From NCBI GenBank assembly GCA_913043205.1, contig CAJWLF010000011.1, positions 1-64,000 on the forward strand: a stretch of DNA of 64,000 bases, in the 5' to 3' direction. A model generated the notes under the pieces. It was given only the letters and a program-made list of their open reading frames with translations. It did not search any database and had not been told where the DNA came from. Source of the DNA: an uncultured Chloroflexota bacterium. Its GTDB lineage: Bacteria; Chloroflexota; UBA11872; VXNJ01. Shown here piece after piece: positions 1 to 64,000 of the stretch. Position numbers and translations under genes: made by a program. The first letter of the stretch is position 1; each line of letters begins with the position of its first letter.

Positions 1-1
1 C

Positions 2-127
2 GAAACTATCCCTTGGGGCATTTTGATGGCGGCCACGACCATCTCAGCAGTCCCACTGGCGGTTATGTACGTGTTGTTACAAGCTCTTTTTACCCAGGGA
101 ATCGTGATGAGTGGTATCAAAGGGTAA
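2..127 (+). CDS. Carbohydrate ABC transporter permease, C-terminal end only
   Basis: The first bases read in frame from base 2 as the last 41 residues of a membrane protein, beginning ETIPWGIL and ending VMSGIKG before TAA at 125-127. A short polar entry, one hydrophobic helix and a final QALFTQGIVMSGIKG-type tail are the hallmark C-terminus of MalG-type inner-membrane permeases, where the last residues read 'F..G...GavKG'. The rest of the gene lies left of the window. A binding lipoprotein follows on the same strand 245 bases later, which supports one importer locus. The family call is firm; the substrate cannot be told from this fragment. Confidence 0.75.
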   Translation, partial: ETIPWGILMAATTISAVPLAVMYVLLQALFTQGIVMSGIKG

Positions 128-372
128 GCATTCTGTCTTCGTAAATTTCCGACGATCCGATCCGACGATATGCTATGCCAGTTGTTTACATATGTATGGT
201 GATGGAGCATAATTTCCGGTAGGGCCTGTTTTGATGCTTGTCATTAAGCTGGACTTCAGATGCAGACGTGATTCGGTAAATTGCTTATGAGCCGACAACT
301 GAAACCGAGCTCTAGATTTTTAGGTAATGGCCAATCAACTGGGCTGTCAATACATCATGTGGGAGGTCACAT

Positions 373-1911
373 ATGTCGGAACGAAGATTATTAAGTCGCC
401 GACGAGCTCTGCGTGCCGCAGTGCTTGGAAGCGCTGGTATCGCCACTACGGCTGCGTTGGCCGGTTGTGGAGAAACCAGGACAGTGACTGTTACGGAAAC
501 TGTCGAGGTTGAGAAAGTTGTAACCAAGATTGTTGAAAAAGAAAAGGCTCTTGGTATCAACGAAGCGCGAACTGATGCGATTGTCGTCGAGAAAGAGATC
601 GTAAAGACAGTTGAGGTTAAGCCAGTTGTTACGGAAGTTAGCATGTGGTTTAACCAGTCGGCCCAGATGAAAAATTTCGAGAATAAAGTGCTTAAGCACT
701 TTAACGGTTCTCAAAGCTTGTATAAGTTATCGGCACTGTTGGTACCGAATAACGAATTGTCGACCAAAATGACTGCCGCTATCGCAGGCGGTACCGCTCC
801 AGACGTGGTTCGTATTGGTGGCTATACAGTAGCTAATGCCTTCATCAAAGCTAAGGCTTTGATTCCATTGAGCAAAGACTACAGACCAGACATCGCCAGT
901 TTGGACTTCGCTCCTGGTCTGAATCAATCATTTTCGTTCCAGGGTGAAATGTATGCCTGGCCAGTAAACACTGGTACTCAGTGCCTCTATTACAATACTC
1001 AGCTATATGACAAGGCCGGTATTAAGGACGTTCCGACCACTTTCGCTGGAATGATTGAAAATTCTAAGAAAGTTCAAGCACTGGGAGGAAAACATCTAGG
1101 GTATGAAATGGGCAACGAGCCAAAAGCTGGTACCTTCAACATCACCCATGGTCATCGATTGGGGTTTGGCCGGGAAGCCAACATAATTGATAAAACGGGA
1201 ACTAAAGTGCAACTGAATTCAGATCGCATGAAAGAGTTCTTCGGGTGGATCAAGAAGGATGTTGTCGATTCTGGCATATCGCCTATCAAGATCATGAACG
1301 AGCCATCTAATACCAAGGATTTCCAGACAGGGATGCTTGGGCACTTCTTTGCATATCCTTCCCGACTGCAGGCGAGCATAGATGCTATAGGATCTACTGC
1401 AACTGGTATTATTCGGTTGCCTGCTGGTCCTTACTCCGACGAGACGCCGGGTGGGAACGGTGGAGTCCTATCGATTCCTGTCGCAGCTAAGAATCCAGAC
1501 GGTGGATATGCTTTCACCGAATTTATTGGAGACAATAAAGAAAATAACGGTATCTGGGCAGCGGCTTTCGGTCAGCTTCCCCCGAGATTATCTCACCGTG
1601 ATAGTGTTGTTTATAGCGCGTATATGGCCAACACCCCGCAGGTTGCCCAATTCCTTAAAGGATTGGAGAAAGGACGCCTTTCTTACTACGGTCCTGGCGA
1701 TGTTCCGATCGCTACTGAATATGCAAAGGCACTTGAGAAAGTCTACTTTAGTGCTGCCTCAGTAGAGGACGCACTAAATACTGCGCAAAAGGCAGCTGAA
1801 CCTCTCTTAGCTAAGGCTCTGGAGAAGAATGATCCTTACGGTATGGCTCTTGCCCCAGGCGAGACAGCCAAGCTTGGTGAGCAGAAAGGTGGCATGGGCA
1901 CTACTAAGTAA
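373..1911 (+). CDS. ABC transporter extracellular solute-binding lipoprotein
   Basis: A 512-residue family 1 (sugar-type) binding protein. The N-terminus has a twin-arginine-like stretch (SRRRALRAAVLGSAG) followed by a lipobox LAGC near residue 32, so it is probably exported folded and anchored by lipid. Residues about 36-90 form a charged linker rich in VEKVV/VEKE units, common in Chloroflexota binding proteins. The ligand-binding fold follows, with GGTAPDVVRIG and the YAWPVNTGTQCLYYN segment typical of the family. GGGAGG lies about 8 bases before the ATG. It sits after a permease end, so it likely captures a carbohydrate or glycoside for that importer. The specific ligand is unknown. Confidence 0.85.
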   Translation: MSERRLLSRRRALRAAVLGSAGIATTAALAGCGETRTVTVTETVEVEKVVTKIVEKEKALGINEARTDAIVVEKEIVKTVEVKPVVTEVSMWFNQSAQMKNFENKVLKHFNGSQSLYKLSALLVPNNELSTKMTAAIAGGTAPDVVRIGGYTVANAFIKAKALIPLSKDYRPDIASLDFAPGLNQSFSFQGEMYAWPVNTGTQCLYYNTQLYDKAGIKDVPTTFAGMIENSKKVQALGGKHLGYEMGNEPKAGTFNITHGHRLGFGREANIIDKTGTKVQLNSDRMKEFFGWIKKDVVDSGISPIKIMNEPSNTKDFQTGMLGHFFAYPSRLQASIDAIGSTATGIIRLPAGPYSDETPGGNGGVLSIPVAAKNPDGGYAFTEFIGDNKENNGIWAAAFGQLPPRLSHRDSVVYSAYMANTPQVAQFLKGLEKGRLSYYGPGDVPIATEYAKALEKVYFSAASVEDALNTAQKAAEPLLAKALEKNDPYGMALAPGETAKLGEQKGGMGTTK

Positions 1912-1945
1912 GCTTTTGTTAGATCCTTTTAGTCAGTATCTATCG

Positions 1946-1985
1946 GGGTTGGGGATCGAAAGGTCCCCAACCCTAGTTTCATTTT
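1946..1985 (+). terminator. Rho-independent terminator after the binding-protein gene
   Basis: GGGTTGGGGA at 1946-1955 pairs perfectly with TCCCCAACCC at 1964-1973 across an 8-base loop, giving a 10-bp GC-rich stem. It is followed by TAGTTTCATTTTT. It lies 35 bases after the lipoprotein stop codon, so it should end the upstream transport transcript. The T tract is interrupted, which lowers certainty slightly. Confidence 0.8.
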
Positions 1986-2206
1986 TCTAGGGACGCTTCG
2001 TTAGTTAGTTATTGCCGCCTCATGAAACGCTTCTTTTGACGTTTTTGAGTAGCTTTCCTGTAGAGTATAAGCAGCATATCTCTTGGCCGAACCCCGCACT
2101 CCTGACGCTCACAGTTCTGGCCTCTCATAATCGTATTGTTTTCTGTAGGTAGTCGCAGGAAACTAGCCGCATTCATTTCTGTCTTACTGTAAAGTCCTAG
2201 GCTAAA

Positions 2207-3655
2207 TCACCCCAAATTGGGGTCGGACGAGGTGGATTTCTCGGGTCCCACGGCTGGCGGAGGACTATGATGCCCGGGGTCCCCAATCTCGATTATGCGT
2301 CTTTTATGTTGACTATCTAGTATCCGTAAATGTATTTCGTCGGCGTCAAAATCCTGAAGCAGTATTTCCAGCAATTCTTTTAGGGTGTCTTGATGGTTCG
2401 TCGTTGAAGACAGATCGGTTCTTTCCTCGGGATCCTCTTTTAAATTGAACAACTCCGGTGCTTCATTATGATGGAATATAAGTTTCCAATCCCCTTTTCG
2501 CAACATGCGGCTGCCAGCATTAGCCCCTACGGCAAAGTATTCACTGATGGCATGGGCGTTGGGGTCATCCTCTGCACCGCCCAGCAACGGTGTAAGATCT
2601 TTACCATCAAGCCCGTCGGGAATCGATGCATTGCCGAGCTCCAGTAATGTTCTGCTCAGATCAACCAATGAAACGGGCTCAGCAATGCGTCTTCCGTTAC
2701 CGGAAACGCCCGGGCCTTTCACGATGAACGGTATCGCACAGGAATCCTCATAAAAGGACTGTTTGTGCCACATGCCATGTTCTCCGTTCGCTTCGCCGTG
2801 ATCTGATGTGTATATGACGATTGTGTCATCCGTTAGACCGTTGTCGCCTAGAGCATCGAGTAAAACCCCTAGCTGATCGTCGGTATATGAGCACAGACCA
2901 TAGTAGGCCGCACGACAACGCCTGATCTGATCATCCGTTAGGTCTACAGTATCAAACCATTCAGCCATCCGCTGATTTCTTGGATGCAGTGTGTCGTGGT
3001 GAGCGGGATTAATTGGCATATCTGCGTGCTTTGGGTAATACCTGTCCCAGTATGGCTGGCGGCAGATAAATGGATTGTGGGGAGTGATAAAACCAACCAC
3101 TAAAGCCCAAGGCTGGGATTTTCGTTCTGGTTCGCCTAAATAGGCAGCTGCTCGCATAGCCGCTTCCTCGTCGTAGTCAGAGTAGTAATGGTCACCAGGG
3201 CCGGCCTCTTCAAAAAATTCTCTGCCCGCACCTCTTCGAGATGGATCTGGATCGGCCCAGTATGCATTCAATTTGGAACTGTGAGTACCGTGAACATCGG
3301 CCAATATGCGTTTTGTGAACCCATGGTGCTGATCCTGACCCTGAAAATGCATTTTTCCACAAAGTGTGGTCTCATAGCCGGCTGCATTTAACATGTGTGC
3401 CCAGGTCGGTTCTTCACTACTGAGTGGCGTTCCGTTATCCCAAACACCGATTTTACTTACGTGTTTGCCTGTCATGAATGAGGCTCGTGCGGGTACGCAT
3501 ATAGGTGAATTTGTGTACGCACAATCGAAAGTTACTCCTTCATCACTTAAGCGTTGCATGTTTGGTGTTTGTATAAACTGATGACCGTATGGGCTACTCC
3601 ATCTACGGCTATGCTGATCACTAATCACGATCAAAATATTCGGTTGTTTAGTCAT
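2207..3655 (-). CDS. Sulfatase, choline-sulfatase-like (tandem copy 1)
   Basis: A 482-residue type I sulfatase that hydrolyses sulfate esters. The metal-site start PNILIVISDQH (Asp13) and the formylglycine signature CVPAR (Cys53, converted to formylglycine by a separate enzyme) are intact. YTSDHGEANGEHG in the middle supplies further metal and active-site residues. The SPICVPARASFMTGKH block and following 'VWDN' resemble choline-sulfatase relatives more than classical arylsulfatases. No signal peptide is seen, so it may be cytoplasmic. It is the most divergent of three head-to-tail paralogues (Ala instead of Ser in CxPSR, shorter middle region). The true substrate is unknown. Confidence 0.88.
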   Translation of the reverse strand: MTKQPNILIVISDQHSRRWSSPYGHQFIQTPNMQRLSDEGVTFDCAYTNSPICVPARASFMTGKHVSKIGVWDNGTPLSSEEPTWAHMLNAAGYETTLCGKMHFQGQDQHHGFTKRILADVHGTHSSKLNAYWADPDPSRRGAGREFFEEAGPGDHYYSDYDEEAAMRAAAYLGEPERKSQPWALVVGFITPHNPFICRQPYWDRYYPKHADMPINPAHHDTLHPRNQRMAEWFDTVDLTDDQIRRCRAAYYGLCSYTDDQLGVLLDALGDNGLTDDTIVIYTSDHGEANGEHGMWHKQSFYEDSCAIPFIVKGPGVSGNGRRIAEPVSLVDLSRTLLELGNASIPDGLDGKDLTPLLGGAEDDPNAHAISEYFAVGANAGSRMLRKGDWKLIFHHNEAPELFNLKEDPEERTDLSSTTNHQDTLKELLEILLQDFDADEIHLRILDSQHKRRIIEIGDPGHHSPPPAVGPEKSTSSDPNLG

Positions 3656-3737
3656 TCAGTATTCCTTTGGGGGTATATAAATAGCGTGAGCTCGTGTGGC
3701 TGTGTCCATATTTCCTTATTCTTGTATTGCAAAAGAT

Positions 3738-5156
3738 CTAATTATCCCATCTGGGACTGTATGGCTGGCCTTGCATAGATTGATTGATTAGCATTCGATC
3801 TCGTTGTTGTGCGACTATTTGCTGCCTTAATTGAACTGGGTGCCAGTCAGCAAGAATGCGTTCGGTCATCTCTTTAACTATCGGTGTGTAGCGTACGTCG
3901 GCGGAAACATTATGTAATTCATTTGGATCATCTTCAATATTAAATAGTTCGCACGGTTCACCATGGTAATAATTCAATTTCCACTTTCCTTCGCGTAACA
4001 TTCTTCCTGGCGTTGTGGTTCCGTGTGCATAGTATTCGCATAGAGCTGTGCCGTCCGTCTGTTTAACTTGTCCTGTCAACAAAGGCAACAAGCTAACCCC
4101 ATCTGTGTCATTAGTATTTGCAGACGCTACGTCCAGCATAGTGTGGACTAAATCCACAAGTGAGGTCACTTGGTTATACCTGCTTCCGTCCTTTATGACG
4201 TTTGGCCATCTAATAATGAATGGGACTTTAGACGACGGGTCATAGAACGTGCACTTGTACCATAGACCGTGTTCACCCAGGCTCTCTCCGTGATCTGAGG
4301 TATACACTACTATAGTATTGTCAGCTAAGTTGTTGGCGTCTAAGGCATCCAGAATCTCACCTATCTTGTCATCACAAAATTCAGTCAGGCCGTAATAGGC
4401 AGCCCTACATATTCTGATTTGTTCTTCGGTTAGATCTTCTGCGCCGAAATGCATTCGTAGTCGCTGTGTTTGAGGGTGGCATAAGGATAGATCCTCTGCG
4501 GGTATGGAGGGTAAATCAGCGTGCTCAGGATAATAGTTTGTGTAGTATTCCTCTCGTACTCGAAATGGAAAATGTGGTGCGAATAGCCCTACGCATAGAG
4601 CCCATGGACGAGAATGCCTGTCAGCTTCGGTAAGATAGTTGAGAGTATGCTTGGTAACTGCATCATCATATCGCTGATCAACGGTATCTCCGGCTCCTGT
4701 ATCTTTTGTTAGTCTATCGTTTACCGCAAACGGGGTAGCAAGTTTACCTTTCTCCCAATCGGGCAGATTGGTGTGATACCCCCCTTCACCGTGGATGTCA
4801 GGCATGATCCGACGGCTGAATCCATGCATCTGGTCTTTCCCTATGAAGTGCATTTTGCCACAAAGAGTTGTCTCATAGCCGGCGTTGTTAAGTCGATGAG
4901 CCCATGTGGGTTCATCGGATCTTAAAGGAACAGTGTTGTCCCAAACACCAGTTTTATGCAGATGCCTGCCGGACATGAACGAGGCGCGAGACGGAACGCA
5001 CAACGGGGAATTGCAATATGTATTTTCAAACACAGCGCCCTCATTGGCTAATCGCTGTTGACTTGGTGTTTTTACGAATTTGTGACCGTAAGGAGTACTG
5101 ATTCTGGGGTCATGTTCATCGGACATAATTATTAAAATATTCGGTTTGTCAGTCAT
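3738..5156 (-). CDS. Sulfatase, choline-sulfatase-like (tandem copy 2)
   Basis: A 472-residue sulfatase starting DKPNILIIMSDEHDP with formylglycine motif CVPSR at Cys53 and YTSDHGESLGEHGLWYK near residue 300. All metal and catalytic landmarks are present. It shares long blocks with copy 3 (for example SPLCVPSRASFMSGRHLH, GYETTLCGKMHFIGKDQMHG), so the two derive from a recent duplication relative to copy 1. It is separated from copy 1 by 81 bases and from copy 3 by 70 bases on the same strand, which suggests one transcript. No formylglycine-generating enzyme is encoded in the window. No export signal is visible. Confidence 0.9.
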   Translation of the reverse strand: MTDKPNILIIMSDEHDPRISTPYGHKFVKTPSQQRLANEGAVFENTYCNSPLCVPSRASFMSGRHLHKTGVWDNTVPLRSDEPTWAHRLNNAGYETTLCGKMHFIGKDQMHGFSRRIMPDIHGEGGYHTNLPDWEKGKLATPFAVNDRLTKDTGAGDTVDQRYDDAVTKHTLNYLTEADRHSRPWALCVGLFAPHFPFRVREEYYTNYYPEHADLPSIPAEDLSLCHPQTQRLRMHFGAEDLTEEQIRICRAAYYGLTEFCDDKIGEILDALDANNLADNTIVVYTSDHGESLGEHGLWYKCTFYDPSSKVPFIIRWPNVIKDGSRYNQVTSLVDLVHTMLDVASANTNDTDGVSLLPLLTGQVKQTDGTALCEYYAHGTTTPGRMLREGKWKLNYYHGEPCELFNIEDDPNELHNVSADVRYTPIVKEMTERILADWHPVQLRQQIVAQQRDRMLINQSMQGQPYSPRWDN

Positions 5157-5226
5157 TGCAAGTCCTTAGTGATCTACTGAGACGCTGATGTTCTTATGGG
5201 ACCAAACAAATGTGCCGTACCTCGGA

Positions 5227-6672
5227 TTAGCCATAATTACCATTTCGCCAAGGTGGCCCCCAATTGTTGCCGGAAGACACATTGGCGTTTGCAATCAGTA
5301 ATCGTTGTTGCTGACTTTGGATAATTTCATGATGGATAGAATCCCCATCCCATCCATCAAGTGCGATTTCTGTGAGTTCAGATAGAACGGTTGCGCATTT
5401 GGGATCACTTGATAGGTCTGTAAGTTCATTAGGATCATTGTCCAAATCGAACAATTCAGGAGATTGACCATGGTAGTGATTTAGTTTGTAGTTCCCTCGT
5501 CGCACCATGCGTCCTGGAGTGCTAATGCCATGCGCATAATATTCACATATCGCCATTCCTTCAGATTCGCCCGTCTCTCCTGACAGTAATGGGAGCAGGC
5601 TCTCGCCGTCCGTGAATTCGGTATCGGCGCCCGTAGCGTCTAGTATTGTCTGTACAACGTCTAATAAGGAAGTGACTTGATCGTATTTCTGGCCAGGCTT
5701 GGTAATTCCGGGCCAGCGAATGATTAGTGGTACTCGGGACGATCTTTCATAAAATGTACATTTGTACCACATGCCATGATCACCGAGCATTTCCCCGTGA
5801 TCTGCTGTATATATAACAACAGTATTGTCTGCCAATCCATAGGCCTCTAATGCATCTAGGATGTCTCCGATTTTGTCGTCACAAAAGTCCACAAGACCGT
5901 AGTAGGCCGCTCGAGCTTTTCTAATCTGTTCATCTGGAATCCCTATGACTTCGAAGTGATGCCTCAGGCGACGGTTTTCTTCGTGCAATGATTCCAAATG
6001 GCCCTCTGGGATCTCCGGTAAGTCAGCGTGATCTTTTGCATATTTGTGGTAATACTCGGGCCGGGCTTTAAACGGGAAATGCGGAGTGAATATCGATGAT
6101 ACTAAAGCCCATGGCTTTTCTTTACGGGCTGGTTCGGCCAGATATTGGATCGAGCGCATAACAACCTCGTCATCGTATTGTTGATGTTCATGGTCCCCGG
6201 GACCGGGATCTTCCGCAAGTCGTCGTCGTAATCCGCCCTCATCACCTCTCGTTTTTGCAAATCCTCCATCGGTCCAATTTGGGAGATTCGTACCGATACC
6301 TCCCATGCCATGTATGTCGTCCATTATGCGGCGTGAAAACCCATGCATTTGGTCTGGGCCGACAAAATGCATTTTTCCACACAATGCTGTTTCATAACCC
6401 TCCCTGTTAAGCCTATGGGCCCATGTTGGCTCATCACTAGACAGTGGGACGCTGTTATCCCAGACTCCGATTCGATGTAAGTGTTTGCCTGTCATAAAAG
6501 AGGCCCGTGACGGCACGCATATCGGTGAATTGCAATACGCATTATTGAACGTAGCTCCACTGTCAGCCAGCCTTTGCATATTGGATGTGTCAACAAAATT
6601 GTGTCCATATGGTGTACTGATTTGAGGGTCGTGTTCATCACTCATTATTATCAAAAAGTTTGGCTTGTCCAC
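5227..6672 (-). CDS. Sulfatase, choline-sulfatase-like (tandem copy 3)
   Basis: A 481-residue sulfatase and the first gene of the three-sulfatase run. It starts at GTG. The N-terminal metal site is FLIIMSDEHDP, the formylglycine motif is CVPSR at Cys52, and YTADHGEMLGDHGMWYK lies near residue 305. Compared with copy 2 it has an insertion of about 12 residues near residue 150 (GGFAKTRGDEGG region). Its promoter should lie in the 136-base divergent gap shared with the short-chain dehydrogenase on the other strand. The neighbouring sugar-type importer and three sulfatases together suggest use of sulfated organic compounds, but the substrate is inferred, not seen. Confidence 0.9.
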   Translation of the reverse strand: MDKPNFLIIMSDEHDPQISTPYGHNFVDTSNMQRLADSGATFNNAYCNSPICVPSRASFMTGKHLHRIGVWDNSVPLSSDEPTWAHRLNREGYETALCGKMHFVGPDQMHGFSRRIMDDIHGMGGIGTNLPNWTDGGFAKTRGDEGGLRRRLAEDPGPGDHEHQQYDDEVVMRSIQYLAEPARKEKPWALVSSIFTPHFPFKARPEYYHKYAKDHADLPEIPEGHLESLHEENRRLRHHFEVIGIPDEQIRKARAAYYGLVDFCDDKIGDILDALEAYGLADNTVVIYTADHGEMLGDHGMWYKCTFYERSSRVPLIIRWPGITKPGQKYDQVTSLLDVVQTILDATGADTEFTDGESLLPLLSGETGESEGMAICEYYAHGISTPGRMVRRGNYKLNHYHGQSPELFDLDNDPNELTDLSSDPKCATVLSELTEIALDGWDGDSIHHEIIQSQQQRLLIANANVSSGNNWGPPWRNGNYG

Positions 6673-6769
6673 GTCGGCTCGTTTCTATCGATATTTGTAG
6701 GAATTCACTTAATGGTACCTAAGATAAACTAATTACGTTAGTTCGGTAATACGATGGCCTACTCGTGGC

Positions 6770-6775
6770 TATAAT
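6770..6775 (+). promoter_or_regulatory. TATAAT -10-like box before the SDR gene
   Basis: A perfect TATAAT lies 34 bases before the ATG at 6809, inside the divergent gap between sulfatase copy 3 and the SDR. No good -35 hexamer is found 16-18 bases upstream, so this is a weak call based on one element. The gene's ribosome site AGGA lies at 6796-6799. Confidence 0.3.
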
Positions 6776-6808
6776 CATTAATACATTTTTTCAATAGGAC
6801 TGGTTTTT

Positions 6809-7522
6809 ATGAACGATGGTCGAGTGGCAATAGTCACCGGAGGAAACAGAGGGCTAGGATTGGAGGTTTGCAGGCAATTAGCGTCGCAGAACTATCGAGT
6901 GGTTCTTACTAGTCGTGATGAGGCTAAAGGGGCTGCAGCGGTTCAGGCCTTAGCATCGGATGGACTCGAAGTTCTGTACCATGGGTTGGACGTCCGCGAT
7001 GATAGCAACATTGCTAGGGCCGTCGGCTTCGTGTTGTCTGCACTAGGATCAATTGATGTGGTTGTGAATAACGCTGGTATTCATTTAGACGAGCCTGTTG
7101 ATGGGCGACGTAATGCCCTTGTGACAAGCGATGAAACTTTGCTCCATTCGGTCGATGTAAATACTTTTGGGGCATATAGAATGTGTCGACGGGTATTGCC
7201 TATTATGGAAAATGGTGGGTATGGCAGGATTGTTAATGTCTCGTCAGGAGCAGGTCAGCTATGGGATATGGATGATGAATATCCGGCATATCAGATCTCT
7301 AAAACAGCCATGAATGCCGTTACTAGGGTGTTTGCGGCCGCATCACACGATTGTGTAAAGGTCAATTCTGTCTGCCCTGGATGGGTAAAGACAGATATGG
7401 GAGGGCCCAATGCACGTCTGGAGATTTCAGAAGGGGTGCAGACTATCGTCTGGTTAGCAACGGCTGGTGCAGATGCTCCAAATGGGGCGTTCTACAGAGA
7501 CAACAAAACTATTGACTGGTAA
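6809..7522 (+). CDS. Short-chain dehydrogenase/reductase, carbonyl-reductase-like
   Basis: A 237-residue NAD(P)-dependent oxidoreductase of the classical SDR type. The cofactor site TGGNRGLG lies at residues 10-17, the NNAG structural motif follows near 90, and the catalytic Ser (NVSSGAG) and YQISK (Tyr/Lys) are all present. The TGGNRGLG spelling and an RNAL-containing insert resemble eukaryote-type carbonyl reductases. The C-terminus is short and ends DNKTIDW, a 'gkfYrDnk' type ending common in that subgroup. It stands alone on the plus strand, facing an aldo/keto reductase end to end. Substrate unknown. Confidence 0.85.
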   Translation: MNDGRVAIVTGGNRGLGLEVCRQLASQNYRVVLTSRDEAKGAAAVQALASDGLEVLYHGLDVRDDSNIARAVGFVLSALGSIDVVVNNAGIHLDEPVDGRRNALVTSDETLLHSVDVNTFGAYRMCRRVLPIMENGGYGRIVNVSSGAGQLWDMDDEYPAYQISKTAMNAVTRVFAAASHDCVKVNSVCPGWVKTDMGGPNARLEISEGVQTIVWLATAGADAPNGAFYRDNKTIDW

Positions 7523-7587
7523 CGCACCATAGCCAACGATTCTTGTATAGGACGTCTACGCACCAGTAGTTAAACAAAAGCGTGTCG

Positions 7588-8553
7588 CTATTTGAGCCCC
7601 AGTGCCGACCTCACGTCAGCATGTACCGGATATCCGTGTTGTTCACGGTGGTACCAATTATCAAAGAAATTATTGGTCTTGAACCATTCGTGACGTCCAT
7701 CTGTGGCTTCCCTCCTCACACTCGCCCGTAGAGCTTCTTGCTCTTCCTCGGACATAGGCACAAAGGATGCCGCTATAGATGTGTCCTGTTCTACGTTACC
7801 TATATCTACCATGCCGCAACTCAAAGTAGTTATAGGTTGTGAGAGGGCGTAAGTGCGGCATTGTTTGGCCGTGAGACCTGCGTCGGTCACAATTTGACCA
7901 TTACCACCGAGAGATTTCATTCCAATACATGCAATGCCCCTATCATTTAGTATCGGCAGAACTTGGTTCTCAAAACTCCTAAACATGCTGTCCATTACAT
8001 TAATCGGCATTTGGCAGGAATCCCATTCAATATCCGCGTTTAGCATTTCTAGTAATATTTCGGGTCTCTTATGTCCAGTAAACCCTATGTATTTGGTTTT
8101 TCCTTTTTCTCGTGCCTCGATCAGGCTTTCCATCACCCCACCATCTTCAAAAATCCACTCTGGGTCGTTGTCGTAGTTGCACTCGTGAATGGAAATAAGA
8201 TCAACGGAATCGGTTTTTAGCCGTTCTAGACTTTCATCTATCTGCTTAGAGGCTTCTTGTCCATCTCTTGAACACACCTTAGTAGCAACAAACAAGTCGT
8301 CGAACCGCCCTTCGAGTGCCATGCCTATGCGGCGTTCACTCAAACCTTCTCCATAATCCCACGCTGTGTCTATGAATGTAATTCCACTATCGATTGCAGT
8401 ATTGATTACATGTATAGCTTCATCATCAGTGACTCCCGGCCTCACTATATGACCACCACCCATCGCAATAATGGATACTTGATCTTCGTGTCTTCCAAAG
8501 GATCTTTTAGGGATTTTGTGGCTAGAGCTCAAGTTGACACCTCTCCGGTTCAT
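7588..8553 (-). CDS. Aldo/keto reductase
   Basis: A 321-residue NADPH-dependent TIM-barrel oxidoreductase. The catalytic tetrad can be read in order: Asp in FIDTAWDYG, Tyr in the same motif, Lys in FVATKVCS and His in ISIHECN. The first 20 residues are poorly conserved, and the conserved part starts near FGRHEDQVSIIAMGGG. It belongs to the group often annotated as general-stress or oxidoreductase-like AKRs, close in style to ferredoxin-type AKR fusions but without any iron-sulfur domain here. It is probably monocistronic and is divergently oriented from the L,D-transpeptidase gene. Substrate not deducible. Confidence 0.85.
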   Translation of the reverse strand: MNRRGVNLSSSHKIPKRSFGRHEDQVSIIAMGGGHIVRPGVTDDEAIHVINTAIDSGITFIDTAWDYGEGLSERRIGMALEGRFDDLFVATKVCSRDGQEASKQIDESLERLKTDSVDLISIHECNYDNDPEWIFEDGGVMESLIEAREKGKTKYIGFTGHKRPEILLEMLNADIEWDSCQMPINVMDSMFRSFENQVLPILNDRGIACIGMKSLGGNGQIVTDAGLTAKQCRTYALSQPITTLSCGMVDIGNVEQDTSIAASFVPMSEEEQEALRASVRREATDGRHEWFKTNNFFDNWYHREQHGYPVHADVRSALGLK

Positions 8554-8618
8554 ACGACAGGTAACTAATAACTAAACATGACAGTGTAACAATATACATC
8601 TAACGGTCTTGCCGTTCG

Positions 8619-8630
8619 AATTATATAATT
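8619..8630. repeat. 12-bp perfect palindrome in a divergent promoter gap
   Basis: AATTATATAATT is its own reverse complement and lies in the 231-base gap between the aldo/keto reductase (minus) and the L,D-transpeptidase (plus). It contains a TATAAT on each strand, so it could be a shared -10 element or an operator. On the minus strand ATGACA at 8645-8650 is a possible -35 with a long 19-base spacer. The rest of the gap shows nothing I can name. Confidence 0.35.
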
Positions 8631-8784
8631 AGTTTGGTACATATTGTCATGAATTCGAGAACAGCTACAGCTCATGTAGACTATTCAGTAACTTATGTAT
8701 TTTATTGATAAAAACGCAGATCATCTACAACTATATCCGGGTAATTATCGTACATGCAGCAACTGTAGCGGTATGGGCAGCTAA

Positions 8785-9879
8785 ATGAGCGATCGTAAAT
8801 TTTCACGGAGACTCGTTATGTCCGGCTTAGCCGGGGTCACAGCTGGTCTATTGACTGAGCGCTCAAATACACTTTTGGCAGCAAATACCGAAGGATCTCT
8901 CCAGCTTCCACTTGATCGTACTGGCAGGCCAACTGCAATATATTTTTCCGAAACTGGCCATAATTTAACCGATTCATTTCTAGATCATTGGCTTCAATAT
9001 GGTAAATCTGGAACCTTTGGATTGCCGATTTCAGAAGGGATCACCCAAAATGGGGTTCAAAAACAGTATTTTCAAAATGCAGTTTTAGTAGCGGATAGTA
9101 CATCGAACGAACCCACCGGCGTGGTTACTGAAGATGTTGGCGTTCAGTGGTTTCGTACCTATGGAATACGTTCGTTATATGGTGTGTTCGTACCGAATGA
9201 AGCTGATTGGTATCCCTACTCGATTGAGGGTGTGCATCCTCTACTGTGGGATTATTATCGAGATTCCGGTTCTATCGCCAAGTGGGGGTTACCTATTAGT
9301 TGGCCCTATCGGAGGGGTGGTGTTGTTGGTCAGGTTTTTGAGAAAGCGCATCTTGTTAGTGGTGTTGATGGTATACAAGTCGACCCGATCGGGCGTTTGA
9401 TTGCAAATCGAACATTGGATGCAAGCGATTTGCAAAGAACCCATCCTCACCATGAAGCTGTTGAATACGAATCGGTCAACATTGATATTGATTACGGTCC
9501 GGCGAGGGAGAGGTTGGTTGACGTAAATCTTACCCATAAAATCGCTACATTCTTGGTTGGAGAAAGAGCGGTATACAGAGCGTTGATCGCTAGTGGAGCC
9601 AAACACACTCCTACACCCCCAGGCGTCTTTAAGATATTTTTACGCAGAAAAGTTGAGAGGATGATAGGGGGGGAGTTCGGTACATCGGATTATTACGACT
9701 TTAGCAACGTATTCTACACCCAATATTTTACTAATGACTGGATCGGATTTCATTACGCGTATTGGCATAACGGGTTTGGGGATGCTATTAGTCATGGATG
9801 TGTGAACATGCGGATAGAGGATAGTCGTTGGGCCTGGGAGTTCTGTTCCCAAGGAACGATTGTTAATGTTCATTACTGA
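8785..9879 (+). CDS. Exported L,D-transpeptidase (YkuD domain)
   Basis: A 364-residue protein that would cross-link or trim peptidoglycan outside the cell. The N-terminus has a twin-arginine-type signal (FSRRLVMSGLAG). Residues about 45-210 carry two copies of a 'ETGH..DSFLDHWLQYGK...FGLPIS' module common in Chloroflexota surface proteins. The C-terminal YkuD domain ends with a histidine in the FHYAYWHNGFG segment and the SHGCVNM active site, with nucleophile Cys at about residue 339. All catalytic elements are intact. It lies just upstream of the pst operon, separated by 68 bases, but no functional link is evident. Confidence 0.88.
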   Translation: MSDRKFSRRLVMSGLAGVTAGLLTERSNTLLAANTEGSLQLPLDRTGRPTAIYFSETGHNLTDSFLDHWLQYGKSGTFGLPISEGITQNGVQKQYFQNAVLVADSTSNEPTGVVTEDVGVQWFRTYGIRSLYGVFVPNEADWYPYSIEGVHPLLWDYYRDSGSIAKWGLPISWPYRRGGVVGQVFEKAHLVSGVDGIQVDPIGRLIANRTLDASDLQRTHPHHEAVEYESVNIDIDYGPARERLVDVNLTHKIATFLVGERAVYRALIASGAKHTPTPPGVFKIFLRRKVERMIGGEFGTSDYYDFSNVFYTQYFTNDWIGFHYAYWHNGFGDAISHGCVNMRIEDSRWAWEFCSQGTIVNVHY

Positions 9880-9947
9880 TTCCAATTTAATGCTGTAGGA
9901 CTTATGCTATTTACATTGCCTAATTCGCTTGTATAGAAAGGATTTCA

Positions 9948-11027
9948 TTGAAAATAGTTAGCAGACGGCGAATTCTTCAACTTTGTGGAGTGACCTCCCT
10001 AGCAATGGCAACAAACGCTTGTGAAAATAATGCCAACTCTGGCTCCGAATTTGTACAAGTTGAAAGCGGCGAGCAGCCATTGCCTGGTGGTTCAGGGACA
10101 AGAACGATCCTAGCTGATGGATCGAGTACCGTTGGGCCAATTACGCAAGCCATAGCCGAGGAATTTACCAATAAGTATGCCGGCGTCAGGATACCAGTAG
10201 GGATATCCGGCACGGGTGGCGGCTTTAAAAAATTCTGTGTTGGAGAGACTGATATAACCAATGCCTCGCGATTTATCAGAGAGAACGAGCACGCAATATG
10301 TCTGGAAAACAGAGTCGACTACATCGAGTTACCCGTTGCCATAGATGGTATTGCGGTGGTGGTCAATCCTGACAACAAATCTATTGGAGATTTTATAACC
10401 ACAGACGAACTGAAAACTATGTGGGCCCCAGAAGCCGAAGGACAAATTACAAAATGGTCCCAGGTAAGACTTGGACTTCCTGATGATAGACTAATAATGT
10501 ACGGGCCTGGTAGTGACTCTGGAACTTACGACTATTTCACTAAGAAAATCAACGGTGTCGAAGGTGCCAGTCGCGGCGACTACACTCCGAGCGAGGATGA
10601 CAATGTCCTTGTGAAAGGAGTTTCTGGTGACAGGAATTCCATAGGTTTCTTTGGGCTCTCCTACTACCACGCGAATAAGGATGTAGTTAAAGCGCTTAAG
10701 ATCGACGCTGGAACCGGTACTGGACCCGTGTTTCCTTCAGATGAAAATGTCTTAAATGGTGGATACACGCCGTTGTCCAGAGTGATATTTATCTACGTCA
10801 GTCCTGCAGCTGCCAAGCGAACTGAGATAGAGGAGTTTGTCTCCTATTATTTGAGTGAAGCCAAGAACTTGGTAGGGGCCATTGGTTATGTGCCACTTCC
10901 GGATGAGATGTATGACCTTGCGCTTCAGCGATTTGCCGATCGAAAGACCGGTAGCATTATTCTCGCTGATCCGAACGTGTCAGCTAGCCCCACCTCAGTG
11001 CTGGATGCATGGAAGAGAGGATTGTAA
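9948..11027 (+). CDS. pstS: Phosphate ABC transporter substrate-binding lipoprotein PstS
   Basis: A 359-residue periplasmic or surface phosphate-binding protein. It begins at TTG with AGAAAGGA just upstream. The N-terminus has basic residues, a hydrophobic stretch and a lipobox-like TNAC near residue 25. The phosphate-site segments [22 protein letters not shown] and [12 protein letters not shown] are all clear. It is the first gene of pstS-pstC-pstA-pstB-phoU, which supports high-affinity phosphate uptake. I see no Pho box that I can defend in the 68-base leader. Confidence 0.95.
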
Positions 11028-11046
11028 TTATACGCAATGTTGAATA

Positions 11047-11997
11047 ATGGGCGATAGTGACCTACGTCATCGACCAGACGATTTTCATAATGCTACCACT
11101 TTTCTTTCTCCTAAGTTAAAGAGGCGGATTACCGAAGGTATTGTTCATGGAGTTTTGCTTAGCGCGGCAAGCGTTTCCATTCTTACCACGGTGGGAATTA
11201 TCTATATTCTGCTAGGGGAAACGCTTCAGTTTTTTCAGGAAGTTCCCGTTATAGATTTTTTCACCGGTACTCGCTGGACTCCGTTGTTCGCCTCAAGAAG
11301 CTTCGGGGTATTGCCATTGGTTAACGGAACTATAGCGGTTGCAGCTATAGCTATGATCGTAGCACTTCCGATTGGTTTGATGTCCGCTATATTTCTTAGC
11401 GAATATGCTCCTAGGCGTGTCCGAACTTTTCTTAAGCCGTCATTGGAAATTCTCGCTGGTATCCCAACTGTTGTTTATGGATATTTTGCTCTATTGTTTG
11501 TCACTCCAATCATCAAAGAAGTTTTCCCGGATACTCGTATATTCAATGTGCTTAGCGCTGGCTTGGTTATGGGGTTTATGATTTTGCCAATGATGGCCTC
11601 GATTACTGAAGATGCATTAAAGGCTGTTCCGGTTGGGCTTCGCGAGGGGGCTTATGCATTAGGCTCAACTAAATTTGAGGTGGTTAGAAGAGTGGTTGTG
11701 CCGGGTGCGTTGTCAGGAATTTTAGCCGCAAGCGTACTGTCTGTGTCTAGAGCTGTTGGAGAAACGATGATTGTCGCTATAGCTGCCGGGATGCAGCCTC
11801 AAATGGGTTTTAACTTGCTCGATTCAATGGAAACGATGACTGCTTTTATTGTCCAGGTTAGCTTGGGTGACACGCCCCATGGGACAATTGGTTATCAAAC
11901 CATTTTCGCCGTCGGCACATTACTGTTTTTCATCACTTTTGTAATGAACCTTCTTGGCGACTGGTTCGTTCGCCGATATAGGGAGGAATACGATTGA
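11047..11997 (+). CDS. pstC: Phosphate ABC transporter permease PstC
   Basis: A 316-residue inner-membrane permease. The first transmembrane helix lies near residues 32-60, followed by a periplasmic loop and five more hydrophobic segments. The cytoplasmic EAA loop reads [19 protein letters not shown] and contacts PstB. The ISITED-type segment and '[15 protein letters not shown]' are standard PstC landmarks. It starts with ATG 19 bases after pstS and its stop overlaps the start of pstA (TTGA), so translation is coupled. Confidence 0.95.
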
Positions 11998-12881
11998 AAT
12001 CGTTGAGAATTCCTGATCAACAGTGGGACAGCAGAATAGGTAAACGCAAAATATCTGGTGTCATATTCTTTTGGGGATCCGCTATTTCCACATGCTTAGG
12101 AATCATCGTTCTGGCTTTATTGCTTTTCGATGTCTTGACCGATGGACTGCAGGAAATAGATATTCACTTTATTACATCATTTCCTTCTCGGTTTCCTGAA
12201 AAATCTGGATTAAGATCGGCGTTGTTTGGAAGTTTATGGTTGTTGGTATTGACCGCATTTATCTCGTTCCCACTTGGTGTTGCGTCGGCCATATACCTTG
12301 AAGAGTATGCACCAGAGTCAAAACTCAAACGATTTATCCAGCTCAATATCGCAAATCTTGCCGGTGTCCCTTCTGTCGTCTATGGGTTATTAGGATTGGG
12401 CATTTTTGTGAGGACGTTGGGCCTCGGTAGAAGTATATTGGCAGGATCAATGACTATGTCCTTGCTAATTTTGCCTATAATCATCGTTGCCGCCAGAGAA
12501 GCGTTGCGCGCCGTCCCTGATTCCTTGCGGGAAGGGGCACTGGCTCTTGGAGCCAGTAAATGGCAAATGGTACGAAGGACAGTGCTTCCCGCAGCAATGC
12601 CTGGCATTCTAACTGGGACGATTTTAGCACTCTCTCGAGCCGTTGGTGAGACGGCCCCGTTGATTACTATCGGAGCGCTAACCTATATAGCATTTGACCC
12701 CTCTGGGCCTATGGATTTGTTCACAGTGCTTCCTATACAGATTTTTAATTGGGTATCATTACCTCAAAAAGGATTTCATAGTCTTGCTGCCGGAGGAATA
12801 GTCGTGTTGTTAGTGGTCCTTTTTGCGGCCAATCTTACAGCGGTAATTATGCGATACAGGTTTGAGAGGAAAATGGATTGA
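11994..12881 (+). CDS. pstA: Phosphate ABC transporter permease PstA
   Basis: A 295-residue partner permease of PstC with six predicted membrane helices. Its EAA loop reads [19 protein letters not shown] and the late [15 protein letters not shown] motif is typical of PstA. It starts at TTG within a 4-base TTGA overlap with the pstC stop, and it ends in a second TTGA overlap with pstB. Length and motif order match the family. Confidence 0.95.
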
Positions 12882-13729
12882 TAAATATTGATTTCGACGA
12901 ATCCAGGGAAGGTACTAGCGTCATACATGAAGCGGACGACCCTAATAGTGGTTCTCAAGCCTCTAGAGAAGTCATTTTATCCACGACCAACGTTAACTTT
13001 TGGTATGACCAAACCAAAGTTTTGACTGACATCAATCTTGAAATTTATAAGAACGAAGTTACGGCAATCATTGGGCCATCTGGATGTGGGAAGAGTACTT
13101 TTTTGCGTCTCTTTAATCGAATGAATGATCTGGTTCGGAAATCGCAAATTGAAGGCCAAGTATGGTTTCGTGGTCTTGACGTTAATCAGAGGTCTGTAGA
13201 CCCCGTGGAACTTCGTCGTCGTATAGGTATGGTTTTTCAAAAGCCGAATCCATTCCCTAAATCCATTTATGAAAACGTCGCATACGGCCCCACAGTAAAT
13301 GGGTACCGGGGGAACATGAATGATTTGGTTGAAAATTCTCTTCGACGAGCGGCTATTTGGGAAGAGGTTAAGGATGACCTGGGTAAGAGCGGACTTGCTT
13401 TATCTGGCGGTCAACAACAACGTCTCTGTATAGCCCGCGCATTAGCTGTTTCTCCTGATGTATTGCTCATGGACGAACCTTGCTCGGCCTTAGACCCGCT
13501 CGCAACCACTAGGATTGAGGACCTCATCCACGAGTTATCGGATGAATATACGATAGTAATTGTGACTCATAATATGCAACAGGCAGCGCGGGTTTCTGAC
13601 AGGACCGCATTCTTTATGGTTTCGGACGATGGCTCAGGATCTCTGATCGAATGTGATGAGACCCAGAAAATATTTACTAACCCAACGGACGACCGAACAG
13701 AGGCGTATATTACCGGAAGGTTTGGATGA
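12878..13729 (+). CDS. pstB: Phosphate ABC transporter ATPase PstB
   Basis: A 283-residue ATPase that energises PstCA. Walker A is GPSGCGKST, followed by [11 protein letters not shown], a PstB-specific sequence. The ABC signature is [15 protein letters not shown] and Walker B with catalytic Glu is [11 protein letters not shown]. The Q-loop [18 protein letters not shown] is also diagnostic. The TTG start overlaps the pstA stop. About 30 N-terminal residues precede the usual start of the domain and are not conserved. Confidence 0.96.
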
Positions 13730-13771
13730 TTATGTCTCATATAGCGATGTTGATTAAGGATGAGGGAAATT

Positions 13772-14425
13772 ATGGCTAGAACACAATATACACTGGAATT
13801 AGAAGGGGCACAGGACGATCTGTTATTGCTAGGACAGCGAGTTGAAGCCACTATAGGCGATTCTGTAGAAGCGCTACAGAATCGCGACTTCAAATTGGCA
13901 GAAAAGGTTGTGACTGATGATGATGAGATTGATCGATTGCAGATTCTCCTTGAGGAACGCTGTATTGACATAATCGCAATGCAGGCTCCGATGGCATCAG
14001 ATTTACGACGAATAGTCACTATCATCCATGTTGGAACAGAACTGGAACGTATCGCTGATTACGCAGAAGGTATTGCAAAAATAGTGTTATTAATGGGCGA
14101 CGAGCCGCCCTTAAAGCGTCTCATCGACATTCCACGTATGGCTCAAATCGGAATGGACATGCTTAGGCGAAGCTTACAAGGTCTTGTCACTCTTGATGCT
14201 AAAATCGGAGAGGCGGTGGCCAATGATGACGACATGGTGGATGCTCTCTATCAGCAAATCCTCCGGGAACTCCTCGGTTATATGATCGAGAATCCATCTA
14301 GCATACAACGGGCGACCTATCTACTATGGGTGGCCCATGATCTTGAGCGAATTGGTGATAGGGCTACTAATATTGCTGAGCGAGCGATCTATTTGGCAAC
14401 TGGGAAGCTTCCACATTTTGATTGA
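13772..14425 (+). CDS. phoU: Phosphate signalling/uptake regulator PhoU
   Basis: A helical protein of about 217 residues made of two repeats. Each repeat carries the metal-binding motif, read here as ELERIADYAEGI and HDLERIGDRATNIAE. PhoU restrains the Pst transporter and any PhoR-type kinase. I prefer the ATG at 13772 (MARTQYTLELEGA) over the ATG at 13760, because AAGGATGAGGG sits at the right distance before it and family homology begins there. It closes the pst operon; no phoB/phoR is in the window. Confidence 0.93.
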   Translation: MARTQYTLELEGAQDDLLLLGQRVEATIGDSVEALQNRDFKLAEKVVTDDDEIDRLQILLEERCIDIIAMQAPMASDLRRIVTIIHVGTELERIADYAEGIAKIVLLMGDEPPLKRLIDIPRMAQIGMDMLRRSLQGLVTLDAKIGEAVANDDDMVDALYQQILRELLGYMIENPSSIQRATYLLWVAHDLERIGDRATNIAERAIYLATGKLPHFD

Positions 14426-14541
14426 TATATTCGTTGGAGTGATAGTTTAAGTGTTAGCCGGTTTGGGTCTCGTATTAGACACGGTTGGATCCTTTTACCA
14501 AAATACGATGATTGATTTTATTGCGTCGCGGAGCCCTATTA

Positions 14542-15210
14542 GTGCTTAGAAACCAAAATGATACGGAAGTCATCCGTAGATTGAGTAATGTCTACCCAGC
14601 CGTAGTCGGCGACATTATGGATAGAATGGGTTACACAAACCAAGTTATGCATCCAAGAATACAGCCTATTCGAAATGACGTAAAAATAGCTGGTAGGTGT
14701 CTTCCTGTATCGGTGCGTGCGGTGTACGAGGTTCCTGATGGGTCTCCTTACGACCGTCTCCTTGATTCTGTAGAGGCCCTTTCTGCAGGCGACGTTTATG
14801 TAGCCAGCGTGCAAGGGGACTCAATAGGGGCGGCGTGGGGTGAATTGTTATCAACAGCGGCCTTAGGTAGTGGTGCTTTGGGCGCTGTAATAGATGGGGC
14901 TGCCCGCGACATAGGAAAGATCGACGAGCTAGGTTTTCCTCTGTTCTGCGCCGCTAAAAGTCCTGCAGACTCACGCGGTAGAATAGAAGTTGAATATTTC
15001 GGACGATCTATTCGTTGTGCCGGAGTGCAGGTTGATCTAGGTGACTACATCGTAGGAGATTGGGACGGAATAGTTGTAATTCCTTCAGGAATAGTGTCCG
15101 ATGTGCTTGATGAGGCTGAACAAAAATCGTCAGGCGAAGACGAAGTTAGAGCCCGACTATTAGCCGGTGAGAGTGTTAGAAAGATATTTGAAGAGACCGG
15201 AATTCTATAA
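14542..15210 (+). CDS. RraA-like family protein (HMG/oxaloacetate aldolase type)
   Basis: About 222 residues of the RraA/4-hydroxy-4-methyl-2-oxoglutarate aldolase fold. The pocket segments GDSIGAAWGELLSTAA, GAVIDGAARDIGKIDELGFP and GDYIVGDWDGIVVIP are conserved, with the Arg-Asp pair of the aldolase type. Catabolic members cleave branched 2-oxo acids to pyruvate, while E. coli RraA inhibits RNase E; this sequence fits the catabolic-like branch better. I chose GTG at 14542 because GGAG lies 8 bases upstream; a TTG at 14512 lacks any ribosome site. It converges on aconitase X, another sugar- or amino-acid-type catabolic enzyme. Confidence 0.8.
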   Translation: MLRNQNDTEVIRRLSNVYPAVVGDIMDRMGYTNQVMHPRIQPIRNDVKIAGRCLPVSVRAVYEVPDGSPYDRLLDSVEALSAGDVYVASVQGDSIGAAWGELLSTAALGSGALGAVIDGAARDIGKIDELGFPLFCAAKSPADSRGRIEVEYFGRSIRCAGVQVDLGDYIVGDWDGIVVIPSGIVSDVLDEAEQKSSGEDEVRARLLAGESVRKIFEETGIL

Positions 15211-15230
15211 AGATTTTACTTTCCCGGTCG

Positions 15231-15674
15231 TTATTCAGAGGCACCAGTATGCCAAACGGATACTCTACCATTGGAGGGCTCCATCATTACGACATCACCG
15301 CTGTTAGTCGATAGATGTGGATGTGGATGACATCTATGCATAATCGGCAGTCCTGCCAATGCTGCCCCTTGAACCATAACGGGATTAGTGCTGGCAAAAA
15401 TCAGTCCTAACGGTACCATCTTTCGCGATTTCATCTCGCTAAGCATCCATGACGTCGCTATTCCCCCTTTTGAAGTGGGGAAAATCAGAATCTTATTGAC
15501 ATAACTAATCCCAAAAAGATCATGTTCTTTTCTGGAAAATATGCCGTTTTCGCGATCCAAGTCGTATCTTGCGCTGAACCCGTGTTGAGAAACTAAGGCT
15601 TCTCCATGTGTGTCCGGACCCAGTCCAGGCGGGCCTTCAAAAACTATATCTGGGGCACGCTTTGGTAGTGTCAT
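15231..15674 (-). CDS. Aconitase X small subunit (swivel domain, DUF126)
   Basis: A 147-residue protein matching the small, swivelling subunit of two-component aconitase X. Recognisable blocks are the N-terminal GEALVSQHGFSARYDLDRE, the FPTSKGGIATSWML loop and the late NSGDVVMMEP segment. It overlaps the end of the large-subunit gene by 4 bases (ATGA), so the two should be made together. AcnX enzymes include cis-3-hydroxy-L-proline dehydratase in bacteria and phosphomevalonate dehydratase in archaea. The substrate here is not determined. Confidence 0.85.
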   Translation of the reverse strand: MTLPKRAPDIVFEGPPGLGPDTHGEALVSQHGFSARYDLDRENGIFSRKEHDLFGISYVNKILIFPTSKGGIATSWMLSEMKSRKMVPLGLIFASTNPVMVQGAALAGLPIMHRCHPHPHLSTNSGDVVMMEPSNGRVSVWHTGASE

Positions 15675-16912
15675 CGGTCAATCGTCCCGGTAATCGCAGC
15701 TTTAATACAGTCTTCCGTCCTTCGTAGAACCGCGTTGTATCCGTAACCTCCGATGATATTTGCAAGTTTGGCAGAATCTGTGACGAGTGTGTGATATCCG
15801 TGGGTAGCTCGCAACTCGTGCGGAGCCATTACATAAAAACATGTTCCTGCCAGAGTTAGCATTCCTGCTCGGTCTAGATCTCTGATTATTCCTAATCGCG
15901 CCGCTTCATTCCGCACTATTGGGCTTGTTGTACTGACTAGTCGCGTTGATGAATGGCATTTACTTCCATCAAGCATGATTGAAAGCTCTTTGAGTTCAAA
16001 TAATGACAATTGTGGAGCGCTGAAAACTACAAGGTCGGCTTTTGATGACTCGGGTACGTACTCATTGATCAGGTTGAAAATTGTTTCCTCGGATACCGAA
16101 ATTGTTGCTACTGGCGGCTTGCCTCCAAACGCAACTTCTATAGTCGGGGCTTCAGGTGTAATTCCAACCCAGTGAAACATACCTAAAGATCCAAAACTTG
16201 CTAGTGCGGCACCAAGAGCCTTGAGGTCGTCAGGGCTAGGGCTAAGATGAGACCCAACGAAACAGGGTACTTTCCAATAGTCGTTGAGTTGGCGTCCCAC
16301 AATTGCGCCTAAAGCTCCCCAGTCAGCGCGGCCTGAAGGACTGGCTGTGCAGTCAACCAATACAGTAGCAAGTCTTTGCTCATTGCAGTGATATCCGTAA
16401 GCAGGGACTCTGCCAGTTATTCCAGCCATAAGAGCGGCTGGACCTGCCTCAAAGTTTGATCGGGCTCCACATATAGAATTGGCCCAGATAACAGTGCCTG
16501 TGTCCCCCCATGCCAGGTTTTCACCCAGAGTTGGCTGATCAATAGTCTGATAATTTACACAGGTATTACATACATATGCCCCCATGGTTTCAAGGGAAGC
16601 TTGGATTTGCTCAGTACGTTTGGCCCAAATTAGATTTTGTCCCAATTCCGCTGCTCTGGCAGGATCTGAGGCCTGCCCATTTGTGGTTGTCGGAATCCTG
16701 AACTTTATTCCTGTGTCAGCTAGTTGTTGAAGATAACCGACACCGAATTCCCTTAATGACTCTGCATCTGATGCTAAATGTGCTGACCTGACTCTAACAA
16801 ATTGCTCGGCACCGAAAAACTCGCCCACGTCGATTTGATATTGAAGAGCATCTCTAGTGTTAGAACCACTTTTGCCATCCATAATGTCGTGCTCTTCATT
16901 GGTAAGACGCAT
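15671..16912 (-). CDS. Aconitase X catalytic (large) subunit, DUF521
   Basis: A 413-residue catalytic subunit of aconitase X, a metal- or iron-sulfur-dependent dehydratase. The family landmarks are the N-terminal LTNEEHDIMDGKSG, KFRIPTTTNG, the cysteines in YVCNTCVNYQ and ANSICGARSNFEAGP, and the DCTASPSGRADWGALG segment. The split gene arrangement (large then small, 4-base overlap) is the bacterial type IIb layout; many bacterial proline-catabolic copies are fused instead. No mevalonate-pathway gene accompanies it, and the window encodes the MEP route, so an archaeal-type mevalonate role is unlikely. Confidence 0.86.
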   Translation of the reverse strand: MRLTNEEHDIMDGKSGSNTRDALQYQIDVGEFFGAEQFVRVRSAHLASDAESLREFGVGYLQQLADTGIKFRIPTTTNGQASDPARAAELGQNLIWAKRTEQIQASLETMGAYVCNTCVNYQTIDQPTLGENLAWGDTGTVIWANSICGARSNFEAGPAALMAGITGRVPAYGYHCNEQRLATVLVDCTASPSGRADWGALGAIVGRQLNDYWKVPCFVGSHLSPSPDDLKALGAALASFGSLGMFHWVGITPEAPTIEVAFGGKPPVATISVSEETIFNLINEYVPESSKADLVVFSAPQLSLFELKELSIMLDGSKCHSSTRLVSTTSPIVRNEAARLGIIRDLDRAGMLTLAGTCFYVMAPHELRATHGYHTLVTDSAKLANIIGGYGYNAVLRRTEDCIKAAITGTIDR

Positions 16913-17131
16913 AGGGACCGGACCTTAATATATTTTTCTATACTGTTATTGAAACGACTACAGGATTACACCGTTAGTTTAAGGCACATTGCCCGGTATA
17001 AACATTGAACAATCTACTTGGGCTTGGTCAAATGCCTTTAGTAGCCCATACTAGCCTGGATATCCTCTAAAACTAATCGCAATTACTTCTTTTCACCGAG
17101 CTTCAGTCTCGGACATCTATTAGGAGCTAGG

Positions 17132-18319
17132 TTGAAAAGCCCCAAGTCTTCACTGTTGAGTTATGCATACGTCTCTCTGATATTTACGATGGGGCTGGGT
17201 TTGGCCGGTTGGATGCCCACCATGAGCTTTTTATCAACTTTCCTTAGAGACAACGCTGGCGACAATGTCATGCCAGCAGCATTAATCATGATTTGCATAC
17301 ATGCAGGATCCGTCATATGCGGACTTTTTGCGGGACCAATTATGGCCCACTTTGGTAGCAGGCGTACATTTTCAATTGGATTAGGAGGCCAAGCCGCTTA
17401 TCTCTGGATACTTGCCCTAATTCCGAACCCGGAGGCAGCTTTCTATTTTGCAATTCTTGCCGGAATTTTCCTTGCTTTTCATTGGACGGGGCTACAATCG
17501 GCTTTGATCGAGGTGGCCCCCACTGAATCCAGAGGACTTGCAAGCGGTATCGCTAGCTTTGTATTAGTTCTCTCCCCCGGTATAGCCGGTCTGATTATGA
17601 GTCTCATTGCGGGAGATTCTGGCCTATCGGTATTCGGTCCCATTGCTGCTAGTTTGGCTTCGTTGGCGTTCATCCTTTCTCTCATTACTTCACCAAGTAC
17701 ATCTCCAATAGGCAACAAATCACAGCCTGGTCTATCGATGGTAAAAAATCTGGTTCGTAGGCGCGGGGTATATAGGATGTTCATTATTCGTGGAGTCGGA
17801 GCAATGTCGTATGCCGTGTTTAATCTACTTGCGGGACCTCGTCTATATGACGTCGGCGGAGGCTTAGAATTTGTTGGTCTATTTCTTCTCGGTGGTTCAC
17901 TCGCTGGCGGATTCGCACAAGTAGCTTTAGGAAAACTTTCCGACATTCTTGGTCGGAGCCGTCTCTTTGGATTAGTTATAGCTCTGGCTGCAATGAGTTC
18001 AGCCGGATTTGCATTTGCCGAAGATATATCTTACCTATTGTGTTTTTCCAGCCTTCACTGGTTTGCCCAATCGGCGTACCAGACTTTAGGAGTTGCATTG
18101 GGAGGTGATGCGTCAGATAAACATGAAATAGGTACAATGAATGCATTACTGACGGTTTGTTACTCAATTGGCCTCGCTAGTGGTGCATTGATAAGTGGTT
18201 TTCTTTCTGGTGGTGCCGAGACTGTTGTTTTGATTGTCAATGCTCTATTGTTGTTAACAACGGTCAAACTTGGCTTTTCACTTCATCACATCAAGCCTAG
18301 GACTAGTACGGAGATTTAG
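17132..18319 (+). CDS. Major facilitator superfamily transporter
   Basis: A 395-residue integral membrane protein with about 12 hydrophobic helices. The loop between helices 2 and 3 reads GPIMAHFGSRRTFSIG, the usual MFS motif A position, and the second half has the matching GKLSDILGRSRLFG loop. It starts at TTG with TAGGAG just upstream. It probably works as a proton-coupled permease or efflux pump. It is followed directly by a CPBP-family membrane protease whose ribosome site lies inside its last codons, so the two are likely co-translated. Substrate unknown. Confidence 0.85.
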   Translation: MKSPKSSLLSYAYVSLIFTMGLGLAGWMPTMSFLSTFLRDNAGDNVMPAALIMICIHAGSVICGLFAGPIMAHFGSRRTFSIGLGGQAAYLWILALIPNPEAAFYFAILAGIFLAFHWTGLQSALIEVAPTESRGLASGIASFVLVLSPGIAGLIMSLIAGDSGLSVFGPIAASLASLAFILSLITSPSTSPIGNKSQPGLSMVKNLVRRRGVYRMFIIRGVGAMSYAVFNLLAGPRLYDVGGGLEFVGLFLLGGSLAGGFAQVALGKLSDILGRSRLFGLVIALAAMSSAGFAFAEDISYLLCFSSLHWFAQSAYQTLGVALGGDASDKHEIGTMNALLTVCYSIGLASGALISGFLSGGAETVVLIVNALLLLTTVKLGFSLHHIKPRTSTEI

Positions 18320-18323
18320 CTTC

Positions 18324-18974
18324 TTGTTCAATAAACTGAGATCAGAATGGCTTGTTCACAGCGGCTATTCCAGAGATTTTGGATCAGTGCTTAGGTGGAT
18401 GCGTTGGGATATCCCGTTACGAATTTTTCCACTAATTGCAGTTCCGTTAGCAATTGTAGGTTTTTCTTCTATCTCTACTGAACAAATTGGATTGGCAGAT
18501 GTCCAAGACGATGCTTGGTGGATTGTTATGGTCGCCCTGCTCGTGCCCGTGTTCCTCGTTTCACTGCTATTTTCGATGCGATATATGGTCGGGTACAGCT
18601 TTTCGAAAGCTGCTTTACCACTCGAAATTCTTTTCTATTTAATACTCAACCCAGTAGCTGAAGAGATGTTCTTTAGAGGGCTTGCGCAAAGTCAACTAGC
18701 ATATCTGTTAGGAACAGAAATAAGTATTATTGCGGTAGCCTTCATTTTTGGTTTTCACCATTGGCTTGCCGGGTTCTCCTTTAAATTCCTTTGCCTCGCA
18801 ACTGTTGGCGGCTTCGTTTTTGGTGTAATTTCGGCTGGTTCCGGATCCATTTTACCAGCGGTGCTACTTCACTCGGCAGCCGACCTCGGGCTGTTTATCA
18901 TAGGGCCTTGGTATGCCTATAGAATCAATCAGCGCCCCAGTTACTCTAAATCTTTCATTGGACGAATGCACTGA
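18324..18974 (+). CDS. CPBP-family intramembrane metalloprotease
   Basis: About 217 residues with several membrane helices and the three CPBP (Abi/CAAX) motifs in order: EEMFFRG near residue 114, FGFHH near 142 and HSAADL near 182. These supply the metal and catalytic residues of a Rce1-like membrane protease. I place the start at TTG 18324, with GGAG 10 bases before it at the end of the MFS gene; the reading frame is open further upstream into that gene. Roles of CPBP proteins range from prenyl-protein processing to bacteriocin immunity; none can be assigned here. Confidence 0.82.
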   Translation: MFNKLRSEWLVHSGYSRDFGSVLRWMRWDIPLRIFPLIAVPLAIVGFSSISTEQIGLADVQDDAWWIVMVALLVPVFLVSLLFSMRYMVGYSFSKAALPLEILFYLILNPVAEEMFFRGLAQSQLAYLLGTEISIIAVAFIFGFHHWLAGFSFKFLCLATVGGFVFGVISAGSGSILPAVLLHSAADLGLFIIGPWYAYRINQRPSYSKSFIGRMH

Positions 18975-18998
18975 AGGGCCGTACGATGACGTGTCTAT

Positions 18999-19072
18999 GT
19001 CCTCGTAGCTCAGCTGGATAGAGCGTATGGTTGCGGACCATAAGGTCGGAGGTTCGAGTCCTCTCGAGGACG
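18999..19072 (+). tRNA. tRNA-Arg, anticodon GCG
   Basis: A complete cloverleaf can be drawn. The acceptor arm GTCCTCG (18999-19005) pairs perfectly with CGAGGAC (19065-19071), with discriminator G at 19072. The anticodon arm is TATGG-TTGCGGA-CCATA, so the anticodon is GCG and reads CGC/CGU (Arg). The T arm is GGAGG-TTCGAGT-CCTCT. CCA is not encoded; the next bases are CCC. A weak promoter (TTGGAC, 18-base gap, TACGAT) lies just upstream. GCG is less usual than ACG for this codon box in bacteria. Confidence 0.95.
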
Positions 19073-19098
19073 CCCTTGCAGGTTTCTTATCGATATTA

Positions 19099-20943
19099 TT
19101 AGCGGTAAGCGGATGCCTGCATCTCAAAAAGCTTTGAATATTTGCCTTTTAGGGACACTAGGTGCTCGTGGCTTCCCTGCTCTAAAACCTGACCATCCTG
19201 CAAGACGATTATACGATCGGCCATACGAACTGTGGTAAATCGATGGGAAATAAGGATAGCTATGCGATTCTGGGATAATTCTTGAAATCTATCAAATACC
19301 TCATGTTCACTTTCGACATCCAATGAAGAAGTAGGCTCATCTAGGATGAATATCTGGCCATCTCTCATATAGCCTCTAGCCAACGCAATTTTCTGCCATT
19401 GTCCGATCGATAAATTAGTTCCGCGTTTGAACCATCTGCCTAGTTGGGTATCGTACTTTTCGGGTAATCGATCAATGACTTTGTCAGCTCCACTCTTTTT
19501 CGCCGCCGCTTTAATCTTCTGATCATCATCGATGTCTTCTAAGGAGCCATATCCGACGTTAATTCCTGCCGACTCCTGATATCTGCCATAATCTTGAAAG
19601 ATAATTCCGACATTTTTTCGAAGATCTGTTATCGAATAATCCCTTATGTCCCTTCCATCTATCGTAATTGATCCTTTATCAACATCGTAAAATCGAGCTA
19701 GTAACTTAATTATCGTTGTTTTACCGGCTCCATTCGCGCCAACGATAGCAACCGTTTCTTTGGGATGCAGTGTCAAATTAAGCCCATTTAACACCACCTC
19801 GTCAGTGCCGGGATATGTGAAGTGAACATCAGAAAATACGATTCCTTTTGTAATTGGTGAGGGTAACTCTAGGCTTTCCTGGAAATCCGAGATTAAGGGT
19901 TCAAATTCCAAGAACTCAAAAAAGTTGTTAACAAATAGTCCTCTTTCATAAATCGATGTAACGCTTTGTAATAATTGGGTCGTAGCATCCACGGTAGCCT
20001 GGTATGCCTGATAAAAGATACCGATGGCGCCAAGCCCAAGATTTCGGGAGAGGACTTGAATGGTTATATAGATGAATACTGAAGCGCTTCCGATTGCACC
20101 TAGTATCTGAAGCACTAGTGCGGCTCGAGAACTCCTGATCGTCAAACTAGCGTTCTCACTAAAGAATTGATCAAAAGTATTGCGATATATCGATATGAGA
20201 TACCTCCCTAAATTGAAGATACGCAGCTCTTTGATGTAATCGTCGTTGGTTATTAGCCAACGGAAGTATGCTAATCGCCTGACAGTAGGTGATCTCCATG
20301 TTTGCAGTTGAAAACGCTCTCTGCTGAATTTAACTTCGATTCCTAAAGCAGGGATCGTGGTTATTAGGACAACCAGTACCACCCACCAGCTAAGTGTGAA
20401 TAAAAGGGCCATCATCGTTAGCAATGTGATTGCGTTCTGAGCAATAGCAAACGATTCTGAGACAATCTGTAGGGGTCCTTCACGAGCCTCTCTTTGGGCA
20501 TTTTCCAGCCGGTCATAAAAAGCTGCGTTTTCAAAATATGAAATGTCGAGAGACTCTGATTTCTCAAGGATCATTAGATTAGTTCTATTGGTGAACAGGT
20601 CGCCTAACAAGGCCCTTATAGCAATGCCCGATGTCCGCAATATGAATCCAATAATCATTATCGCTAGGTGTAGTCCAATGAGTTGAAGTATCTGGCGAGG
20701 GTCAGAGGAATTGGTTCTCAATAGCAATTCAGCCTGATTCAATATTGCTCCGAAAACCCACACCGAGGCGGCTGGAACTAACGCATTTGTTACCGTTATC
20801 GTGCTCAAAAGTAAGGTTAATGGCTTGTTTGTATCCCAAACAAGTACAAGGACTCTGATAGCGTTTCGGAAAGATTCATTTACTCTAGCTATCTTGAATT
20901 GGGTTTCATTGCCGCTACGAAATTGATGGTATCCCGAACTCAT
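19099..20943 (-). CDS. ABC exporter, fused permease and ATPase
   Basis: A half-transporter of about 614 residues that should homodimerise. The N-terminal 330 residues hold six membrane helices. The ATPase domain has Walker A GANGAGKTT, the Q-loop GIIFQDYGRY, a signature LSIGQWQKIALARG and Walker B IFILDEPTSSLD. The signature has 'LSIGQ' rather than LSGGQ, a tolerated variant. I prefer the ATG at 20943 over the TTG at 20955, but neither has a clear ribosome site. It lies third in a run mscS-SDR-ABC on the minus strand. Substrate is likely a lipid, peptide or drug; unknown. Confidence 0.88.
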   Translation of the reverse strand: MSSGYHQFRSGNETQFKIARVNESFRNAIRVLVLVWDTNKPLTLLLSTITVTNALVPAASVWVFGAILNQAELLLRTNSSDPRQILQLIGLHLAIMIIGFILRTSGIAIRALLGDLFTNRTNLMILEKSESLDISYFENAAFYDRLENAQREAREGPLQIVSESFAIAQNAITLLTMMALLFTLSWWVVLVVLITTIPALGIEVKFSRERFQLQTWRSPTVRRLAYFRWLITNDDYIKELRIFNLGRYLISIYRNTFDQFFSENASLTIRSSRAALVLQILGAIGSASVFIYITIQVLSRNLGLGAIGIFYQAYQATVDATTQLLQSVTSIYERGLFVNNFFEFLEFEPLISDFQESLELPSPITKGIVFSDVHFTYPGTDEVVLNGLNLTLHPKETVAIVGANGAGKTTIIKLLARFYDVDKGSITIDGRDIRDYSITDLRKNVGIIFQDYGRYQESAGINVGYGSLEDIDDDQKIKAAAKKSGADKVIDRLPEKYDTQLGRWFKRGTNLSIGQWQKIALARGYMRDGQIFILDEPTSSLDVESEHEVFDRFQELSQNRIAILISHRFTTVRMADRIIVLQDGQVLEQGSHEHLVSLKGKYSKLFEMQASAYR

Positions 20944-20985
20944 AAAAATGTTCAAAACTGCATTATGAATATATCGGCTGTTAGG

Positions 20986-21765
20986 CTAGATTGCATCAGA
21001 CGCCGCTCCATCGACAGTTATCGCGGCTCCTGATACATATGAGGCAGCGTCCGAGGCCAAAAATGCAACCACCGATGCGACCTCCTCTGGCTTTCCGATT
21101 CTTCCAATGGGTACCTCACGACCCAGTGAAGCAACAAAGGATTCCCATGGCACATCATTACTCTGTTCTGCCCACCGTCGTCGCGTTTGGGCGCTTTTTA
21201 TTTGACCCACCATGACGGTGTTTACCAGGATATTAGGGGCGAAATCCTTGGACATTGCCTTTGTCAAAGCGATGCCAGCCGCACGACTGACAGATGTTGG
21301 GAGAGATTCTCTTCCAGGTTGTTTTCCACCAGCATGAGTGATGTTGATTATCCGAGCAGATTTTGACTTATTTAAATAGGGCATGGCAGCCCGAGAACAG
21401 CGTATCGCGCCAAATAGCTTTAGTTGAAGGTCATCGTCCCAGGAGCCATCATCTACCTGATCAAATGATTGGGCGGCAGACGTACCAGCATTGTTCACCA
21501 ATATATCAATGGTCCCGAAATACGAGTATGTCTGATCGATAAATCTTTGTACTTGCACCGGAGCGGTCACATCACACTGCATCGAAAAGATGTTTGTTTC
21601 AGAGATACCGTGCAATTTTTTTTCAGCAGCTAATAATACATCTTTACGGCGGGAGCATATTGACACACGCGCTCCTTCTTCCAACAACGTTTTGGCTATG
21701 GCAAAACCTATCCCTTCACTACCCCCTGTTACTATTGCTGTTTTGCCCGTCAAGCCTAGATTCAT
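20986..21765 (-). CDS. SDR-family protein lacking the usual catalytic residues
   Basis: A 259-residue Rossmann-fold SDR. The cofactor site TGGSEGIG (13-20), NNAG (91-94) and the C-terminal PIGRIGKPEEVASVVAFLAS block are all standard, so it should fold and bind NAD(P). The active site is not standard: the catalytic Ser position reads His144 (NITHAGG), the Tyr position Thr157 and the Lys position Arg161 (PTSVSRAAG). I recall a divergent SDR subfamily with a similar 'SvSRAAGIALTK' stretch, so this may be a lineage trait and not decay. It could be a binding or regulatory protein, or use another chemistry. Confidence 0.85.
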   Translation of the reverse strand: MNLGLTGKTAIVTGGSEGIGFAIAKTLLEEGARVSICSRRKDVLLAAEKKLHGISETNIFSMQCDVTAPVQVQRFIDQTYSYFGTIDILVNNAGTSAAQSFDQVDDGSWDDDLQLKLFGAIRCSRAAMPYLNKSKSARIINITHAGGKQPGRESLPTSVSRAAGIALTKAMSKDFAPNILVNTVMVGQIKSAQTRRRWAEQSNDVPWESFVASLGREVPIGRIGKPEEVASVVAFLASDAASYVSGAAITVDGAASDAI

Positions 21766-21773
21766 AGTTAGTG

Positions 21774-22727
21774 TTATTCTTCCCCTTCGTCGGTTCCATT
21801 TGAGCGGCGACCCCGAAATGAGTTCGGCCCCGATTGTGTCGCTGTATCGTCGGACGAGCTCTCGCTAACTTCACTAGGGTTAGCGAAATTAGATTTAATG
21901 TGCAGATCTCTTTGCGGAAATGGTATCTGTATTGACTCTTGGGCGAATACTCGATCAATTTCGTAATGCAGATCACTCAGAGTGGCCAGTCTCTTGGCAG
22001 GGGCGTCTACCCAGGCATAAACTCGGAAATTTAGAGCTGAATCACCGAATTCTATAAAAAACACCTTAGGTTCCGGTGTGTCCAACACGTCAGGATGATT
22101 TTGGATGACTCCCAGGATGAGCTTCTCAGCTTTCCGAGTGTTGGTACCATACGCTACACCAACCGTGAACTTGATACGTACGGTCATGTCAGTATGGGTC
22201 CAGTTATCAACCTGGTTTGTTAGAACTTGTGAATTAGGCACGATCACCTGTGTGAATTCAAATGTCCGGATGATTGTAGCTCTCAGTCCAATCCTTTCAA
22301 CTACTCCGCGCACACCATTAACTTCAATGATGTCTCCATCTTTGATTGGTCGCTCGGATAGCATGATAAGGCCAGAAACGAAGTTTTCTGCGATTCGTTG
22401 TAGGCCAAATCCCAAACCTATTCCCACTGCACCTAATGGAACCAACAAGACCCCGAGGTCGAACCCTAAAGCAGACAGTGCAATGTATATGCCAATAAAT
22501 AAAACCGAGCCTCTTACTAGGGTGCCGGCTAGATGAGAACCACTGGCCGTTAAACCTGCCTTTGAAGCAACTTCCTTAATCACCCGCGAGGCTATTCTGT
22601 TAGCGATTAGGTAGGTGATAAGAGCAATGAGAAGAACCTGGATAATCCCAAGCAAAGTCACCGGATTTCCCTGAAGGCTAGTAAGTTGTGTGTTTAACAC
22701 ATTCCAAATGAGAAGAAGAAGATCCAT
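21774..22727 (-). CDS. mscS: MscS-family mechanosensitive ion channel
   Basis: About 317 residues. Three N-terminal helices are followed by the pore helix segment VPLGAVGIGLGFGLQRIAENFVSG, with the Gly/Ala packing typical of MscS. The beta domain starts at IKDGDIIEVNGVRGVVERIGLRATIIRT, which is diagnostic. The C-terminal 50 residues are Ser/Asp/Gly-rich and probably disordered. The channel opens under membrane tension to release solutes in osmotic downshock. I favour the ATG at 22727 over a TTG at 22751 because family similarity begins there. Confidence 0.9.
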   Translation of the reverse strand: MDLLLLIWNVLNTQLTSLQGNPVTLLGIIQVLLIALITYLIANRIASRVIKEVASKAGLTASGSHLAGTLVRGSVLFIGIYIALSALGFDLGVLLVPLGAVGIGLGFGLQRIAENFVSGLIMLSERPIKDGDIIEVNGVRGVVERIGLRATIIRTFEFTQVIVPNSQVLTNQVDNWTHTDMTVRIKFTVGVAYGTNTRKAEKLILGVIQNHPDVLDTPEPKVFFIEFGDSALNFRVYAWVDAPAKRLATLSDLHYEIDRVFAQESIQIPFPQRDLHIKSNFANPSEVSESSSDDTATQSGPNSFRGRRSNGTDEGEE

Positions 22728-22871
22728 GGTTTTGGTTTCCAATATTTGCAACCTATATAATGACTACAACAGGTCTTAATCGGTCACATCATATAACGAA
22801 CTGGTGCGGCCGAGACTTACCTGATAATCATAATAACAGCCCGTTAGCGAAGCTACGGTATTAGGAGCGAT

Positions 22872-23633
22872 TTGGTGCGGTCAAATTTCGTAAAAGACAA
22901 GTTGAATTCTGGAGAGACTTCTGTAGGGACTTTCCTTAATCTGTGTTCTCCTATGGCGGCAGAAGCCTTGATTGCATTAGGGTACGAATGGGCGGTCGTC
23001 GATACCGAACATAGTGCATGGGATTTTGCTGACGCTACAGCAACTTTTGCTGCAATCGAGGCAAAGGGCGGCATACCTTTAGCCCGAACCTGGGACCACT
23101 CTCGTGTTGCGATATCAAGGCTTTTAGACGCCGGTGCTCTCGGATTAGTCATTCCCCACGTCAGCACCGCCGAAAGTGCTGAACAATTCGCTGATGCCTT
23201 CCGCTACCCGCCACTTGGCCATCGATCCGTTGGTTCAAGTCGCGCGACCCTATTGAACTCTGAATACAGGAATGGTTGGGCAAACGATAATGTGATGCTA
23301 ATTCCACAAATCGAAGATCCAAACGGAGTGGCAAATGTCTATGAAATCGCATCTATCGAAGGGGTGGACGCCATATTTATTGGGCCAAACGATCTCGCAC
23401 TAGAAATGGGACTGACCGCAAATGATGTATTTACTCATCCAGACCATCTTGCAGCGATCAATGAGATATTGAACGGAGCAAAAAAAGCAGGCAAACCTGC
23501 TGGCCTTTCAGTGTCAGACGGCGCCACCGCAAAACGATTCATCAAGGATGGCTTCACAATGATCGATTTATCGAATGACTTTAGACTACTCCAAAAGTCA
23601 GCCTCAAATGAATTGGCTAAGGCCATACGCTAA
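22872..23633 (+). CDS. HpcH/HpaI-family aldolase
   Basis: A 253-residue class II aldolase of the 2-dehydro-3-deoxyglucarate/4-hydroxy-2-oxoheptanedioate type. Characteristic parts are the general base region VDTEHSAWDF, the arginine in PLARTWDHS, the glycine-rich ALGLVIPHVSTAESA and the metal-site FIGPNDLALEMG. It would split a 2-oxo-3-deoxy acid to pyruvate and an aldehyde with Mg or Mn. It starts at TTG (22872) or the adjacent GTG (22875) with TAGGAG upstream. Its end overlaps by 4 bases the end of a convergent FAH-family gene, another 2-oxo acid enzyme. Confidence 0.88.
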   Translation: MVRSNFVKDKLNSGETSVGTFLNLCSPMAAEALIALGYEWAVVDTEHSAWDFADATATFAAIEAKGGIPLARTWDHSRVAISRLLDAGALGLVIPHVSTAESAEQFADAFRYPPLGHRSVGSSRATLLNSEYRNGWANDNVMLIPQIEDPNGVANVYEIASIEGVDAIFIGPNDLALEMGLTANDVFTHPDHLAAINEILNGAKKAGKPAGLSVSDGATAKRFIKDGFTMIDLSNDFRLLQKSASNELAKAIR

Positions 23634-24529
23634 CAGCGATCGGAATATGCTAATTTTTTGACCGGGTTTGACAACGTTCCAATTATCGGATGATGTATCT
23701 CTACCACATCATCATGAGCCAGGGCACAATCCTCAGGAACAATGATTCCGGTGCCTGTAGTAAGCACGGTCCCAGGGTAAGTAGGGTTGTTGCGAGTGAG
23801 ATAGTCCGATAGGTCGGCAAATTCTCTGCGAATCAAACTCAGATCTACCGACCCTTCAAAAAGAGTTTCACCACCACGAAGGATTGTCGCACTCAATTCA
23901 CCTGCTCTAGGGTCGGGTATGTCGTCTGTGGTCACCAATATTGGACCGAGTGCTAGGCATCCATAAAATACTTTTGATTGAGGCAAGTACAGAGCATTTT
24001 CCCGTTCTATGTCCCAGGCTGAATTGTCATTGCAAAGGGAATACGCAAGGGCTCGGCCGTTAGAGTCCATCACGAACGCCAATTCGGGCTCCGGTGCTGT
24101 AAACGATGAGTCAGCTCTTATCGATATGGCCTCATTCGGGCCGACCGCATGCCGGTAGTCTCCCTTGTAAAATAGCTCTGGTCGTTCCCCTAGGTAAACT
24201 TGGTTATACATGCTTGTAGGGTTGTCTATCTCTTCGTCTCGAAACTCGGCGCTTTTCCGGTAGGTAACGCCCGCCCCCCAAGCCTCGGGTATTTTTAATG
24301 GAATCGTGAGTTTAAACTGATTGCTTACGTTAGTCAGTTCCTCAAATGAGGGTCCGCGTACGGTGCTTTGCTTGGAGGCAACGTCCTCTAATGGGGAGCC
24401 GGATCTGTCCGCCTCCTTAACCAGGTCAATGATCAAGGTTCCCGTTGGGAACAACTCAATTGTTTCACCAGCTATGAATCCCGATTTCGTTTCATCAGTG
24501 GATGTATCGATGAACTGCAACAGTTTCAT
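23630..24529 (-). CDS. Fumarylacetoacetate hydrolase (FAH) family enzyme
   Basis: A 299-residue FAH-fold protein. The metal ligands can be seen in APEPELAFVMD (Glu-x-Glu) and the Asp of NDNSAWDIERENALYLPQ. That 'D.SaWDiEreNplYLpQ' wording and the KVFYGCLALGP block are typical of the branch containing 2-keto-3-deoxy-sugar-acid dehydratases, so a sugar-acid role is likelier than true fumarylacetoacetate hydrolysis. It is the last gene of a tight minus-strand run mazG-P1 peptidase-SAM hydrolase-FAH. It meets the HpcH aldolase gene tail to tail. Confidence 0.85.
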   Translation of the reverse strand: MKLLQFIDTSTDETKSGFIAGETIELFPTGTLIIDLVKEADRSGSPLEDVASKQSTVRGPSFEELTNVSNQFKLTIPLKIPEAWGAGVTYRKSAEFRDEEIDNPTSMYNQVYLGERPELFYKGDYRHAVGPNEAISIRADSSFTAPEPELAFVMDSNGRALAYSLCNDNSAWDIERENALYLPQSKVFYGCLALGPILVTTDDIPDPRAGELSATILRGGETLFEGSVDLSLIRREFADLSDYLTRNNPTYPGTVLTTGTGIIVPEDCALAHDDVVEIHHPIIGTLSNPVKKLAYSDRC

Positions 24530-24559
24530 GATCTATTTTCCTTTCATATAGTCTTGAAC

Positions 24560-25399
24560 TTATTCAATCAAATTTGAGCCATGATCGATTTTATGTACTG
24601 ATATTTTGTCTCCAGTTGACAGCCCAGTAACAGCGGAGCAATTTGAATTAGGGGCAGCAAATTCTAGGTATCCAGCACTACCAATAACACCAACAACTTC
24701 AACATCATGCTGATAACTACTAACCACCGGTATATTTGCACACCAGCCAGCGGTTTCCGTGGCATTGCTTCGAACTTGAAGAATTTGAGTTGCCTCATCT
24801 AACCAATCCTGTGGGATATTGGTAATTAAGTTACCGAATGAATCCTCGTAGATGATCGTCGCATCAATAATATTGTTGGATTGGATTACTGCTTCTTCGA
24901 AAGCAATCTCATGAATTTGAGATGTTTTTTCACCCAGAAGATTTGCTTCTACCCCATTTGCGTAGTGGGCGGCTACTGGAGCAAATACATCACGCCCGTG
25001 AAATGTATTGCTAATTGTATTCATCCAATAATCACGTTGAGTCAAATGATAAAAAGTACACTCAACATTACTGTTTTGTGTAACTCGTGAAAACACTCCG
25101 TTGTCTGGCCCAATATACGTTTTCGGCCCGGATTTAATCAATATGGGCCTTCTGGAGGACCCTACACCTGGATCAATGACTGCAACGACTACGCATACGG
25201 CCGGCAAGTATGGAAGTACAAACTCCAAAGTATAGGCAGCCTGGGTAATATCTCCTCGCTTGATTCCATGAGAAATGTCTAGTATTCGGGTTTCAGGACA
25301 ATTGTTAATCAGAACAGATTTCATAATAGAAACATAAGGGTCGCTGTACCCAAAGTCGGTAAGCAACGCGATGGTTTTCGGTTGAGATAATTGGGGCAT
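24560..25399 (-). CDS. SAM hydroxide adenosyltransferase (DUF62 family)
   Basis: A 279-residue member of the family that includes fluorinase, chlorinase and SAM hydroxide adenosyltransferase. It carries LLTDFGYSDPYVSIMK at the N-terminus, DPGVGSSRRP (Asp and Arg of the Asp-Arg-His triad), GPDNGVFS and FHGRDVFAPVAAH (His of the triad). The intact triad points to the water-using enzyme that makes adenosine and methionine from SAM, not to a halogenase. It follows the P1 peptidase gene by 2 bases. Its physiological purpose in bacteria is unsettled. Confidence 0.88.
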   Translation of the reverse strand: MPQLSQPKTIALLTDFGYSDPYVSIMKSVLINNCPETRILDISHGIKRGDITQAAYTLEFVLPYLPAVCVVVAVIDPGVGSSRRPILIKSGPKTYIGPDNGVFSRVTQNSNVECTFYHLTQRDYWMNTISNTFHGRDVFAPVAAHYANGVEANLLGEKTSQIHEIAFEEAVIQSNNIIDATIIYEDSFGNLITNIPQDWLDEATQILQVRSNATETAGWCANIPVVSSYQHDVEVVGVIGSAGYLEFAAPNSNCSAVTGLSTGDKISVHKIDHGSNLIE

Positions 25400-25401
25400 A
25401 T

Positions 25402-26349
25402 CTAAAATAAGACCGGATTTAAATTTGGGACGCCAAAAGCTGTCTCGGCCTGGCGCGCAGCCTGCCTAATAGCTTCAGCGACGGTCTGCGCTGCAAGGCT
25501 GCCGACCAAATCCACACTCGCATACTGCTGACTACTGCTACAGGAGCTTGAAAACAGCACGTCACCATCGTGACTGGTGTGTGATGGATAGATTGAGCGA
25601 GCGATACCATCATGAGCCATGTTAGCGACTTTACAATGTTCAGCCTTGCCAAAGGCAGCGTTCGTCATTATGCATCCTATAACCGTATTCTGGCCGGCAC
25701 TGTTGTCCAGTGAAAGAACGTCCAGTGACGATGCCAAACGATCATTTTCTCTTAGTCCAGCCAATGGAGAGCCATCCGCATCGATAATGGTGCCCAACGG
25801 GTTAGCTATCACAATAGCTCCTACCTTGAGATTGTCCCTGCTCACAGATGCCACAGCCAGGCCTGTTTTACAACCAAACGTGCCTGGCCCTGCAGTGGCG
25901 CCTGTCCCGGCACCCACATTACCGGTGGCAAATGAATCAGAGTCGGCGTTTGCTATCGCTAAACGTCCATGCTGTTCTCGTGGCCATACCATGTCGCCCA
26001 CTGTCAGGTCGAATATGACTGCTGCAGGGACGATCGGAATCGGACCGCCTGGGGTCATATACCCCTGTCCCCTTGACCGCAGAATTTCCGCAATGCCACT
26101 TGCAGTGGATAGACCCAATGCGCTTCCACCGGTCAACACTAATGCATCTACGTATTGAACGGACTTAGTAGGGTGGAGAAGATCTATTTCTCTTGTTCCC
26201 GTTGCGGATCCCCTTGCATCAACCCCGCAAGAGGCCGAGCCTGGGAAATGAATTACTGTCACGCCTGTCCCACCCTTATTGTCGGTCCAGTGTCCTACCT
26301 TGACGTTCCCAATGGACAAAAAATCGTTGCTTTCAAATGAAATATTCAT
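25402..26349 (-). CDS. P1/S58-family peptidase (DmpA-like)
   Basis: A 315-residue self-processing N-terminal-nucleophile hydrolase. The opening SIGNVKVGHWTD, the GGSALGL loop and the GNVGAGTGATAG segment are standard. The predicted cleavage point is in CIMTNAAFGKAEHCKVANMA, with Thr as the likely nucleophile, as in NylC-type members, where DmpA itself uses Ser. It would release N-terminal residues from peptides or beta-peptides, or open amides. It starts immediately after the mazG stop, so the two are probably translationally linked. Confidence 0.87.
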   Translation of the reverse strand: MNISFESNDFLSIGNVKVGHWTDNKGGTGVTVIHFPGSASCGVDARGSATGTREIDLLHPTKSVQYVDALVLTGGSALGLSTASGIAEILRSRGQGYMTPGGPIPIVPAAVIFDLTVGDMVWPREQHGRLAIANADSDSFATGNVGAGTGATAGPGTFGCKTGLAVASVSRDNLKVGAIVIANPLGTIIDADGSPLAGLRENDRLASSLDVLSLDNSAGQNTVIGCIMTNAAFGKAEHCKVANMAHDGIARSIYPSHTSHDGDVLFSSSCSSSQQYASVDLVGSLAAQTVAEAIRQAARQAETAFGVPNLNPVLF

Positions 26350-27054
26350 CTAATCGGGTATAGCACTCTCTCTCACCAATTCAGACACGTATTCTCTTAG
26401 TGTGGACTCAGGGTCAATATTTAACCTTAACGCCATGTCGCATATTCCCATAAGGGAATGGGCAACGTATTCTTTTTTGCGTTTCTCAGACCAAGACTCT
26501 ATGTCGGAATTGGAGGGAGAGAAGTCAATTTCGTTATGTGTTGGGTAGCATGAATCAGGTGGATCAAAATCAATCCTCCCGAACAGCCGGGAAGCCTGTA
26601 TCAATGCTGGCATCATGGAATCTTTCGAAACTGCCCGTTTTGATCCAGGTTCGTTCCGTTTGATATCTTCCCACAACTTGATTGCATCTTCCGTCGTATT
26701 GGCAGAATCGTCACCAAAAACATGCGGGTGGCGTCTGGTCAACTTGTCGTGAGCCCTAGAAATAACATCTACTAATGAAAATTCATCGGTCTCAGATGCT
26801 ATTTCACATTGGATTAGAATGTGAAATAGCAGGTCTCCTAACTCTTCACATAGAAAATCCGTGTCGCACGCGTCTATTGCGTCCAAGACTTCGAAGGCCT
26901 CTTCCAATAATCCTTGTTTGAGGGAATGGTGTGTTTGTTCTCGGTCCCAGGGACAGCCAGAGGGCGATCGAAGAACCGATATCACTTCAATCATTTGCAA
27001 GATTTGAGTAGCGACATTGTCATGACTAATTTGATTGTCCTTGTTTTTTGACAT
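26350..27054 (-). CDS. mazG: MazG nucleoside triphosphate pyrophosphohydrolase
   Basis: About 234 residues with the MazG signature in order: CPWDREQTHHSLKQGLLEEAFEVLDAI and the EELGDLLFHILIQ metal helix, then RRHPHVFGD. It hydrolyses NTPs and dNTPs, cleaning the pool or lowering (p)ppGpp. E. coli MazG has two such domains and 263 residues; here the second half is only weakly conserved. I prefer the ATG at 27054 (MSKNKDN), which has GGAAAG upstream, over the ATG at 27108. It is the promoter-proximal gene of a four-gene run and diverges from gcvT. Confidence 0.92.
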   Translation of the reverse strand: MSKNKDNQISHDNVATQILQMIEVISVLRSPSGCPWDREQTHHSLKQGLLEEAFEVLDAIDACDTDFLCEELGDLLFHILIQCEIASETDEFSLVDVISRAHDKLTRRHPHVFGDDSANTTEDAIKLWEDIKRNEPGSKRAVSKDSMMPALIQASRLFGRIDFDPPDSCYPTHNEIDFSPSNSDIESWSEKRKKEYVAHSLMGICDMALRLNIDPESTLREYVSELVRESAIPD

Positions 27055-27135
27055 ATTGCTTTCCGTGATGGTCTCTAGAATTGTAAGATTTAGTCCGGAA
27101 AAACGCATTCTATCGGAAGAGATAAGGATTCGGTC

Positions 27136-28227
27136 ACGGCACTAAAACGAACCTCTTTGTACAAACAGCACCTATCTCTCGGTGCCCGCATGGTCGATTT
27201 TGCGGGCTGGGAGATGCCTGTCCAATATGAAGGATTGATCCCTGAACATGAGGCAGTTCGCAACGCTGTTGGAATGTTCGACGTTTCCCACATGGGTGAA
27301 TTTATCATCGACGGCCATGATAGCACTGAGTTCCTTCAATACACTCTGACAAATGATGTGAGCCGCCTAAAGGTCGGTCGGTCTCAATATTCACTTTTAT
27401 GCAATGAGGATGGTGGAGTCATAGATGATTGTATGCTCTACCGATTAGAAGCCTGTAAGTTTTTATTGGTGGTAAATGCTGCTAATTCTGACAAGGATTA
27501 CCCATGGATCCAAAGCAAAGCACGACACTATGACGTTCATGTCAGTGACCAGACTGACTCGTACGCACTCCTTGCTATACAAGGTCCCAAAGCAACCAGC
27601 TCATTGCAAAAGCTTAGCAAAGACGACTTGAAGGAATTAAGACGAACGGAAATCAGGGCCATCGAGGTCTGTGGACATCAATGTCTTGTAGGGCGTACCG
27701 GCTATACGGGTGAAGACGGATATGAAGTATTTTGTATGCCTAGCATTGCCGATGAAATTTGGGCCTCGGCTATTGATCAAAGCGTAACGCCTTGTGGATT
27801 GGGTTCCCGAAACACCCTACGATTGGAGGCTGGCATGGCTCTTCACGGGCACGAAATCAGCGAAACTATAACTCCTGTTGAAGCCGGCTTGAATGGTGTA
27901 GTCGCATTTACCAAGGAAGAATTTGTCGGGAAGCGGGCTATAGCTAACATATTGAACTCGGGCACTCCTAATCGACTAATGGGATTAGTTATGATGGATC
28001 GTGCCGTGCCAAGAGATGGCTATGTTGTATATACAAGTAATGGAGAAGGTCTAGTTACAAGTGGCACTTTTTCACCGACATTGGAACGTGGGATCGCTAT
28101 GGCTTATCTACCTAGTCAGGTTCAGGTAGGCGACAATGTCTCCGTTGTGATCCGAGATAAACATTGGGCTGCCGAAATAGTAGAATTACCTTTTTACAGC
28201 AACGTAACTAAATGGCGAGCTAAATGA
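27136..28227 (+). CDS. gcvT: Glycine cleavage system T protein (aminomethyltransferase)
   Basis: Transfers the methylene group from aminomethyl-lipoyl GcvH to tetrahydrofolate, releasing ammonia. The N-terminal GARMVDFAGWEMPVQY, FDVSHMGEF and the LVGRTGYTGEDGYEVF folate region are intact. Family similarity starts upstream of the first standard start codon (TTG 27157): the in-frame codons ACG GCA CTA AAA CGA ACC TCT encode the usual 'ALKRTSL'. AAGGA at 27124-27128 sits 7 bases before ACG 27136, so I place the start there. No ATG, GTG or TTG exists between the upstream in-frame stop (27091) and 27157. It leads gcvT-H-PA-PB. Confidence 0.93.
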   Translation, partial: TALKRTSLYKQHLSLGARMVDFAGWEMPVQYEGLIPEHEAVRNAVGMFDVSHMGEFIIDGHDSTEFLQYTLTNDVSRLKVGRSQYSLLCNEDGGVIDDCMLYRLEACKFLLVVNAANSDKDYPWIQSKARHYDVHVSDQTDSYALLAIQGPKATSSLQKLSKDDLKELRRTEIRAIEVCGHQCLVGRTGYTGEDGYEVFCMPSIADEIWASAIDQSVTPCGLGSRNTLRLEAGMALHGHEISETITPVEAGLNGVVAFTKEEFVGKRAIANILNSGTPNRLMGLVMMDRAVPRDGYVVYTSNGEGLVTSGTFSPTLERGIAMAYLPSQVQVGDNVSVVIRDKHWAAEIVELPFYSNVTKWRAK

Positions 28228-28240
28228 TTGGAGTAAATCA

Positions 28241-28639
28241 TTGAATGACCAAATTCTTCCATCAGATTTGAAATATACAAGAGAGCACGAGTGGATCAAG
28301 ATAGAGGGTAGGGAGGGTTTGATAGGGATAACCGATTATGCCCAAAGCCAACTCGGTGACGTGGTTTATGTGGAGCTACCGACGCCTGGCACAACTTTTG
28401 CACAGGCGGATACTTTTGGAGTCGTAGAATCTGTGAAGGCAGTCTCTGATCTCTATATGCCCATTGGAGGGCAAGTTGTCGCTAAAAACGATACATTACT
28501 TGACAATCCCGAAAAGATTAATGAGAACCCCTATGGTAACGGTTGGATCATAAAGATCGAAGTCGATACCGAGTACAACACCGATGACCTTTTAGATGCA
28601 GAACAATATGAAAAGCTAGTTAATGACCTACATCCCTAA
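28241..28639 (+). CDS. gcvH: Glycine cleavage system H protein
   Basis: A 132-residue lipoyl carrier that shuttles the aminomethyl group among the P, T and L proteins. The lipoylation site is ESVKAVSDLY. The N-terminal KYTREHEWIKIEG and GITDYAQSQLGDVVYVELP blocks are textbook. It begins at TTG after GGAG, 13 bases downstream of gcvT. Its last 17 bases overlap the beginning of gcvPA in another frame. Confidence 0.97.
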   Translation: MNDQILPSDLKYTREHEWIKIEGREGLIGITDYAQSQLGDVVYVELPTPGTTFAQADTFGVVESVKAVSDLYMPIGGQVVAKNDTLLDNPEKINENPYGNGWIIKIEVDTEYNTDDLLDAEQYEKLVNDLHP

Positions 28640-29975
28640 CACCGATAATGATCGTCGGATAATGCTTGAGGCTATCGGCATAAAGTCCATAGATCAATTG
28701 TTTTCTGACATTCCAGAATCCCACAGAGACCCCGATCTTAAACTACAGGAAGCCCTATCAGAGATGGATGTGTTGGCGCATCTAAAAGCCATAGCTAATG
28801 AGAACGAGTCGCTGGAACAACTTCTGTGTTTTGCGGGGGGTGGATGGTATGACCATTATGTGCCTGCTTTCGTTGATCAATTAATGTTAAGGAGTGAGTT
28901 CTATACCTCATACACTCCTTATCAACCTGAAATCAGTCAAGGGACTCTACAAGCGATTTACGAATTTCAGAGCATGATTTGCGACTTGACGCAACTCGAT
29001 GTTGCAAATGCTTCAATGTATGACGGTGGATCAGCACTCGCCGAAGCAATCACTGTGGCAGTAAATACAACGGGACGTACCAGAGTTGTAATCGCCGAGA
29101 CTGTCGATCCTGCCTACGCTTCTGTTGCACGAACCTACGCCAGCCCCCTTGACATAACTATTTGTAGCGCCAAGAATTTTGACGTGGGCGAAAACGGGGT
29201 CATGATCGAGTGCCAGGAGCGTCTTCGCTCAGAGATTAATGATGAGACAGCATGTGTCGTTCTTCAACGTCCGAACTTTTTCGGTTGGCTCGAAGATTAT
29301 GCTACTGTCATTCAATGCGCAAAAAGATGCGGCGCCGTTGTGATTGTCGTTGGTGATCCTGTTTCGCTCGGGCTAATTAAACCACCAGGAGAATTGGGTG
29401 CCGATATAGCTGTAGGTGAATTGAGGCACTTAGTTGGTCCACCAGCTTTCGGCGGTCCAGGTGCGGGATATTTTGCAACTACCTCAAAATTTCTTCGATC
29501 AGTTCCTGGCCGAATAGCTGGAAGAACAAAGGATAACGCTGGACGCAATGGGTACGTCCTTACTCTAAGAACTAGAGAACAGGACATTCGTAGGGAGCGA
29601 GCTTCCTCCAACATATGTACGAACGAGGCTTTAGTTGCGCTTGGAGCAACAATGCATATGGCCGCCCTCGGAAAGACCGGGTTGCAACATCTGGCCCGAT
29701 TATGTCTGGAAAATGCTCATCTTGCGGTGGATAAACTGACAGGCAATAGCTTTAGACTCGGAACAAACAGGCCCTTCGTTAGGGAGTTTCCGCTTAAGTG
29801 TCCAGTACCGGCCCATGAAATTGTAGATAGTTTGGCTTCTGATGGAATATTGCCTGGAATAGATCTAGGTCAATTTTGGCCGGAACTTTCGCATCATCTG
29901 CTTGTCGCCTTCACCGAAAAGACCAATGATAAGGCCGTCGATCGGTTGATAAATGCGCTCGGGGCTATGGAATGA
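28623..29975 (+). CDS. gcvPA: Glycine decarboxylase subunit 1 (P protein alpha)
   Basis: A 450-residue N-terminal half of the pyridoxal-phosphate glycine decarboxylase, in the two-gene form. It opens with TYIPNTDNDRRIMLEAIGI, and the FYTSYTPYQPEISQGTLQAIYEFQ block and GGSALAEA loop match the family. It lacks the PLP lysine, which lies on subunit 2. The start overlaps gcvH by 17 bases and the stop overlaps gcvPB by 4 bases (ATGA). Start ATG is supported by homology to the first residue. Confidence 0.96.
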   Translation: MTYIPNTDNDRRIMLEAIGIKSIDQLFSDIPESHRDPDLKLQEALSEMDVLAHLKAIANENESLEQLLCFAGGGWYDHYVPAFVDQLMLRSEFYTSYTPYQPEISQGTLQAIYEFQSMICDLTQLDVANASMYDGGSALAEAITVAVNTTGRTRVVIAETVDPAYASVARTYASPLDITICSAKNFDVGENGVMIECQERLRSEINDETACVVLQRPNFFGWLEDYATVIQCAKRCGAVVIVVGDPVSLGLIKPPGELGADIAVGELRHLVGPPAFGGPGAGYFATTSKFLRSVPGRIAGRTKDNAGRNGYVLTLRTREQDIRRERASSNICTNEALVALGATMHMAALGKTGLQHLARLCLENAHLAVDKLTGNSFRLGTNRPFVREFPLKCPVPAHEIVDSLASDGILPGIDLGQFWPELSHHLLVAFTEKTNDKAVDRLINALGAME

Positions 29976-31423
29976 AAGAAGAGCCTGTAATCTATGAATT
30001 GTCATCTCCGGGTCGAGTCGGCGTACAACTTCCTCCTCTACGAAAACCTCAGAAAGGGATTGACGAATATCTTCCGACCGAAGAGATACGTGACGAATTA
30101 CCTCTTCCAGAGGTATCCCAGATAGACGTCGTTAGACATTTTGTTAGGCTTTCGCAGCTCAATTTCTCTATCGATACCGATATGTACCCGTTAGGCTCCT
30201 GCACGATGAAGTACAACCCCAAGATCAATGAGGTAACCGGACGACTTTCAGGACTCAGTGCAATCCATCCATACCAACCTGACGGACAGATTCAAGGAGT
30301 GCTTAAACTTCTGTGGAATCTGCAGGGCCTTCTTTCGGAGATTGCTGGCTTTCCAGGAGTTACCTTACAGCCTTCTGCCGGTGCCCAAGGGGAATTTACT
30401 GGTCTGATGCTTATTCGCGCGATGTTGACTGAAAAAGGGTCTCCTCGAAGCAAAGTTTTAATCCCTGACTCTGCACACGGGACCAATCCCGCTACCGCAA
30501 CTATGTGCGGCTATAAATCAATTGGGATTCCATCCGGCCCGGATGGAGAGATCGACATCGAAGCTATAGAACGGCTTCTTGATGATGATGTGGCTGCAAT
30601 AATGATGACGGTCCCCAACACCCTGGGCGTGTTTGAGACCCGCATCGAAAAGGTATGTGATATGGCTCATACTGTAGGAGCTCAGGTTTATTGTGATGGG
30701 GCAAACATGAACGCTATGGTAGGTCGGGTCAGACCTGGAGATCTTGGCATCGACGTTATGCATCTCAATCTTCACAAAACTTTTAGTACTCCGCATGGCG
30801 GTGGAGGACCTGGTGCGGGGGCATTGTGTGTCAAAAAGCACCTGATTCCATATTTGCCGGGACCCACGGTAGCTATCGACAAAGACGATCAATATTTTCG
30901 GCAACATAGTCTTAGCAAAAGCATTGGAAAAGTACACAGTAATATGGGTAATTTTGGCAATCTAATAAGAGCCTATACATATATATTGAGCAATGGGAAA
31001 TCTGGCTTAAAATCCATCGCTGATAATGCAGTGTTAAACGCTAATTACGTTCGGGTACGACTTCGTGATCGTTATGATTTACCTTTTGACAGGACATGCA
31101 TGCATGAAGTCGTGTTTTCGGGCACACGACAAAAAGCTCTTGGAGCTAGTACTTTAGACATCGCCAAACGTCTAATTGACTATGGATTTCATCCTCCCAC
31201 CATCTATTTTCCCTTGATCGTGCCGGAGGCCATTATGATCGAGCCAACGGAGACTGAATCCCGGGAAACTATAGACAGATTTATTGAAGCACTAGTAGCA
31301 ATAGCTGACGAGGCAGAATTTGATTCATCTATTCTGAGAAGCGCCCCGGTCTCCGCCCCACTTGGACGACTTGATGAAGCTACGGCAGCCAGACAGCCAG
31401 ATTTGAGATATTCACCCCGATAA
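29972..31423 (+). CDS. gcvPB: Glycine decarboxylase subunit 2 (P protein beta)
   Basis: A 483-residue catalytic half of the P protein. The PLP lysine is in HLNLHKTFSTPHGGGGPGAG. The MYPLGSCTMKYNPK segment and DSAHGTNPATATMCGY block are conserved. With GcvPA, GcvH and GcvT it converts glycine to CO2, ammonia and methylene-tetrahydrofolate; the L protein (lipoamide dehydrogenase) is not in the window. It is the end of the gcv operon and converges on a beta-propeller gene with a hairpin between them. Confidence 0.97.
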   Translation: MKEEPVIYELSSPGRVGVQLPPLRKPQKGIDEYLPTEEIRDELPLPEVSQIDVVRHFVRLSQLNFSIDTDMYPLGSCTMKYNPKINEVTGRLSGLSAIHPYQPDGQIQGVLKLLWNLQGLLSEIAGFPGVTLQPSAGAQGEFTGLMLIRAMLTEKGSPRSKVLIPDSAHGTNPATATMCGYKSIGIPSGPDGEIDIEAIERLLDDDVAAIMMTVPNTLGVFETRIEKVCDMAHTVGAQVYCDGANMNAMVGRVRPGDLGIDVMHLNLHKTFSTPHGGGGPGAGALCVKKHLIPYLPGPTVAIDKDDQYFRQHSLSKSIGKVHSNMGNFGNLIRAYTYILSNGKSGLKSIADNAVLNANYVRVRLRDRYDLPFDRTCMHEVVFSGTRQKALGASTLDIAKRLIDYGFHPPTIYFPLIVPEAIMIEPTETESRETIDRFIEALVAIADEAEFDSSILRSAPVSAPLGRLDEATAARQPDLRYSPR

Positions 31424-31430
31424 TAATGGT

Positions 31431-31454
31431 TTGGCCATCATTTTTTATGGCCAA
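31431..31454. terminator. Hairpin between convergent gcvPB and beta-propeller genes
   Basis: TTGGCCAT (31431-31438) and ATGGCCAA (31447-31454) form a perfect 8-bp stem around a CATTTTTT loop. It lies just after the gcvPB stop and overlaps the last codons of the opposing gene. The T run is in the loop and not after the stem, so intrinsic termination is possible but unproven. Confidence 0.4.
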
Positions 31455-32491
31455 CGGAGCCTCACCGTTCTCAGATCGCCGGAATCTTGTTCAACATACG
31501 CTAATGTATCAGCGTCTGGTGATAGCTCCCACATAAAACTGTCAATCTTAAATTTCGAAGCACCATTCAGCAGTTGCAATCTGTTAACCTTACCTGTGTT
31601 GAATGGGAGCCAATAGACTTGATGCTCATCATTTCGCGACTCCCTAGCTGGAATGAACAATATCCCCTTTCCGTTTGGCTGCCACCGAAAGCTACCGGTG
31701 AAACCCAGTCTTGTATGGGCGCCAGTATCCATGTCATATAACCACGGCCCGGCAAAAAAGGGATCGGATTGTGGGGCCCGGATATATATCAACTGATTGT
31801 ACCGTGGGGATAGTTCGATCAGAGCCAGATCAGACAATGACAATAGTACGTCCAATCGATCTGAACTAGGCCAATATCTCCATACTTGAGTACTCGACGT
31901 CTTCGACTCTTTCCCGACAATTAACAGGCTTTTTCCATCCGCCGTCCAGCCAAGTGGACGACCTATTAGTCTCAATATTGACTTCCTGTCACTACCATCA
32001 CTATTTGCTATGTATACAGTAGACATATCAAACATTCTTATACCGCCAGATGGATAAGTCACGGCGTAGGCAATTTTCGTGTCGTCAGCTGAAAATCTTA
32101 GACTGTTATATACGCTCCACAAGTAATAGGGGCCTTCTTGAGCATTATTGATTCGAATATTTCGTCCGCTATCGAGATACTCAATTGTCCTTGTTCCGAG
32201 AGGAGACCTTACGATGGGATTTGCTCCGATAAAACGAATACCGCCTGTCTGCAACTGAAGTTGCCAAGCACCTACTAAATTATCCCTCTCGTCCAAAGTT
32301 ATTATAGATTTGGAGTCATCGCTCCATTTAAACCAACTGCAACAATCATGTGCAATTAGTCCAGAATTGTCGTGTTCAAGTGAATTTTCACCTGAAACCA
32401 CATTGTATGAGATCAATAGTACAGCGATCGACAAACTCATACTGGCTAAAGTTTTGAAAACTAATCTCAAGTATGGTTTTAGTATTTTCAT
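31445..32491 (-). CDS. Exported WD40/TolB-like beta-propeller protein
   Basis: A 348-residue protein I can place only by fold. An N-terminal signal or anchor (FKTLASMSLSIAVLLISYN) precedes repeated units of about 45 residues with patterns such as WSDDSKSI, FSADDTKIAYAV, WTADGKSLLIVG, WQPNGKGILFIP and SPDADTLAYV, typical of PD40/TolB propellers. It starts 3 bases after the M23 peptidase stop, so the two are likely one unit at the cell surface. Enzymatic activity is not evident; it may bind protein or glycan. Confidence 0.7.
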   Translation of the reverse strand: MKILKPYLRLVFKTLASMSLSIAVLLISYNVVSGENSLEHDNSGLIAHDCCSWFKWSDDSKSIITLDERDNLVGAWQLQLQTGGIRFIGANPIVRSPLGTRTIEYLDSGRNIRINNAQEGPYYLWSVYNSLRFSADDTKIAYAVTYPSGGIRMFDMSTVYIANSDGSDRKSILRLIGRPLGWTADGKSLLIVGKESKTSSTQVWRYWPSSDRLDVLLSLSDLALIELSPRYNQLIYIRAPQSDPFFAGPWLYDMDTGAHTRLGFTGSFRWQPNGKGILFIPARESRNDEHQVYWLPFNTGKVNRLQLLNGASKFKIDSFMWELSPDADTLAYVEQDSGDLRTVRLRWP

Positions 32492-32494
32492 ATA

Positions 32495-33274
32495 CTATTC
32501 AATCCATCGCTTATAGTAATTATTGAGAATGGGTCCACCAAAACGAATGCTTGGCTGGTCATATATCGACTGCCAACGACCAAGGTTACTTACGTCTATC
32601 TCAAACAGATGACCAGATATACCGAGTGTGGAATCATCCCAATTGGCATCAATATAGTCGACTGGATTAACTGCACGTCGCATTGAATCGGTCCGGATCT
32701 CAAGATGCAGATGGGGGGATACAGTGCAGTTTTCGGGATCCTGCCAATCCCCGTTAAGCCCTACCACATCCCCTGCCACGACGGCTTGTCCAATAGCGAG
32801 GTGACTAGATCGAACTCGAAGATGCCCATATACCGAATATAGGTCATTACCATGATAAATCACTACATTATGAGGCCATGCTCCCCAAGGCCCGTCGATG
32901 GAAAATACAGTTCCGTCGCCAATGGCCAATACTGGCTCACCGCATTCGGCCGAAAAATCGATGCCAAAATGCAAGCCTTGGCCCTCGTCATACACCGTAT
33001 TTCGTTGCATATGTGCGATCTTAGTGTTGCCATACATCTGACTTACGTGCCACGTGGTATAGCTGGGTGGCCCAGCAAACGGCATCGAAAATGGCTTGCC
33101 AGAAGTCGAGGCCGGCGACACGTTCGGAAAGAAGATGACCAAAAAAGAGATAGCTATAAAAAGGCCAATTTTCCAGATCCCCACATTGAAACTAGCTAAC
33201 ATGCTTGAAAATCGCCGCACTTTAAGAGTTTGACATAACACATTTTGAATACTCACGAGTGAATGGATTGACAT
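32495..33274 (-). CDS. Exported M23-family metallopeptidase
   Basis: A 259-residue LytM-type peptidase. A hydrophobic N-terminal segment (IGLFIAISFLVIFF) near residue 35 is a signal or anchor. The catalytic zinc motifs are HFGID (His and Asp) and HLHLE (second histidine pair), with the GHL motif in YSVYGHLRV. It would cut peptidoglycan cross-bridges. The first ATG (33274) has no ribosome site, and a later ATG at 33202 is equally possible. The downstream propeller gene is nearly contiguous. Confidence 0.85.
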   Translation of the reverse strand: MSIHSLVSIQNVLCQTLKVRRFSSMLASFNVGIWKIGLFIAISFLVIFFPNVSPASTSGKPFSMPFAGPPSYTTWHVSQMYGNTKIAHMQRNTVYDEGQGLHFGIDFSAECGEPVLAIGDGTVFSIDGPWGAWPHNVVIYHGNDLYSVYGHLRVRSSHLAIGQAVVAGDVVGLNGDWQDPENCTVSPHLHLEIRTDSMRRAVNPVDYIDANWDDSTLGISGHLFEIDVSNLGRWQSIYDQPSIRFGGPILNNYYKRWIE

Positions 33275-33593
33275 TTTAGTGTCGCAGAGATGGGGTTAGC
33301 GTCGCAACCGGTAAACATTGACCTTCTATAGAAAATGGTATTCACGCCAATTGCGTTGCACACACTTCTACTTAACCCTTAAATATTCATTTCTTTGAAA
33401 TCGTTACTGCTCTAACATTTTGCCATAAAATATCTACTAGAGCTAATGATTATTATCGTTAGTAGGTAATCATCTCTGATTGGAACGATCGGACCCTAAA
33501 GTCCTTTCTCTCATATCTCTACGCTCAATAGTGTTCTTCGATTAAGTTTCCTTTTCTCCACCTAATCTTTTCCATTGGCTCCTCATCTTTTTG
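33275..33593. other. 319-base intergenic stretch without a recognisable gene
   Basis: This lies between the M23 peptidase and the molybdoenzyme, both on the minus strand. It is AT-rich and has stop codons in all frames at short intervals. One inverted repeat, ATGATTA (33446-33452) and TAATCAT (33467-33473), has a 14-base loop and is too weak to name. I see no tRNA, riboswitch or convincing promoter pair. Confidence 0.6.
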
Positions 33594-35126
33594 TCAATAA
33601 TCAAATTCTACAGTGTGATATCCGCTCGCTCCGTCAGGATGGGGCGCAGCCGAATCTGAGTCTTGAATATTCCCATTTCCGTCAATTGCCCTCAATCTGA
33701 GCATATGTCTTCCTGGGGACAGTCCGGTCTGAGCACTCCAACGTCGCCAGGTGGTCACCCGTAGTTGATCTTCTAGATCGGCGTCATACCATCGATCATC
33801 GATATTCGTCTGATATTGAACTTTGGCAATACCACGATTCCCGGCAAACGCGATACCTCCGATTCTATTATTATGTAAACTCGACAATCGCACTCGGCTT
33901 CCGATCACTGGGTCGTCAAATGCGGATGTTGTCTTTACGATAGCCTTATTCGACCAGCCTCTGCGCTGCCAATACCCATTGTGATTGCCTTTGCTAACTC
34001 GGATTTCGCGCAGCCATTTAACGTTTTTCATTCCATATATACCGGGAATATATGCCCGGAGAGGGTAACCGTGGCCCGGCGTTAGAGCCGTTCCGTTCAT
34101 TGCATAGGCAAGTGTTGTGTCTGCTTCCATAGCTTTTGCTATGTCTATAGAATCATCGTAGCCACCTTCTGCCACCAAAATCACCCGCTTCGTCCCCGGT
34201 TTAATTTGAACTAAATCCAAGACATCTCTTATCGGAATGCCAGTCCATAATGCGCATCCAATAAGAGGGCCACCTACCTCATTGGAAATACATTGGAGAG
34301 TCCCGAAAAATTCGTTTTTAGGCATCGCTAGGATCTGTTCGTAGGAAAAACTCTGTGGGGCCTCTACATTACCGGTGACCGACAGGTTCCAATCCTTAAC
34401 GTTGATAATTGGAGTCCGGGTAGTTATGTCTACTGTGTAAAAGTCATCTACAGGGGTCACCAATTGTCGCTGAGTCGGGGATTGTGCAAAATCGACGCTG
34501 AACGATCGGAGATCTTTCAACAAGGGATGAGATTGCATGTGTAGCATATTCGAACTAGACCGGCTTTCATCTTCTGCTCTTTCACTTATTAATCGAGCAG
34601 CCAGCACTGATGTTAGTACCGATAAAGCGAATGCTGAACTCAACATCCTTCGTCGGCTCACTGAACTTGATCCATTAAGGGCTGGGTCAACACCTCCTGG
34701 CCTATCAGTCCCGATCGTTGATGTTGGTGTCATGATCCCAAAAACCAGCGCAATAACGACCACCGTTAGATAATCTTGATTAGTACTCGTACTTTGAACA
34801 TTAATCACAGATATCCCAGTAACAACAAGAGTGTGTAGTGCAAAAGAGCAACCCATCTGCACAAAATGTTTTTCTGACGATAGCGTTCGTGATACTAGCC
34901 AATGTATCGATGCCATTGATAAAGTTAGTAGGGCGACTCCAGTAACTGCCAGTAGCTTTTTGGCAGTCTCACCAAGTGTCTCGATAAACCATGTAGCCAA
35001 CTGGCCGGGAGATACTTCTATCAGCAAATCAGCAATGTCTAACGCTGGATTACTAGCTGCATCTACTATCGATAGCAGATAATAAATGGCAGCGAAGGCT
35101 AAACTCGTGACTAATAAATAGCTCAT
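33594..35126 (-). CDS. Membrane-anchored sulfite-oxidase-family molybdoenzyme
   Basis: A 510-residue protein with two parts. Residues 1-190 hold about five hydrophobic helices, the last (RRRMLSSAFALSVLTSVLAA) preceded by a twin-arginine-like run. Residues about 225-420 form the molybdopterin domain, with the Mo-binding cysteine in GTLQCISNEVGGP and a GYPLRAYIPGIYGMKNVKW block. The last 90 residues resemble the Mo-co dimerisation domain. It oxidises or reduces a small substrate outside the membrane, and sulfite is only one candidate. Similar domain order is familiar from Chloroflexota. No cytochrome gene is adjacent. Confidence 0.85.
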   Translation of the reverse strand: MSYLLVTSLAFAAIYYLLSIVDAASNPALDIADLLIEVSPGQLATWFIETLGETAKKLLAVTGVALLTLSMASIHWLVSRTLSSEKHFVQMGCSFALHTLVVTGISVINVQSTSTNQDYLTVVVIALVFGIMTPTSTIGTDRPGGVDPALNGSSSVSRRRMLSSAFALSVLTSVLAARLISERAEDESRSSSNMLHMQSHPLLKDLRSFSVDFAQSPTQRQLVTPVDDFYTVDITTRTPIINVKDWNLSVTGNVEAPQSFSYEQILAMPKNEFFGTLQCISNEVGGPLIGCALWTGIPIRDVLDLVQIKPGTKRVILVAEGGYDDSIDIAKAMEADTTLAYAMNGTALTPGHGYPLRAYIPGIYGMKNVKWLREIRVSKGNHNGYWQRRGWSNKAIVKTTSAFDDPVIGSRVRLSSLHNNRIGGIAFAGNRGIAKVQYQTNIDDRWYDADLEDQLRVTTWRRWSAQTGLSPGRHMLRLRAIDGNGNIQDSDSAAPHPDGASGYHTVEFDY

Positions 35127-35194
35127 TTCACTTTCCGAAGTTGGTCTATTACTGATTTACGTTACCGAAATCGACACTTACCGTTAAAGCCATT

Positions 35195-36298
35195 ATGACG
35201 GAGCCAACACATTTTGCCAGTAGTCATATAGAATTTGCATCAGTACTGGCAGCTGCTAGATACGGAATTAAGTGTATGGAGGGAGACGTGCCCAACCGAT
35301 TTCCGTCAATTGTGTCGGCTATCGAACAATTAAAGTTGTCACTTAGGGCTAAATCGCCACGCACCCGGTCAACTTATTCGACCGGACTGAATAGCTTCCT
35401 CCAATATCTATCAGATGCTGGGATAAACCCAGACACCGATAATACTTCCGAATTATTGGACAACACTCTTGAAGAGTACTATTTATGGCTGGTTGATCGC
35501 TACGGAAGGCATTCACTTAGCACCGTAAATACCTATATGGCACCAGCAAGAGCATTTGCTAGATTTCTGGCTCGAAACGACTTGTGTCCCAACTTGTCAT
35601 TAGTTAAGGCGCTAGAGAGATTAAAGGCAGTTGTTGTAAGTTTGCAATACCGTACTCCCAGGGTTGATTCAAACCTAGCCTTAATTGTAGATTTCGCTTT
35701 GAGTATGACCGTTCCACCTAGAACGAAAAAGAACTACGAGCATCGACTTAGACTCCTGAGGGATCAGGGAATCCTACATCTGCTATACAGCACTGGGCTA
35801 AGGCGAACTGAGGTGACTGCTTTAGATAGACGTGATGTGGAACACCGAACCGACGGTCAAACGATAATTCAGGGAAAGGGTGGGAAAGAGCGTGTGGTAT
35901 TTTTTGACAAAGAATGCCTATATCAAGTCCGACAATATATCGATGAACGTGAGGACACGTTCCACCCACTATTCATACGACACAAGGGAACTCCTAGCGA
36001 CCCCGGGAGAGGAGGTGAATCGGAACGGTTATCCCCTCAAAGCATTTGGATGATCGTAAAAAAGTACGCAAAAGCGGCAGGGATCGATGCTTCAACACAT
36101 GACTTCAGGCACAACAAAGCTTCGACATTACTAAATCGGGGAGCCAATTTGTCGGAAGTGCAGGACTTATTGGGACACGCATCTCCTGCAACTACCAAGC
36201 TTATATATGCTCGCTACGAGACAGCCAAGCTACGAGAGGCTTTTGACCGATACAGTATGCCTCTCAGCGAAGCAGTTACCGATGAGTCCGACAAATAA
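35195..36298 (+). CDS. Tyrosine recombinase, XerC/XerD-like
   Basis: A 367-residue phage-integrase-fold recombinase. The catalytic set is complete: Arg in STGLRRTEVTALD, Lys in GKGGKERVV, HDFRH, LLGHAS and the nucleophile in LIYARYE. The N-terminal SAM-like DNA-binding domain reads TYSTGLNSFLQYL and 'STVNTYMAPARAFARFL'. It is longer than E. coli XerC/D (about 300) because of N-terminal and mid-protein additions. It has no neighbouring phage genes, attachment repeats or tRNA, so a chromosomal resolvase role is more likely than an integrase role. Confidence 0.85.
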   Translation: MTEPTHFASSHIEFASVLAAARYGIKCMEGDVPNRFPSIVSAIEQLKLSLRAKSPRTRSTYSTGLNSFLQYLSDAGINPDTDNTSELLDNTLEEYYLWLVDRYGRHSLSTVNTYMAPARAFARFLARNDLCPNLSLVKALERLKAVVVSLQYRTPRVDSNLALIVDFALSMTVPPRTKKNYEHRLRLLRDQGILHLLYSTGLRRTEVTALDRRDVEHRTDGQTIIQGKGGKERVVFFDKECLYQVRQYIDEREDTFHPLFIRHKGTPSDPGRGGESERLSPQSIWMIVKKYAKAAGIDASTHDFRHNKASTLLNRGANLSEVQDLLGHASPATTKLIYARYETAKLREAFDRYSMPLSEAVTDESDK

Positions 36299-36313
36299 TC
36301 ACGGGCTAGTTTG

Positions 36314-37561
36314 TCATGAGTTGTCTATATAGATTCCAAGACGACTTGCGAGTTCAGTTGGCACACTAGCTTCCACAATTGAATCAGTTGTACAGTGACG
36401 CAATGATTTCACGCTGCCAGATTGATAAATTAGTGCTAGTAGCCTTGCTTTATCAAAAGGAATACGAAGCCTCATGTTAACACCCGTACTATCGACCACA
36501 GATTGCAATTCGAGCTTTAACTCTTTTAGCCCATAGCCTGATTTAGTTGATACGACAAGAGCTCCCAATCGCTTTGGTGGAGCCAAAAAGTTTGGCAAGT
36601 CCGATTTGTTGTAAACGGTAATGGTTGGCAAATGGCTTACTCCGATATCCTCAAGAAGCTCAATCACAGTATCGATTTGCAACGAGCAAGAAGGTGATGC
36701 ACCGTCCACTACATGCAATATCACATCCGAGTCAGCAATCTCCTCTAAGGTCGCACGGAATGAAGCAATAAGGCGTGTTGGTAGTCTCTGGATAAAACCT
36801 ACAGTATCCGTGAGTAATAATGGCTGGGAATTTGGCATATCAAGTTGCCTAGTTAATGGGTCTAGAGTCGCAAACAAGGAGTCACTCGCGGGGGGACCGT
36901 GGCCGGTTAGGGATCTCATCAAACTAGTCTTGCCAGCGTTTGTATACCCCACCAGGGACACGATCGGATAACCCTTCTTTCGTCGAGAGGATCGCGTTAT
37001 AGATCGTCTTGAACGCACTCGTTCCAATCGTTTGTCCAATATCGACATACGCTTTCGAAGCTCCCGCCTATCGGATTCTATTTGTGTCTCACCGGGCCCT
37101 CTTGTACCAATCCCTCCCGCAAGTCTGGAAAACTGTACCCATAACTGAGATAAGCGAGGTAACAAATAGTCTATTTGAGCACGCTCTACTTGTAGTTTCC
37201 CTTCAGAAGTCCGGGCCTGTTGAGCAAATATGTCAAGGATTAATGTTGTTCGGTCGATAACCTTCCGGCCAAGCCGTTTTTCCAAATTTGTTTGTTGTCT
37301 CGGCAATAAATCGTGATCAAATATCACCGCTCGGCATTTTTTTGATCGACATATGGATAGTATTCTTTGAATTTGTCCTTTACCGATGAGAGTGCCTGGA
37401 TCCGGTTTACGTACCGTTATCGATAATGAGTCGGCGACACGAGCACCCGCAGTTCGAGCAAGTTCCCTTAATTCGGACTGGACAAGACGTGTATTTGCGC
37501 ATTTTGAATTTATCCCAAGAAATAAGGAAACAAGTAGAACCTGGTCTTCATCTTCACTCAA
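36314..37561 (-). CDS. hflX: Ribosome-associated GTPase HflX
   Basis: A 415-residue GTPase. An N-terminal domain with KPDPGTLIGKGQ and the GGIGTRGPGETQIESDRR linker precedes the G domain: G1 GYTNAGKTS, G2/G3 SLFATLDPLTR and LLTDTVGFIQRLP, G4 VYNKSDL. It rescues or splits stalled ribosomes under stress. It begins at TTG. It ends a minus-strand run miaA-dapF-dapL-hflX, and miaA-hflX linkage is common in bacteria. Confidence 0.95.
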   Translation of the reverse strand: MSEDEDQVLLVSLFLGINSKCANTRLVQSELRELARTAGARVADSLSITVRKPDPGTLIGKGQIQRILSICRSKKCRAVIFDHDLLPRQQTNLEKRLGRKVIDRTTLILDIFAQQARTSEGKLQVERAQIDYLLPRLSQLWVQFSRLAGGIGTRGPGETQIESDRRELRKRMSILDKRLERVRSRRSITRSSRRKKGYPIVSLVGYTNAGKTSLMRSLTGHGPPASDSLFATLDPLTRQLDMPNSQPLLLTDTVGFIQRLPTRLIASFRATLEEIADSDVILHVVDGASPSCSLQIDTVIELLEDIGVSHLPTITVYNKSDLPNFLAPPKRLGALVVSTKSGYGLKELKLELQSVVDSTGVNMRLRIPFDKARLLALIYQSGSVKSLRHCTTDSIVEASVPTELASRLGIYIDNS

Positions 37562-37584
37562 TTGTCAGCGACCGGCTATCCATA

Positions 37585-38769
37585 TTATTGGGAGGGCAAG
37601 TCGATAATGCGATCCAAAGCAGCTTCAAGAAGCTCATCGGAGGTGGTTAAAGAGATTCGAAAATGACTGTCGCCGTTGGAACCAAATCCAATTCCGGGTG
37701 TCACTAGCACGCCGATCTCCTCAATTAATCGTGCCGCAAACGCGGATGAATCTAAACCGGAAGGACAAGGCGTCCAGACGTACAAGCTAGCAGAGGGAAC
37801 TTCAGGATTTAACCCGATTGACCGAAGAGCTGAAACCACCTTATCTCGTCGATTTTGCAGAATATTGTTGCGAGCCAGTATCCAAGAATCATCTAACTGT
37901 AGGGCAGCTATCCCAGCTTCCTCAATTGCGGCGAACGCACCTGAATCAATATTACTTTTCACTCTCGCGATGGCCTCTACCACGGACACGTTCCCGGCAG
38001 CCCATCCAAGTCGCCATCCGGTCATGTTGTAGGTCTTGGACAATGAATGAAACTCGATGCAGCAATCTTGGGCACCTTTATGATTCAAAATACTTGACGG
38101 ACGCCAACCGTCAAAAGTCACTTCGGAATAGGCTGCATCCTGACAAATCACCACATCATTGTTAAGTCCAAATTCAATTGCCTGCTCGAAGACCCGATCA
38201 CTGCCCGCCGCCGCTGTGGGATTATTTGGATAATTTATCCAGAGCATTTTCGCCTTGGCGGCTACCTCTTGCGGGATGGTACTAAAATCTGGGGTCCATC
38301 CATAATCAGGCCTCAGCTGCATAGAATGGACCTTGCCACCTAGCAATTGCGCCCCGATCGAATACACCGGATATCCCGGGTCTGGCACAATTACGTAGTC
38401 TCCAGGATTGACTAAAGCCAATGGTAAATGCGCTATCCCCTCTTTGGACCCGATAAGTGGGACAATCTCATCCTGAGGATCCAGAACCACCTCAAATCGT
38501 TCTTTGTACCATTCGCTAATAGCTTGCCGAAAAGAACTCAAGCCAGAGTCATTGTATCTATGATGACTAGGGATTTGCGCTGCCGACGCCAACTTCTCAA
38601 TCACTTCATTCGGTGTAGGTAGGTCCGGATCACCTATTCCTAACGATATAACATCTACTCCTTCGGCTTCTTTTTCACGACGTAACTTGTCGAGCCGGGC
38701 AAATAGATAGGGTGGCAGTTCCTCAATACGCTTAGCAAATTTCAAATTCACTTTATTAACAAACTCCAA
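37585..38769 (-). CDS. dapL: LL-diaminopimelate aminotransferase
   Basis: A 394-residue fold-type I PLP aminotransferase. The N-terminal FAKRIEELPPYLFARLDKLR and GIGDPDLPTP blocks, the NYPNNPTAA loop, and PLP lysine in FHSLSKTYNMTGWRLG match the DapL family. It converts tetrahydrodipicolinate straight to LL-diaminopimelate, bypassing acylated intermediates. Adjacent dapF, the next step, strongly supports this over a general aspartate-type role. The listed start is TTG; a GTG at 38751 is an alternative nearer to where homology begins. Confidence 0.88.
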   Translation of the reverse strand: MEFVNKVNLKFAKRIEELPPYLFARLDKLRREKEAEGVDVISLGIGDPDLPTPNEVIEKLASAAQIPSHHRYNDSGLSSFRQAISEWYKERFEVVLDPQDEIVPLIGSKEGIAHLPLALVNPGDYVIVPDPGYPVYSIGAQLLGGKVHSMQLRPDYGWTPDFSTIPQEVAAKAKMLWINYPNNPTAAAGSDRVFEQAIEFGLNNDVVICQDAAYSEVTFDGWRPSSILNHKGAQDCCIEFHSLSKTYNMTGWRLGWAAGNVSVVEAIARVKSNIDSGAFAAIEEAGIAALQLDDSWILARNNILQNRRDKVVSALRSIGLNPEVPSASLYVWTPCPSGLDSSAFAARLIEEIGVLVTPGIGFGSNGDSHFRISLTTSDELLEAALDRIIDLPSQ

Positions 38770-38797
38770 TTATTTATCAACAAGTTGTATATCCGGG

Positions 38798-39649
38798 TCA
38801 AATTACACATGTGCCAGAAAATACCGTAACAGCCGGCCCCGACATTATTAATTCGTTACCTGGCCCATCCCACTCTACCAGCAATTGGCCTCCATCTGTC
38901 TGCAAAAAAACATTTCCAGCAGAGGCTTGACCAGTCACTATTGCTGCAGCGACGGTAGCTGCAGCCCCACTTCCACACGCTAGTGTCATACCTGCCCCAC
39001 GTTCCCAAACCTTCATCTTGAGTTCATTTGGGCCAACAACTTCATATATCTCAAAATTCGTGCCAGCCGGAAACATTGGATGGCGTTCGACCAGTGGACC
39101 CATCTGCATCAAGTCAAACCGTTGGACTGATTCGACTAATGTAACAGCATGCGGATTGCCCATACCTACTGAAGTAATCACAATTTCGTCATGTCCAACT
39201 TGCAGTGTTTGATTTACTATTTCTGCCTCAGGATGTTGGGCGGGTATCTCCTTAGGTGAAAATTGAGGGCAGCCCATGCCGACTGAAACAGTCGATTGCT
39301 GACCGCTGTTTTTGGTAACTTGAAACCAGCGGGACCCTCCACCGGTAGAAACTGACACTCGATCATCAAGGACTCGTTCTTGATCGCGTAAAAATTTAGC
39401 GAAACATCGCAATCCATTACCACACATCTCAGCCTGAGATCCATCTGGGTTATACATAATCATCTCGAGATCTACGCCGGGACAACCTTTTACAAGCAAT
39501 ACGCCATCGGCCCCTATCCCAAAATGGCGATTGCAGGCATATTTGGCGAACTCGCTCCAATCAACATTATCGTAAGGCGATCGATAGAGATCGACGAGAA
39601 CAAAGTCATTACCGGCCCCATGCATTTTAAGGAAATCAATCTGTGTCAT
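38798..39649 (-). CDS. dapF: Diaminopimelate epimerase
   Basis: About 283 residues. It interconverts LL- and meso-diaminopimelate, used for lysine and peptidoglycan. The two catalytic cysteines lie in DGSQAEMCGNGLRCFAKF and in MTLACGSGAAATVAA. The start at ATG 39649 (MTQIDFLKMHGAGNDF) is chosen because homology begins there and AAGGTG precedes it; an ATG at 39682 would add 11 unrelated residues. It overlaps the end of miaA by 14 bases. Confidence 0.95.
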   Translation of the reverse strand: MTQIDFLKMHGAGNDFVLVDLYRSPYDNVDWSEFAKYACNRHFGIGADGVLLVKGCPGVDLEMIMYNPDGSQAEMCGNGLRCFAKFLRDQERVLDDRVSVSTGGGSRWFQVTKNSGQQSTVSVGMGCPQFSPKEIPAQHPEAEIVNQTLQVGHDEIVITSVGMGNPHAVTLVESVQRFDLMQMGPLVERHPMFPAGTNFEIYEVVGPNELKMKVWERGAGMTLACGSGAAATVAAAIVTGQASAGNVFLQTDGGQLLVEWDGPGNELIMSGPAVTVFSGTCVI

Positions 39650-40583
39650 AAGTGGTTTCACCTTGTATATGAAGCATTGCACGACGAATCATTTCATGAG
39701 CCATAATTTCTGATTTTCTGACCCAAACCACGCCACCTTGATTACGAAACCACGTACTCTGGCGTTTAGCGTATCCATTAGTTGCGACTTTAATCTTTTG
39801 AACACAATCCCTCAACGATATTTGCCCAACTAGGTAATCACACACCTGGGAATACCCTATAGACCTCTCTAAAACCGAATTATTCCGATACCCAAGTGCC
39901 ATAAGGCACCGAACTTCATCCACCAGTCCATCTCTAAACATTTCGTCAGTCCGCCGATCAATATTTCTTCGTCTTTCCTCTGGCGACAACTGTATTCCCA
40001 GGGTGATAGCGTCTGTTGGAGCACGTTGTCGGGAAGGACGGGCGATCCGCATCCCAGAAACCTCGATGATTTCTAAGGCCCTAATGACTCGATGCGGATT
40101 ATTCGAGTCAATTGTTTGGGCGCGTTCCGGATCAAGCTCAGCAAGCCTAGAAAACAAACTCTCTAGACCATTTGAACGCAATTCTCCTAGTAGACGATCA
40201 CGAACGCAAGGGTCACTTGGCACTGAAGCAGTGAGTAATCCTTGGGTTAGACAGGAAACATATTCACCTGAGCCACCAACAAGAATCGGAGTTTTCGATC
40301 TAGACAATATATCTGTGACACATTCAAGTGCCCGCAAGTAGTAATCATGGACCGAGAAAGACTGATCGGGGCGCAATATATCCAACATATGATGACGAAC
40401 AATGGATCTGTGCAAATTAGAAACTTTCGCAGTCCCGATGTCCATGCCAGAGTATATCTGGCGCGAATCAGCAGAAATGATCTCGCCGTTCAGGATCCCA
40501 GCCATCTTCAGTGCTATTTCAGACTTTCCACTTGCGGTCGGACCCACCAGCGCCACTATTTTGGGTAAAGTATCTATGTCCAA
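39636..40583 (-). CDS. miaA: tRNA dimethylallyltransferase
   Basis: A 315-residue enzyme that adds a dimethylallyl group to A37 of tRNAs reading UNN codons. The P-loop is GPTASGKS, then ISADSRQIYSGMDIGTAKV, the substrate-site RHHMLDILRPDQSFSV and the GGSGEYVSCL loop. Length is normal. It starts at TTG. It is the first gene of miaA-dapF-dapL-hflX and diverges from fchA. Its prenyl donor comes from the MEP pathway, of which dxr and ispG are in this window. Confidence 0.95.
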   Translation of the reverse strand: MDIDTLPKIVALVGPTASGKSEIALKMAGILNGEIISADSRQIYSGMDIGTAKVSNLHRSIVRHHMLDILRPDQSFSVHDYYLRALECVTDILSRSKTPILVGGSGEYVSCLTQGLLTASVPSDPCVRDRLLGELRSNGLESLFSRLAELDPERAQTIDSNNPHRVIRALEIIEVSGMRIARPSRQRAPTDAITLGIQLSPEERRRNIDRRTDEMFRDGLVDEVRCLMALGYRNNSVLERSIGYSQVCDYLVGQISLRDCVQKIKVATNGYAKRQSTWFRNQGGVVWVRKSEIMAHEMIRRAMLHIQGETTYDTD

Positions 40584-40699
40584 TATCAGATCCTGATAAT
40601 TCAGCGTTATGTCAAGTAGCTAATAAAATAGTCGTTGCGGTTCATAAGAAGCATACCTATCCTATCGTTATATCAAAGGGATTATATATACCCCCTGAA

Positions 40700-41335
40700 T
40701 TGGAAACTCTTGTAGACCCACTTGCTGAACACACCATCTCTCAGTTCGCTGCTAGACTATCGTCTAGCAATTCCACGCCGGGCGGCGGCGCGGTCGCTGC
40801 TTTGACCCTAGCTGTAGCGGCATCAATGGTACAGATGGTAGCCAACATCTCTATTCAGACTGCCAGTCAAAATGAACGTGAATTGTATTCGGCTATCATA
40901 AAGAACGCCAGTGACGCCCAATCAAAATCAATGGATCTAGCCGATGAAGACTGCATTGCTTATGAGTCCCTACTCGCTGCATTCAAGTTGCCCAAATTGG
41001 ACGCGAATGACAAACGAATTCGCAAAAACGCTATTCAAACTGCTGCAAAAGAGGCAGCGTGCGTTCCTGTAACGGTAGCACGGTTAGCCAAGGACATTAT
41101 CCAGTTATGCGACGACTTGAAGCCTATATCGAACACAAACCTTAACTCAGATCGCATAGGGGCAGTGTCGCTTGCCTGCTCAGTTATATATATTTGCATT
41201 ATGAATGTGAGGGCAAATATTCCATTTATCAGTGACCAAATTATGCGCGAACGTCTTACCTCAACTGTCGACGTGTTCATCGCGTATTTAGCCGTTCACC
41301 AACCCTCTGTATCGTCTCTTAAGCTGGATCGATAA
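40700..41335 (+). CDS. fchA: Cyclodeaminase/cyclohydrolase family protein (FchA-like)
   Basis: About 211 residues of the all-helical family that includes methenyl-tetrahydrofolate cyclohydrolase FchA and the cyclodeaminase half of FTCD. The diagnostic glycine-rich turn is NSTPGGGAVAALTLAVAASM, and the LADEDCIAYESLLAAFKLPK and SDRIGAVSLACS segments follow family order. The frame is open far upstream, but homology begins near TTG 40700. FolD begins directly after its stop. This FolD lacks cyclohydrolase residues, so FchA probably makes 10-formyl-tetrahydrofolate here. Confidence 0.82.
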   Translation: METLVDPLAEHTISQFAARLSSSNSTPGGGAVAALTLAVAASMVQMVANISIQTASQNERELYSAIIKNASDAQSKSMDLADEDCIAYESLLAAFKLPKLDANDKRIRKNAIQTAAKEAACVPVTVARLAKDIIQLCDDLKPISNTNLNSDRIGAVSLACSVIYICIMNVRANIPFISDQIMRERLTSTVDVFIAYLAVHQPSVSSLKLDR

Positions 41336-42184
41336 ATGAGTTCTGCAAAACGTCTATCCGGAACTTCATTGGCCAATACAATAGCAGCTGAATTGAAGGC
41401 TACCATATTTTCATTGTCGCAATCATTAGGCAAAGTGAAACTAGTCACATTACAACTTGGCAACGAACCTGCGTCATCTAGCTATAGGCGTTCATTATCA
41501 AAAACATGTTCTCAAATTGGACTTGAACACAAATCTATTAGACTTCCGTGTGATGTCAATATTCACCAGATATCCTCAACCATCAATACCTTAAATAACG
41601 ATACTCTAGTAGGCGGGATAATCCTCCTTACACCCCTCCCATCACACGTCAATAATTCTTTGGTAGCCGACATGATATCGCCCGCAAAGGACGTTGAATG
41701 CGTTACGTCGGCTCGGCGCGCAGCACTATATTCGGGTGACACTACATTGGCACCAGCAACAGCCGCCGCTGCGGATTGCTTGTTAAGAGCATACGATGTT
41801 CCGATATCAGGAGCTACGGTTGCAATAATCGGCCGGAGTCATACTGTTGGGCGCCCATTGGGCTTAATTCTTATTGATCGAGACGCAACTGTAACCATTT
41901 GTCACTCCAAGACAGCAAATCTGGCTGAGATAACCTGTACGTGTGACATTGTTATATCTGCCGCCGGCGTGCCAGACCTGGTATCCTTTCGCCACATCAA
42001 ACCGGGCGCTATTGTACTTGACGTTGGAACAAATTATGTCGGAGATAAATTGACTGGCGATGTAGATTATGAGGGGGTCGCTCAAATAGCCGCAGCTATT
42101 TCACCGGTTCCTGGTGGAATAGGGCCACTAACAAATCTTATGCTAGTGCGAAACCTAGTCACTTTACTTGAATCAAATAACTAG
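41336..42184 (+). CDS. folD: FolD-family methylene-THF dehydrogenase, cyclohydrolase site lost
   Basis: A 282-residue FolD. The NADP-binding part IIGRSHTVGRPLG and the C-terminal SPVPGGIGPLTNLMLVRN are typical. The folate active site is altered. Gap-free alignment to E. coli FolD from memory keeps Tyr50 (SSSYRRSLSK) but shows Leu54 for catalytic Lys54, Leu98 for Gln98 (GGIILLTPLP) and Glu121 for Asp121 (KDVECV). I read the codons directly: TTA at position 54 and CTT at 98. It should lack cyclohydrolase activity and may be a dehydrogenase only. It starts immediately after fchA and overlaps the convergent mutL end by 4 bases. Confidence 0.88.
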   Translation: MSSAKRLSGTSLANTIAAELKATIFSLSQSLGKVKLVTLQLGNEPASSSYRRSLSKTCSQIGLEHKSIRLPCDVNIHQISSTINTLNNDTLVGGIILLTPLPSHVNNSLVADMISPAKDVECVTSARRAALYSGDTTLAPATAAAADCLLRAYDVPISGATVAIIGRSHTVGRPLGLILIDRDATVTICHSKTANLAEITCTCDIVISAAGVPDLVSFRHIKPGAIVLDVGTNYVGDKLTGDVDYEGVAQIAAAISPVPGGIGPLTNLMLVRNLVTLLESNN

Positions 42185-43899
42185 ATACGCCCAAACTGCC
42201 GACTTAGTTCATCTAATCCAAACTTGAGAATGGTGGGACGTCCGTGAGGGCACGTTAATCCCAAATCACATTCATTTAAGTCGTTAACGAGCTCGGCCAT
42301 TTCCTCAATAGACAGGACATCACCCGATTTAACTGCCCCATGGCAAGCAGTAGCCCACCGTATACGCTCGATAGGATCTGAGGTACGCATAAATTCATAG
42401 GCGAGGTCGTCGACCAGTTGAATAAAAAATGTACCGGGCTCGACATGAGAACATTGCGGTGGGACAGTACGTAAAGTCCAGGAGGTGCCCCCAAAAAAGT
42501 CGACAGCAAATCCCATATTATCCAGCAATTCCACATTGTCAGATAGCCATGCTGACGTCTTCCCACTAAATTCAATGACTAGCGGCGATAAGATACTTTG
42601 TCGTTCGTCACTCATAGTCCCACTGTTCAACTGTTCATATCTGATTCGTTCATGTGCTGCATGTTGATCAATGACATACAGCCCGTCGTTTCCGAGCGCC
42701 ACTATATACAGTCGATTTAATTGCCCTATTGGCCGAATATTTTGTTTTTTGGAGACTGTGTGTTCGGGCAGCTCTATCCCACTATCTTTATTCATATCCC
42801 TAACTTGAAACTTAAATTGGTCGTAATCAGTAGAGGCGCCAGTAGCAAACATATCGGCACCAGATGGAAGAAAGGCGTGGCGGTCAGTTTCCGCAGACTT
42901 AGTTAGCGAGCTAGGATTGTCTACTGTCATCAATGTATCTCTAATCGCCCGAGTAACACCTGAAAATATTTCAGAATCCGATTTGAATTTTATTTCTGAT
43001 TTGGTCGGGTGAACATTGACATCGATTTGATGTGTCGGCAGTTCTAGACTAAGAACGACAATAGGATGACGTCCAGACGGTAGAAGACCTCGATAAGCCT
43101 CAGATACCGCAGCTTGAAGAGTTCGATTCGAGACCCATCGACCATTGACGAAAAAGGAAATATACCTTCGACCTCTCCTCGTTTTCCCAGGGCGGCTAAT
43201 GACGCCAGAAATACCCTTAAAATCTGATCCAGAAATGCTAATAGTATCGCTTACGATTCGGTCACCAAGCATTTCGGCCAAGACGTTTCGAATTTCACCG
43301 CTACCGCTGCTACGAAGTTTTTCTTTGCCATCAATAATAAGCACCATCTTTACGGAGGGATTTGCCAGAGCAAGATTTTGTATGGTATCGACTATACGTA
43401 GGGATTCGGTGCGCTCGGACTTCAGAAATTCTGCTCGGGCGGGAAAATTCGCAAATAGATCAGACACGAACACTGCAGTTCCCTGTTTGCCACCGAATTC
43501 CTCGTCAGACTCGACATTCCCAGCAGATATTGCTAATCGCCTCCCAACCATTCCTTCATTGGAGACTGACTGAATCTCCAGCTTACTGACTGCAGCAATG
43601 CTAGCTAAAGCTTCTCCTCTAAATCCTAATGATCGAATCTGCAACAATTCATCTGAACTTGTCAGCTTACTTGTTGCAAACGGCTCAATCGCTAAAGGTA
43701 GTTGGTTAGAAGGAATGCCATCACCATCATCATATACTCGCAGATAGTGCCGACCACCCGCAGAGATATCTACAGTAATATTCTGGGCATTCGCATCTAA
43801 TGAATTCTCCACCAATTCTTTTACTGCCGATGCTGGACGTTCAATGACCTCCCCTGCAGCAATTTTCGCTTGGACTGAAGAAGACAACCGTCGAATCAT
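42181..43899 (-). CDS. mutL: DNA mismatch repair protein MutL
   Basis: A 572-residue GHKL ATPase and endonuclease. The N-terminal motifs are ELVENSLDANA, DDGDGIP and GFRGEALAS. The C-terminal half has the endonuclease motif DQHAAHERIRYE, and GLTCPHGRPT near the end. It should therefore nick DNA itself, as in bacteria lacking MutH. It starts inside a 4-base overlap with the mutS stop and closes the long rpsB operon. Confidence 0.96.
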   Translation of the reverse strand: MIRRLSSSVQAKIAAGEVIERPASAVKELVENSLDANAQNITVDISAGGRHYLRVYDDGDGIPSNQLPLAIEPFATSKLTSSDELLQIRSLGFRGEALASIAAVSKLEIQSVSNEGMVGRRLAISAGNVESDEEFGGKQGTAVFVSDLFANFPARAEFLKSERTESLRIVDTIQNLALANPSVKMVLIIDGKEKLRSSGSGEIRNVLAEMLGDRIVSDTISISGSDFKGISGVISRPGKTRRGRRYISFFVNGRWVSNRTLQAAVSEAYRGLLPSGRHPIVVLSLELPTHQIDVNVHPTKSEIKFKSDSEIFSGVTRAIRDTLMTVDNPSSLTKSAETDRHAFLPSGADMFATGASTDYDQFKFQVRDMNKDSGIELPEHTVSKKQNIRPIGQLNRLYIVALGNDGLYVIDQHAAHERIRYEQLNSGTMSDERQSILSPLVIEFSGKTSAWLSDNVELLDNMGFAVDFFGGTSWTLRTVPPQCSHVEPGTFFIQLVDDLAYEFMRTSDPIERIRWATACHGAVKSGDVLSIEEMAELVNDLNECDLGLTCPHGRPTILKFGLDELSRQFGRI

Positions 43900-46424
43900 T
43901 TGGAGGCCTCTTGACGCAATTCAGACAACATCACAAGTGCTTCAAGGGGACTCATAGAATCCAGGTCGAGCATTCGAATCTTTTCGATCAGCCCACTTAA
44001 ATCTTCGTCTACACTGGATTCGCGACGAACAATCTCAGGTTGATTAGTTGGCTTGTTGGCTTCCATTTGTGCTAAAACATGCTCAGCGCGATCAGTAACT
44101 GCCTTGGGAACGCCGGCTATTCGTGCAACATGAATTCCATAACTCTTATCAGTACCTCCCGAAACCACCTTTCTCAAAAACACAACATGACCGTTCTTTT
44201 CAGAGACCGACATATTGAAATTTCGTACATCTGACAACTCCTTAGCCAGCGTTATTAATTCATGATAATGCGTCGCGAATACTGTCTTTGCCTTTAACCC
44301 TGGGCGGTTATGCAAATACTCTATGACGGATCGCGCAATAGACAATCCATCATATGTGCTAGTGCCGCGGCCAATTTCATCAAGAATGACTAAGCTGTCG
44401 GCCGTAGCCCGAGTTAGTATTGACGCCAACTCGGTCATTTCAACCATAAATGTACTTAATCCACCAGCCAAGTCATCACGTGCGCCAACTCTAGTGAACA
44501 CCCGATCAAAGATGGGCAGCACTGCTTGCCCAGCAGGCACGTGCATTCCTGCTTGCGCCATGATAGCTATAATCGCCAATTGTCTTAGATAGGTTGATTT
44601 ACCAGCCATGTTTGGACCAGTTAGAACAATGATCTGCCCATCCTTACCGCCTAGACGACAATCATTCGGCACAAATCCCTCAATTTGAGTTGCTTCGACA
44701 ATCGGGTGCCGCGAGGCCACGATTTTTAGTGTGCGAGCATCACTGAATTCAGGCCTACAATAATCAAATTCTCTAGAAATTAGGGCTGACGATATAGCGA
44801 CGTCTATCGAAGCGATTCTCTCACCTACTAGAATGCATTCATGGCTATGTTCACCCAGCTTGGACAGAATTCCGGAATACAGTTCCTGCTCGAAATGTTT
44901 GACCCGTTGATCTGCTTCGAGGACTTGTTGTTCGTGTAGTTTTAGCCGATCGGTAGAAAATCTCTGTGAATTCGCTAGAGTCTGTTTGGGCTGAAAGTCA
45001 TCCGGAGGAGATCCCGTGGCTAATGCCGCATTGCTAATTTCCACGTAGTAACCAAATACTCTATTGAACCCTATCTTTAACCCTTTCAGCCCACTGTTCT
45101 CTTTCAAATCCTTCTCATAATTTACTAACCACTTTCGCTCACCACCCGCCAATTCAATTGCTTCGTCAAGATCTCGACTGTAGCCAGTTTTAATGGTCCT
45201 ATCAGGATCATCAGAAATAGCACGATCAATGATGTTGATTACCTGCTCACATTGTGGAATTTCACCATAGCCCAGTTCAGAGACAATTGGCATTGTCGCC
45301 AAAGCTTCGGCTGCAGTACGAGCGCCTTTCAATGATCGACATAGTGATAATAGGTCCGTCTTCTTTGCCAATCCTCTTCGTATCCTTACAGCTATCCGTT
45401 CTATGTCAGACACAGTCGCCAAAGCCTTATGAATGTCGTCACAAGCCGAGTAATCTTCTTTGAATATATCAACCAGTTCTAGTCGCTTATTGATTTCCAA
45501 CACATCTACCAGAGGCAAATCAATTCTATTCTTTAATAATCGACCTCCCATGGGGGTGTTTGTGCGGTCCACAGTCTCGAATAAATTCGCGTTATTGGAA
45601 GTGTGGGATATAGAACAGGTGAGCTCGAGATTCCGTTTAGTGTATTCGTCAATCTCCAAATACCGGGAAGCGTGATGAATTTTAAGGTTTGTAAATACCG
45701 GAAGACCGGAGGGCTGATTGGAACGTATGTAGTTCATCGCAATTAACACCACTCTAGCTGACAAGTCATCTAAGGTGACCGGAATTTTCAAGTCGCTGAG
45801 GGCTTCGTAAACCTTGGGCACTGCATCTGAGGCGAGGCCTGCCCAATGATCAACGTTACTACAAATCTCTTCCTGTACACCGAGTTCATCATAGGTAAGA
45901 TTACTTAACACTTCTGCAGGCGCTATTCGGTTCAACTCGCGGCGAACCGATGCGATAACGTCTTGGTCATAGCGACCAACAGTCAATTCCCCAGTGCTAA
46001 TATCACAGTAACAAATACCGAGGGCACCGTTGTCCTCAATGGCTACGGCAAGAAAATTGTTATGCACAGAATCTATCATGGCCTCCTGGAATTTCGTGCC
46101 TGGCGTAATAATTTGTTGAATACGCCGTTCCACTAGACCTTTTCCAGGTGGGGTAACTTGTTCGCAAAACGCTATCTTTTTGCCGGCTTCAAGTAGCCGA
46201 GAGGCGTAGTTATCGATTGCATGGTGTGGAACCCCACACATCGGAATACGTTTTCCTTTTCCCATCTCGCGAGAGGTAAGAACAATTTGAAGAATACTTG
46301 CAGCTTCTTTGGCGTCATCATCAAACATTTCGTAGAAATCACCGAGGCGAAAGAGCAATATTGCATCGCCCGCTATACGTTTGAGCTCCAAGTATTGTTT
46401 ACGAAGTGGTGTGATATCTGCCAT
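43896..46424 (-). CDS. mutS: DNA mismatch repair protein MutS
   Basis: An 842-residue MutS1. The mismatch-reading Phe-x-Glu lies in LFRLGDFYEMF near residue 30. The core and clamp domains follow, then the ATPase with Walker A GPNMAGKSTYLRQ, Walker B VILDEIGRGTSTYDG and the YHEL-containing ATHYHELITLAKEL. All domains are full length. It follows ispG by about 53 bases in the same operon and is coupled to mutL. Confidence 0.97.
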   Translation of the reverse strand: MADITPLRKQYLELKRIAGDAILLFRLGDFYEMFDDDAKEAASILQIVLTSREMGKGKRIPMCGVPHHAIDNYASRLLEAGKKIAFCEQVTPPGKGLVERRIQQIITPGTKFQEAMIDSVHNNFLAVAIEDNGALGICYCDISTGELTVGRYDQDVIASVRRELNRIAPAEVLSNLTYDELGVQEEICSNVDHWAGLASDAVPKVYEALSDLKIPVTLDDLSARVVLIAMNYIRSNQPSGLPVFTNLKIHHASRYLEIDEYTKRNLELTCSISHTSNNANLFETVDRTNTPMGGRLLKNRIDLPLVDVLEINKRLELVDIFKEDYSACDDIHKALATVSDIERIAVRIRRGLAKKTDLLSLCRSLKGARTAAEALATMPIVSELGYGEIPQCEQVINIIDRAISDDPDRTIKTGYSRDLDEAIELAGGERKWLVNYEKDLKENSGLKGLKIGFNRVFGYYVEISNAALATGSPPDDFQPKQTLANSQRFSTDRLKLHEQQVLEADQRVKHFEQELYSGILSKLGEHSHECILVGERIASIDVAISSALISREFDYCRPEFSDARTLKIVASRHPIVEATQIEGFVPNDCRLGGKDGQIIVLTGPNMAGKSTYLRQLAIIAIMAQAGMHVPAGQAVLPIFDRVFTRVGARDDLAGGLSTFMVEMTELASILTRATADSLVILDEIGRGTSTYDGLSIARSVIEYLHNRPGLKAKTVFATHYHELITLAKELSDVRNFNMSVSEKNGHVVFLRKVVSGGTDKSYGIHVARIAGVPKAVTDRAEHVLAQMEANKPTNQPEIVRRESSVDEDLSGLIEKIRMLDLDSMSPLEALVMLSELRQEASK

Positions 46425-46477
46425 CTCAGGTTATCCTCACACCAACATGCAAGTGGCAGCTATCGCGAAACGATGAA

Positions 46478-47596
46478 TTATGGTTCCAGAACCTCCGTCG
46501 ATGTGGCAGCACGTTTTTCCTCTAAGAGTTGTTCGATTCCGGCAGTGAGTCGTGGCATAAACTGATCTTCATCAAGCGTCTCCAGGATTTCACCTTTTGA
46601 AAAGATGACCCCTCGTCCTTTGCCCCCCGCAAGACCGATATCGGCGTCCTTCGCCTCCCCTGGTCCATTGACTACGCACCCCATCACAGCAACCTTAATA
46701 GGCTCATCGACATGCTCCAAATATTTCTCAACCTTATCCACTAACGGGAATAGATCAATTTCACATCTACCACAGGACGGGCAAGAAACCATGACCGGCC
46801 CTTTCTCTCGGATATCAAGGGATTTTAATATCTCAAATGCTACAGGAATTTCCTCTTCCGGTTCAGCGGTAAGGGACACTCGAATAGTATCGCCAATACC
46901 TTCATATAGAAGCATCCCTATACCGATGGCAGAACGAATGCTCCCCGCCCTAGGTGTTCCGGCCTCAGTAATACCAAGATGTAGTGGGTACGGAATCTTT
47001 GGTGCTAACATTCGGTATGCGCGAACCATGGGATCGATCTCGAATGCTTTCAATGAGATTTTCATTGACTCAAAGCCTTCCCCCTCCAAAATGCGGATGT
47101 GCTCCATCGCATGTCCAACCATAGCCTCGGCTAGAGCTTCGCCTTGTTTCGGTCTACCATCAGGATGTCGATTCTCAGGTATTGACCCGGCATTTACACC
47201 TATTCGAATAGGAATATCACGTGATTTACAAGCCTTGACTACCTGCTTTACGCGGTCCGGATCACCAATGTTTCCCGGATTGATTCGAAGACCATGAATT
47301 CCAGCTTCAGCCGCGGAGAGAGCCAACCGGTAATCAAAATGAATGTCAGCGATCAATGGAACAGAAGAATTTTTGACCAAATTAGGAAGTGCCTGCGCTG
47401 CATTATTATCAGGGACCGCAATGCGGACTATTTCACATCCCGCGTCAGCAAGACGCTGGATTTGTGCTCTGGTAGCATCTACATCTGCCGTATTAGTAGT
47501 TGTCATCGACTGAACGACGACGTCGCCTCCGCCCCCAATCCTAACGTCTCCCACATAGACAGGAATCGATGTGCGCCTTTTAGATACGTTAGCCAG
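46478..47596 (-). CDS. ispG: 4-hydroxy-3-methylbut-2-enyl diphosphate synthase
   Basis: About 372 residues. It carries out the sixth step of the MEP isoprenoid pathway with a 4Fe-4S cluster. The N-terminal VGDVRIGGGGDVVVQSMT and the C-terminal cluster cysteines in VSCPSCGRC and MGCVVNGPGEAKDADIG are intact. The first ATG (47656) adds 20 unrelated residues. A CTG at 47596 has GAAAGGA 7 bases upstream and gives LANVSKRRTSIPVYVG, where homology begins, so I favour a CTG start. It lies between rseP and mutS. Confidence 0.95.
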   Translation of the reverse strand: MANVSKRRTSIPVYVGDVRIGGGGDVVVQSMTTTNTADVDATRAQIQRLADAGCEIVRIAVPDNNAAQALPNLVKNSSVPLIADIHFDYRLALSAAEAGIHGLRINPGNIGDPDRVKQVVKACKSRDIPIRIGVNAGSIPENRHPDGRPKQGEALAEAMVGHAMEHIRILEGEGFESMKISLKAFEIDPMVRAYRMLAPKIPYPLHLGITEAGTPRAGSIRSAIGIGMLLYEGIGDTIRVSLTAEPEEEIPVAFEILKSLDIREKGPVMVSCPSCGRCEIDLFPLVDKVEKYLEHVDEPIKVAVMGCVVNGPGEAKDADIGLAGGKGRGVIFSKGEILETLDEDQFMPRLTAGIEQLLEEKRAATSTEVLEP

Positions 47597-47702
47597 TGAA
47601 AATTCCTTTCGACTTAGTAAAAATTCCGAATAACAATCGGAAATTCGATACATCACAATAATATCTGATACCCACCAAGACCTAAACCTGAAACGGGTTC
47701 AG

Positions 47703-48710
47703 TTAGTTAATCAACTGCTGAACATCGCGCATTGTAACCATTAAAACAAGCATAATTAACAGTGCCATCCCAGTGAAATTGATTGCCGCTTCCTGACTGC
47801 GAGATAATCTGCGACGCCTCAAAATCTCTACAATAATTAACGTGATCCGGCCACCGTCCAGAACGGGCCATGGGAGAAGATTGAAAAGTGCTAGCTGAGC
47901 GGATATCAATCCTGCGAGGAACAAAACAAATTCGGGACCGTAGCGAGTAGCCTCGCCAAAGACATTTACAATTCCTACCGGACCTGACACTTCCAACTCC
48001 GCGCCACCCAGGACGTCTATAACGTGCCTAGGGATTACAATAAGGGAGCGAATCGTATAGACCACACCACGTTGAACAGCCACGTCTACTGGTGTTGGGC
48101 TAAACGATGGGTGCAGCCTTACCCCAATAGGCCCTTGCCCATCGGGAGGATTTGCCCGTGGCGCCACCGGGATTTGTAAGATCTGACTTCCACGATCTAC
48201 AGTGAACGTGACCAAGTCTTTGTTGGATATTCCAATTATTCCTCCTGGGTCACCAGCTCGGCCGACCGGCGACCCGTCAACTGCCTTAATTACGTCCCCT
48301 GGCAAAACGCCAGAGTGAGCGGCCGGCCCATCAGGCTCAATGAAAACCACCTCGTAGCCTGCAATATCCGAGACCATTGTTGACGCTGTAAAAAGCAATG
48401 GTGCTAGCAATAGATTGGCCATGGGCCCAGCCAACAAAACCATCATCCGTTGCATGGCAGGTCGCTCGTAATAGGAATCAGAGCCGCCTTCTGGGCTTGC
48501 TTCTCCTTTTAGTCGGACAAACCCTCCTAAGGGAATGAGATTGAGAGAGAACACAGACCCAAGAAATCTTTTCGCTATCAATCTGGGAGGGAACCCGAGG
48601 CCAAATTCAGTGACCGATATTCCAAGTCTTCGAGCCGCGCCAAAATGACCACATTCATGAACAACGATTAACAGACTGAGAGTAATGAGAGCGACGATTA
48701 TTGATAGCAT
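47703..48710 (-). CDS. rseP: Site-2 metalloprotease RseP family
   Basis: A 335-residue intramembrane zinc protease. The zinc motif HECGH lies in helix 1 near residue 18 and the third ligand is in FNLLPWPVLDGGR near residue 285. A PDZ domain between them includes VFIEPDGPAAHSGVLPGDVIKAVDG. Four membrane segments are expected. It cleaves membrane-bound anti-sigma factors or signal peptide remnants. Position between dxr and ispG is the classic arrangement. Confidence 0.94.
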   Translation of the reverse strand: MLSIIVALITLSLLIVVHECGHFGAARRLGISVTEFGLGFPPRLIAKRFLGSVFSLNLIPLGGFVRLKGEASPEGGSDSYYERPAMQRMMVLLAGPMANLLLAPLLFTASTMVSDIAGYEVVFIEPDGPAAHSGVLPGDVIKAVDGSPVGRAGDPGGIIGISNKDLVTFTVDRGSQILQIPVAPRANPPDGQGPIGVRLHPSFSPTPVDVAVQRGVVYTIRSLIVIPRHVIDVLGGAELEVSGPVGIVNVFGEATRYGPEFVLFLAGLISAQLALFNLLPWPVLDGGRITLIIVEILRRRRLSRSQEAAINFTGMALLIMLVLMVTMRDVQQLIN

Positions 48711-48744
48711 TTATGTCTGACCCAATAGGTCACTTGGAAGGACC

Positions 48745-49914
48745 TTACCAACCATCTTTAGTCAATTCCTTAGCAGATTCATAACCAGCAACGTACCAGT
48801 CCGTAATTTGATCAAGCGAATTTAGAGGAGTAAAGGCGGTCTGGTCGATTGTCGCTCGTATCAATTTTGCTATCTCGGAGTAGCTTATAAGACCACTGAG
48901 AAATAACTCGACAGCTGCGTCGTCTGCTCCGCATAGTGTTGCTGGCAAGTTGCCCCCTTTTCTTCCGGCACGTATACCAATATCCAGCAAGGGGAACCTG
49001 TCGGCATCAGGTCGTTCAAATGTTATGTCATGGTCGATAATGAGTTGGCCGAAATCTACCAGCTTACTGGAGGCATCCAACCGATCTGGATATGACAAAG
49101 CATAAGCAATAGGCACTCTCATATCTGGCTCGCCTAATTGAGCCTTTATGGAGCCGTCTTTAAAGTTAACAAAAGAGTGCACGATGCTTTGCGGATGAAT
49201 TACCACATCGATATTTTCGAACGGCACTCCGAACAGCCAATGAGCCTCAATCACTTCAATCGCCTTGTTCATTAGCGTGGCCGAATCAATAGATATTTTG
49301 GGCCCCATGTCCCAGTTGGGATGCCGCAAAGCCTCCCCTGGTGACACGTCTCTTAGTTGTTCAATCGAATATTGTCTAAATGGCCCACCGGACGCAGTCA
49401 GAATCACCCTATGAACATCTTCAATTACTTCGCCATGCATACATTGCCATATCGCACTATGTTCGCTATCAACGGGGAAAACACTTACATCGTTGTCATT
49501 GGCCATACCGATTATGATTGAACCACCCATGACGAGGAGCTCTTTACTAGCCAAAGCGATATCGATACCACTTCTGATGGCAGAAACCGTTGGGGCAAAT
49601 CCAGCCTGCCCGGTAGTAGCAATTAAAACAATATCCGCACCCGATTCAGATGCACATGCACATAACCCATCGGCACCAGACAAAACTTCACCCTTATACT
49701 CCATCTGGTCCTTAATTGGGTCTGTTGAATTATCACTTGCTACCGACACCATAGGAACATCAAATTTGTTTGCCTGCCGGAGTAATTTGCGCGTGTTAGA
49801 CCCAGCCGCGAGCGCTACAACATCAAATTTATCTGAGTGTGCATCGATTACACTTAGTGCTTGAGTGCCAATAGAGCCTGTACTGCCCAATATTGCAACT
49901 TTTCGTCTATTCAT
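48745..49914 (-). CDS. dxr: 1-deoxy-D-xylulose 5-phosphate reductoisomerase
   Basis: A 389-residue NADPH enzyme that makes methylerythritol 4-phosphate in the MEP pathway. NADPH site GSTGSIGTQAL is at the N-terminus. Metal and substrate residues lie in FPVDSEHSAIWQCM, the flexible loop in SGGPFRQY, and MGPKISIDSATLMNKAIEV is diagnostic. It starts 11 bases from the cdsA stop. Confidence 0.96.
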   Translation of the reverse strand: MNRRKVAILGSTGSIGTQALSVIDAHSDKFDVVALAAGSNTRKLLRQANKFDVPMVSVASDNSTDPIKDQMEYKGEVLSGADGLCACASESGADIVLIATTGQAGFAPTVSAIRSGIDIALASKELLVMGGSIIIGMANDNDVSVFPVDSEHSAIWQCMHGEVIEDVHRVILTASGGPFRQYSIEQLRDVSPGEALRHPNWDMGPKISIDSATLMNKAIEVIEAHWLFGVPFENIDVVIHPQSIVHSFVNFKDGSIKAQLGEPDMRVPIAYALSYPDRLDASSKLVDFGQLIIDHDITFERPDADRFPLLDIGIRAGRKGGNLPATLCGADDAAVELFLSGLISYSEIAKLIRATIDQTAFTPLNSLDQITDWYVAGYESAKELTKDGW

Positions 49915-49923
49915 CGTCTGGAT

Positions 49924-50724
49924 TTATATTCCGAATAATAATTGGGCAAGCCAAAACAACACTAAGCCGGTTGGTGCGGTGAATATCACGCTGTCGATAC
50001 GGTCTAATACCCCACCGTGTCCGGGTAGTATTTTACCCGAGTCCTTTACTCCAGCAGTACGTTTGATGGCAGAACCTACCAAATCACCAACTTGGGCCGA
50101 ACACGCTAACAGAACAGCCGCAATCATTATATAGATCAAGGACATAGATAAAACACTTACAAAGATTATGCCTATGCATACGGATAAGGCCAATCCTCCA
50201 ACGGCTCCTTCTAGCGTCTTAGCAGGTGAAATATGGGCCATAAATGGTCGCCTTCCAAATTTGCGACCCACGAAGTAAGCGCCAGCATCATAACTCCAGG
50301 TTACAGACAAGGTGTACAGTATCCAAAATATGCCCAAAGGCATCTGTCTTAAGAAAATGAAGCTTATCGACGGGACCACTAAATATAGAGCAGCGGTAAC
50401 CCCCATCATCCATCCTTCTAGACGGTCTGAAGTGCTAGTCCCAAGAATTCGTGCAAGAGAAGCAAGAGACATTAGCCCGCAATATATGGCAACAATTTCC
50501 AGCTGAACCGCTTCAAAGGCAAGCACCAAAACGGGGGGTAATCCCAGAAATAGTGCAGCTGTTAAATCAAACTTTATGGATCTAGTTTTTGACATCGATT
50601 TAAATTCAAGCAACCCAACCAAAGTAAGCACAGCCATAAGCGATCCAAATAACGGATTACCGACGACAACCGCCAAAACGACTAACGGAATTAGCAGGGC
50701 TGATGTAGTAATTCGTAAAAGCAA
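49924..50724 (-). CDS. cdsA: Phosphatidate cytidylyltransferase
   Basis: A 266-residue membrane enzyme that makes CDP-diacylglycerol for phospholipids. About seven hydrophobic helices are followed by the family signature [18 protein letters not shown] and LDRIDS at the C-terminal end. [13 protein letters not shown] is the second conserved block. It starts at TTG 8 bases after uppS. Confidence 0.95.
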
Positions 50725-50732
50725 CTCGATGT

Positions 50733-51494
50733 TTATTCGTCGCTCGCCCTGATATCTCCATGAGATAATAGTGTTGACTGACCATATCGCCGATCTCGTT
50801 GCCCATAAGCGGTGAAAGCTTCGTGTAATGAAGCAATATCAAAGTCCGGCCACAGAGCTTCTGAAATGAAAAATTCAGCATAAGCCGATTGCCACAATAA
50901 GAAATTGCTAATTCGTTGTTCTCCACCTGTTCGTATAATAAGGTCTGGATCGGGCTGATTATTCGTATACATATACGTATCCATTAGATCTTCGCTTACA
51001 TCCTCCGAATCAACACCTTCGCGAATGATATTTTGCACCGCCCGAACTATTTCCGCTCTGCCACCATAGTTGAATGCAATATTCAAGGTCAGTCGATCAA
51101 AATGTTTTGTTGAGCGCTCAAGTCTTCTAATACTCAACCGAAGAGCCGGATTAATAGGGCTCATAGATCCAAGTATTCGGATTTGAATTCGATTTTCGAA
51201 AATCGATTTACGCTCAGCGCGAAGACGATCCCCAATAAGGCCAAGCAAGGTTTCAATTTCGCTACGCGGCCTAGCCCAGTTTTCTGTGCTAAGCGCATAA
51301 ATAGTGAGGTAGCGCACCCCGTAGTTAGCACAAGCTTCAGCTATCGGCCTTACATTTAGGGTGCCAGCCTTATGGCCTTCAGACCTCGGTATTCCCTTAG
51401 TCTGTGCCCATCTACCATTACCATCCATAATTATTCCAACATGGAGAGGAACGTGGCTATCGTGACCTGGAGGGTTATTGGTATTTGAATTCAT
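50733..51494 (-). CDS. uppS: Undecaprenyl diphosphate synthase
   Basis: A 253-residue cis-prenyltransferase that makes the lipid carrier for wall polymers. The catalytic Asp is in [12 protein letters not shown], followed by GHKAGT and [11 protein letters not shown]. The late [20 protein letters not shown] is diagnostic. The start overlaps the frr stop by 4 bases (ATGA). Its presence fits the wall enzymes elsewhere in the window. Confidence 0.96.
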
Positions 51495-52057
51495 ACTTCA
51501 AGCACCTCGCCCTCTTTGCGTTTGCCTGCCTCATCCATGATTTTTACCTGAGTCTGGGTCAATTCATCTAACTGTTCAATAGCGCGCCTGGCATCATCTT
51601 CGGAAGCCATTTTCTCTTTTTCTGCCTCTCGAATATCCGCTAACGCGGAACGCCTAACATTTCTAAGCGAAATCTTACCTTCTTCAACTTTTTGAAAAAC
51701 AACTTTTACCAATTCTTTTCGGCGGTCCTCAGACAATGGAGGAAAAGGTAATCGAATCACATTGCCATCATTACCGGGCGTAATGCCCAAGGTAGATTGC
51801 TCTAGAGCGCGCTCTATCGCCTCAATCAGAGATTTGTCCCAGGGTTGAATAATAAGCATCCTGGCCTCTGGCACTGACACGCTTGCAACAACTTTAAGGG
51901 CCTGGGAGACACCATATGCATCAATTTCAATTTCCTCAACTAGTGACGCAGATGCTCGTCCTGTACGGATGTTAGACAATTCCTTTTCTAGAGATTGGAG
52001 AGCTTTTGCCATGCTAGTATCGGCCTCTGCCAAAATATCAACCAACATTATTGTCAT
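51491..52057 (-). CDS. frr: Ribosome recycling factor
   Basis: A 188-residue factor that, with EF-G, splits the ribosome after termination. The ELSNIRTGRASASLVEEIEI and GNVIRLPFPPLSEDRRKELVK blocks are diagnostic, and length is normal. The start lies 20 bases inside the pyrH end. A second in-frame ATG three codons later is possible. Confidence 0.96.
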   Translation of the reverse strand: MTIMLVDILAEADTSMAKALQSLEKELSNIRTGRASASLVEEIEIDAYGVSQALKVVASVSVPEARMLIIQPWDKSLIEAIERALEQSTLGITPGNDGNVIRLPFPPLSEDRRKELVKVVFQKVEEGKISLRNVRRSALADIREAEKEKMASEDDARRAIEQLDELTQTQVKIMDEAGKRKEGEVLEV

Positions 52058-52766
52058 CTACCATCGTGCCCACCTTTTTACCCAGTAGTACATTCGTTAG
52101 ACTGTTTGGCTCATCCAGACTAAATACGCAAATTGGCATCTTATGTTCCATGCACAAACTAAATGCAGTCGCATCCATTACTTCGACACCTAGATTAAGA
52201 GCGTCCAAATAACTTATTCGATCAAACTTAGTAGCATCAACAAACTTGATAGGATCCTTATCAAAAACACCATTCACCTGCGTAGCTTTTAAATATATAT
52301 CGGCACCGATCTCCATGGCACGTAGTGCGCCAGCAGTATCCGTTGTAAAATAGGGATTACCAGACCCTGCACCAAAGATCACTATCCGGTTAGCCGACAA
52401 ATGCTTTATGGCCCGGCGCCTAATATAAGGCTCTGCCACTTCTCGCATTTCAATAGCTGACTGAACGCGAGAGTCACACCCCAATGATTCAATTGCCTCT
52501 TGCAGAGCCAGTGAGTTCATTACAGTGGCTAACATTCCAATGTAGTCGGCCGTAGATCTATCCATACCATTATTTTCTGCCTCACGCCCGCGCCAAATAT
52601 TTCCGGCACCTATAACCACGCCCAGTTGAACCCCTAGCGAATGTGCTTCGACAATTTGTTCTGCCAGCATTTTGGCCATAGTCGGAGAGACCCCCAAACC
52701 ACTTTCATCAGCCAATGCAGTACCGCTTAGCTTAAGCAGTACCCGCTGATAAACACTCTCGGCCAA
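52038..52766 (-). CDS. pyrH: UMP kinase
   Basis: A 242-residue bacterial-type hexameric UMP kinase of the amino-acid-kinase fold. The N-terminal VLLKLSGTAL, GAGNIWRG and the DTAGALRAMEIGADIYLKAT segment are clear. It begins at TTG with GGGGG upstream. It sits between tsf and frr as in most bacteria. Confidence 0.96.
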   Translation of the reverse strand: MAESVYQRVLLKLSGTALADESGLGVSPTMAKMLAEQIVEAHSLGVQLGVVIGAGNIWRGREAENNGMDRSTADYIGMLATVMNSLALQEAIESLGCDSRVQSAIEMREVAEPYIRRRAIKHLSANRIVIFGAGSGNPYFTTDTAGALRAMEIGADIYLKATQVNGVFDKDPIKFVDATKFDRISYLDALNLGVEVMDATAFSLCMEHKMPICVFSLDEPNSLTNVLLGKKVGTMVDDNNVG

Positions 52767-52781
52767 ATTAAGCCCCCGATT

Positions 52782-53276
52782 CTAAGACCCTATTTCAAAA
52801 CGCGAAAACTCAGACACCTGCACATTCTCGCCTGTTCTAGCTGCAATCTCCTGAATCAAATCCGTTACTTTTAGCCCAGGGTCTTTGACAAATGGTTGAT
52901 CAAGGAGTGCCTCGCCCTCGCATCCTTCATCGGCCGATATACATCCCGGATTCATAGCCGCTATATGCATACATAAATCTCTGGCCAAATTGCGAAAATC
53001 ATCCGTTCGGGCAACAAAGTCAGTCTCGCATGACAGAGAAATCATTGCACCAATTGGTCTGTTTGGATGAATGTAGGCTTCAACAAGACCTTCGTTAGTT
53101 CCTCGCGAGGAACGGCTCGCAGCTTTTTCCAGTCCCCGTTCTTTAACAAGAGCTATTGCCTCATCAAATTCGCCATTAGTGTCTTCAAGAGCCCTCTTGC
53201 ACTCCATCACCCCAGCCCCAGTGGCCTCCCTCAATTTCTTTACCTCAGAAGCAGAAACGGACCCTGTCCCGGCCAT
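52782..53276 (-). CDS. tsf: Elongation factor Ts, short form
   Basis: A 164-residue nucleotide exchange factor for EF-Tu. The N-terminal UBA-like domain reads VKKLREATGAGVMECKRAL. The core has ISLSCETDFVARTDDFRNLA, the TDFV motif that contacts EF-Tu. E. coli EF-Ts has 283 residues and two core repeats; here only one is present, as in Chloroflexota and Thermus-like lineages, so the gene is not truncated. It starts 2 bases after the rpsB stop. Confidence 0.95.
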   Translation of the reverse strand: MAGTGSVSASEVKKLREATGAGVMECKRALEDTNGEFDEAIALVKERGLEKAASRSSRGTNEGLVEAYIHPNRPIGAMISLSCETDFVARTDDFRNLARDLCMHIAAMNPGCISADEGCEGEALLDQPFVKDPGLKVTDLIQEIAARTGENVQVSEFSRFEIGS

Positions 53277-53278
53277 TA

Positions 53279-54424
53279 CTACTGACCCTCTTTCTGATTA
53301 GCAACGTCAGATTGTTCGTTTTTTACAGCATCACTTTTTGGAGGCGAATTTCTTTTTGCCTCTGACTTGGTTTTTGCTTTAGTTTTGGACTTTCCCTTAG
53401 CTTTGCCCCTAGCCTGTGACTTTACCTTGGCTTTGGTAACCTTTTTGGCCGCAGGCTTTGTATCACATATTTTTTTATCTGAATCTTGTACTCGTGAATT
53501 AGTTGAATGGGTCTGTTGCGTCGACGAAGTAGCCATCGCTCCATTTTTATTTCCATCTTGCCCGGAAAGATCCTTCGCCCCAGGAGCAACATCAGCAGTT
53601 GATTTGGTATTTTTTGGATCAGCAACTTCCGCCTCCGATTTTTTTGATTCCGCTTGTTTCCTCGCACTCTCCCTGCGAACCCGATCCTGGCGTTCTCTTT
53701 CAGCCCTATCCTTCTTCTCCTTCTCCAATCGTTCGGCCTCATATTGTTCAAACGCTATGTTCAAGCTTTCGGACAGGCGACCCAAAATTAGGTTCAACGA
53801 CCTGATGGAATCGTCGTTTCCAGGTATTACATAATCAACACCAGTGGGGTCACAATTACTATCCACTAATCCAATTACAGGAATCCCCAATGTAATGGCT
53901 TCTTTAACTGCTATTGATTCGCGTTTTGGATCAACAACGAACACTGCTTGCGGGATTTCACTCATCCCTGCGATACCACCCATTTTACGCTCCAGGCGAT
54001 CCAGCTCGATCATCTGAATCCTCGCGTCCCTCTTACTTAGCCCTTCAAAAGCGCCTTCTTCGTGTAGGGCCCGTAATTCTTGAAGCTTTCCAAGCCTAAG
54101 CTTAATTGTCTGAAAGTTTGTAAGAGTCCCACCCAACCATCTCTCCATTACATAGTATTGACCACATGAATTTGCGGCTTCACGGACCGCATCTCGGGCT
54201 TGTCTCTTGGTGCCCACAAAAACGATACTGCCGCCACCCCTCACCAGATCCCAGAGAAATGTACTTACTTCATCAAGCGATCGAACTGTCTGCCGAAGAT
54301 CGAAAATATGGATTTCATTGCGAGACCCATACAAATACCTAGCCATTTTTGGATTCCATCTTTGGGTCTTATGCCCATAATGGACCCCCGCTGCCAAAAG
54401 CTCTCTAATATCAATCAGTGACAC
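53279..54424 (-). CDS. rpsB: Ribosomal protein S2 with long basic C-terminal tail
   Basis: A 381-residue S2 starting at GTG with AAAGGA upstream. Residues 1-230 are a normal S2 core: AAGVHYGHKTQRWNPKM, GTKRQARDAV, RWLGGTLTNF and DPTGVDYVIPGNDD are all standard. Residues 230-381 are extra. They start with a charged helix-like run (ERLEKEKKDRAERERQDRVR), then a Ser/Thr/Gln/Asn-rich spacer, and then an H1-histone-like Lys/Ala section at about 324-358. E. coli S2 is about 241 residues. The tail is one continuous frame up to the stop, so it is not a fusion to a known domain. Confidence 0.95.
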   Translation of the reverse strand: MSLIDIRELLAAGVHYGHKTQRWNPKMARYLYGSRNEIHIFDLRQTVRSLDEVSTFLWDLVRGGGSIVFVGTKRQARDAVREAANSCGQYYVMERWLGGTLTNFQTIKLRLGKLQELRALHEEGAFEGLSKRDARIQMIELDRLERKMGGIAGMSEIPQAVFVVDPKRESIAVKEAITLGIPVIGLVDSNCDPTGVDYVIPGNDDSIRSLNLILGRLSESLNIAFEQYEAERLEKEKKDRAERERQDRVRRESARKQAESKKSEAEVADPKNTKSTADVAPGAKDLSGQDGNKNGAMATSSTQQTHSTNSRVQDSDKKICDTKPAAKKVTKAKVKSQARGKAKGKSKTKAKTKSEAKRNSPPKSDAVKNEQSDVANQKEGQ

Positions 54425-54428
54425 GAAC

Positions 54429-54472
54429 CGGTCCTTTCGTCGTTCACCATCATCATCCTGTATATGGGACCG
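54429..54472 (-). promoter_or_regulatory. Possible Shine-Dalgarno-masking hairpin before rpsB
   Basis: In the rpsB leader RNA, CGGUCC (54472 to 54467) can pair with GGACCG (54434 to 54429), with an extra U-G pair giving 7 bp around a 32-base loop. The downstream arm includes the GGA of the ribosome site AAAGGA. Folding would hide the ribosome site, as expected if S2 represses its own operon. Pairing was checked base by base; function is inferred. Confidence 0.4.
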
Positions 54473-54542
54473 AAAATTTCCGGCAGGACCCTACAGTCCG
54501 ACGGTGTGAGTATTCGCCCTCACCACATAGAGAGCGTACCGG

Positions 54543-54572
54543 ATTCTAATACGCAGAGTGGCTAAAGGTCAC
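54543..54572 (-). promoter_or_regulatory. Candidate promoter of the rpsB operon
   Basis: On the minus strand GTGACC (54572-54567) is a 4/6 match to TTGACA, and TAGAAT (54548-54543) is a 5/6 match to TATAAT, with an 18-base spacer. Transcription would begin near 54536 and give a leader of about 112 bases. It lies between topA and rpsB, in the only gap large enough to hold the operon promoter. Confidence 0.35.
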
Positions 54573-54593
54573 GCAATATGATCAGAAGGTAAC

Positions 54594-56642
54594 CTAATCA
54601 TCATCACCATCAGGCCTTTTGTTGCTACGATATTTGCAATCCGGATATCTCACGCAACCAAAAAACTTAGTTGTCCGTCCACGTAGATTCCCTCTCCTTT
54701 CGACCACTTGCCCATCGCCACAATCCGGACATATTATTCCGGTTGCCAGTCCATACCCGCGAGAAAAGTCGCAGTCTGGATAGCCAACGCAAGCAATAAA
54801 CCAGTTTCCTTTTCTACTTCGCTTCCAGACAAGGTCTAGGCCGCACTCGGGACAGTCTTCCCCCAATTTCTCGTAGGTTGCTTCAACAACTTTCATATCA
54901 GTTTTTGCACGTTGAATATCTTGTTGAAAAGGATCCCAGAAGTCGGAAAGCGGTTGGATCCAGTCGGTATTGTCAGACGCAACACTATCTAGATTATCCT
55001 CCATACGACGAGTAAAAGCTTTGTCAATAACCTCAGGGAAGAACTCAACGAGCGCGTCTACTACATCTTCCCCCAACTTAGTTGGCCTTAAAGCTCTACC
55101 TTCTCTCTCCACGTAGAGGGCATCGTTTATACGTCTAATAGTGGGAGCGTAGGTACTAGGCCGACCTATTCCCTCTTCCTCCATTACCCGTATTAACCCG
55201 GCCTCACTATATCTGGAAGGTGGCTCCGTAAAATGTTGAATTCCTTCTACAGACTCAGCTAACACCTGCTGCCCGTCAGACAAAGAAAGAATAGCTCTAT
55301 TTTTCTCTTCGACAGAACCATCCTCCTTAGATACGACAAAATGACCGGGAAACACAATTTCCGTAGTCGATGATCTAAATTTATAGGGTGCGTTGCTAGC
55401 CAAGTGCGGGGCAATTATCGCTGTAACTGTCCGCAGTCGTGCAGGGACCATCTGACTTGATACAAACTGTCTCCAAATTAGAGAATATAGACGCCGCTGT
55501 GAAGGGTCCAGGTGCTCCTCCATAGCTTCAGGTGTCCGGTTCACCGAGGTCGGTCGAATTGCTTCATGTGCTTCTTGTGCATTACGTGACTTGGTTTTGT
55601 ACGTATTCGGTTTGTCCGGATATAGATCTTCACCGTATCTCTTCTCTATGAACCCTTTCACTTCCGTACGCGCCTCGTTTGAAATATTCAAAGAGTCAGT
55701 TCTCATATACGTAATAAGCCCCGTCCTATTACCATCAGCTACAACAACTCCCTCGTAAAGTTGTTGAGCAATACGCATCGTTTGCGAAGGCGAAAGGCCT
55801 AATCTATTAGACGATGCTCGTTGTAAGGAAGCTGTGGTAAACGGGGCACTTGGACGCGACTGCCTCTCCCGACTTTTGACAGATTCCACCGTGTAGGATT
55901 CCGATTGCAACTGTTCCACTATCTGATTGGCGCTGTCCTCGTCAGAAATATCAAGCTTGTCAGGAACCCCAATAACCATTGCATTAAAGGACGAACCAGA
56001 ACTCTCATGTGCAGAAAACCGCCCTTCAACTGACCACCATTCATCGGGTACAAAGGCACGAATTTCCCTCTCTCTCTCAACAACCATACGAAGGGCAACA
56101 CTCTGAACTCGGCCCGCAGATCGAGCACCTTTAATTTTCCTATTCAAGAGTGGGCTTAACTCAAATCCAACAAGTCTATCCAGAATTCGTCGAGCCTGTT
56201 GAGCAGCCACAAGATTCTCGTCTATAGCCCGCGGTTCCTCTAAGGCACGTAGAATGGCAGTCTTGGTGATTTCATGAAACTCAACTCTTCGAGTCTTTTT
56301 GGCATCCAAGCGGCAAGCTTCTGCAACATGCCATGCTATTGCTTCACCCTCTCTATCTGGATCAGTGGCAAGTAAAACAAGTGACGCCCGTTCAGCACGA
56401 TTTTGTAAATCGTTAACGAGATTTAGCCTTTCAGGAGGAACAACATACAATGGTTCAAAATCTCTGCGTACATTTACCCCCAACATCCTTTGCGGAAGAT
56501 CACGAATATGGCCAACCGTGGCGACCACGTCGAACTCGTTTCCCAAAAACTGTTGAAGCGTTTCAGCTTTTGTTCGAGACTCAACAACTATTAACTGCGA
56601 CTCTTTAGAGCCATCAGCTTTAGAACTTAACTTCGTTTTCAA
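54594..56642 (-). CDS. topA: DNA topoisomerase I
   Basis: A 682-residue type IA topoisomerase that relaxes negative supercoils. Toprim: LIVVESRTKAETL and TDPDREGEAIAWH. Active-site Tyr in LITYMRTDS near residue 310. Two C4 zinc ribbons close the protein, starting CPECGLDLVW and CPDCGDGQVV, each ending in a YPDC. The listed start is TTG with no clear ribosome site. The frame is open for 18 more Lys-rich codons upstream with no standard start, so the real start could be non-canonical. Confidence 0.95.
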   Translation of the reverse strand: MKTKLSSKADGSKESQLIVVESRTKAETLQQFLGNEFDVVATVGHIRDLPQRMLGVNVRRDFEPLYVVPPERLNLVNDLQNRAERASLVLLATDPDREGEAIAWHVAEACRLDAKKTRRVEFHEITKTAILRALEEPRAIDENLVAAQQARRILDRLVGFELSPLLNRKIKGARSAGRVQSVALRMVVEREREIRAFVPDEWWSVEGRFSAHESSGSSFNAMVIGVPDKLDISDEDSANQIVEQLQSESYTVESVKSRERQSRPSAPFTTASLQRASSNRLGLSPSQTMRIAQQLYEGVVVADGNRTGLITYMRTDSLNISNEARTEVKGFIEKRYGEDLYPDKPNTYKTKSRNAQEAHEAIRPTSVNRTPEAMEEHLDPSQRRLYSLIWRQFVSSQMVPARLRTVTAIIAPHLASNAPYKFRSSTTEIVFPGHFVVSKEDGSVEEKNRAILSLSDGQQVLAESVEGIQHFTEPPSRYSEAGLIRVMEEEGIGRPSTYAPTIRRINDALYVEREGRALRPTKLGEDVVDALVEFFPEVIDKAFTRRMEDNLDSVASDNTDWIQPLSDFWDPFQQDIQRAKTDMKVVEATYEKLGEDCPECGLDLVWKRSRKGNWFIACVGYPDCDFSRGYGLATGIICPDCGDGQVVERRGNLRGRTTKFFGCVRYPDCKYRSNKRPDGDDD

Positions 56643-56697
56643 ACCGCCATCACGTACTTTCTTTGGTTTATCTTCCGTAGCTGCTATTGACTAACCC

Positions 56698-59600
56698 CTA
56701 TTCCTGTTGCCTATATTCCATGTTACAAACTGCTTGTAAATATGCCATCAAACGGTCTCGCCAATACTTGTCGTCTTCAAACCTATCCCAGACTATTCGA
56801 TTCGATTTGATTCGCACCGATTTACCCAAATGATTCCGCACAGTACGAATATGCACTTGGTGACCGGAGGTAAACTTTATCAGCAATTCGCCATCATAAT
56901 GTGTAATAGACAAAAGCCCAATCGACGTGGCATAAGCTCGAACCTTCATTATGTAACACAGATTCTGAACGCACTTAGGGAAATTACCGAAACGATCCAG
57001 CAATTCGTTTACGGCCCTATTAGCGTCATCTGGAGTCCGTATGCTCGCAAGTCTTTGGTATTCACGAATTTTCGTACGATAACTTCCAACATATTCCTCT
57101 GGCAAATATGCATCGAGTGGTAAATCCACAGCCGCCGGGGCTACTTTAGCCGGTACTGATTCGCCTCTTTGGAGTTGGACCGCCTCAGTAATCATACGGG
57201 TGTAAAGGTCAAAACCTACCGAATTAGCAAATCCAGACTGATCAGCACCTAATAGGTCGCCAGCGCCGCGGATTTCAAGATCTTTCATGGCAAGCCTGAA
57301 TCCAGCTCCCAGCTCACTAGCTTCCATAAGAGCCTCTAGTCGCTGTTTTGCCTCGTCAGTAAGCCTATGTCCGGGACGATGGAGCATATACGCATAGCCT
57401 TGGACGTTAGATCGTCCTACTCTTCCACGTAATTGGTAAAGCTGAGACAATCCGAACATCCATGAGTCGTCAACTATAAGGGTATTTACGTTCGGTAGGT
57501 CCATTCCACTTTCAATTATTGCGGTACATATGAGTACGTCCGCATTACCACCACCAAAAAAGGTCATAATTCGTTCTAGCTCAGCGCCTGCCATTTTCCC
57601 ATGCGCCACAGAAAAGGAAGCCTCAGGAACAAGTCTTTGTAATCGTTCGGCTAGAGCCGCAATTGTTTTAATCCTATTGTGCACCACATAGATCTGTCCT
57701 CCACGTCTTAATTCACGTAAGATAGCCTCGCGCACTATTTCATCGTCCCAACTAGTAACATAAGTTTTGACAGCAAGACGATCTAATGGCGGAGTTTCAA
57801 TAAGACTAACTTCCCTAAGGCCCGTTAAGGCCATGTGCAATGTCCTTGGTATTGGAGTGGCGCTCAGTGTTAGTACATCGGTCTCCACACGTAATGACTT
57901 CAATTTCTCTTTATGTGCAACCCCAAAACGTTGCTCTTCGTCGATTATTACCAGCCCGAGATTTCTGAAATTTATGTCTTTTCCCAATACTCGATGTGTT
58001 CCAATAATTAAATCAATGTCGCCTTCATTAAGTCGTTTGATAATGCTTCGTTGATCAGCAGATGTCCGAAACCGGCTCAAAACCTCTATTGTTATAGGAA
58101 AGTCTTTCATTCTGCTACTAAAGGTTTCCGCATGTTGCTGAGCAAGAATAGTGGTCGGAACCAATATCGCCACTTGCTTACCAGCGTCTATTGCCTTGAA
58201 TGCCGCCCGAACAGCGACCTCGGTCTTGCCGTAGCCCACGTCACCACACACCAGCCTATCCATAGGTGATTCAGACTCCATGTCACCCTTTACATCGTCA
58301 ATAGCAGACGCCTGATCGAGTGTCTCAACGAATTCAAAAGCATCCTCTAATTGAAGTTGCCATGTAGAGTCGGGTGGAAATGCGTACCCTGTCGAGGTCT
58401 TCCTGCTGGCATATAATTGAATCAATTGACCCGCAATGTCACGAGCAGATGATTTCGCCTTACTTTTTGCTCGTTCCCAATCAGCAGAGCCAAGCTTGTT
58501 GAGTTTTGGGCCATATCCGCCAGATGAAATATATTTTTGAACTCTTTCAACCTGATCTACCGGTACGTATACTTTAGCTTCACCGGCGTATTGAAGTAGT
58601 AGGTACTCTTTTTCACCGCCAATCTCGGCAAGTTTTACAATCTTTTCAAATTGTCCAATCCCATGTTCAATATGCACAACAAAGTCTCCAGGAGAAATAT
58701 CGGATAGAAATGCACCGTCAGATAACGATATCTTTTTTCTCCGTTGGACAGCCTTAGAACGACCGAATATCTCAGCGTCGGTGACAATTTGAATATTCCC
58801 TTTCTCGTAACTCCATCCTTGGCTCAGAAAGCATTTCACTCCGAGCACACTTTGAGACCCCAGGCAATTTACCGTGGCTATGTCGGAGAAGCCGGAGTCG
58901 TATTCGATAAATGGACCCTTCAATTTTCCGAGCTGCTCACTAACGAGAATAGTAGTGTTCTGACCCGACTTTACTGTCTCCACCATTTCATGCAAACGGG
59001 ATTGAAACAAGGGGATTGATCGGAACGATTCAACCATCGAGTGGGACGCAAAGGAAGGATTCTCGCTAGAAAACAACTTAATGGGTGAGTCGTCCATGTG
59101 GCAAAAAAAAGCATCATAGTCAACTAGAGGCGAGGGGGTCTGTCTAGGTAGCTCACCTGATTCAATCAGAGCAAGAAGAGACTCGTCGCTATCGCCAACA
59201 TATTCTTTAAGCTTTTGCAGAACTTTGTCATAGTCGTCTATAGCTATTAAGCAGTCTTTACAATAATCCAGAACACAGGCCCATGGCTCTAGTCCACTTG
59301 CCAAATAAAAAGCCGACGAATCAAAGGAGATACCAGCTTCAAGATAATTTATATGGTTCCGCCAACGCTCTTTGTCCTCTAATCGCATATTGTCAGTATT
59401 CAACCTGCCCAATTGATGAGCTATATCCGGCCCGTTACTAATGGGAATCTCCGAAACTGGGATCAGCCTAAAATCACCGATGCTAAATTTGGACAGTTGG
59501 GTGTTTACGTCAAAACGTTGAATGGAATCTATTTCATCACCAAAGAAGTCCATTCTGACCGGATCGTCGCCTTCTATGGGGTATATGTCGACGATACCGC

Positions 59601-60144
59601 CTCGAACGGAAAATTCACCAGTCTTCTCGACTAGTGGCGTTCTTCGGAAACCAAATGCAAGCAGGGCCTTAACCAGGCGGTCATGCGTTATGACATCCCC
59701 CACTGACAAATTAAGTAGCTCGGCCATATCGGTCATAGACGTAGGAAGCTTGCGCATTGCAGCCTCTACCGACATGACAAAAACAGATCCATTTTCGTTA
59801 GCTTGACTAGCTTCCAATAAACGATAAAGTCTTGCCGCCCTCTCGTTGGTAGTCCGGCTGCTAGCAGGCCCCTGAGACAAAGCCGGTTGGTCCAGTGCTG
59901 GAATCATCACAACTTGCAAATCATCTGCCCAAGCATTCAGATCGGACGTCAGTAGGTGGGATCGCGCTTCATCCGCGGTAATGACAATAATTGGAGATGG
60001 AAATTGTCGGGCCGCTTCCGCTAGAAAGATCGGCCTGAGCTGAGGCTGCAATACATAGTTCTGTTTTTCCCCGTTACAGATGCTCGCTATAGGTGTTAGG
60101 AATTCCTTGCGAGCGACGATGTCAGCAATTTCTTTTAGTCTCAA
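56698..60144 (-). CDS. mfd: Transcription-repair coupling factor Mfd
   Basis: An 1148-residue translocase that removes RNA polymerase stalled at DNA damage and recruits UvrA. Order: UvrB-homology N-terminal region, the RNA polymerase interaction region with DFVVHIEHGIGQFEKIV near residue 490, SF2 motor with Walker A CGDVGYGKTEVA and LVIIDEEQRFGV, then YQLRGRVGRSNVQGYAYML, and the TRCF C-terminal domain. The TTG start overlaps the pth stop (TTGA). Confidence 0.96.
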   Translation of the reverse strand: MRLKEIADIVARKEFLTPIASICNGEKQNYVLQPQLRPIFLAEAARQFPSPIIVITADEARSHLLTSDLNAWADDLQVVMIPALDQPALSQGPASSRTTNERAARLYRLLEASQANENGSVFVMSVEAAMRKLPTSMTDMAELLNLSVGDVITHDRLVKALLAFGFRRTPLVEKTGEFSVRGGIVDIYPIEGDDPVRMDFFGDEIDSIQRFDVNTQLSKFSIGDFRLIPVSEIPISNGPDIAHQLGRLNTDNMRLEDKERWRNHINYLEAGISFDSSAFYLASGLEPWACVLDYCKDCLIAIDDYDKVLQKLKEYVGDSDESLLALIESGELPRQTPSPLVDYDAFFCHMDDSPIKLFSSENPSFASHSMVESFRSIPLFQSRLHEMVETVKSGQNTTILVSEQLGKLKGPFIEYDSGFSDIATVNCLGSQSVLGVKCFLSQGWSYEKGNIQIVTDAEIFGRSKAVQRRKKISLSDGAFLSDISPGDFVVHIEHGIGQFEKIVKLAEIGGEKEYLLLQYAGEAKVYVPVDQVERVQKYISSGGYGPKLNKLGSADWERAKSKAKSSARDIAGQLIQLYASRKTSTGYAFPPDSTWQLQLEDAFEFVETLDQASAIDDVKGDMESESPMDRLVCGDVGYGKTEVAVRAAFKAIDAGKQVAILVPTTILAQQHAETFSSRMKDFPITIEVLSRFRTSADQRSIIKRLNEGDIDLIIGTHRVLGKDINFRNLGLVIIDEEQRFGVAHKEKLKSLRVETDVLTLSATPIPRTLHMALTGLREVSLIETPPLDRLAVKTYVTSWDDEIVREAILRELRRGGQIYVVHNRIKTIAALAERLQRLVPEASFSVAHGKMAGAELERIMTFFGGGNADVLICTAIIESGMDLPNVNTLIVDDSWMFGLSQLYQLRGRVGRSNVQGYAYMLHRPGHRLTDEAKQRLEALMEASELGAGFRLAMKDLEIRGAGDLLGADQSGFANSVGFDLYTRMITEAVQLQRGESVPAKVAPAAVDLPLDAYLPEEYVGSYRTKIREYQRLASIRTPDDANRAVNELLDRFGNFPKCVQNLCYIMKVRAYATSIGLLSITHYDGELLIKFTSGHQVHIRTVRNHLGKSVRIKSNRIVWDRFEDDKYWRDRLMAYLQAVCNMEYRQQE

Positions 60145-60713
60145 TTTTCTATTATTGGAATCTCTGGAATCACTTGTCCCGGTTCTTTCACGACTAGAGC
60201 GCAGACCGTCCTACTGGCCAAAGAAATCATTGTATTTACAGACGACAATTCTGAATCAAGAAACGATTCAAGAACAAAGTCGGCTGCATCGACGCCTGAA
60301 GGAGGCCGTCCGACTCCCATCCTAATCCGAACGAATTGATCGGATTTAACAGCAGATATAATGGATTTAATACCGTTATGCCCTCCGGACGACCCTTCGG
60401 TTTTAACTCGGACCGACCCTAGCTTAAGATCAATGTCGTCATGCACTACCACAAGGGAAGATAAACAAATACCCAGGTTTTCTAACACTTTCACCACAGA
60501 TTTCCCAGAATTGTTTACGTAATTGCTCGGCTGCAATATTTCAAGGCAACTGGACTCGATTTCACAGGAGTACACGCGCCCCGCATTTCTAATTGTGCGC
60601 TTAGTGGTTGGCAATGATTGCGCCAGATGGTTTGCCACCATCCATCCCAAATTATGACGTGTTTTGTGGTAACGAGCGCCTGGATTACCCAAACATACTA
60701 CCAACCATTTCAT
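60141..60713 (-). CDS. pth: Peptidyl-tRNA hydrolase
   Basis: A 190-residue enzyme that recycles peptidyl-tRNA dropped from ribosomes. CLGNPGARYHKTRHNLGW carries the catalytic His near residue 20, VVHDDIDLKLG carries the Asp, and SSGGHNGIKSI is diagnostic. The reading frame is full length. It is coupled to mfd by a 4-base overlap, an arrangement found in many bacteria. Confidence 0.96.
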   Translation of the reverse strand: MKWLVVCLGNPGARYHKTRHNLGWMVANHLAQSLPTTKRTIRNAGRVYSCEIESSCLEILQPSNYVNNSGKSVVKVLENLGICLSSLVVVHDDIDLKLGSVRVKTEGSSGGHNGIKSIISAVKSDQFVRIRMGVGRPPSGVDAADFVLESFLDSELSSVNTMISLASRTVCALVVKEPGQVIPEIPIIEN

Positions 60714-60752
60714 ATTCTACCCACCCGAACATATTTCCTATTAATTAGATCT

Positions 60753-61613
60753 TTAGGAGACAAAATTCGTACCCAAAAGAGTTTTGCCGAGCCGCCTCCA
60801 GGACGCTAAGTCTAATTCCTGCGGTCTAACGTTGGGATCAACGTTAGATTCAGAACACAATGATCGAACCTCCCCGACCGAAATATGAAGCCCAGCAGCT
60901 AGAGAATTGTGAAGTTTTTTTCGTCGACTCGCGAAGGCATGGCGAGCCAACAACAGATAGGAACAAACGATCGGATCGTCGGCCGGCACCTCATTGCTGA
61001 TAATACGCACGAGAGCGGAGTCAATTTTCGGAATGGGCCAAAAAGCATCGGAAGGTACTTTAAGGAGGAGACGTGATGACCCAAACGACTGAATCAACAA
61101 TGACAGAAGGCTCATCGAGCCAGGCTTAGCGCACATCCTTTGTGCTACTTCCAGTTGGAGCATCACCGTCAGTCGAACTGGTCGATGGTTGGACTGAAGC
61201 AAATTAACGGTAGTTGGGGTCCCGATGCTGTAGGGCAAGTTACCCAGTACTGAATAGCTCTCATCCGGAAAAATTGTGGCTGTGTCGATAGACCGGATAT
61301 CTCGCCGCATTACCTTGACATGTCTATGACGTTTGACAAGTCGTCTCAGCTGAAACACCAAATCAGCATCAATCTCGACGGCTAACAGAGCTCCACAAAG
61401 TGGTGCTATTAATTCTGTCAATCTGCCAGTACCGGCCCCGATTTCAAGGATGTTTTCCGACGGTCGTATATCGGCATGGTGAACGATGGTTGCCAGCACT
61501 TCATCGTCTATTAGAAGATTCTGACCACGAAGCTTACTCGGCCTGAAACCCTTAGGAGCATCACTGGGACGATCCCTCCGGCGGGACTTTCGATTCCGTA
61601 CCTTCCGCACCAC
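60753..61613 (-). CDS. rsmA: 16S rRNA dimethyladenosine transferase RsmA (KsgA)
   Basis: A 286-residue methyltransferase that dimethylates two adjacent adenines in 16S helix 45. The SAM site LEIGAGTGRLTELIAPL and the target-base motif LGNLPYSIGTP (NLPY) are intact. An extra basic head of about 20 residues (KVRNRKSRRRDRP) precedes the usual start. It begins at GTG, overlapping the previous stop by one base (TAGTG), so it is coupled to the SDR-like gene upstream. Confidence 0.94.
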   Translation of the reverse strand: MVRKVRNRKSRRRDRPSDAPKGFRPSKLRGQNLLIDDEVLATIVHHADIRPSENILEIGAGTGRLTELIAPLCGALLAVEIDADLVFQLRRLVKRHRHVKVMRRDIRSIDTATIFPDESYSVLGNLPYSIGTPTTVNLLQSNHRPVRLTVMLQLEVAQRMCAKPGSMSLLSLLIQSFGSSRLLLKVPSDAFWPIPKIDSALVRIISNEVPADDPIVCSYLLLARHAFASRRKKLHNSLAAGLHISVGEVRSLCSESNVDPNVRPQELDLASWRRLGKTLLGTNFVS

Positions 61614-62278
61614 TAAGGTCCTTCACTAGCTACCGAAAGGATATTGCCAGATACATAATCACTCTGAGATGTCGACAAAAACTCCACTATTCCCGTGACT
61701 TGATCGCTTATGTCCGATCGACAAGCAACAGCACAATATACAAGCAAGTCACGTGGAATCTTAACAGCATTCATGGAGACTTGGTTCTCAGCAAGCTCCT
61801 GAGAAGATGATTTAAGTAGCATTCGGGTAGATGAGTCAAGCATCGCACAGACACAGCAATCACAGGACCCGGTTATCAAAACCACCTTGCGCAGTTTTGT
61901 CTCGTATTTCGCCTGACGACAGGCCCACCTGCAAAACTCCATGGTTTCTCTGAGTACTTGACTAATACTTGTCATAATTTGTCTTGGATCAGCCAGAGGG
62001 TTCGATAAACAATGGTTCATATTAGAGCAGAAGACAGCAACATCTATTTCATGCTCAACTGAACTTGTTTGCAAGCAGGACGCAAAAGAATCCTTTCCTA
62101 CGAATCGCTTAATCTTAAAATCCTCGTTCACAAATGGCGCCCAATCGGCCATATTGAAATTAGTGGAGTCGGTTAATAGCCATATAACTTGCTTTCCATC
62201 TCTGGAAAATGACTCAGCAATATGGCGCATAATGGTAGATTGAGTGGACGCTAGCAGAAGGTGCCCAAAAGACTTCAT
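61613..62278 (-). CDS. Cysteine-rich, SDR-fold-like protein of unknown function
   Basis: A 221-residue protein I do not recognise by name. Its outline follows an SDR: a strand-helix start (GHLLLASTQSTIMRHIAESF), 'EIDVAVFCSN' where SDRs have 'iDvlVnNAG', and an ending (VTGIVEFLSTSQSDYVSGNI) like the SDR tail. The Gly-rich cofactor motif, NNAG and YxxxK are all missing. It has 11 cysteines, including CDCCVC at 139-144 near where the catalytic Ser would be. It overlaps by 4 bases the stop of a canonical SDR and by one base the rsmA start. It may be a pseudoenzyme partner or a metal-binding protein. Confidence 0.6.
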   Translation of the reverse strand: MKSFGHLLLASTQSTIMRHIAESFSRDGKQVIWLLTDSTNFNMADWAPFVNEDFKIKRFVGKDSFASCLQTSSVEHEIDVAVFCSNMNHCLSNPLADPRQIMTSISQVLRETMEFCRWACRQAKYETKLRKVVLITGSCDCCVCAMLDSSTRMLLKSSSQELAENQVSMNAVKIPRDLLVYCAVACRSDISDQVTGIVEFLSTSQSDYVSGNILSVASEGP

Positions 62279-63057
62279 CCGGTCAAATAGCCCCCATCAA
62301 CCATTATGGTTTGCCCTCGAAGATATTTGGCGAACGGTGTCGCTAAAAACGCAACTACGCCCGCCACTTCTTCAGGCAATGCCAGGCGTCCCCAGGGAAT
62401 CTGCCCAACGATACCCTCAAGCACACCAGGTTGTTCTAATAAAGAGTTGGTCATTGGAGTGTCTAAATACCCTGGCCCGACCGAAAAGACTCCGATGTTT
62501 GATTTTGCATATTGGTGACCGTAAAACCGTGTCATACCAGAAATGCCCCCTTTCGCCGTGGAATATGCACAGTTGCCTAACCCAGCCACTACCTGACGAA
62601 TGGAAGACACATTGATTATTGCTCCTGGAATATTCGCTTCAGACATATAGTCTCCCGCGGCCCTCATTCCAAAATACACCCCAGCGAGATTGACAGCAAT
62701 CACACGATCCCAGTCCTCATCGGCAATGTCTCTGACTGGAGACCGCCTATTAATTCCCGCATTATTTACCATGATGTCAACATGTCCATGGATACCGTGG
62801 CTGGCGAGAATGCAAGATTTAATGGAATCAAAATCAGAAACGTCAGTTTCGATAAATATAGGGCCGTAGGCGCTTTTATCGAATAGTTGTTGCCGAGATC
62901 GAATTATAGACAATGTCTCCTCAGCCTTGGGGCAATCAATGTCAGCAATAACTACTGTCGCCCCATCATTAGCTAGCCTTACTGCTATAGCGCGACCGTT
63001 TCCAGAAGACCCTCCGGTGACGATAGCGGTCTTACCCACCAATTGCTTCGATCCCAT
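62275..63057 (-). CDS. Short-chain dehydrogenase/reductase, canonical
   Basis: A 260-residue classical SDR. Cofactor motif TGGSSGNGRA at 15-24 (Asn where Ile is usual), NNAGINRR near 92, catalytic Ser in NVSSIRQ and YSTAK (Tyr and Lys). The C-terminal WGRLALPEEVAGVVAFLATP and VDGGY are textbook. It overlaps rdgB by 26 bases upstream and is coupled (ATGA) to the cysteine-rich SDR-like gene downstream. Substrate unknown, probably a sugar or polyol-type alcohol. Confidence 0.88.
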   Translation of the reverse strand: MGSKQLVGKTAIVTGGSSGNGRAIAVRLANDGATVVIADIDCPKAEETLSIIRSRQQLFDKSAYGPIFIETDVSDFDSIKSCILASHGIHGHVDIMVNNAGINRRSPVRDIADEDWDRVIAVNLAGVYFGMRAAGDYMSEANIPGAIINVSSIRQVVAGLGNCAYSTAKGGISGMTRFYGHQYAKSNIGVFSVGPGYLDTPMTNSLLEQPGVLEGIVGQIPWGRLALPEEVAGVVAFLATPFAKYLRGQTIMVDGGYLTG

Positions 63058-63640
63058 GTATATTTATCCAATCAATCACTAGGTTTAGTGCCTTAACCCT
63101 GTGGCTAATTTGATTCTTATCAGCAAATGACAATTCTGCAAACGATTTACTAAATCCATCGGGCACGAAAATCGGATCATAACCAAACCCATTCACACCA
63201 GAAGGCTCAAAATTCACCGTTCCCTCACAGACAGCTTCGCAATTGAAAAGTAGCTCTTCACGCATGGCAATAGCCATTGCGCAACGAAATTTCGCCTTCC
63301 TATTTGTAGAATCGCTATGGGCGAGTAGGGATAGCACCTTTTGACAACGCCCATAATCAGTTTTCAAGCCCTCGAAGCGATTCGACAGAACCCCGGGACG
63401 TCCACCTAATTCACACACCTCAAATCCTGAGTCGTCCGCAAGTACAAGCCCAGAATATTTCCTTGAATACGCCATAGCTTTTATAGATGCGTTCTCTGCG
63501 AACGACGACACACCCTCTTTTACGTCTAAAGCTATGTTCAATTCAGCGGGGCAAATAAACGCAATATTGGAGCCCTGACTCATACTTATTATTTCAGCGA
63601 TCTTATGATCGTTGGACGAACCAAGCAACACGTTTATCAT
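63032..63640 (-). CDS. rdgB: Non-canonical purine NTP pyrophosphatase (RdgB/HAM1)
   Basis: About 202 residues. It removes ITP, dITP and XTP from the nucleotide pool. LLGSSNDHKIAEI opens the fold; LADDSGFEV, GRPGVLSNRF and NGFGYDPIF are diagnostic. I use the ATG at 63640 (MINVLLGSS), where homology begins; an ATG-less extension to 63685 adds 15 unrelated residues. It lies 4 bases after the amidohydrolase stop and overlaps the SDR start. Confidence 0.93.
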   Translation of the reverse strand: MINVLLGSSNDHKIAEIISMSQGSNIAFICPAELNIALDVKEGVSSFAENASIKAMAYSRKYSGLVLADDSGFEVCELGGRPGVLSNRFEGLKTDYGRCQKVLSLLAHSDSTNRKAKFRCAMAIAMREELLFNCEAVCEGTVNFEPSGVNGFGYDPIFVPDGFSKSFAELSFADKNQISHRVKALNLVIDWINIHGIEAIGG

Positions 63641-63644
63641 CAGA

Positions 63645-64000
63645 TTATCCGAGCCCGATTTTAATGGCATTGGCTCCCAGCACACCTGTCATATGTACAT
63701 TTGACAATGATGATTCCTGTACTGCCTTGACAGCCTTTAATTGTGAAATCAGAGGATAGTCAGACCCAAAAACGATTCTCCCAGGAGCCAACTGAGTCAT
63801 GACTGAGTAGACTCTCGAATCATATAGATACTGAGATGCAGCACAGTCGTAATATACGTTAGAGGTATTTTTTGCTATCTCAGGCATCATTTCGTAAAAA
63901 CCTAACCCACCACCCCAATGGGCCAAAATAAGTTTAAGCGCCTCGGACTTCTTATCAATTAGTTTTGCAACACGTTCAGGAGATGTGCTCTCCTTCCCTG
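63645..64000 (-). CDS. Amidohydrolase (Amidohydro_2 family), C-terminal part
   Basis: The frame is open from the window edge to TAA at 63645, giving the last 117 or so residues. ALKLILAHWGGGLGFYEMMPE carries the family's His-x-Gly-Gly segment, then NVYYDCAASQYLYD, and IVFGSDYPLI supplies the metal-site Asp. The final GVLGANAIKIGLG matches the usual end of metal-dependent TIM-barrel hydrolases and decarboxylases of this group. The start is outside the window. Substrate unknown. Confidence 0.82.
   Translation of the reverse strand, partial: GKESTSPERVAKLIDKKSEALKLILAHWGGGLGFYEMMPEIAKNTSNVYYDCAASQYLYDSRVYSVMTQLAPGRIVFGSDYPLISQLKAVKAVQESSLSNVHMTGVLGANAIKIGLG

Follow-up and report, generated by a model that had tools for sequence, protein, structure and literature searches.

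A FolD without its cyclohydrolase lysine, encoded next to a stand-alone FchA, points to a probable two-protein route to 10-formyl-THF in Chloroflexota

The analyzed window, a 64,000-nucleotide stretch from an uncultured Chloroflexota bacterium, carries two abutting forward-strand genes of one-carbon metabolism. The upstream gene, fchA (40700–41335), encodes a putative methenyl-THF cyclohydrolase of the FTCD_C family, and folD (41336–42184) encodes a 282-residue predicted methylene-THF dehydrogenase (PF00763 and PF02882) that lacks the cyclohydrolase lysine. The first-pass annotation had described a gene of the FchA/cyclodeaminase family preceding folD with no gap, and both points are confirmed: the fchA product matches Pfam FTCD_C with E = 1.1e-42, and the fchA TAA codon (41333–41335) is followed directly by the folD ATG at 41336. 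The longest fchA reading frame starts from a GTG at 40511 that falls within miaA, and TTG 40700, giving a protein of ~211 residues, is the more plausible start. The pair is flanked by a divergent miaA and by a convergent mutL recognized by eye. Scanning the locus for promoters and terminators returned a chance-level result, and it is from gene order only that we infer co-transcription of fchA and folD. Elsewhere, the window contains three tandem sulfatase genes (2207–6672), a SAM hydroxide adenosyltransferase gene (24560–25399; PF01887/PF20257), and a tyrosine recombinase gene of the phage integrase family (35195–36298) located between molybdopterin oxidoreductase and HflX-type GTPase genes.

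The window FolD is 33.6% identical to the annotated folD product of E. coli MG1655 over 277 aligned sites, and its residue numbering matches that of E. coli FolD as far as position 234. Family membership is clear from the Pfam models THF_DHG_CYH (PF00763; E = 2.9e-25, 89.2 bits against a cut-off of 32.8) and THF_DHG_CYH_C (PF02882; E = 2.2e-51, 173.8 bits against a cut-off of 27) and from an intact FolD fold in the predicted structure (pLDDT 96.9; TM 0.96 to the bifunctional FolD 3p2o), and the best-scoring NCBIfam models are all named 'bifunctional'. Alignment to the E. coli protein bears out the first-pass reading of Leu54, Leu98, and Glu121 beside a retained Tyr50: E. coli Y50/K54/Q98/D121/G122/R234 correspond to Y50/L54/L98/E121/C122/Y234. 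On the forward strand these codons lie at 41483–41485 (Tyr50), 41495–41497 (Leu54), 41627–41629 (Leu98), 41696–41701 (Glu121-Cys122), and 42035–42037 (Tyr234), and both Lys54 and Gln98, which together define a bifunctional FolD, are replaced by leucine. Gly166-Arg167-Ser168 (41831–41839) and Ser191 (41906) retain the common FolD pattern, which we take to bind NADP(+) as in human MTHFD1. The draft state of the genome (1.87 Mb in 32 contigs, 93.6% complete) and the divergence of the protein leave an assembly or alignment artefact or a decaying folD pseudogene as formal explanations, and these are scarcely credible given an intact reading frame that follows E. coli numbering up to residue 234, the kept NADP-binding residues, and the presence of both genes in the same order in four relatives of the same family (G001–G004).

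The altered positions include catalytic residues. Lys54 serves as general acid/base in the cyclohydrolase reaction (PMC3338484, PMC5688156), Gln98 positions Lys54, and the pterin ring is held by Asp121, which in apo FolD also forms a salt bridge to Arg234 (PMC3338484). In E. coli FolD, the K54N mutation leaves cyclohydrolase activity undetectable with ~19% dehydrogenase activity, and Q98H leaves ~1% cyclohydrolase and 8% dehydrogenase activity (PMC5688156). By analogy with these two mutants the window FolD would have lost cyclohydrolase activity, and the residue changes combined with the mutant data indicate that it should be a dehydrogenase only. Sah and Varshney, writing in 2015, reportedly found E. 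coli K54S to be likewise a dehydrogenase-only enzyme and D121A to be poor in both activities. Glu121 is the sole change in the window FolD whose effect the mutants do not let us predict, and it could also weaken the dehydrogenase.

The protein encoded by fchA has the features of a stand-alone FchA. It retains all ten invariant columns (L20, P27, G28–G30, M46, D84, P98, R108, and D151) defined on 36 Chloroflexota FTCD_C sequences that include the window protein itself, and with miaA and folD as neighbors it shows neither fusion nor adjacency to a formiminotransferase, in contrast to loci L267–L269. Searches with phmmer matched 1o5h (E = 6.5e-19) and 7vg4 (E = 6.7e-18), and the predicted structure (pLDDT 93) has as its best Protein Data Bank match Methylobacterium FchA (7vg4, TM 0.84), a small margin above the Thermotoga cyclodeaminase 1o5h (TM 0.82). 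Since the window protein, scored alone, reaches 112.4 bits with the NCBIfam FchA model NF045657 (E = 2e-32), below the curated cut-off of 275 bits, its assignment rests on FTCD_C family membership, fold, conserved residues, and pairing with folD. The same low score, the fact that FchA and formimino-THF cyclodeaminase form one family (FTCD_C), and the spontaneous hydrolysis of 5,10-methenyl-THF (PMC5688156) would suit an alternative in which FolD is still bifunctional, with another residue or a pocket water replacing Lys54, and FchA is redundant or a cyclodeaminase. We regard this as very improbable: neither Leu54 nor Leu98 is capable of an acid/base role, position 54 is I, L, or V in 85 of the 90 Lys54-less FolDs surveyed below, FTCD_C proteins linked to histidine breakdown go with Lys54 FolDs (L147 excepted), and the FchA model lies slightly, if by that small margin, nearer to FchA than to the cyclodeaminase.

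Very probably, the window FolD is monofunctional, acting as an NADP-linked 5,10-methylene-THF dehydrogenase, and FchA, encoded next to it, hydrolyzes 5,10-methenyl-THF to 10-formyl-THF for PurN and Fmt. FolD would oxidize 5,10-methylene-THF to 5,10-methenyl-THF with NADP, FchA would convert this product to 10-formyl-THF, and PurN and Fmt would consume it. Genome content is consistent with this scheme. A second canonical folD was sought and none was found, the window FolD being the one PF02882 match in the 93.6%-complete genome, and the FolD without Lys54 is accompanied by a single, stand-alone FTCD_C gene. No Fhs was found in the same assembly, although the gene could sit in the missing 6%. 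A search for an MtdA-type dehydrogenase (PF09176) was uninformative, matching nothing in the window genome or in the control genomes. Because folD and FTCD_C each occur once and no Fhs was found, FolD plus FchA is the only 10-formyl-THF route found, and two 10-formyl-THF-dependent formyltransferases (208 and 316 residues, lengths that fit PurN and Fmt) are present. The lack of a detected Fhs also makes it probable that flux runs in the oxidative direction, supplying formyl groups rather than drawing on formate. As with this direction, we infer the retention of dehydrogenase activity and the use of NADP. The source of methylene-THF is presumably serine or the gcv genes (27157–31423), which comprise gcvT (27157–28227), a gcvH-like gene assigned by eye only (28241–28639), gcvPA (28623–29975), and gcvPB (29972–31423). 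The first-pass annotation proposed that the split activity would close the one-carbon route from the gcv operon in the window; with 9 kb between the gcv genes and the pair, such a link is metabolic rather than operonic. Fhs is present in several relatives (G001, G002, G005, and G006), unlike in the window genome, and in two of these an operon-like fchA-folD-fhs row encodes the whole route from formate to methylene-THF (G002:C12:65103–68251 and G006:C1:2450392–2453536).

The residues around position 121 raise a further alternative, that D121E, G122C, and R234Y mark drift toward another substrate or loss of useful dehydrogenase activity in a FolD with no housekeeping role. In its favor, E. coli D121A is reportedly crippled, and the branch leading to the window FolD in the FolD tree is long (1.39 changes per site). 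Asp121 also positions the pterin (PMC3338484). Against drift, position 121 still carries a carboxylate, neither the Rossmann nor the NADP motifs are disrupted, the model retains its close match to FolD, D121E recurs in other FchA-bearing lineages, and the protein is the sole FolD of a genome that encodes enzymes of the PurN and Fmt types and yielded no other 10-formyl-THF source. We therefore consider drift very improbable, and the changed specificity raised in the first-pass annotation found no support beyond the D121E/G122C change.

Across the phylum, the absence of Lys54 follows the presence of a stand-alone FchA. We classed 92 Chloroflexota FolD loci by the FTCD_C status of their genomes and found Lys54 in 0 of 45 FolDs from genomes with stand-alone FchA (26 families), in 33 of 35 from FTCD_C-negative genomes, and in 12 of 12 from genomes assigned to a fused or distant FTCD_C class. 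These 12 comprise five fusions, three formiminotransferase-adjacent cases (family f17), three weak or split matches, and G245. At 41 of 47 Lys54-less loci in this sample, fchA precedes folD in the same orientation. Named FolD loci led to a further comparison of 50 genomes, in which FTCD_C accompanies all nine Lys54-less FolDs (eight stand-alone, one fusion) and is present in four of 41 genomes with a Lys54 FolD, three of the four being fusions. Stand-alone FchA accompanies 62 of 66 Lys54-less and 0 of 68 Lys54 sequences in a dereplicated set of 134 FolDs with known FchA status, from which G245 was left out; in the phylum sample G245 is counted as 'distant' and is not among the 45. The Lys54-less set also includes two Firmicutes, a Lachnospiraceae (L144) and a Peptococcaceae (L084) member, each with an adjacent fchA. 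The split of the two-step activity over two proteins, as the first-pass annotation proposed, is supported by residues, genome content, and this pairing in Chloroflexota; it is not peculiar to the window genome and is typical of the sampled Chloroflexota families with stand-alone FchA. In the literature library searched, we found no paper stating the residue-54 rule or its distribution in Chloroflexota.

Exceptions are few. Lineages that share the substitutions and have no fchA, which the first-pass annotation had held would count against it, are rare. Four Lys54-less FolDs lack a stand-alone FchA: that of G040 (77% complete), L147 (an FTCD fusion), and extra copies in G184 and G135, where the other sequenced copy carries Lys54 (G184) or a second FolD-family match is present (G135). 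These extra copies (L171 in G184 and L166 in G135) belong to Dehalococcoidia-like lineages, occur without any FchA, and represent a second, separate loss. G245 is a real exception in the opposite direction, with a full-length stand-alone FchA (216 residues, E = 1.5e-63; L261:1471–2118) whose gene adjoins a class-III aminotransferase gene, together with a Lys54 FolD (L200). We rejected co-loss of folD and fchA in five genomes of family f2 (G013, G017, G020, G021, and G022): an assembly break over fchA-folD-fhs is simpler, because fhs lies directly downstream of folD in G002 and G006 and only fhs fragments were found in G020 and G022, with the G020 fragment lying right where a contig begins. Separately, L270 (G153:C12) encodes a weakly FTCD_C-like protein beside a gene of the trimethylamine methyltransferase (MTTB) family, with a possible corrinoid or C1 function.

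Few independent evolutionary events underlie the association. The first FolD tree needs two changes of Lys54 state, and removal of 15 columns (sites 98 and 121 together with those that discriminate best) raises this to four, so many independent Lys54 losses are rejected. Only one independent contrast falls on supported branches, and FolD and FchA distances are correlated (Mantel r = 0.62, 0 of 999 permutations). The pattern is mostly that of one ancient FolD subfamily that was passed on or exchanged along with fchA, followed by a later loss in Dehalococcoidia-like paralogues; because it reflects mainly one old split in the FolD tree, the association does not amount statistically to independent evidence for numerous losses.

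A survey of 207 FolDs (117 with and 90 without Lys54) defines the signature of this subfamily. Tyr50, Gln98, and Asp121 are all present in 117 of 117 Lys54 FolDs, whereas Lys54-less FolDs vary at position 98, and Arg234 is found in 101 of 117 Lys54 versus one of 90 Lys54-less sequences. Beyond residue 54, the strongest differences fall at positions 268 (I/V to N/T), 234, 123, 65, 170, and 141. The D121E change is the less expected part: it arose four or five times on the trees and is confined to the Lys54-less subfamily (8 of 90 versus 0 of 117). Outside Chloroflexota, an Omnitrophota FolD (L114) with Q54 and E121 has an adjacent fchA. Judging from these sequences, loss of Arg234 plausibly, if not provably, released Asp121. 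A broader scenario, which we consider rather unlikely, is that takeover by FchA freed the FolD pocket for rebuilding, first breaking the Asp121–Arg234 pair and then allowing Asp121 to become Glu, with altered folate binding, possible direct handover of methenyl-THF to FchA, and natural insensitivity to FolD inhibitors such as carolacton.

The division of labor between FolD and FchA is reportedly already known from clostridia and acetogens, and it is widespread in Chloroflexota. Wohlfarth is said to have described a monofunctional methylene-THF dehydrogenase from Peptostreptococcus productus in 1991, and Aluri reportedly treated the FolD/FchA/Fhs system of Clostridium perfringens in 2016. The window locus resembles these systems in using two proteins for two steps with fchA beside folD, and differs in that no Fhs was found in its genome and its FolD carries Q98L, D121E, and G122C. 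With bifunctional FolD (E. coli 1b0a/5o28; Campylobacter 3p2o) the window protein shares the fold, Tyr50, the NADP-binding motifs, and single-copy occurrence, but it has leucine in place of Lys54 and Gln98 and Glu in place of Asp121. Yeast Mtd1, a monofunctional NAD-dependent methylene-THF dehydrogenase, is likewise a FolD-family dehydrogenase without cyclohydrolase, but unlike the window FolD it is eukaryotic, NAD-specific, and without an FchA partner. The partner dehydrogenase of Methylobacterium FchA is MtdA. The window FchA has the fold of the Methylobacterium extorquens protein, its PGGG motif, and its conserved Asp, but is 26% identical to it and is partnered by FolD, not MtdA. The FchA–MtdA pair is named in PMC12844395, and yeast Mtd1 is cited in PMC11064299.

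Together, these data yield a sequence rule in which FolD residue 54 (Lys or not) and a stand-alone fchA predict one- versus two-protein synthesis of 10-formyl-THF. Because the best-scoring NCBIfam models all bear that name, automatic annotation as 'bifunctional' is probably wrong for such folD genes across much of Chloroflexota. Carolacton is a FolD inhibitor whose binding needs Lys54, and Lys54-less FolDs are predicted to escape it. As a natural dehydrogenase-only series, these proteins would offer a means of separating the two activities of the FolD family.
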